Of a DNA stretch of 25,736 nt, positions 1 to 25,736 are shown one piece after another; within the stretch, counting starts at the first letter, position 1, and each line of letters starts with the position of its first letter. Source of the DNA: a virus; IMG/VR virus record IMGVR_UViG_3300040801_001593, positions 64,001 to 89,736 of that record. One strand, given 5' to 3'. Under the pieces are notes generated by a model, which was not told where the DNA came from, ran no database searches, and saw only the letters and a program-made list of their open reading frames with translations. A program made the position numbers and the translations under genes.

Positions 1-633
1 AAAATAAACATGACCACAGCCTTGACTGAGATAGGGTATTTAAGACAAGTAGCTTTATCAGCAGAAATGATTGACCCTGATGTTAAAGAGTCTGCCAAGG
101 TAGATGCTTTGATTGAAATGCTTCCGGAAATAGTAGAAGAAAATAAGGTGGTTATATTCTGTTTCTATACTCAGTTCATAGACATTATGGAAAGAGATTT
201 AAAGAAAGCAGGAATAAACTGCTATGCTATGCACGGCAAGAGAGATGAAGGTCAAGAGAAGAATAGACAGAAGATTGTTGATGAGTTCTCTGCTTCTAAA
301 GATACTCATGTGCTGATAGCTTCTGATGTTCTAAAAGAAGGTATTGATATTCCTGCTGCATCTTATGTAATAAATACTGACATACTTTGGAACCCTGCTG
401 GTATGATTCAAAGATGTGGGAGAATAGATAGATTAAACCAGCAAGCGGAAAATATTTACAACGTAAATTTATGGGGGCAAGGTTCAATAGAAGAACAAAT
501 GTTTGAGAAAGTTTATGAAAGACTTGAAATTGCCAACAAGGTAATTGATGGAGGAGCTACAGAGAAAAGGCATCGCAAGGTCAACTTTTCAGACCTTAAG
601 CAGATGTTGAGAAATATGGGAGGTAAGATTTGA
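1..633 (+). CDS. SNF2/SWI2-type superfamily 2 helicase, C-terminal part (5' end outside window)
   Basis: The frame is open to the left edge, so this is the C-terminal part of a longer protein; the ATG at 10 is probably internal. The visible part is a RecA-like helicase lobe 2. A strand ending VVIFCFYT is followed by a motif V-like stretch (DVLKEGIDIP) and motif VI (QRCGRIDRL), whose arginines are the usual arginine finger. The order and the WNPAGMIQRCGR context match SNF2-family helicase C domains. Such proteins are ATP-driven dsDNA translocases; in phages they are often found with replication genes. The Walker A and DEAD-like motifs would lie upstream of the window and cannot be checked. The final GGGAGGT serves as the ribosome binding site of the next gene, which overlaps the stop codon, so the two are translationally coupled. 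Family assignment is firm; the exact role is not. Confidence 0.85.
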   Translation, partial: KINMTTALTEIGYLRQVALSAEMIDPDVKESAKVDALIEMLPEIVEENKVVIFCFYTQFIDIMERDLKKAGINCYAMHGKRDEGQEKNRQKIVDEFSASKDTHVLIASDVLKEGIDIPAASYVINTDILWNPAGMIQRCGRIDRLNQQAENIYNVNLWGQGSIEEQMFEKVYERLEIANKVIDGGATEKRHRKVNFSDLKQMLRNMGGKI

Positions 634-1316
634 CAATTAAACCTAAAAAGTTTAAAGATGTAGCAAGCGTGACTGATTCTAAATATGTCCTTAAAAAGAA
701 GGTGGAAGAAGTCATAAGGTATGAAGTGAGAAATGGTCAAGTGATAATAGACCTTAAAGGCGTAATTGATAATATCCTTGATGAAGAAACAATAGGTAAA
801 TATAAGTTAGATAAAGCAACATTAAATGTTCCTTTTGATATTAACAAGCAAGTTACCGGAAACTCAATGAGTATGGTTCTTAACAAGAACAGATTTACTA
901 TGAGGCTTAAAGCAGTAGAAATCTTGCCAAGCAAGCAACAAAAGATTGACTATGATAATACTCATGCTCACAGATGGAAAATTCCTCAGTGGGTTAAGTT
1001 CATTGAGGACTTATTCTATCAGACTTATGATTGCAAAGCTATAGAGCTTGATTTGAGAGGTCAACAAGGAGGAATGAAGAGAGGTAAAATCTATTCTCAA
1101 ATAAAATCTTTACAAACTAAAATAGAAGGTCTTGGATATGGAGACAAGCACATGGTTCACTATCTAAGATGGGCTTTTGCCAAAAAGAGCAAGAGGACTA
1201 CTCTAACACTGGGGCTTCTTGGGTCTGATTCTATGATTCAAGAGTGGACAGTATATCTAAGAACTCAGAAAAACAAAACTACTAATAGAAAGCAGGCAAG
1301 AAAATGGGATGGGTAG
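630..1316 (+). CDS. Hypothetical protein, 228 aa, TTG start
   Basis: I do not recognise this protein. The TTG start at 630 overlaps the upstream stop (TTGA) and has a strong GGGAGGT site about 6 bases before it. The first in-frame ATG comes only at about residue 80, so TTG is the sensible choice. The protein is basic and apparently soluble, with no signal peptide or membrane segment. A beta-rich N-terminal half (residues about 25-110) is followed by a more helical, lysine-rich half. The basic C-terminus (TQKNKTTNRKQARK) could bind nucleic acid. It sits between the SNF2-type helicase and DnaB-type helicase, in one operon, so a replication or helicase accessory role is plausible from position alone. 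It overlaps the next gene by 13 bases. Confidence 0.7.
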   Translation: MTIKPKKFKDVASVTDSKYVLKKKVEEVIRYEVRNGQVIIDLKGVIDNILDEETIGKYKLDKATLNVPFDINKQVTGNSMSMVLNKNRFTMRLKAVEILPSKQQKIDYDNTHAHRWKIPQWVKFIEDLFYQTYDCKAIELDLRGQQGGMKRGKIYSQIKSLQTKIEGLGYGDKHMVHYLRWAFAKKSKRTTLTLGLLGSDSMIQEWTVYLRTQKNKTTNRKQARKWDG

Positions 1317-1780
1317 AGAAAAGACTAAATAAGTTTGGTATACCTACCAAACAGATTTCCTCTGACAGGATTGTTTCTTATGACCTTAACATGGTTGCTA
1401 AATTTGTTAAAGGTAAAAAGAATATGATTGTTATTGGCAACCAATTTTATGAGAGATGTGTAAAGATGATGAGGCTTAGAATGCTGAATGATGCTTCTGC
1501 TAAACTTTGTTGGATGTCTCAAAGCCAAGTAAATTTTGAGTCTAGTGTTGTTGGAGTAGATGTACTTGCATTGGTTCAATTGTATGAAGAAGAATCTCCT
1601 TCTAAAAAATCCTTATCAGGAGGACTTGTCAACAAAGTATTATCCCAAGGTGGGCAAGTCCTGTTAGGTTGCTCTTGCACAGAAGCCTTAGAGGGAGCTT
1701 TCCCTTATGATGTTGATATGTTGGAAGTAGAGTTTGAGATATGGAAAGAAAGTTGCAAGTGCGGGAAAGATAAGGTGTAA
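1304..1780 (+). CDS. Hypothetical protein, 158 aa
   Basis: No family recognised. The start ATG at 1304 lies inside the end of the previous gene and has only a weak purine-rich site (AGGCAAG). The protein looks soluble. It contains a hydrophobic strand (residues about 36-46, KKNMIVIGNQF), a methionine-rich helix (about 50-62), and a C-terminal segment with several cysteines (LLGCSCTEAL and CKCGKDK at the end). The cysteines could bind a metal but do not form a standard zinc-ribbon pair set. It ends two bases before the DnaB-type helicase start, so the two are probably co-translated. Position next to the helicase allows a loader or accessory role; no loader-type P-loop is present, so this remains a guess. 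Confidence 0.65.
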   Translation: MGWVEKRLNKFGIPTKQISSDRIVSYDLNMVAKFVKGKKNMIVIGNQFYERCVKMMRLRMLNDASAKLCWMSQSQVNFESSVVGVDVLALVQLYEEESPSKKSLSGGLVNKVLSQGGQVLLGCSCTEALEGAFPYDVDMLEVEFEIWKESCKCGKDKV

Positions 1781-1782
1781 TA

Positions 1783-3240
1783 ATGGAGTTTATAAATATA
1801 GAGTTGGAAGAGAAATTCTTAAGGTGCTTGTTCTTTGATAAAGACTTGTTTATAAAAAGCATGAGCAAAGGCACAATACCAAAAGAAGCTTTTGCAGATA
1901 AGTCTTTAAGGTTCTTATATAGTAATATTCAAAGCAATTTCCATAAACAAGGTAATCTACCAACAGTAGATATTCTAAAAGCAAAGGCAAATAGAGTTTC
2001 TAAGAAGTCTAAGGATTCTGAGAAGTTCAAGGAAAAGATTTTCTCTGCTATAGATAGAATAGTAAGAGAGCCAAATGAATCCATAAAGAAGAACTTTGAT
2101 GTATATAAAGATGAAATCCTTTTGCTACACCAAGCTCGCTCTATGCAAGAATTTGTTATGGAAGTAGCAGACAAATTAGATAATGCTAGCTTGAAAGAAG
2201 CCCAAGAGTCAATATCAAATTTTAAACTTCCTGTAATAGGTGATGATGTGGATGAAGGGGAGTATACTGAGAGTTTTAGAGAAAGAGATGCTGAGATATT
2301 AGACAAAATGCGCAACTCTGATAAGTATCAGTTATACCCAACAGGAATAAAAGAATGGGATATGGCTATGGAGGGAGGTGTAGGAGCTGAGATGGTTCTT
2401 ATATCTGGTAATTCTAACTCTGGTAAGTCTTTTGCCTTACAACAAGTAGCTACTAATGGATATAGGCTAAAAAAGAATGTTATTATCTTCACTATTGAAA
2501 TGCAGAAGAATGAAACTGCATACAGAATAGACCAAGCACTATCCAAAGTCCACTCTAAATTCTTTAGAAACCCAGCAAAACATTGGTCAAAAGAAGAACA
2601 CCAAAAGTGGAGAAAGAAAGGGGCTTTTGCTAAGAAGAATTATGGAAAGCTATTTATATGTGCTTTCCCTAAAGGTGCAAATATGCTTCAAATAGAAACT
2701 AAGGTGTATGAGATTATGAATAGGATCCAAGATAAGATTCATGCAGTTGTTATTGACTACATGGATGACCTCACTCCTATGAAACAATATAGGGAAGCAA
2801 AATCTTGGAACAGTTTTGGAGAGATTGCTTGGGATATGCATCAACTGTGTAAGAGTTTCCGTAATTGGGATGGCACATTAGGAGTCCCTACATTCACTGC
2901 TATACAGCAAAAGAAATCCTCTAAGGAAATAAGCTCAGATAAGGAAAAGACAGCCCGTAGGCTTGATGAAAGGGACATAGGAAGCTCCCCTTTACCATTT
3001 AGGATAGCAGATATCTGCGCATCTATTAAGAATGTTATAGATGATGAATATTCTATACTTCAACTAACAAAAGGTAGAGGATTTTCAAAGACAAAGGATG
3101 TACACTTGTTCCATAACTTTGCATATGGTAAGTTTCATGATGAATCCTTAAGAGAGAAGTTTGAAGAAGAAATAAATACAGAAGATGCTAAAGAGCTTGA
3201 AGAAATAGAAGAGATGGAAATAGAAACAGGAGAGGAATGA
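1783..3240 (+). CDS. dnaB: Replicative DNA helicase, DnaB type
   Basis: 485 aa, close to the usual DnaB length. Residues about 1-110 resemble the DnaB N-terminal helical domain; a linker follows. The RecA-like motor has Walker A GNSNSGKS at 209-216 and Walker B VVIDY with the aspartate at 325. A sensor-type TAIQQKK follows, then a motif with RDIGSSPLPFRIAD that matches the DnaB H4 region. It should form a hexameric 5'-3' helicase that unwinds the phage replication fork and partners with the primase encoded just downstream. The C-terminus is a glutamate-rich tail (about 455-485), unusual for bacterial DnaB and perhaps a protein-docking tail. ATG at 1783 has AAGGTG five bases upstream. Its stop overlaps the next start (ATGATGG). 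Assignment is firm. Confidence 0.93.
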   Translation: MEFINIELEEKFLRCLFFDKDLFIKSMSKGTIPKEAFADKSLRFLYSNIQSNFHKQGNLPTVDILKAKANRVSKKSKDSEKFKEKIFSAIDRIVREPNESIKKNFDVYKDEILLLHQARSMQEFVMEVADKLDNASLKEAQESISNFKLPVIGDDVDEGEYTESFRERDAEILDKMRNSDKYQLYPTGIKEWDMAMEGGVGAEMVLISGNSNSGKSFALQQVATNGYRLKKNVIIFTIEMQKNETAYRIDQALSKVHSKFFRNPAKHWSKEEHQKWRKKGAFAKKNYGKLFICAFPKGANMLQIETKVYEIMNRIQDKIHAVVIDYMDDLTPMKQYREAKSWNSFGEIAWDMHQLCKSFRNWDGTLGVPTFTAIQQKKSSKEISSDKEKTARRLDERDIGSSPLPFRIADICASIKNVIDDEYSILQLTKGRGFSKTKDVHLFHNFAYGKFHDESLREKFEEEINTEDAKELEEIEEMEIETGEE

Positions 3241-3452
3241 TGGCAGGAGAAGCAGGAAAAGGGTCTGAATATAGACCTGTTGATGAAAAAAGATTTAGAG
3301 ACAATTGGGACAAAATCTTTAAACAGCCAAGGTGCCAAAGAAGATACATAGACTGTCCTCACAGAGACCCATATGCAAAGTATGGTTGTAAGATAGGTGA
3401 TGTACTCTGTGCAGAAAGGAATGGTAATGCCAACACCTCAGCAAATACATGA
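3237..3452 (+). CDS. Small cysteine-containing protein, 71 aa
   Basis: A short gene wedged between helicase and primase. It overlaps the helicase stop by 4 bases and the primase start by 26. The site AGGAGAGGA just before ATG 3237 is strong, which supports translation. Four cysteines lie in the C-terminal half (C33, C41, C52, C59 approximately) with nearby histidine (CPHRDPYAKYGC), a layout that could bind one zinc ion, though the spacing is not that of a standard ribbon. A second Cys-rich small protein at 20700 has a similar loose spacing. Possible roles include a helicase-primase adaptor, but that rests only on position. It could conceivably be a leader that couples translation from helicase to primase. 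Confidence 0.55.
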   Translation: MMAGEAGKGSEYRPVDEKRFRDNWDKIFKQPRCQRRYIDCPHRDPYAKYGCKIGDVLCAERNGNANTSANT

Positions 3453-4389
3453 CTGGGTAGAGTTCCTTGAAGAGAATGGGTGTAAAGGGGTAATTGATTT
3501 TGGTGATTGGGTGATGTGCAATTGCCCATTCCATGAACAAGAAGATTTTACCAGACCAAGTTTTGGCATTAATAAGGAATCTGGAGCAGGAAACTGTTTT
3601 GGGTGCGGAAAGAAATCTTGGCAAGATATATGTGAGTTGTTTGATATTTCCTCTACTGACTTTATTGAAGGTATCAAGGAAAATGCTTGGGGAAAGTTTA
3701 TGAGAAAAGTGAGGAAAGAAAAAGGTTCAAACAAGTTTCTGAGATTCAAGCTACCTAATGAACTTTGTAACCCATTTGGTCACAAAGGAGCAAGAGATTG
3801 GGCAAGAAAAAGAGGAATTAGTAAAGAGATTATGGAATCTTGTGGGGTAAGACTTTGTATGGATAAGACCAGTAAATACTATGAGCACATAATATTCCCT
3901 ATTAAGGATGAGAAAGGTGTGCTTTATTTTGATGCAAGGTATGTAGGGAAACTTGATAAGCCAAGGTGGAGAGCACCAAAGAAAAGTAATAGGTTGAGAA
4001 CTTTCTATGGCTGGAGGTATAAGACTAAGTTTAAATACTTAGTATTTGTTGAAGGTGCTGGGGATGTACTTAAAATGAAAAGCATGGGTCTTAAGAATAC
4101 CATAGCTGCAAAGAACTTTTCAGATAAGCAGTTTGATTTAATTATCAACTCTGGAGTTAGGTACATTTTCTTAGCTTATGATAATGATGATGCAGGACGT
4201 TATAAGACTTCAGAGAAAACTGGGAAGAATATTTCTTTCAATGCAAAGGCAAAATCTTTATTCAGTAATGCAGGAATTTACATAGCAGAGGTAGAGTTCC
4301 CTAAAGGTTGTAATGATTCTGGAGATATAAAATCAGAGTCTCAATTTTTTAAAATGAACCCTAAGTTAAATAAATTTAAGTCTGTCTGA
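3427..4389 (+). CDS. dnaG: DNA primase, DnaG type (CHC2 zinc finger plus TOPRIM)
   Basis: 320 aa, about half the length of bacterial DnaG; it lacks an evident C-terminal helicase-binding domain. An N-terminal zinc finger of the CHC2 type is visible (C33-x2-H36 and C57-x2-C60, in CNCPFHEQ and NCFGCGKK). A catalytic core follows, with the TOPRIM glutamate in VEGAGDV (E209) and the metal-binding DNDDAGR at 252-258. It should synthesise RNA primers for lagging-strand synthesis with the DnaB-type helicase upstream. The start was set at ATG 3427, which has AAGGA six bases upstream; an ATG at 3421 touches that site and an upstream in-frame ATG at 3397 lies deep in the previous gene. The gene is followed by a promoter region, so it ends the first replication operon. 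Confidence 0.92.
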   Translation: MPTPQQIHDWVEFLEENGCKGVIDFGDWVMCNCPFHEQEDFTRPSFGINKESGAGNCFGCGKKSWQDICELFDISSTDFIEGIKENAWGKFMRKVRKEKGSNKFLRFKLPNELCNPFGHKGARDWARKRGISKEIMESCGVRLCMDKTSKYYEHIIFPIKDEKGVLYFDARYVGKLDKPRWRAPKKSNRLRTFYGWRYKTKFKYLVFVEGAGDVLKMKSMGLKNTIAAKNFSDKQFDLIINSGVRYIFLAYDNDDAGRYKTSEKTGKNISFNAKAKSLFSNAGIYIAEVEFPKGCNDSGDIKSESQFFKMNPKLNKFKSV

Positions 4390-4412
4390 AAAAAAATTAA
4401 CAAAAGCCTTTT

Positions 4413-4440
4413 TTTATTAGAGTAAAAGTAGTATATTATA
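4413..4440 (+). promoter_or_regulatory. Conserved phage promoter block, copy 1
   Basis: TTTATTA at 4413-4419, ten variable bases, then AGTATATTATA at 4430-4440. The same two blocks with the same 10-base spacing recur at 13871-13898. Together they look like a -35/-10 arrangement, with a TTATTA box 17 bases before a TATAGG hexamer, but the identity extends beyond a normal -10 element. It lies in the 93-base gap before the histone-like gene. A long A tract and T tract (4389-4415) sit just upstream. The initiating polymerase (host sigma factor, or phage factor) is not known. Confidence 0.75.
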
Positions 4441-4482
4441 GGAGTGAAAAGGAAAGAACTTTTTATTTAAGGATGTGATGGA

Positions 4483-5310
4483 ATGAGTAAGAAAAAGAAC
4501 TATGCTGTTATGACAATACCAGAGCTTTACCTTTTAGCAGAAAAAAGAGGTATGGTTAAGTATTTTGGCAAGGATGAATCAGAGATGGCAATATTATTAT
4601 CTGAGTGGGATGAGAAGCATTCTGAGGATGAAGAGCTTGAAGAAGCTCCTCCTACAGGTAATAAGAAAACCAAGCCTAAAAAGAAAAGTTTCAGAGCAGC
4701 AGCAGAGAGATTAGTTGATGAAGAAGAAGAGCTTGATGAGCTTTTAGATATTGATGACCTTGATGAGGAAGATGAGTCAGATGAAACTGTTACAGAGAAA
4801 GTTTCTAAAAGATTAGGGACATCTATGAAGACAAGGTCTGGAAGAGATGATGAAGAGGAAGAAGATGAACCTGTAGTTGAAGATGATACTGATGACTTAT
4901 TATCTGATATTTTTGAAGATGATGATGTTGATAAAAATAACAAACCCAATCCTAAAAAGGAGAAAGAAATGGCAACTAAAAAATCAGCCGTGAAAAAACC
5001 TGCTGCAAAGAAAGCAGCAACCAAGAAACCTGCTGCAAAGAAAGCAGAAACCTCTGGAGCAGAAGCTCCATACACTGAAGGAACAGCTGGATTCTGTGCT
5101 TATCTTGCCCTTAAAAAAGGTGGCAAGATGGATTTGATTGTTTCTAACACAGAGAAGCTTATTGCTAAGTACAAAGCAAAACCTTCTGCTAACACTGCAG
5201 GTAAAGTCAAAATCATTATGACTGAAATTAATAAAGGTAAGAAAGGTGACAAATGGGGTCGCTTTACCTTGAATGAGAAGACTGGACGTATCTCTCACAT
5301 TCCTGCTTAA
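4483..5310 (+). CDS. Acidic/basic histone H1-like DNA-binding protein
   Basis: 275 aa in clear segments. Residues about 8-45 (MTIPELYLLAEKRGM) resemble a SAP/Rho-N-like helix pair. Residues 48-160 are very acidic with runs of Asp and Glu. Residues 163-188 are a Lys/Ala/Pro repeat of histone H1 type (KKPAAKKAATKKPAAKKAE). Residues about 195-275 form a compact, Lys-rich domain of unknown type. The protein probably binds DNA and may condense or organise phage DNA; the acidic part could act as an internal chaperone or as a DNA mimic. It stands alone between a conserved promoter and a hairpin, so it is probably made in quantity. An internal ATG at 4969 with an excellent ribosome site could yield only the basic C-terminal 113 aa. 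The start ATG 4483 has AAGG ten bases upstream. Function is inferred from composition. Confidence 0.75.
   Translation: MSKKKNYAVMTIPELYLLAEKRGMVKYFGKDESEMAILLSEWDEKHSEDEELEEAPPTGNKKTKPKKKSFRAAAERLVDEEEELDELLDIDDLDEEDESDETVTEKVSKRLGTSMKTRSGRDDEEEEDEPVVEDDTDDLLSDIFEDDDVDKNNKPNPKKEKEMATKKSAVKKPAAKKAATKKPAAKKAETSGAEAPYTEGTAGFCAYLALKKGGKMDLIVSNTEKLIAKYKAKPSANTAGKVKIIMTEINKGKKGDKWGRFTLNEKTGRISHIPA
4954..4971 (+). promoter_or_regulatory. Internal ribosome binding site and in-frame ATG
   Basis: AAAAAGGAG at 4954-4962 is followed after six bases by ATG at 4969, in frame with the histone-like gene (residue 163). The spacing and sequence are as good as those of the best gene starts in this window. Initiation here would give a 113-aa, strongly basic protein beginning MATKKSAVKK, without the acidic half. 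Because the Lys-Glu codons AAG GAG can make this sequence by chance, the site is a candidate only. Confidence 0.45.
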
Positions 5311-5338
5311 ATCATCCTTTTAGTTGGATTGATTGTAT

Positions 5339-5368
5339 AAAGGGTAGCTCTTAACAGAGTTACCCTTT
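5339..5368 (+). terminator. 13-bp hairpin, probable terminator
   Basis: AAAGGGTAGCTCT (5339-5351) pairs with AGAGTTACCCTTT (5356-5368) over 13 base pairs, one of them G-U, around a TAAC loop. It lies 28 bases after the histone-like gene. The T run after the stem is short (the TTT of the stem), so termination may be partial and the downstream kinase gene may depend on readthrough. The A-rich upstream arm gives it a bidirectional look. Confidence 0.7.
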
Positions 5369-5390
5369 CACTATTAAATAAGGAAAGAAA

Positions 5391-5921
5391 ATGTTACATA
5401 TTGTTGAAGGACTGAATTGCTCAGGTAAAACTACTTTTATAGAGCAGATGGTTGAAAAGTCTGAAAAGAATGTCCCTCTTTTGACTCCTTGGCTTAATCC
5501 TTTAAGGGATGAAAATTTTGGGGGATTTATGTCAAGATTTGGAAAAGACCCGTATTTACTTGGCTCTTATATCACTCTCTACAAGACCTTGTTGGAAAGA
5601 CCATTCTTCCAAAAGTTTAACTATTATCAAGATAGAAGCTTTGTGAGTGGGTTTGTGTATGAGACTTTAGAAAAGGAACCCTTTGATGCTATTGTATCTG
5701 TACTAAAGGATTTGAGACTTTCTATTAGATTTGCTTATGTTGACACTCCTGTGGATCTATGTTTGGAAAGGTTTTATAAGAGACCTGAAGCAAGGGACTA
5801 TCTTCAGAATAAGTATGACTTAAAATCATTCTGGAACAAGGTCTCTTCAAAATTTAATCAGACCTTTGAATTTTTAGACCGTAATGGATTTGAAGTTTAC
5901 AAAAAGAGAATGGAGTACTGA
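5391..5921 (+). CDS. Thymidylate kinase-like nucleotide/nucleoside kinase
   Basis: 176 aa. A P-loop occurs at residues 7-14 (GLNCSGKT), directly after an EG pair as in thymidylate and deoxynucleoside kinases. A DRS motif at 81-83 matches the catalytic/nucleotide-binding DRS or DR(Y/H/S) of that group. A later R-rich lid-like segment (ERFYKRPEARDY, about 125-136) fits as well. It should phosphorylate a (d)NMP or deoxynucleoside in the cytoplasm to feed dNTP synthesis; dTMP is the natural guess because ThyX follows directly. It is slightly shorter than cellular Tmk (about 200 aa). If the phage makes a modified pyrimidine, this enzyme could act on that monophosphate instead. ATG 5391 has AAGGAAAG upstream. 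The gene ends one base before the ThyX start. Confidence 0.75.
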   Translation: MLHIVEGLNCSGKTTFIEQMVEKSEKNVPLLTPWLNPLRDENFGGFMSRFGKDPYLLGSYITLYKTLLERPFFQKFNYYQDRSFVSGFVYETLEKEPFDAIVSVLKDLRLSIRFAYVDTPVDLCLERFYKRPEARDYLQNKYDLKSFWNKVSSKFNQTFEFLDRNGFEVYKKRMEY

Positions 5922-5922
5922 A

Positions 5923-6789
5923 ATGAAGATTGAAAGAGTAAATTTAGGGGCATCCATCTTTGGAACTGAAAAACCTTTGATGAGGTACAGAACTGATAAG
6001 TTCCCTTTAGCAGTAAGCTTATTAGCAGCACCAGCAAATCCTGAACATATTGCAGCAGCAAACTATAAGACTTGTATTGAAGGGGAGTTGGTTTATCCTC
6101 AGACCTTAACTGACAAAGAAGCTAAGGAAACTTTCAAGTGGGTAATGCAAGGTGGTCACACTCCTTCCTTAGAGTGTATACACTTGACATTTGGAGTGGA
6201 GAATGCATCAGTTGTCCTATTGAAGCAGATTTCTCGCCACCGGATAGGTAATTCTTTAGGAGTCATGACTCAGAGAGCTAAGTCAGAGGAATGGCTTGGC
6301 AACATGTATGATGGTCACTATGTAACACCGCCTTCTTTTATGGGTAGACCCAAGGTACACCAGGCATACAATGATTTGGTTCTAGCTTCTCAGAACTTTT
6401 ATAATCTTGCAATAGCAGAGGGCATCCAACAGGATGAAGCTCGTTATGGAATAATCCAAGGAGCTAAAACACTTTGGCATGGAACCTACTCTTACAAGAC
6501 TGTTCTGGACTCTATATGTTCAACTCGTATGTGTCATATTATGCAGGGAGAGATGGTTGCTCTATCTCACCTTATGGCTGCAGCAGTTAAAGACTATAAT
6601 GAGCTTATGGGAGATGCTTTGAAACCTATCTGTCTAAGATATGGGAATTGTAACCGTAATGAAAACAACCCAACTAAAGACCATCCTAAAGGAGTTTGTA
6701 AACTTACTATAGATGGTACAGTGCCTGTTAGGAAAGTTGAAGTTGAAAAATATGATTTGACACAGTACAGTAAGGATGCTACCAAATGA
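5923..6789 (+). CDS. thyX: Flavin-dependent thymidylate synthase ThyX, divergent
   Basis: 288 aa. ThyX methylates dUMP to dTMP with methylene-tetrahydrofolate, FAD and NADPH. The RHR of the ThyX signature is at 105-107, followed by IGNSLGVMTQR rather than the usual RHR-x7-S. The alignment needs a one-residue insertion and places Thr116 where the nucleophile-activating serine of the family normally is. The remainder fits the family (ISRHRIG, and a C-terminal MCHIMQGEMVALSHLM region resembling the AQ.E.R helix). It is longer than many ThyX proteins (about 220-250 aa); a C-terminal extension has two cysteines (GNCNRNE, GVCKL). The start ATG 5923 was chosen because GGAG lies 7 bases before it; upstream in-frame starts overlap the kinase. 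The stop overlaps the next start. Family is fairly sure; substrate may differ. Confidence 0.82.
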   Translation: MKIERVNLGASIFGTEKPLMRYRTDKFPLAVSLLAAPANPEHIAAANYKTCIEGELVYPQTLTDKEAKETFKWVMQGGHTPSLECIHLTFGVENASVVLLKQISRHRIGNSLGVMTQRAKSEEWLGNMYDGHYVTPPSFMGRPKVHQAYNDLVLASQNFYNLAIAEGIQQDEARYGIIQGAKTLWHGTYSYKTVLDSICSTRMCHIMQGEMVALSHLMAAAVKDYNELMGDALKPICLRYGNCNRNENNPTKDHPKGVCKLTIDGTVPVRKVEVEKYDLTQYSKDATK

Positions 6790-8036
6790 TAGCAATATTG
6801 GGTGGTGGTCCAAGTGGACTAATGTGTGCAAATTACCTTAAAGAGCAGAAGCACCCTTTTGTGCTTCTCTCTACTGGTGGTAATGGATTTTCTGAGGAGT
6901 CTGCAAACGGTCTTAAGTTTAAGTCAGGTCAAAGGACTTTATTTGCCCATAAGGATATGGATGAATTCATCAAGACTAAAGCATACAGGACAAAGAAGGT
7001 TAGCCTATCTGAATTAACATCTGTATGCTACAAAGGAAGTTTTTATAAATACCCTGTCCAAAACAATCTTCCTTTTAAGGAAAAGTTTAAAGCTTGGTTA
7101 AGCTATATTGTCAGAGACCGTAAGAAAGCAAGTAGTGATAACTTTGCAGATTGGGCAGTAGGTAACTATGGGAAATATATTTCTAATAATGTAATATTGC
7201 CTCATACTTGGAAAACTATTAAGGAAGACTTATTGGAGATACAATCCTCCTCTTTTGGTCAGAAGGTAGTACCAATGAAGCTATTCAACAAGGATAGCTC
7301 TAACATTATGGAATATGAGAATGCTTCTCTATTGTTGAAAGAGTTAGAGAAGAATGTAGCTAAGAATATGGAAAATGCTAAGGTTCTAAGTATAGACCCA
7401 AAACATAAGACTATAGAATTAAGGAATATGGATAATGATGACCCTCATCAAAATATTCACAGGATAACCTATGATAAGGTCATAAACACCATAGCTCTGC
7501 CAAAGTTAATGAGAATGGTAAAAGGAGCTAAAGATGAAGACATTATTGATGTAGCAACAAGAAGCTTACACTACAACAATATGTTTTTAGCTGTGATGAT
7601 AGTTCCTACTAAATTTATAAAATTGCCTTATAAAATAGTTTACTTTCCAGAAAGAGATTATTTATTTTCTAAGGTAAATATAACTAAAGGAGAAGGGTAC
7701 TCTGTAATAAGCTCTGAGGTAAGTTTTAGAAAAAATGATGAGTCCCTTTTACAAAGCCAAGCATATTGTAATAAGATTTTGGAAAGAGTAGAGTATGACT
7801 TGAAGAAGGCAGGAGTGATAGCAGAAAGGATGTTTGCTACTTTTGAGACTAGACATAAGGTCATAAGTCCTGCTTACATTATTTGTGATTCTGATTATGA
7901 TATGTATAATAGCATACTTCAAACTTGGTTGAATCAAAAAGGTATTTTTAACATTGGAAGATTTGCTGAATGGGTTCCTCACAAAAGAGTAGAACACTCT
8001 TTGGCAAAGGTTAAGGAGTTTTGTGATGGTTTATGA
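6786..8036 (+). CDS. FAD-dependent oxidoreductase/mutase-like protein
   Basis: 416 aa. The N-terminus is a textbook dinucleotide-binding fold (AILGGGPSGLMCANYL, glycines at 6-8 and 11), here for FAD. The C-terminal stretch NIGRFAEWVPHKRVEHSL (about 390-407) matches the second FAD contact (GRFG.W...) of UDP-galactopyranose mutase, protoporphyrinogen oxidase and amine-oxidase-like flavoproteins. The substrate cannot be read from sequence. Candidates are a nucleotide-sugar mutase supplying the adjacent glycosyltransferase, or an oxidase acting on a modified nucleotide. It overlaps ThyX by 4 bases (ATGA) and the glycosyltransferase by 11, so the three are co-translated and probably work in a related pathway. 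No signal peptide or membrane segment is evident. Confidence 0.75.
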   Translation: MIAILGGGPSGLMCANYLKEQKHPFVLLSTGGNGFSEESANGLKFKSGQRTLFAHKDMDEFIKTKAYRTKKVSLSELTSVCYKGSFYKYPVQNNLPFKEKFKAWLSYIVRDRKKASSDNFADWAVGNYGKYISNNVILPHTWKTIKEDLLEIQSSSFGQKVVPMKLFNKDSSNIMEYENASLLLKELEKNVAKNMENAKVLSIDPKHKTIELRNMDNDDPHQNIHRITYDKVINTIALPKLMRMVKGAKDEDIIDVATRSLHYNNMFLAVMIVPTKFIKLPYKIVYFPERDYLFSKVNITKGEGYSVISSEVSFRKNDESLLQSQAYCNKILERVEYDLKKAGVIAERMFATFETRHKVISPAYIICDSDYDMYNSILQTWLNQKGIFNIGRFAEWVPHKRVEHSLAKVKEFCDGL

Positions 8037-8823
8037 TACATTCCCTTTAAACAATGAGTTGGACTTATTAGAGATAAGGTTAATTGAATTAGACTCTGTT
8101 GTTGATAAGTTTGTGATAGCAGAATTGCCAATACTATACAAAGGAAATGATAGAGAGCTTACTGGCATTATGGATATGAAGAGATTTGAACCATGGAGAC
8201 ACAAGATGGTATATCTTACCCAAGATAAGGAAACCATCCACAAGTCTCTTCCAAATAAGTTTGTTCCTAATGACGTAGAGAAGTTTCAAAGAAACTTGAT
8301 TCTTAAATATGTTGATAGCGTCATGGAACCTGATGATGTTATAATCCATGGTGATGTTGATGAGATTCCTAAAGCAACTATGGTTAAGATGTTTGTTAAT
8401 AGTAATTATGAGAAAGTAGTATTTAAAACTAAATTGTTTAGATATTACTACAACCTATATTTCCAAGACTGGAAACACCTATTTGCTATTAGAGGGAAGT
8501 TTTTGAAAGGTACTAAATGTTTAGACACCTTAAGGAAACAGTATACTGATAGATGGGTAAGGGTTGAAAATGCTGGATGGCACTTTTCCTCTGTAGGCTC
8601 TTTTGCAAGCATAATGAGAAAATTTAAAGATATGGATTGCTTTGGACCACAGAAGTTCAATAAGAAACTAGGAACTGCCAGCAGGATTAAGGAGAGGATA
8701 GAGAAGAGGTTGCACCCATTTAAAGATGGTAAAAACCAAGGCAAAGTAATGTCCTTAAGACATATGCCACTAGCAATTCAGAATGATATGAAGTACTGGA
8801 AATACTTAACAAAGGATAAATAA
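8026..8823 (+). CDS. Glycosyltransferase, GT17-like
   Basis: 265 aa. The sequence follows the GT17 family pattern closely: an opening YDTFPLNNELDLLEIRL, a strand with DKFVIAE, a DxD-type motif in HGDVDEIP (D110, D112), and GWHFSS near residue 188. GT17 members (bisecting GlcNAc transferase relatives) transfer a sugar from a nucleotide sugar; viral and bacterial members have mostly unknown acceptors. In this context the acceptor could be a modified DNA base, a phage protein or a host surface glycan. The start ATG 8026 has AAGGAG seven bases upstream and is preferred over the GTG at 8023. The stop overlaps the polymerase start by one base (TAATG). Family assignment is strong; acceptor is unknown. 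Confidence 0.85.
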   Translation: MVYDTFPLNNELDLLEIRLIELDSVVDKFVIAELPILYKGNDRELTGIMDMKRFEPWRHKMVYLTQDKETIHKSLPNKFVPNDVEKFQRNLILKYVDSVMEPDDVIIHGDVDEIPKATMVKMFVNSNYEKVVFKTKLFRYYYNLYFQDWKHLFAIRGKFLKGTKCLDTLRKQYTDRWVRVENAGWHFSSVGSFASIMRKFKDMDCFGPQKFNKKLGTASRIKERIEKRLHPFKDGKNQGKVMSLRHMPLAIQNDMKYWKYLTKDK

Positions 8824-11800
8824 TGGGGAATAAATTCACCCACCTTCATTTACATACTGAGTATTCCTTTTTAGATGGAATGTCTAAAGTATGGGATGCT
8901 TCCAGTAAAAGTGCTGGAGAGTTAATTGAGAGACTTAAGGATATAGGGCAAGAGTCTTGTGCTATTACTGACCATGGTAGTACTGCTGGTTGGGTAAGGT
9001 TTGAGAAAGCTTGTTCTAATAATGGCATTAAGCCCATATTGGGAGTAGAGGGGTATTACTGTAATGATAGAAAGATAAAAGGACTCAATGATGCACAAAA
9101 GCTACAGGCTGAAAGGGGATTGAGTACAGTAAAGGATAAGAATAAGGCTAAGAGGGAGTTTGAAGCTGTTCTAGGTCTTTCTCGCAGGTCTCACTTCTGC
9201 TCTTGGGCTATGAATAAGAAAGGGTCTTATGAGATTCTTGCTACTATGAGTGAGGCAGCATTGAATGGATTCTATCACAGACCAAGATGGGACTGGTCAC
9301 TTATAAAAGTGATGAAGAACTGCTTGTTTGGTTCAGGTTGTATGGGAGGTATCCTTGCTTATGAGTTGATAAGAGTTATTGATGGAAAAGAGCCAAAATC
9401 TAAACTTGCAGAATATAAGGAAAGGGCTTGGGATGAAGCCAAGAAATGGAAAAAACTTTTAGGTGATAGATTCTATATAGAAATGATGGCTATTGATATG
9501 AAGAGCCAACCTAAGATTAATAGATTAATGGCAGCAATTGGTAAGGATTTGGGAATACCTCTAATAATCACTAATGACCCTCATTATGTTAATCCAGAAG
9601 ATTGGGAAGCTCATGATGTATTGTTGGCAATCAATTCCACTCGCTATGACAAGATTAAAGATGCTTTGAATGACCCTAACAGGTTAAGGTATGAGGCTCA
9701 GGACTTATATGTAAAGAGCTATGATGAGATGTATGATAGTTTTACCAAGCACAATCCAACTATACCAGATAGTATGGTAAAAGAAGCTTTGCAAAACACT
9801 CAAGAAATAGCAGATAGATGCAAACCATCTTTAATTAAAGGTACTATGGTTATGCCTCACCTTGACATTCCTGAGTTGAAAGATTTTGAAGATGAAAAAG
9901 ATGCTCAAAAGGCTCACTTAATAACTCTCTGTAAGGAAGGATGGGCAAAGAAGATTAAAGGCACAGTTCCTAAAAAGCTTATCCCAGAATATAAAGATAG
10001 GCTTAAGGAAGAGTTGGGCCAAATAACAGGTCAAGGTTTCACTCCTTACTTTATCCTATGTAATAAACTTATGAAGTGGTCTGACAAGCATGAGTTAGAA
10101 CGTGGTCCAGCAAGGGGAAGTAGTTGTGGCTCAATTGTAGCTTATCTTTTAGACATCACTATGATTGACCCTATTCCACACAAGTTGCTATTCAGTAGGT
10201 TTATAGACCCTAACAGAACTGACTACCCTGATGTTGATATGGACTTTGAGGATAGGAGAAGAAGGGAAGTTGTACAATACTTTATAGATGAGTATGGAAG
10301 GAATAATGTTGCCATTTTAGGGAACAATATGACCTTTAAAGCTAAAATGAGTCTTAAAGATGTTGCCAGACTTTATGGAGTACCTTTGCCAGAAACTCAG
10401 GAAGTATGTAACCTTGTGATTGAAAGAAGTGGCGCTGACTCTCGTTTAAGCTTCTGTCTTAGTGATACTTTTGAACAGTTTGACTTTGCTAAAGAGTATG
10501 CCAGAAAATATCCAAAGGTTCCTCTATTCTCTGCTAAGTTGGAAGGGACTGTGAAGCAACAAGGTGTTCATGCTGCTGGAGTAGTTATTGCTGATGGAGA
10601 TATTAGAAAGTACACATCTTTAAGGAAAGATAAGAAATCAGACTTTCCAGTAACTACTATAGATAAACATGATGCTGAAGATGTTGGTCTTTTAAAGATG
10701 GATGTTCTGGGTCTTAATACCATGACTATCCTTAATGAGTGTAAGAGATACATCAGAGAAAGACATGGCAAGTGGATAGACTTAGAGGACTTGGTAAGAG
10801 ATGTTACTTATAATGGAGGAGACAAAGGTGTGTATAAAGAGTTTGCACAAGCTCATACTGTTGGAATCTTTCAGTTTGGTAGCCCTGGATTGACAAGGTT
10901 GTCTAAACAAGTCAAGATTGATAAATTTTCTGAAATATCTGACTGTACAGCTCTCCACAGACCTGGACCTATACATTCAGGTGCAATGAATAAATACCCT
11001 GCTCTTAAATTTGGAACAGCTAAGAGAGAAAAAGCAGAGCACCCTATAATTGAGAAGTGGACTAAAGATACTTATGGGTTGATTATCTATCAAGAGCAAG
11101 TGATGCAGATAGTAAGAGAGCTTGGAGATTTTGACTGGGGGCAAACTAATACTGTGCGTAAAGTTATGTCTAAGTCTGGTGGTGCTGAATACTTTATGAA
11201 GACATTCTTCCCTCAGTGGAGAAAAGGATGTATGGAAAAGGGCTTGACAGAGAAGCAAGCAGAAGAAGCATTTAAAAGGATTATGAGCTTTGGGTGTTTG
11301 TCAGGAGACACATTGGTCTTGAACCCTTACCCTAACCAAAGTGCTAAGAAGTGGGTAAAAATAAAGGACTTGTATGAATGTGATGGATATGCTTCACCTT
11401 TAGCAAAAGGCAGTAAAAAGCAAGCTTCTGTGAAGATGCAGAGCTATTCCCTTACAGAAGGAAGGCTAAAACCTAACCGCATAGCAAAAGTGTTTTGTAA
11501 TGGTGTTAAGGAGTTGTTTGAGATAACTACTGAATCTGGTAAGAAAATAAAAGCAACAAGTGAGCATAGATTTGTAATTAAAAAAGGTAAGTCTAAGCCT
11601 AAGTTTGAAAGAGTAAAGAACTTTAAAGAATTTGAAACAACAATTGCTATGGATGGAGGGTACAGCAAAGAATCTTTCAACCCAGACTTTGCAGACGGAT
11701 TAAAAGATAAGACATATGGACAAGAAGAGATAGATGCATTCAAATTATCTATGAGCTCAAAACCTTGTGATGTATGCAAGATTAAATTCAAAGATAAAGA

Positions 11801-13544
11801 TATGGAAATACATCACTTAACATATGACAACCCTAACTCAAGGTTGATGTGGGTGTGTAATAGTTGTCACAAGGCGCTTGAGCAGAGTAAGTCAGGTAGA
11901 ACTAAGAAAGATACCAAAGGTCATAAAATAATATTTGAGAAGATTGTGTCTATAAAAAGTGTTGGTGAAGAGTTAGTGTATGACATAGAAATGGAAGACA
12001 AGAAACGCCCAACACTTGTTGCTAATGGATTTGTGTCTCACAATTCTTGGGCTTTCAACGCCTCCCACTCAGTAGCTTATGCTTTTGTGAGTTACTTCTG
12101 CATGTGGTTTAAATACCACTACCCTATAGAGTATTGTACAGCTTATCTTAATACAGTTAATGGTTCAGGTGCAGATGCAACAAAGAAGATTAAGGAGATG
12201 ATTAAAGAAGTAGAGAGATTGGGTATATCTCTATCAGAGCCTAATGTAAATGTTTCTAAACATAACTTTGTTATTGATGGTGATAAAATTGTATCTGGTC
12301 TATCTAATGTTAAGAATGTTGGTAGTAAAGCAGTAGATACAATAGTAGAATGCCAGCCGTTTGATTCTTTATTAGATTTCTTTGAGAGGATTGATAATAG
12401 AGCTTGTAATAAACGTAGTGTTGAGAACCTTATTATGGCAGGTGCATTTGATGTGTTTGGATATGATAAGAAAACTCTTTTAGATAACTTTGAGGAGATT
12501 CACAAAAATGTCAAGAAGAAAAGTCCAAAAGCAAAACAAGAGGTTAAAAGGCTTCTGGAAGAGTGTAAAGGTGAGGAAAGTTTTACTGACCAAGAAGAGG
12601 CAGAGGTCAAAGCATCGGTCTCACCTGTGACTGTTGGGAAGCATCTTTGTGAATATTATGGTGATGTTGAGGGTGCATTTGCTTCTCACATTAACCTTAT
12701 GAAATTATCAGATATTGAGCAAGATGAAGGAGAACAACAAAAGGATAGGTCTCAAACTAAAAGACTGGATGTTGTTATTAGAGGAGTTTTGACTGCTGTT
12801 GACTTGAAGAGATTGTCTCAGGAAACTAAAGATGTAATCAATGAAGCAGAAGAGCAGAGGTATGCATTAGCTAATCTTGAAGATGAAACTGACTTTATTG
12901 TCCTATCTTTTAAGGGAGATATTTATAAAAGATATGAACAAGAGCTACATAAGTGGAAAGGCAAGGTTCTTCTTATAAGAGGAAGTGTTAATGTTGGTTG
13001 GAAGAAAGTATTTGTAGATTCTGTATATGAAATGGATAAGTTAAGGAAATATATGAATGGGGATAAGAAACCTTATAACTTTGGCTATAATTATCTATTT
13101 CAGCACCCTCTCAACCGCTATTTTGATAAGTATGGAGGTATTAAGGCTATAAGAGAAAAATATAAATGTAGACCCTTAATCAATGTGGCTAAGCTTCCTA
13201 TAAATAAAACTATGTGGGCATTAGGTGTAATAGTAGACATACAAACCTTTACTGCCAAGAGAGGAAAGATGGCAGGTCAAGACTTTTATTGGGTATTCTT
13301 TGAGGATGAAACCTTCCAAGGTTCATTTATGGTATTCCCTAGCGATAACAGATTTAAGAAAATGAAGGAAGATTTATTTGCTCTGTACAAGTCCAAAGCT
13401 CCATTCTTATTAAGAGTCCAAAGAGATATGAAGTTCAAAAGAGATGTGATGGGATTTAAACAAGTGAGTATTTCTATTGATAAAAGAATTGCTTGGAATG
13501 AAATGATTAAAACACCTTTCAAATTTAAAGGAGGTAGAAAATGA
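8823..13544 (+). CDS. dnaE: DNA polymerase III alpha subunit, DnaE type, with an intein
   Basis: 1573 aa as translated; about 1323 aa after intein removal, slightly longer than bacterial DnaE. The N-terminal PHP domain keeps metal-ligand-like residues: HLHLH (H9, H11), D18, DH at 50-51, E76, H124 and NDPH (D252, H254). That pattern suggests a working PHP nuclease for proofreading. The C-family palm has PDVDMDF (D470, D472, D474) and the third catalytic aspartate in KMDVLGL (D627). After the intein, FNASHSVAYA matches the conserved DnaE motif; helix-hairpin-helix-like and OB-fold-like segments follow (about 1160-1200 and 1460-1530). It should be the replicative polymerase. It overlaps the preceding gene by one base and the next by four. 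No separate epsilon exonuclease, sliding clamp or loader gene is visible in this window. Confidence 0.95.
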   Translation: MGNKFTHLHLHTEYSFLDGMSKVWDASSKSAGELIERLKDIGQESCAITDHGSTAGWVRFEKACSNNGIKPILGVEGYYCNDRKIKGLNDAQKLQAERGLSTVKDKNKAKREFEAVLGLSRRSHFCSWAMNKKGSYEILATMSEAALNGFYHRPRWDWSLIKVMKNCLFGSGCMGGILAYELIRVIDGKEPKSKLAEYKERAWDEAKKWKKLLGDRFYIEMMAIDMKSQPKINRLMAAIGKDLGIPLIITNDPHYVNPEDWEAHDVLLAINSTRYDKIKDALNDPNRLRYEAQDLYVKSYDEMYDSFTKHNPTIPDSMVKEALQNTQEIADRCKPSLIKGTMVMPHLDIPELKDFEDEKDAQKAHLITLCKEGWAKKIKGTVPKKLIPEYKDRLKEELGQITGQGFTPYFILCNKLMKWSDKHELERGPARGSSCGSIVAYLLDITMIDPIPHKLLFSRFIDPNRTDYPDVDMDFEDRRRREVVQYFIDEYGRNNVAILGNNMTFKAKMSLKDVARLYGVPLPETQEVCNLVIERSGADSRLSFCLSDTFEQFDFAKEYARKYPKVPLFSAKLEGTVKQQGVHAAGVVIADGDIRKYTSLRKDKKSDFPVTTIDKHDAEDVGLLKMDVLGLNTMTILNECKRYIRERHGKWIDLEDLVRDVTYNGGDKGVYKEFAQAHTVGIFQFGSPGLTRLSKQVKIDKFSEISDCTALHRPGPIHSGAMNKYPALKFGTAKREKAEHPIIEKWTKDTYGLIIYQEQVMQIVRELGDFDWGQTNTVRKVMSKSGGAEYFMKTFFPQWRKGCMEKGLTEKQAEEAFKRIMSFGCLSGDTLVLNPYPNQSAKKWVKIKDLYECDGYASPLAKGSKKQASVKMQSYSLTEGRLKPNRIAKVFCNGVKELFEITTESGKKIKATSEHRFVIKKGKSKPKFERVKNFKEFETTIAMDGGYSKESFNPDFADGLKDKTYGQEEIDAFKLSMSSKPCDVCKIKFKDKDMEIHHLTYDNPNSRLMWVCNSCHKALEQSKSGRTKKDTKGHKIIFEKIVSIKSVGEELVYDIEMEDKKRPTLVANGFVSHNSWAFNASHSVAYAFVSYFCMWFKYHYPIEYCTAYLNTVNGSGADATKKIKEMIKEVERLGISLSEPNVNVSKHNFVIDGDKIVSGLSNVKNVGSKAVDTIVECQPFDSLLDFFERIDNRACNKRSVENLIMAGAFDVFGYDKKTLLDNFEEIHKNVKKKSPKAKQEVKRLLEECKGEESFTDQEEAEVKASVSPVTVGKHLCEYYGDVEGAFASHINLMKLSDIEQDEGEQQKDRSQTKRLDVVIRGVLTAVDLKRLSQETKDVINEAEEQRYALANLEDETDFIVLSFKGDIYKRYEQELHKWKGKVLLIRGSVNVGWKKVFVDSVYEMDKLRKYMNGDKKPYNFGYNYLFQHPLNRYFDKYGGIKAIREKYKCRPLINVAKLPINKTMWALGVIVDIQTFTAKRGKMAGQDFYWVFFEDETFQGSFMVFPSDNRFKKMKEDLFALYKSKAPFLLRVQRDMKFKRDVMGFKQVSISIDKRIAWNEMIKTPFKFKGGRK
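11295..12044 (+). mobile_element. DnaE intein with HNH homing-endonuclease domain
   Basis: 250 residues (825-1074 of the precursor) interrupt the polymerase between SFG and SWAFNASH. It begins with Cys1 (CLSGDTLV, block A), has a block B with TSEHRFVI (T-x-x-H), and ends in block F/G with VYDIEM...ANGFVSHN. The next residue, Ser1075, is the +1 nucleophile. In the middle is an HNH nuclease: CDVC at 982-985, HH at 997-998, N1003, CNSCH at 1012-1016. Splicing should restore an intact polymerase; the nuclease would cut intein-free dnaE alleles and spread the element. All splicing residues appear intact. This is a contiguous, not a split, intein. Confidence 0.93.
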
Positions 13545-13852
13545 ATTTAGTAGCTGAGAAAAAACTTTCAGTATTGAGAACAGAGGCAGAGGTAAATGCA
13601 AAGGACTTCCCTACATACCAAAGAAAAGAACAGTGGAAAGCAGGGATAGTGAAGATTAAAATAATTGCTGCTGACTCTGACCCTAAGAAATCAGATGTTT
13701 CTTGGTATTGGGAACTTGTTGGTAATGACATGCTTGTCTATGATAAAGGGGATTTGGGATTTATGTCTGTAAGCTCTCGCAATTACATCAAGAGAGAGCA
13801 TGCCAGAATAATTCAAAGTAAGGAAATACACGAGAAATATTTGTCTAAATAA
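13541..13852 (+). CDS. Hypothetical protein, 103 aa
   Basis: No family recognised. The start is well supported: AAAGGAGGT ends four bases before ATG 13541, and the ATG overlaps the polymerase stop (ATGA), so this gene is coupled to dnaE. The protein is small, soluble and basic, rich in Lys and aromatic residues (WYWELVG near 59-65). The pattern of short strands with charged loops, for example a KIKIIAADSDP strand followed by VSWYWEL, suggests a small beta-rich fold. It could be a polymerase accessory subunit, judging only from position. It ends 18 bases before the second conserved promoter block, so it closes the polymerase operon. Confidence 0.7.
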   Translation: MNLVAEKKLSVLRTEAEVNAKDFPTYQRKEQWKAGIVKIKIIAADSDPKKSDVSWYWELVGNDMLVYDKGDLGFMSVSSRNYIKREHARIIQSKEIHEKYLSK

Positions 13853-13870
13853 AAAAAACTTTTCTCTTTA

Positions 13871-13898
13871 TTTATTAATTACCTTTTAGTATATTATA
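13871..13898 (+). promoter_or_regulatory. Conserved phage promoter block, copy 2
   Basis: TTTATTA at 13871-13877, ten variable bases, then AGTATATTATA at 13888-13898. Both blocks and the spacing are identical to copy 1 at 4413-4440, whereas the ten bases between differ. Here a perfect TATAAT (13895-13900) lies 17 bases after the TTATTA box, so host sigma-70/sigma-A recognition is possible. An AT-rich inverted repeat (TAAATAAA at 13849-13856 with TTTATTTA at 13867-13874) overlaps the end of the preceding gene and the promoter. It drives, by position, the UvsY-like and SSB-like genes. Confidence 0.78.
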
Positions 13899-13928
13899 AT
13901 TAATTAGGAAAGAGAAGAAGGGAAAGAG

Positions 13929-14462
13929 ATGGCTAAAGCAACATTTACTGAACTTTTTAAAAAGATTGATGATGACATTAGTTCAAATCTCATGACTCGT
14001 TATGAAGGTGAGCTAGACATCTCAAAGGTCTTAGACACTTCTTATCTGAAAGATGATTTGCAAGGGTTGATAAAAGAAATTACTCAACAGCCTGCTGTGT
14101 ATGCATATTGGGCTAATTTAAGAAGGATTGCTGATGAGAGATATGAGGAGGTGGAAAGAAAATTTGAACTAGCAAAATCAAGAAGAATGAAAATGGTTCT
14201 GCAAGACTTGTCAAGTAATGGTATAACAAGACCAAATCAAAAGCAAGTAGAAGCTAAGTTCCATGACATTAATAAGGAAGCTGAGTGGTACACAAAGTTT
14301 CAAGCCCACCTAAAAACTTGGGGGCAAAGAAAGAAGACTTTGGCTATTATTGAAAAAGCTGTCTCTGCAAGAGGTGACAGCTTTAGAAGCTTAAGCTATT
14401 TGGTAGGGAATATGATGAATCAAGGTATCTATTATAAACAACAAAAATCTAAAACTTTTTAG
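13929..14462 (+). CDS. UvsY-like recombination mediator candidate
   Basis: 177 aa, soluble and helical. I do not recognise a definite family, but the layout resembles T4 UvsY: an N-terminal segment, a helix with YAYWANLRRIADERYEEVE, a basic middle, then a helix around YTKFQAHLKTWGQ, and a final helix with A.SARGDSFRSLSYL. UvsY loads UvsX/RecA onto SSB-coated ssDNA, and this gene sits directly upstream of the SSB-like gene with RecA shortly after, which fits. The gene follows the conserved promoter by 30 bases and its start is preceded by GGGAAAG. Its stop codon (TAG) lies inside the ribosome binding site of the next gene (TTAGGAGG), so translation is coupled. The similarity is one of pattern, not strong sequence identity. 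Confidence 0.5.
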   Translation: MAKATFTELFKKIDDDISSNLMTRYEGELDISKVLDTSYLKDDLQGLIKEITQQPAVYAYWANLRRIADERYEEVERKFELAKSRRMKMVLQDLSSNGITRPNQKQVEAKFHDINKEAEWYTKFQAHLKTWGQRKKTLAIIEKAVSARGDSFRSLSYLVGNMMNQGIYYKQQKSKTF

Positions 14463-14470
14463 GAGGTTCC

Positions 14471-15490
14471 ATGGCTAGACGTGGATTTAAAACAACCAGT
14501 GACCCTAATGAGGGTCTTAAAAACCAGCTCAAAATGGAGACTGGTAAAACTTATTACCTTAAACTGGCTATTCCTGATTATATTGAGGAATGGACAGAGT
14601 GTTGGCCAGGATTTCCGGCTGAAGATGGTATCAACAAAAGACGCTTTGTTGGTGATGTTGATAACAAAAACAAAAACCTTGCTCCTCTTTCTACTTATAA
14701 GAAAGAAAATGGTTTGCCTGATATTGGAGAACGTGAGCAGAAGAATTGGAAACCTTCTACCAGATATGCTACTATTGTAGCTATTGGTACTGAAGTTACT
14801 AAAAAAGTAACTCCTGCTATGGTCAAGAAAAAACCTGCTCTTAAAAATCGCAAGAGCATCCGTATGATTCAGTGGGATAAAGAGAACCTTAAAGTTTGGC
14901 TTTTTGGTATTGAAGTAATGCGTCAATTGAAAGCTATTAATAATGATGCTGACAATATTGATAAGCTTATTGATAAGGGTCATGACTCTGATGAGACTTA
15001 TGTGACTGATGTATTTGCCATAAAAGTAGAGAAAATTTCTAAAGGCTCAAAAGCTTGGGAAGTTACCTACACTGTGACTGTTGGGAAATATACTGGTGTT
15101 TTCTCTGAAGAAGAAATGCCAAACCTTGACTCTGTTCTTAAAGAACTTGAAAGTCATGCTGCTCCAACTCCTTCATCTGTTATTGAAGACTTCTTGGCTG
15201 AAAATGGCGGGGAGTTCTCTACAGAAGCTGATTCTGAAGAAGATGAGGATGAGGATAATGCTCCTGATGAAGAAGAAGAATTGGATGTTGATGTTGAAGA
15301 AGATGCTGAAGAGGAAGATGAAGAGGAAGAGGAAGAAGCTCCTGCTCCTAAAAAGAAACCTGCCAAAAAGAAAGCAGCAAAAAAGAAGCCTGAGCCTGAA
15401 CCTGAAGAGGAAGATGAGGAAGATGCTGAAGAAGAAGGTGAAGAAGATGATGATGACCTTGATGATTTAGGAGACCTTGACGACCTTTAG
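14471..15490 (+). CDS. Single-stranded DNA-binding protein-like (gp32-type role)
   Basis: 339 aa. Residues about 1-235 form a mixed basic/aromatic, beta-rich domain suited to an OB fold (YYLKLAIPDYI, IRMIQWDKENLKVWLFGIE, WEVTYTVTVGKY). Residues 250-339 are an extreme acidic tail interrupted by one lysine-rich patch (KKKPAKKKAAKKKPEPEPEE). A folded N-domain plus acidic C-terminal tail is the hallmark of phage SSBs such as T4 gp32 and T7 gp2.5, where the tail contacts replication proteins and regulates binding. Gene context (UvsY-like, RecA, gp46/47) supports this. Arginine codons are mostly CGT/CGC (6 of 9), unlike the AGA/AGG used by neighbours, as expected for high expression. AGGAGG lies four bases before ATG. 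A terminator follows. Role is inferred from architecture and context. Confidence 0.72.
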   Translation: MARRGFKTTSDPNEGLKNQLKMETGKTYYLKLAIPDYIEEWTECWPGFPAEDGINKRRFVGDVDNKNKNLAPLSTYKKENGLPDIGEREQKNWKPSTRYATIVAIGTEVTKKVTPAMVKKKPALKNRKSIRMIQWDKENLKVWLFGIEVMRQLKAINNDADNIDKLIDKGHDSDETYVTDVFAIKVEKISKGSKAWEVTYTVTVGKYTGVFSEEEMPNLDSVLKELESHAAPTPSSVIEDFLAENGGEFSTEADSEEDEDEDNAPDEEEELDVDVEEDAEEEDEEEEEEAPAPKKKPAKKKAAKKKPEPEPEEEDEEDAEEEGEEDDDDLDDLGDLDDL

Positions 15491-15498
15491 TCACCTTT

Positions 15499-15526
15499 GC
15501 TGGAGGGCTTAATGCCCTCTGGCTTT
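15499..15526 (+). terminator. Rho-independent terminator after the SSB-like gene
   Basis: GCTGGAGGGC (15499-15508) pairs with GCCCTCTGGC (15514-15523) over 10 base pairs including two wobble pairs, around a TTAAT loop, followed by TTTCTATAAT. It is GC-rich in an AT-rich genome and begins nine bases after the stop codon. It closes the two-gene unit that starts with the promoter block at 13871. Downstream genes may need readthrough or an unrecognised promoter. Confidence 0.82.
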
Positions 15527-15543
15527 CTATAATAGGAATGAGC

Positions 15544-16050
15544 ATGAAACTAAAAGAATGTACACTATGCAACTTACATAAGGCAAGGGAGCATACCTCT
15601 TTTTCAAGAGGTCACAAACCTTCCTCTGTTCTTATCCTTTTTGATAGAGAACCTATGACTATGAGAGGTTTAGATGCTCTACAAGAATTTATAAGGAAAT
15701 TAAACTACCATTTGAAACATGATTACTATTATTCCTTTCTTATCAAGTGTGCTTGTGATGAAGATATATCCTCTGACAATATTAAGGCTTGCAGAAGATG
15801 GTTCAGAAAAGAATTTGAAAAAGTTGACCCTTACTTAATTATAATGATGGGTAAATACTCTACTGCTGCTTGCCTTGGAGGAAAATACTATAAGCTACTT
15901 CAAGAGAATATATTTTATACTAAGACTGGAGAAGATGGGATAAAAAGACAATATTTTGTTGGTGCTGATATAAATGCATCTGAATCAAGACTCAAAGAAA
16001 ACTTAAATTATTTAGAACGCTTCATAAAGGATTTTTATAATGCCTCCTAA
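15544..16050 (+). CDS. Uracil-DNA glycosylase-fold protein (family 4-like), probably non-catalytic
   Basis: 168 aa. The sequence resembles Fe-S (family 4/5) uracil-DNA glycosylases: an N-terminal C6-x2-C9, a strand FLIKCACDE (C69), C83 in ACRRWFRKEF, then a strand VDPYLIIMMGK like the family's IRPRVIVALG. These four cysteines could hold a 4Fe-4S cluster. The catalytic motifs are not recognisable: the GEAPG loop reads LFDREPM, and the C-terminal HPS-like motif reads ADINASE. It therefore may bind DNA or a replication partner without excising uracil. The start ATG 15544 has TAGGA six bases upstream and is preferred to ATG 15538, which abuts it. The gene overlaps recA by 11 bases and sits among recombination genes. 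An alternative is a divergent active enzyme with other catalytic residues. Confidence 0.65.
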   Translation: MKLKECTLCNLHKAREHTSFSRGHKPSSVLILFDREPMTMRGLDALQEFIRKLNYHLKHDYYYSFLIKCACDEDISSDNIKACRRWFRKEFEKVDPYLIIMMGKYSTAACLGGKYYKLLQENIFYTKTGEDGIKRQYFVGADINASESRLKENLNYLERFIKDFYNAS

Positions 16051-17053
16051 AAGGAATAATGCCAAGACTTCACTCAATAGTGTGGATGCTTTAAGGCAAA
16101 AACTAAACAAAGATTATGGAAATGGTTTTGTAGTATCTGATGAAGTAGATACTAACATTGACTGGGTGTCTACTGGCATACCTACTTTGAACAGAGTCCT
16201 TGGTGGTGGATTCCCAAGAGGTAGAATACTTGAAGTATTTGGTCCAGAATCTTCAGGAAAGACTTCCCTGACTCTTCATGCAATAGCAAAGTATCAAAAG
16301 AGAGGGTATGCTTGTGCCTTTGTTGATGCAGAGTATAGTTTTACTAAATCTTGGGCACAAGGTTTTGGAGTAAATACTGATGACCTTCTTCTACTTCAAC
16401 CTGATTGTGGAGAAGATGCTTTGAACTCTGTTGAAGCTATGATTAAGTCTAATGTTATGGATTTAATTGTTGTAGATTCAGTGTCTGCTTTAGTACCAAA
16501 AGCTGAGGTGGATGGAGAGGTGGGAGCTTCTCATGTAGGTCTACAAGCAAGGATGATGTCACAAGCCTTAAGAAAACTGACTGGAATGATTGGTAAAACT
16601 AAAACAACTCTTATCTTCATAAATCAAATAAGGACAAAGATAGGAGTTATGTTTGGTAATCCTGAAACCACTTCTGGTGGTAATGCTTTAAAATTCTATT
16701 GCTCTCAAAGAATAGATGTAAGACGTACTGGTATTATAGGAAGCAAGGAAAGTCCAAAGGGAATCACTCAAAAGATGAAAGCCATAAAGAACAAGTGTGC
16801 TCCTCCTTTTAGAGAGACTGTGTTGAAACTCTATTATGGTAGAGGTTATGATGTTATCTCTGATTTGTTTGAGCAAGGGTTAAATTGTGGCATAATTGAG
16901 AAGAGTGGAGCATGGTACTCCTATGATGGAGAGAAACTTGGTCAAGGTGAAGAGAAGTCTATCAAAGCAATAAAAGCAGATAAAGAAAAATTAAAAGGCT
17001 TAATGAAAGCTGTTAAAGAATTTAATGAAGTAGGAGATGAAGATGAAGATTGA
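16040..17053 (+). CDS. recA: RecA recombinase
   Basis: 337 aa, near the usual RecA length. Walker A GPESSGKT is at 68-75; the catalytic glutamate is in VDAEY (E98; bacterial RecA usually reads DAEH). Walker B DLIVVD has its aspartate at 146. The L2 region GNPETTSGGNALKFY, with QIRTKIGVMF before it, is almost textbook bacterial RecA. It should form filaments on ssDNA and catalyse strand exchange in recombination-dependent replication and repair. The C-terminus is short, with a small acidic tail (GDEDED), which in RecA tempers DNA binding. It is closer to bacterial RecA than to T4 UvsX. The start ATG overlaps the UDG-like gene by 11 bases and has AAAGGA eight bases upstream; the MazG-like gene overlaps its end. 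Confidence 0.95.
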   Translation: MPPKRNNAKTSLNSVDALRQKLNKDYGNGFVVSDEVDTNIDWVSTGIPTLNRVLGGGFPRGRILEVFGPESSGKTSLTLHAIAKYQKRGYACAFVDAEYSFTKSWAQGFGVNTDDLLLLQPDCGEDALNSVEAMIKSNVMDLIVVDSVSALVPKAEVDGEVGASHVGLQARMMSQALRKLTGMIGKTKTTLIFINQIRTKIGVMFGNPETTSGGNALKFYCSQRIDVRRTGIIGSKESPKGITQKMKAIKNKCAPPFRETVLKLYYGRGYDVISDLFEQGLNCGIIEKSGAWYSYDGEKLGQGEEKSIKAIKADKEKLKGLMKAVKEFNEVGDEDED

Positions 17054-17405
17054 AAACTATGTGCAGCTTTCTGGAAGAACTGATGTAAATTATGCTCAGT
17101 TGGATCTTTCAGATATACAGAAAGCCCTAACTCACGCAGCTTTTGGTTTATCTACTGAAAGTGGAGAGATTGTGGATACCATTAAGAAAAATATATTTTA
17201 TGGTCAACCTCTTGATATTGACAACATCAGAGAAGAAATTGGAGACCTTATGTGGTATGTTGCCATCCTATCTCGTCACTTAGAAATAGATATACCTGAA
17301 GTATTAGAGGAAAACATCAACAAGCTCAAAAAGAGATACCCAAAAGGATTTACTGAAGAGCATGCCAAGGAAAGATTGGATAAGAAAGAGATAGTTGTAT
17401 CATGA
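17043..17405 (+). CDS. mazG: MazG-like nucleotide pyrophosphohydrolase
   Basis: 120 aa, a single MazG-type all-alpha NTP-PPase domain. The metal-binding acidic motifs are present as E39-x2-E42 (STESGEIVD) and E65-x2-D68 (EEIGDLMWY), with the typical lysine between (DTIKKNIFYG) and the C-terminal NINKLKKRYPKGF found in phage MazG proteins. It hydrolyses (d)NTPs to monophosphates and pyrophosphate. Phage versions are thought to remove unwanted dNTPs such as dUTP or to adjust nucleotide pools; here it could support a changed base content together with ThyX. The start ATG 17043 has AGGAG six bases upstream; the ATG at 17037 touches that site. It overlaps the end of recA by 11 bases and the next gene by 4. 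Confidence 0.88.
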   Translation: MKIENYVQLSGRTDVNYAQLDLSDIQKALTHAAFGLSTESGEIVDTIKKNIFYGQPLDIDNIREEIGDLMWYVAILSRHLEIDIPEVLEENINKLKKRYPKGFTEEHAKERLDKKEIVVS

Positions 17406-18409
17406 GTATGAGATGGTTACTAACTGCTGACTGGCATCTAAAACACAAACACCCTTTCTCTCTTATGGTAAATGGTAAGTTATGGGATAGGATGTGTGAA
17501 GAGAAGCTTAAAGTTTTGAGAAAGTTTCCTGCTCATGCCAAGAAGCTAAAAGTTGATGCAGTCTTGATTGCTGGGGATGTATTTGACACTTCTAATCCTC
17601 CTGAAGCTTTGAAGGCTGAATTTGTTAAGATTATTATGGACTTTGAATGCCCTGTGTATATCATAACAGGCAGACCTGGTGACCATGACTATGTGAGTAA
17701 AAGTAATTTTGTTCTTATGGATATTAGAGAAGCATTAGGAAGAGTTGATTCAAATGTTTATATCCATGACACAAATCAACTCCACCTCTCTACAGGGGTG
17801 ATGATGTTCCATGATATGTTGGAAGGAATATCTGATTTCTATAAGAATGTAGTAACTTTGAAGGATGAAAGGTTTGCTGATTATAAAACTATAATGATGG
17901 GTGATTATCATGCTCACTATCATACTACTTATGGTCAAAAGTTCTTCATCTATCCTGGTCCACCATTTCCAACTAGATATGGAGAGAGTGACCATGGTTT
18001 AGTAGTTTTGGAAACTGATAGCAAAACTGGTAAATACATAAGACACAAATATCATAAAACTAAAAGCTATAGACTTTTAGATTTGAACAACTTAGACTCT
18101 GCACCTAAATGTGATGTACCTTATGTTGCCAGATATAACTTGACTGTTCCCTCTCAGGAAGTCCCAACAACTCTTAGAGCTTGTGAGGATTTGAAGAAGG
18201 AATTGATGATGGGTGAGCACAATGATTCAAATTGTATGGATGTGGTATGGAAAGTTAAAGCAGAAAATGTGACAACTGATATAGATGGTAATGAGATTGA
18301 AGACCATTCCTTATCAGAAACTTGTAAAAACTATATAGAGAAGAACTCAGGCAATTTAAAAAAGAGTGCTTTGAGCCTTCTCTCTAAATTAGAGAAAGCA
18401 GTTGAATGA
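17402..18409 (+). CDS. sbcD: SbcD/Mre11/gp47-like recombination nuclease subunit
   Basis: 335 aa metallophosphoesterase. Motifs in order: ADWHL (D10, H12), AGDVFD (D59), GDHD at 93-96, FHD (H137), and GDYHAHYH (H170, H172). The family usually has GNHD; here the metal-binding asparagine is aspartate (D94). Paired with the SbcC-like ATPase downstream, it should act as a dsDNA end-processing exonuclease/endonuclease that prepares ends for RecA, as T4 gp47/gp46 do, and helps degrade host DNA or resolve recombination ends. It starts in an ATGA overlap with the MazG-like gene; the ribosome site is weak (AAAGAGA), so it probably relies on coupling. An ATG at 17408 is an alternative start. The stop overlaps the next start. 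Assignment is strong. Confidence 0.9.
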   Translation: MSMRWLLTADWHLKHKHPFSLMVNGKLWDRMCEEKLKVLRKFPAHAKKLKVDAVLIAGDVFDTSNPPEALKAEFVKIIMDFECPVYIITGRPGDHDYVSKSNFVLMDIREALGRVDSNVYIHDTNQLHLSTGVMMFHDMLEGISDFYKNVVTLKDERFADYKTIMMGDYHAHYHTTYGQKFFIYPGPPFPTRYGESDHGLVVLETDSKTGKYIRHKYHKTKSYRLLDLNNLDSAPKCDVPYVARYNLTVPSQEVPTTLRACEDLKKELMMGEHNDSNCMDVVWKVKAENVTTDIDGNEIEDHSLSETCKNYIEKNSGNLKKSALSLLSKLEKAVE

Positions 18410-20319
18410 TGTGGTATATAAAACAGATTAAAGCAGAGAAAGTTCTTTCTTGGGAAAGACTCCTTTTGGAATTTGAGAATAATACTGTTTACTCTATTAC
18501 TGGCACTAATGGATGTGGTAAGAGTACCATCTTTGAAATCATTAAGTGGGCTTTATTCAAAAAGACAAGAAAGAAAACAGTCAAGTTCATGTGGAAGGAA
18601 ACTGGTGGACAAGTTTGGCTCACCCTTAAGAATGAAGCAGGAGCAGAACTGGTAATCAATAGGAGAGTAGATAATCCTGCAACTATAGTTCTTAATGGAG
18701 AGGAAACTACTCAGGAACATCTTGAAGAAATAATTGGATGTTCCTATACTGGGTTTATGTCTGCTATTATGTGTGACCAGAAAAGGACAGCTTCTTTCTT
18801 AGGAGAAAAGACTGGAAGTGGTAAGGCTAAGATATTTGGAGATATGATTGGGGCTTCTGCTCTTGATGATATGAGAGATAAAGTTCAAAAGCTAAAGAAT
18901 GAGCAAGAGAAAGAATACCTGACTCTTAAATCAAGAGTTGATACTTTTCAAACAGAGATAGAAGAGGTAATGCTTTCCTTTGATGATGACATGACTCCTA
19001 AAGAGTTCCTTGCTCACATTAAGGAGAGAAAAGCCAAGTTAGAATCTTTTAAATTGAAAAGCAAAGCTCTAAGTGATAAATATCAAGAAGAAGTTGCTCT
19101 ATTCAAGGATTGGCAACAGTATAATAATAATCTTGAAGCTTCTAAGGAATTAAGGGGTAAGATTAAGACTTATAAAACCGATTATAACACCCTGATTAAG
19201 GTCTTAAAGGCTAAAGATATAAAAGGACTAAGGGAGGAACTTTCAAGGCTAGAATCTACCTTAAAAGAGTTTTCTAATAAAAGGGATATTTCAAATGCTG
19301 AGTATTCAAGCTTATATAAGAGCACAATTGGATTATCAGAATCTATTAAGGATGGAGGTAAATGTCCAACTTGTGGAACTGCTCTTACAAAAGCAGCAGA
19401 GTTGAAAAAAATTCAAAAGAAAATTCAACTGCAAAAACTCAACTGTCAAGAACTAAAAGATGAAGCAGAAGTCTTAAGGAAAGAGGTTGAGCAGTGTGAG
19501 TTGAATATAGAAGCTGTCCAGAGTAAAATTAGGGAATATGAGGAAGAAAAGAAAAAAGCAGAAAGTTTAAAAAGTTCTTTTAATTCCAGCAAAAATACAT
19601 TATCTTATTTAAAACTGGATAAACCAGAAAAGCCTGAGCCTGATTTAGCAAGCTTAAGGGAAGAGGTCAATGCTATAGGAGAGACCACTTTCAGAATGCA
19701 AAGGGAAGTGGAGACTAAAAAGAACCTCCTTGTAAATTATAAGAACCTTGCCTCAAAGCTTAAACAAGCTAAAGAAAGTCTAAAGAGCATAGAAGGTAAG
19801 TACATCCTCTATAAGTGGATGTTTGAGAATTTACCTATAATGAAGTTAAGGTATATAGACCAAAATAAGGTAGCTGTTGAGAATATGATTAATGAAGCAT
19901 TAAGTGAGATGGGATTACCTTTTGTTGTAAAGATAGACACTCAAAGGGAAATGAGCAAAGGAAAAAGGATTAAAGATGAATTTACTTTTAAAATCCTTAA
20001 TATACATGCTGAGAAGGAAGCTCACCCAGAGGACTTAAGTGGAGGTGAAGAAGTTTGCATTCTTCTCAGTACTCAATTTGCTATCAACCAAGTGAGTAGA
20101 ACCAATCTTGGGTTTGAGGTATATGATGAAGTGTATGGTCCACTTGACAAAAAGAATAAACAAATAGTAATAGACTCTTTGAAAGCAAGAGGAGAGAAGA
20201 AGCAAATACTATCTGTATCTCATGATGATGAAATATCTAACTCATTTGATGATATAGTTAGCATCTTCCAGCACCAAGGAGTTAGTAAAGTGAAAGGGCA
20301 GGTGTTTAGTGGAGAATAG
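18406..20319 (+). CDS. sbcC: SbcC/Rad50/gp46-like ATPase of the recombination nuclease
   Basis: 637 aa, close to T4 gp46 and shorter than bacterial SbcC. Walker A GTNGCGKS is at 33-40. Two long coiled-coil arms (about 170-310 and 335-500) flank a zinc hook CPTC (C320, C323). The ABC signature LSGGEE is around 544-549, followed by Walker B with YDEVYGPLD. It should dimerise through the hook and use ATP to regulate the SbcD-like nuclease at DNA ends. The start is an ATGATG overlapping the sbcD stop, with a poor ribosome site, which suggests coupled, equimolar translation. The 3' end overlaps the next gene by 11 bases. All key motifs appear intact. Confidence 0.92.
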   Translation: MMWYIKQIKAEKVLSWERLLLEFENNTVYSITGTNGCGKSTIFEIIKWALFKKTRKKTVKFMWKETGGQVWLTLKNEAGAELVINRRVDNPATIVLNGEETTQEHLEEIIGCSYTGFMSAIMCDQKRTASFLGEKTGSGKAKIFGDMIGASALDDMRDKVQKLKNEQEKEYLTLKSRVDTFQTEIEEVMLSFDDDMTPKEFLAHIKERKAKLESFKLKSKALSDKYQEEVALFKDWQQYNNNLEASKELRGKIKTYKTDYNTLIKVLKAKDIKGLREELSRLESTLKEFSNKRDISNAEYSSLYKSTIGLSESIKDGGKCPTCGTALTKAAELKKIQKKIQLQKLNCQELKDEAEVLRKEVEQCELNIEAVQSKIREYEEEKKKAESLKSSFNSSKNTLSYLKLDKPEKPEPDLASLREEVNAIGETTFRMQREVETKKNLLVNYKNLASKLKQAKESLKSIEGKYILYKWMFENLPIMKLRYIDQNKVAVENMINEALSEMGLPFVVKIDTQREMSKGKRIKDEFTFKILNIHAEKEAHPEDLSGGEEVCILLSTQFAINQVSRTNLGFEVYDEVYGPLDKKNKQIVIDSLKARGEKKQILSVSHDDEISNSFDDIVSIFQHQGVSKVKGQVFSGE

Positions 20320-20698
20320 TTTTGATAAGCCTCAGAAACTAAGTGCAAGCTACTTAAAAGAGATTATTGGCTCTATAGAGTGGCCAGATGAGCTTAAAGA
20401 TTTACCTATTGCTGAGAAATATAAGATGGCTCTACACATCCAGCAGAATTTACAGATGGCTAGAATGTTTGACATGCTTGCTATTGCTACTGGATTAGTA
20501 GAAGGTGATGAGATACCTGACCCTGATGGGCAAATAGGGGAAGTGTCTGATAAGAAGATGGAAGAAGGTTTAAGGAATAGTATGCTTTGTGGGGCTTGTG
20601 GAGAGGGAGTTGTCCCTAATAGAATGGGGTATTGCCCCAGATGTGGTAATGATTTAAGAAAACAGCATGCCTCAGAGATTTTGAACAAAGGAAAATAA
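20309..20698 (+). CDS. Zinc-ribbon protein, 129 aa, GTG start
   Basis: No named family recognised. The N-terminal 85 residues look helical and soluble. The C-terminus carries a clear zinc ribbon, CGAC at about 94-97 and CPRC at about 109-112. Such ribbons commonly bind DNA or proteins. It starts at GTG 20309, overlapping sbcC by 11 bases, with AGGTG four bases upstream; no in-frame ATG gives a comparable start. Position behind the SbcCD-like pair and before a RuvC-like resolvase suggests a recombination accessory, by context only. Most of the sequence between 30 and 80 is acidic, including GDEIPDPDGQIGE. Confidence 0.7.
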   Translation: MENSFDKPQKLSASYLKEIIGSIEWPDELKDLPIAEKYKMALHIQQNLQMARMFDMLAIATGLVEGDEIPDPDGQIGEVSDKKMEEGLRNSMLCGACGEGVVPNRMGYCPRCGNDLRKQHASEILNKGK

Positions 20699-20699
20699 A

Positions 20700-21056
20700 A
20701 TGCATAATGAGGAAGATTACCAAACATTCTTGAAAATAATATCATGGGAGATGTTTTGGAGCATTTGTCCTTATAGGACTCAGCACCATGATAACAAAAT
20801 TTGTACTCAAATGAGCCCAACGGCTCCTAATAAGTTCTGTAATACGGATGATAAGGATTGCATGTTGAGATGTCCTCTATGGAGGCAGTTGAGGAACTTT
20901 TATAGTAGTAAAGATTGGCATAGAATAAAAGAAAGGGAAGACCAAGATGGAAGACTTGACAAAGAAGAAAGAAAGCGCACAGTTGCGCAAGGGAATCAGA
21001 ACTTTAAACCAAGAAGAAGTCCAGTACATGGACGGTTTCAAAAAGAAGCTTTCTAA
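20700..21056 (+). CDS. Cys-rich hypothetical protein, 118 aa
   Basis: No family recognised. Six cysteines lie between residues about 23 and 58 (ICPYRTQHHDNKIC, KFCNTDDKDC, LRCPLW) with two histidines, a likely metal-binding or disulfide-like cluster. The layout loosely recalls the small protein at 3237. ATG 20700 has AAAGGA about seven bases upstream. The C-terminal 35 residues (after about 83) look like out-of-frame sequence, because a second reading frame there encodes a plausible 50-aa protein (20947-21099). Either both genes are real and overlap by 110 bases, or one of the two frames is not translated. Confidence 0.55.
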   Translation: MHNEEDYQTFLKIISWEMFWSICPYRTQHHDNKICTQMSPTAPNKFCNTDDKDCMLRCPLWRQLRNFYSSKDWHRIKEREDQDGRLDKEERKRTVAQGNQNFKPRRSPVHGRFQKEAF

Positions 21057-21099
21057 AGATGGGAAAAAGGATGAAGAAATCACAAAGCTTGAAAAGTAA
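20947..21099 (+). CDS. Candidate overlapping small gene, 50 aa
   Basis: A short frame beginning MEDLTKKKESAQLRKGIRTL and ending with EEITKLEK and TAA. It is charged and helical, with a lysine-rich composition typical of small phage proteins, and it bridges the Cys-rich gene at 20700 and the RuvC-like gene at 21059, overlapping both. A purine-rich AAAGGGAAG lies about eight bases before the ATG. Function is unknown. The evidence is composition, start context and continuity of the operon; no homology is claimed. Confidence 0.45.
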   Translation: MEDLTKKKESAQLRKGIRTLNQEEVQYMDGFKKKLSKDGKKDEEITKLEK

Positions 21100-21676
21100 T
21101 GATTTTAAGTCCTCAGACTTAAGAGTATTCTCATTTGATGTATCTCAAGACAGAACAGGATGGGCAATATTGCAAGGTCTCAGAGTGTTAGAATGTGGGA
21201 GCCTAACTTCCAGAGGAGAGACCTTGCCTGTTGCTTTGATAAATTATCTATCTGATATTTTAAAAGTATTGGAGAATGTTGAAAACAAATATGGGAGTAT
21301 TCACTTCTTTGCTATGGAAGATATGAATATGAAAGCAAGGTTCAACTCAGGTAAGATTTTGACAAGATACCAAACAGCAGCAATGATGGCTTGTGCTACT
21401 TTAGATGAAGCCCTTGATGTAAACTTAGTCAATAATGCTTCTGTTAAATCTTTGTTTAAAGTGATTAGTAGAAAAACTTCAATCCCAGAAGAGATAAACA
21501 AGAAAGTCAAAGAACTTAAGAATAGCAAAGTAACAGCTGTTAAAGTTCAAATGGTAGATGCTATAAATAAACTTTATCCTGAGCTTGGGCTTACTTATGA
21601 ACAAAATGATGAAGCAGATGCAATAGCAACAGGTTTCTTTTTAGTAAAACAAATAATGGAGAATAAAGATGATTAA
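21059..21676 (+). CDS. RuvC-like Holliday junction resolvase
   Basis: 205 aa with an RNase H-like fold pattern. The first catalytic aspartate is in FSFDVSQDRTGWAI (D27), the glutamate in AMEDMNMKARFN (E87), and the last acidic pair in NDEADAIATG (D184, D187). That order and spacing match RuvC and phage/poxvirus resolvases. It should cut branched recombination intermediates, working after RecA and the SbcCD-like complex, and may be needed to debranch DNA before packaging. The start is uncertain: ATG 21059 and ATG 21071 both lack a well-spaced ribosome site, and the conserved fold begins only at about residue 21. It overlaps the methyltransferase gene by 8 bases. Confidence 0.8.
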   Translation: MGKRMKKSQSLKSNDFKSSDLRVFSFDVSQDRTGWAILQGLRVLECGSLTSRGETLPVALINYLSDILKVLENVENKYGSIHFFAMEDMNMKARFNSGKILTRYQTAAMMACATLDEALDVNLVNNASVKSLFKVISRKTSIPEEINKKVKELKNSKVTAVKVQMVDAINKLYPELGLTYEQNDEADAIATGFFLVKQIMENKDD

Positions 21677-22310
21677 GTATAACCCTGATGAAAACAAAAT
21701 AAAAGGGTTCATGAATCCTAAAGAGTTAGTGGAGTTGTATTATACTGCCCTTAAAAACCCACCATTTGATGATGCTCCTATGAGAGTACTTGAAATTGGT
21801 TCTTGGAAAGGTAGAAGTGCTCATGCACTATGCTCTGCCATGATTGATAAGCTTAGACCTGAAGCTTTGGCTATGTCTGAGATTGTATTTGTAGACAATT
21901 GGTCAAAAGAGAAAGACCTTATGGTAGAAGAAGGCTCTGCATTCAAAGCATTCAAAGAGAATATATTGGACAATGTTAAGTTTGAGGGGATTAGAAAGAA
22001 CCTGATTATGGGAACTTCTGATGACCTATTTAAGGCTTACAAGAATAAGCCACCATTTGACCTTGTATTTATAGATGCTGACCATAATTATGACCCTTTT
22101 GTTAAAGATGTTCACAACTCTTGGGACTTGTTGAGAGAAAGAGGGTTTATGATTGGTCATGATTTTAGACCAAAATTAAGTGGAAGGGTTGCTGATGCTG
22201 TAAATGATTTATTTGGTAAAGGATATTATGAGACAATGGCAGGCTCTCTTTGGGGAGTAAGAAAAACCAGTTCAATTATAGGAGGTACAGATGTCTTTCG
22301 TAAGAGTTAA
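21669..22310 (+). CDS. Class I SAM-dependent methyltransferase-like protein
   Basis: 213 aa. The SAM-binding motif I is VLEIGSWKGRSA (about 39-50), followed by an acidic strand VFVDNW and motif IV-like DLVFIDADHNYDPFVKD (about 130-146), then GFMIGHDF. These match the Methyltransf_24 / cephalosporin-hydroxylase-like small-molecule methyltransferases rather than DNA methylases, which would show an (N/D)PP(Y/W) motif; none is present. The likely acceptor is a small molecule or a glycan, not known. The start ATG 21669 has GGAG seven bases upstream and overlaps the resolvase. The next gene overlaps its end by 20 bases. Family is fairly sure, role unknown. Confidence 0.8.
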   Translation: MIKYNPDENKIKGFMNPKELVELYYTALKNPPFDDAPMRVLEIGSWKGRSAHALCSAMIDKLRPEALAMSEIVFVDNWSKEKDLMVEEGSAFKAFKENILDNVKFEGIRKNLIMGTSDDLFKAYKNKPPFDLVFIDADHNYDPFVKDVHNSWDLLRERGFMIGHDFRPKLSGRVADAVNDLFGKGYYETMAGSLWGVRKTSSIIGGTDVFRKS

Positions 22311-22719
22311 GGTAAGAAAGCACCACCCACAACCTAAGTATCACACCAATGATAAAATATTTTGGTGTCCTGCTTGCAAACAAAGACACAAAGTAGATAA
22401 GAGATGGAAATTGAGTGGCTCACTAAGAAAGCCAACAATTGAACCTGATGTTATAGGAGAATACCCTATATCAGGAGAACTTCTTCAAGTCCAAACTGTT
22501 AGGTGTCATGTACAAGTTAAAGATGGTATGTTGCACTATGCAGAAGATTGTGGACATAGTCTTGCAGGAAAGTCCATCCCTATGGTAGAAATAGAGAAGG
22601 CTGAAAATGAAGCAGCAATACAATCCAAGAAGCAAAGCGAAAGTATTGTTGGTCCATATGGAATGGGAGTAATGAGAAAACAGGGTCTTACTTCTAAAGT
22701 AGATTTGAGAGGTGAGTGA
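22291..22719 (+). CDS. DUF6527-like protein
   Basis: 142 aa. The order of motifs fits the phage-associated DUF6527 family: FWCPACKQRHK (zinc-binding pair at about 26-29), W followed by LSGSLRKPTIEPDV, then RCHVQVKDGMLHYAEDCGHSLAGKS. Cys and His residues (C26, C29, C72, H73, C87, H89) could bind zinc. Family members are often misnamed ammonia monooxygenase; their function is not known. GGAGGT lies five bases before the ATG, a strong start, inside the end of the methyltransferase gene. The C-terminal 40 residues are variable. The family name is from memory of the motif pattern and should be taken as probable. Confidence 0.65.
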   Translation: MSFVRVKVRKHHPQPKYHTNDKIFWCPACKQRHKVDKRWKLSGSLRKPTIEPDVIGEYPISGELLQVQTVRCHVQVKDGMLHYAEDCGHSLAGKSIPMVEIEKAENEAAIQSKKQSESIVGPYGMGVMRKQGLTSKVDLRGE

Positions 22720-23291
22720 TGAATACCAAAAATGTTATAGCCGAGATAGAGAAACTATTGTATTCACAATCAAATTCTCAATCTTATTATATACCAAAAT
22801 ACTTCATCTTGCCAGAGTTAGTCTCAAAGACACTTTTTAATAAGTATGCCCCTCATATACTTTGGCAAAGGCTTAACCCAATAGGTTTGAAGACTTTGGA
22901 TATGATAAGAGAGAAATATGATGAACAAGTTTGGGTGAACACCTATACTTTTCTAAGTGCTGGTAATCTTCTTAACTTAGATTATGGGTCTCTTAATTCT
23001 ATGGGTGAAAGAGGTATGAGGTCATTTGACTCTGATACTGGTGCAAGTTTATCTTTGCACAAGTTTGGAAGTGCATTTGATTTCAACCTAACAAAAACAA
23101 CTCCTGCTCAGTTCCACAAAGATTTAATGGACAACCCTAATGACCCAGAGTTCAAATGGATTACAGGTAAGGAGTGGTTTGATGGTATGGGTTGGAATCA
23201 TATAGATTTCAGGAATCACAATAAAGAATTAACTAATGGCCAACCCGCAGTCTTTGACCAGAAAGGAATCATTCAAAATGCCAAATCCTAA
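22719..23291 (+). CDS. M15-family (DD-peptidase-like) peptidase
   Basis: 190 aa. Two zinc motifs of the M15/hedgehog-like peptidases are clear: SLHKFGSAFDF (S-x-H-x6-D; H114 and D121) and WNHIDFR (H161, with D163). These enzymes cleave D-Ala or L-Ala/D-Glu peptide bonds in peptidoglycan. In phages they serve as endolysins or virion-associated lysins; placement inside a replication/accessory operon with no holin or signal peptide nearby is unusual. The N-terminal 75 residues could be a different, non-cell-wall module. The start ATG 22719 overlaps the previous stop (ATGA), with AGGTG four bases upstream; the GTG at 22716 is a weaker alternative. Fold assignment is good; role in lysis is uncertain. 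Confidence 0.75.
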   Translation: MNTKNVIAEIEKLLYSQSNSQSYYIPKYFILPELVSKTLFNKYAPHILWQRLNPIGLKTLDMIREKYDEQVWVNTYTFLSAGNLLNLDYGSLNSMGERGMRSFDSDTGASLSLHKFGSAFDFNLTKTTPAQFHKDLMDNPNDPEFKWITGKEWFDGMGWNHIDFRNHNKELTNGQPAVFDQKGIIQNAKS

Positions 23292-23934
23292 TAAAAGAAG
23301 AACTAACCAAACTGCCAAAGATAGGGTTCAAGAGAAGTATATAGATATACCTCATAAGAAGCACCCTCATAGACTTTGGCCAGCAATAGTTAAAGCAACT
23401 GAGTTTTTCCGCAACTTTATGAAGACCAGAAACTATATAAAGGTAATAACTCAAATACAAGACAATCTTTACATTCTTGCTCAGTATTACATCTTCTGTG
23501 ATGAGGATATTTGGGCTTGTGGAGATGGTATCGTATTCAACTCTAATCCTGATAAAAAGATTCTTGTACAACCTCTCTGCATCCTTACAAGAAGAGAGTG
23601 CCCTTGTTATCATGAGTCTTCTGCTGAGTTCTTTACTATGTGTCCATCTTGTATGAATATCCAAGTAGCAGTAAAAGGTACTCGTTGGATATGTGAAGAA
23701 TGTGGTGCCCAGTTGAAGTATAATGAAATTGATAATGCTCCCTATATGAAGATAGACTGTTCTATTTGTCCAGTTGAGACTGGATGGGAAAAAGTGAAAG
23801 AGATGCACAAGAGCAGACCAGAGTTCTATAAAAAGTATCTTAAAGTAAGGAAGCATGTTGCTGAGATTTTGGCTCATAAAAACTTAAAGCAGATACAAGA
23901 AGAGTTTGATAAGGAGGCGGAAAGTGAATCTTGA
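23278..23934 (+). CDS. Hypothetical zinc-binding protein, 218 aa
   Basis: No family recognised. It has a basic N-terminus (MPNPNKRRTNQ), a middle region with aromatic residues, and a Cys-rich block (about residues 105-165): CPCYHE, CPSC (MNIQ), CEEC (GAQLK), and CSIC. At least one regular four-Cys zinc ribbon, CPSC...CEEC, is present. A charged helical C-terminus follows, glutamate-rich at the end. The start ATG 23278 has AAAGGA ten bases upstream; an in-frame ATG at 23236 lies within the M15 gene. It overlaps that gene by 14 bases and the next by 11. Nucleic-acid binding is possible from the ribbon, nothing more. Confidence 0.65.
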   Translation: MPNPNKRRTNQTAKDRVQEKYIDIPHKKHPHRLWPAIVKATEFFRNFMKTRNYIKVITQIQDNLYILAQYYIFCDEDIWACGDGIVFNSNPDKKILVQPLCILTRRECPCYHESSAEFFTMCPSCMNIQVAVKGTRWICEECGAQLKYNEIDNAPYMKIDCSICPVETGWEKVKEMHKSRPEFYKKYLKVRKHVAEILAHKNLKQIQEEFDKEAESES

Positions 23935-24361
23935 CCCAAATGGAGTAGTAGACCAAGCAAAAGCTCAATCCAGAAGAGGGCTTCACTGTAAGGTGAGAAG
24001 AAATTGGAATGTTAAGGTAGCTTGCATAAGCTGTAAAAAATTCAATGTGGTTAATGATAAAACTATAGGCTTTCAGTGCCCACATTGTAGCAAATACAAT
24101 AATGTAGAGAAAGCTAAAGCTCAATATGAGTCAGGAGACTATATTGCCCCTGAGTATAAAGGAGTGGAAGCAGCATCAATACAAACCACTGAAGGTAGAG
24201 AGTACCGGATGTTGAGAGATGAATTTGAAATACGTGCTGATATGTTTGCTCAAGGTAAAAGTAGAAATACTATGGGTGCTGATAAATTTGACAGAACTTT
24301 GATTAGAGAGCTTAAGAAGAACAATTGCTACCGTGGTGGTGATAAAACTGGTCTGGAGTAA
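23924..24361 (+). CDS. Hypothetical zinc-ribbon protein, 145 aa, GTG start
   Basis: No family recognised. GTG 23924 was chosen because a full AAGGAGG sits exactly six bases upstream; an in-frame TTG at 23906 lies before that site. A zinc ribbon with ACISCKKF and QCPHCSKYN (pairs separated by about 15 residues) occupies the N-terminal half; the remainder is polar with a basic helical region near the C-terminus (DKFDRTLIRELKKNN). It overlaps its neighbours by 11 bases upstream and by one base downstream (TAATG). The ribbon suggests nucleic-acid or protein binding, otherwise unknown. Confidence 0.65.
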   Translation: MNLDPNGVVDQAKAQSRRGLHCKVRRNWNVKVACISCKKFNVVNDKTIGFQCPHCSKYNNVEKAKAQYESGDYIAPEYKGVEAASIQTTEGREYRMLRDEFEIRADMFAQGKSRNTMGADKFDRTLIRELKKNNCYRGGDKTGLE

Positions 24362-24366
24362 TGTTG

Positions 24367-24900
24367 ATGGAATGGGAAGAATACTTAAGAACCAAGGATA
24401 TGGATGCTTTTAAAAGAATGTTTGCTGAGATGTTGCTATATACTTTTAATGACATTTTGAGTAAACAGTGGTACCAATACCATGTAATGAAAGTGTTGAA
24501 AGAATCTTCTGCTGAATCTAAAAGGAAAATAAACAGACATAATGAAGCTATAGAGTGGCTACTTGATGAAAGCAACAATACTAGGAATCTTTGTTTCAGG
24601 ACTTTGAATATGATGCCAATAAGAAAAGCAACTATCTTAAAAGCATTAAGTATTAAGTTTGACAGCCCTAAAAAATTCCACAAGTTCTTCTCTTCCTATG
24701 CCAAGAGTGTAGGTGATTGTAATTGTGGGAGAGAGTGCTATGAAAATGCAGAACAGGAGTTAAAAGGAAATGGTTCCAGACCATATAAGAAAAAGCAAAG
24801 AGAGTGTGGAGAGGATACAGACCTTGACTGGCTTGCAACAGAGCTACAAGCAGATGAAGAGGCAAGGGAAAAAGCCAAAGCAAAGAAGAGGAGACTGTAG
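24367..24900 (+). CDS. Hypothetical helical protein, 177 aa
   Basis: No family recognised. ATG 24367 has GGAG eight bases upstream and is preferred to ATG 24361, which follows that site by only two bases. The protein is alpha-helical, rich in Lys and Glu, with a short Cys cluster CNCGREC at about 117-123 that could bind a metal. The C-terminus is strongly charged (ADEEAREKAKAKKRRL). No signal peptide or membrane segment. It shares its operon with the zinc-ribbon genes on both sides; the next gene starts inside its end. Confidence 0.62.
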   Translation: MEWEEYLRTKDMDAFKRMFAEMLLYTFNDILSKQWYQYHVMKVLKESSAESKRKINRHNEAIEWLLDESNNTRNLCFRTLNMMPIRKATILKALSIKFDSPKKFHKFFSSYAKSVGDCNCGRECYENAEQELKGNGSRPYKKKQRECGEDTDLDWLATELQADEEAREKAKAKKRRL

Positions 24901-25234
24901 CCTTTGCCATAGAGAAGATGTTATAATCTATAAAGGTAAACACAATCTTTGCAGGATGTGCTATTCTTGGTGCCGTGAATGGGTATTTAAGAAGTATGGA
25001 TACTATAATGAGAAGCATTTGATGGAAGCTATGACTGAATTTACTAAACCAATCCTCTGCAAGTTTCACAATATTTGTGGAGGAGAGCTTCCAAGGTTTA
25101 AGCCAACTGGAGAGATAAACCATGTTAAGCTTAAAGTTTGTAAGAGATGTATGCCAATTTATAAATCTGGCTTCAATCATGGAGTCAGAAGAATCAAGCT
25201 TAAAAAAGGGAGTAGAGATTTTGACCTTGAATGA
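24854..25234 (+). CDS. Hypothetical zinc-binding protein, 126 aa
   Basis: No family recognised. A basic N-terminus (MKRQGKKPKQRRGD) is followed by CSLC and CRMC pairs about 20 residues apart, a ribbon-like arrangement, then CREW, and a second set CKFHNICGG and CKRC. Two zinc sites are possible. The start is uncertain: ATG 24854 gives a 47-base overlap with the preceding gene but has no clear ribosome site; ATG 24770 has AGGAG ten bases upstream but would overlap 131 bases of a gene that reads well in the other frame. I chose 24854 because the extra 28 residues look out of frame. Confidence 0.58.
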   Translation: MKRQGKKPKQRRGDCSLCHREDVIIYKGKHNLCRMCYSWCREWVFKKYGYYNEKHLMEAMTEFTKPILCKFHNICGGELPRFKPTGEINHVKLKVCKRCMPIYKSGFNHGVRRIKLKKGSRDFDLE

Positions 25235-25622
25235 GGATACTAAAACATTTATTGAAGGGTATTTGAGTAACCATCAAGCCCCAAGACTTATAGAGAACTG
25301 TTCTCTATCAAACAAAGTTCAGCTGGAAGGGTTCAGAGAAGTAGCAGGAATCAATATGTGCCCTGAATATGTAGGTTGTTTAGTTTTAGCCTTCCCTATT
25401 ATGGCAGGACACCCAATGTTCCCTCCTGTATCAGCAGAAGAGAGAGTCATTAAGTTAGGTAGAGCAATAGACAGTCTTTATATTATGGACTGGGTAAATT
25501 CAGATACTGAAAAATTCATTCAAAACCTTCCAAGAATAGAGGGCATGATTTTTTCACAAATGCCACTTCCTACTGATGCTATAACTGAAGACATAGCTTT
25601 TATGGGTTGGGTAAGAGGATGA
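25221..25622 (+). CDS. Hypothetical protein, 133 aa (start uncertain)
   Basis: No family recognised. The conserved-looking part begins around TLNEDTKTFIEGYL and continues to the stop. TTG 25221 has GGGAG eight bases upstream and leaves a 14-base overlap with the preceding gene; ATG 25179 would add 14 residues but has no comparable ribosome site. The protein is soluble, with a hydrophobic stretch YVGCLVLAFPIMAG that is too short and proline-broken to be a confident membrane segment. It is acidic in its second half (SAEERVIKLGRAIDSLYIMDW). Role unknown; it lies at the end of the accessory operon. Confidence 0.6.
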   Translation: MTLNEDTKTFIEGYLSNHQAPRLIENCSLSNKVQLEGFREVAGINMCPEYVGCLVLAFPIMAGHPMFPPVSAEERVIKLGRAIDSLYIMDWVNSDTEKFIQNLPRIEGMIFSQMPLPTDAITEDIAFMGWVRG

Positions 25623-25628
25623 TTGACT

Positions 25629-25736
25629 ATGCCAAAAATAATAAAAGAAAGGGATAGGGTTGTGAGCAAGAATACAATACCAGCAGGAAAAAATTCCTGC
25701 AATTCAAAATTAAAATCAAGAGATGGCTATTGCCAA
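25629..25736 (+). CDS. Partial gene at window edge (3' end missing)
   Basis: An open frame of 36 codons starts at ATG 25629 and runs off the right edge. AAGAGG lies ten bases before the ATG. The visible sequence (MPKIIKERDRVVSKNTIPAG, then NSCNSKLKSRDGYCQ) is basic. A Cys followed by LKSRDGYC recalls the zinc-binding N-terminus of some phage packaging or small-terminase-like proteins that continue into a CxxHGG motif. That continuation lies outside the window, so the assignment is only a hint. A 12-codon frame from ATG 25619 stops early and is not favoured. Confidence 0.45.
   Translation, partial: MPKIIKERDRVVSKNTIPAGKNSCNSKLKSRDGYCQ

Follow-up and report, generated by a model that had tools for sequence, protein, structure and literature searches.

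What reads two intergenic sites that look like a single bipartite promoter? The sites lie in 25,736 nucleotides of viral DNA, hereafter called the window, that make up positions 64001-89736 of a virus contig 89,736 bases long. Both carry TTTATTA-N10-AGTATATTATA on the + strand, at 4413-4440 and 13871-13898, with zero mismatches and differing spacers, as the earlier note had described. A motif scan of the window allowing up to 3 mismatches found exactly these two sites against 0.16 expected, and a mismatch search of the whole contig returned no other perfect copy, the next best match having 3 mismatches. We argue that both sites are very probably ordinary phage promoters that would be read by the host housekeeping RNA polymerase (sigma70/sigmaA) through a T-rich -35 and an extended -10, with TTTATTA as a coincidental addition.

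The contig belongs to a tailed phage, judging from its genes for terminase, portal, head maturation protease, tape measure and replication proteins, the last including DnaE with an intein, a UvsX-like recombinase, DnaB helicase and primase. Megablast against named phages gave no match, that is, no near-identical phage, and the terminase is less than 30% identical to those of the best-ranked Bacillus, Thermus and Streptomyces phages. Gene calling over the contig with a simple codon-usage method yielded 107 genes (93% coding), after which every gap was inspected. A relative, the 105,409-base contig G001, has ~51 proteins in common with this phage, largely in the same order, and its best DnaE segment is 61% identical. 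In the window, the DNA polymerase III alpha subunit gene (8823-13544) is split by an intein, with residues ~842-1074 matching an intein splicing domain and with an HNH-like CxxC...HH...CxxC region; the ortholog in the relative is ~250 residues shorter.

In the window, well-supported genes leave four clear gaps of 50 bp or more between them: 4390-4482, 5311-5390, 13853-13928 and 15491-15543. The earlier note was therefore wrong to call the two promoter-bearing gaps (4390-4482 and 13853-13928) the only ones before a new transcription unit without an overlap. The other two hold terminator-like hairpins, and three additional listed gaps are probably missed genes. The elements of the two promoter gaps are as follows.

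4409..4414, + strand: putative -35 region of promoter 1, TTTTTT, with a 17-bp spacer (from the sequence and column -23 of the aligned sites)
4413..4419, + strand: upstream box TTTATTA, copy 1, judged coincidental (not common to the other 19 sites; unconserved in the relative)
4430..4440, + strand: AGTATATTATA, copy 1, with -10 hexamer TATATT at 4432-4437 (4 contig copies; TATATTA in the orthologous gap of the relative)
13867..13872, + strand: putative -35 region of promoter 2, TTTATT, with a 17-bp spacer (from the sequence and the aligned sites)
13871..13877, + strand: upstream box TTTATTA, copy 2, judged coincidental, overlapping an imperfect inverted-repeat arm (from the aligned sites and the gap in the relative)
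13888..13898, + strand: AGTATATTATA, copy 2, with -10 hexamer TATATT at 13890-13895 (contig recurrence; gap in the relative)

The right half of the motif belongs to a recurrent element. AGTATATTATA occurs four times in the contig, always between genes and always in the sense direction of the next gene. Its generalized form, TA[GT]TATATT[AT], is found 15 times in the 6.5 kb of intergenic DNA of the whole contig and 0 times in its 83 kb of coding DNA. All but one of the 15 sites (14/15, including two before leftward genes) have a same-strand start codon 30-116 bases downstream. Counted per gap, TAKTATATT is present in sense orientation in 14 of 27 gaps, in antisense orientation in 2, and after shuffling in 0.8 gaps. 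The enriched hexamer, both in this phage and in the relative, is TATATT and not TATAAT, which shows no sense enrichment (12 sense, 12 antisense). TATATT matches TATAAT at 5/6 bases and is present in both copies and, owing in part to the way sites were chosen, in 20 of 21 aligned sites. An unsupervised motif search returned only the Shine-Dalgarno sequence at short widths, and the -10 element emerged at width 30. Because it is intergenic, directional and upstream of start codons, TA[GT]TATATT[AT] behaves, by its sequence distribution, as a promoter -10 element.

This element is also retained in the relative. In front of the 4483-5310 ortholog, the gap retains TATATTA and does not retain TTTATTA. 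In front of the 13929-14462 ortholog, the gap has a TATTATATTATAGT-like sequence around the -10, including TATATTA, and reads TTCATAA at the left-box offset, a 5/7 match to TTTATTA that amounts to a 3-mismatch version of the motif. The -10 is therefore conserved in both gaps, and the upstream box exactly in neither. Together with gap position, orientation, start-codon distance and recurrence, conservation in the relative gives good support to the proposal that both sites are promoters.

Where the -35 contact would lie emerges from an alignment of 21 gap sites anchored on TATATT. One site per gap was picked by hand, those with TA[GT] in front being favoured, which means that the columns immediately preceding TATATT are partly selected; not all 21 sites are independent, because some left-arm gaps are visibly duplicated. 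At column -23 from the hexamer, 18 of the 21 sites have T (P ~9e-6 per column, 3e-4 after 40 columns). This T most likely opens a -35 box set 17 bp from the -10, and the boxes so placed match TTGACA at only 2/6 and 3/6 bases in the two copies. One gap (17138-17484, contig coordinates) contains an exact TTGACA-17-TATAAT, after which comes the ATAAGAGTAG context also seen at a TATATT site; its downstream ATAAGAG is likewise found at a TATATT site.

Three promoters, at contig 16390, ~17430 and 24194, have AACGAT in common in the -35/spacer region. One of them is a perfect palindrome, AATCGTTGACAACGATT, that contains TTGACA and could be a repressor operator.

Ordinary sigma70/sigmaA-type promoters are the most likely reading because of the T at -23, the canonical TTGACA-17-TATAAT site and the absence of TTTATTA elsewhere. 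E. coli RpoD promoters of the forms TTTAAA-17-TATATT and TTAAAA-17-TATATT exist (PMC3946193), and since RpoD accepts the former, host polymerase would be the simplest reader. A generic sigma70 scan listed neither site and saw no surplus of promoters across the window's first 16.5 kb.

The earlier note had seen in the two copies a hint of a phage-specific promoter class, and the recurrent -10 element bears out the part of that suggestion that concerns a class. As for phage specificity, a divergent phage sigma factor or a phage-modified host polymerase might prefer TAKTATATTW, with T at the fifth -10 position, in all gaps. The enrichment of TATATT over TATAAT in both phages would fit this, as would the conserved context that reaches past the hexamer. 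We nevertheless consider it unlikely: the element precedes left-arm, structural and replication genes alike (temporal class being guessed from gene position), the canonical site shares its context, and TATATT is accepted by host sigma70 (PMC3946193). Moreover, searches of both phages for Sigma70_r2 and Sigma70_r4 found no match, although a very divergent sigma factor may escape them; the contig may be incomplete, and its small proteins were in part scanned against all families. PHROG scans of additional unknown proteins found no transcription factor that explains the promoter class, PF00940 (single-subunit RNA polymerase) had no match in the phage or, equally, in control genomes, and a literature search for TATATTATA phage promoters found none. 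It is similarly improbable that the TAKTATATTW of this phage and its relative, whose fifth base departs from the bacterial consensus, reflects specificity altered by a so far unrecognised phage protein.

TTTATTA fares worse. As a second box it was rejected on the evidence of the aligned sites, the shuffles and both orthologous gaps. It stands at its offset (-19) in only 2 of the 21 sites; over the other 19 the mean match is 2.05/7, among the lowest of all offsets, and the other two AGTATATTATA sites match at 0/7 and 1/7 bases. With the right half taken as given, shuffling these two flanks produces an in-register 7-base match upstream in 3.3% of cases, and in 9% when any two of the four AGTATATTATA sites may form the pair. 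Both flanks are ~76% A+T, and the match looks like a coincidence in AT-rich DNA. The 18-base identity clearly exceeds chance in its right half and probably not in its left, and the idea of a two-box site with fixed boxes and spacing is not supported. We accordingly give little credence to an operator at which one protein would bind TTTATTA and AGTATATTATA together, at fixed spacing and at these two sites only. Eighteen identical bases in register, the low shuffle rate for this particular pair and the TTCATAA version in the copy 2 gap of the relative speak for it, whereas the poor matches at the other AGTATATTATA sites and across the 19, and the loss of TTTATTA in the copy 1 ortholog gap, speak against it. 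That the sites are chance resemblances with no promoter function is scarcely credible, since the -10 element stays out of genes, has a preferred direction and is conserved in the relative, even if AT-rich flanks do yield in-register 7-base matches in shuffles.

Downstream of the two promoters, which we continue to read as ordinary sigma70/sigmaA-type sites, lie the following features.

4483..5310, + strand: gene of promoter 1, encoding a 275-aa acidic, lysine-rich protein with no family match (ortholog in the relative, 29% identity)
5339..5368, + strand: terminator-like hairpin AAAGGGTAGCTCT/AGAGTTACCCTTT with a weak T tail (-18.2 kcal/mol, z -5.0)
13929..14462, + strand: first gene of promoter 2, 177 aa, phrog_1069, function unknown (ortholog in the relative, 35% identity)
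14471..15490, + strand: second gene of promoter 2, 339 aa, with an acidic C-terminal tail, possible single-strand DNA-binding protein (weak PHROG match)
15499..15523, + strand: intrinsic-terminator-like hairpin closing cassette 2 (-19.4 kcal/mol, z -5.2)

Twice, then, a promoter, a short cassette and a terminator-like hairpin follow one another amid a row of overlapping replication genes. A terminator scan accepts the T-rich tail of the hairpin at 15499-15523; the tail of the one at 5339-5368 is weaker. By inspection, the gaps of the relative orthologous to both hairpin gaps also hold hairpins, and the counterpart of 5311-5390 has a T tail. An Rfam search gave no match. The 14471-15490 product may be a phage single-strand DNA-binding protein, given a weak PHROG SSB match over its low-complexity tail and the gene order. 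Its core is conserved in the relative, a Pfam search gave no match, and the AlphaFold model of this acidic-tailed protein, with a pLDDT of 41, is too poor to be of use. A search for further orthologs of the cassette genes found only those of the relative.

From these observations we infer polymerase identity, start site and expression logic. Each promoter would work through its extended -10, T.TA[GT]TATATT[AT], and, 17 bp before it, a weak -35 box rich in T. TTTATTA, which lies four bases past the -35 position, would be AT-rich spacer. Transcription would start ~7 bases past each -10, with transcript 1 running through the gene at 4483-5310 and transcript 2 through the two genes at 13929-15490, each to its terminator-like hairpin. 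Such an arrangement would supply additional transcript for abundant proteins of the DNA-binding type, inside a replication operon that is otherwise continuous.

In several gaps the -10 is surrounded by inverted repeats. These are strong at contig 814-902 (GCTCTTTTATA...TATAAAAGAGC) and 62727-62824 (AACTCTTTACTT...AAGTAAAGAGTT), each with a TATATT element in the loop. N4-like promoters inside hairpins were rejected as a feature of the class: only 4 of the 21 sites reach p<=0.05, and the two window copies have p 0.20 and 0.16 (RNA fold z -1.6 and -1.2).

Other repeats mark the noncoding DNA of both phages. Contig 15219-16400 is a stretch of ~1.2 kb without good genes that is dense in short direct repeats (CAAAATTCAATGG x4.8; CCATGACGCCCATGACC) and may be an origin of replication or an array with a regulatory role. 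Similar AAATTCAATGG repeats occur in the relative (L093:6145-6224), likewise just before a TATATT site. The left-arm gaps at contig 4250-4412, 10376-10472, 12573-12657 and 13153-13229 have a long near-identical block, TATTAAATTTTATAKTATATTTATAATAGAA..., in common, as though promoter regions had been copied from one interval between small genes to another. The relative has a repeated block of its own before small genes, AAAGTCATWACTCKTCAG...TTCAGGTATAYMYT...TATACCC (gaps 53252, 58222, 60139, 61327 and 65371), which is absent from the phage of the window.

The outcome is a promoter map of ~20 sites that can be used for an uncultivated phage lineage, and the preference for TATATT could help to identify its host. 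It also illustrates the risk of comparing two copies alone: in AT-rich DNA, a perfect match of two boxes can be misleading.

Two known systems offer a comparison. Promoters of phage sigma factors in phiEco32-like phages have the motif tAATGTAtA, or GTAAtg-16-aCTA in phage 7-11 (PMC8948821). Like the sites described here, they are recurrent short motifs upstream of phage genes, bipartite in the case of 7-11. They differ in sequence, and phiEco32-like phages encode a sigma factor of which no counterpart was found here, where the motif serves all gene modules. Set against bacterial sigma70/sigmaA promoters (TTGACA-17-TATAAT), the phage sites have weak -35 boxes (2-3/6), no TG extension and a preference for TATATT over TATAAT. 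In other respects they resemble them: TATATT is one base off, the conserved T lies at the 17-bp distance, the sites share position and direction before genes, and one site in the contig matches TTGACA-17-TATAAT perfectly.
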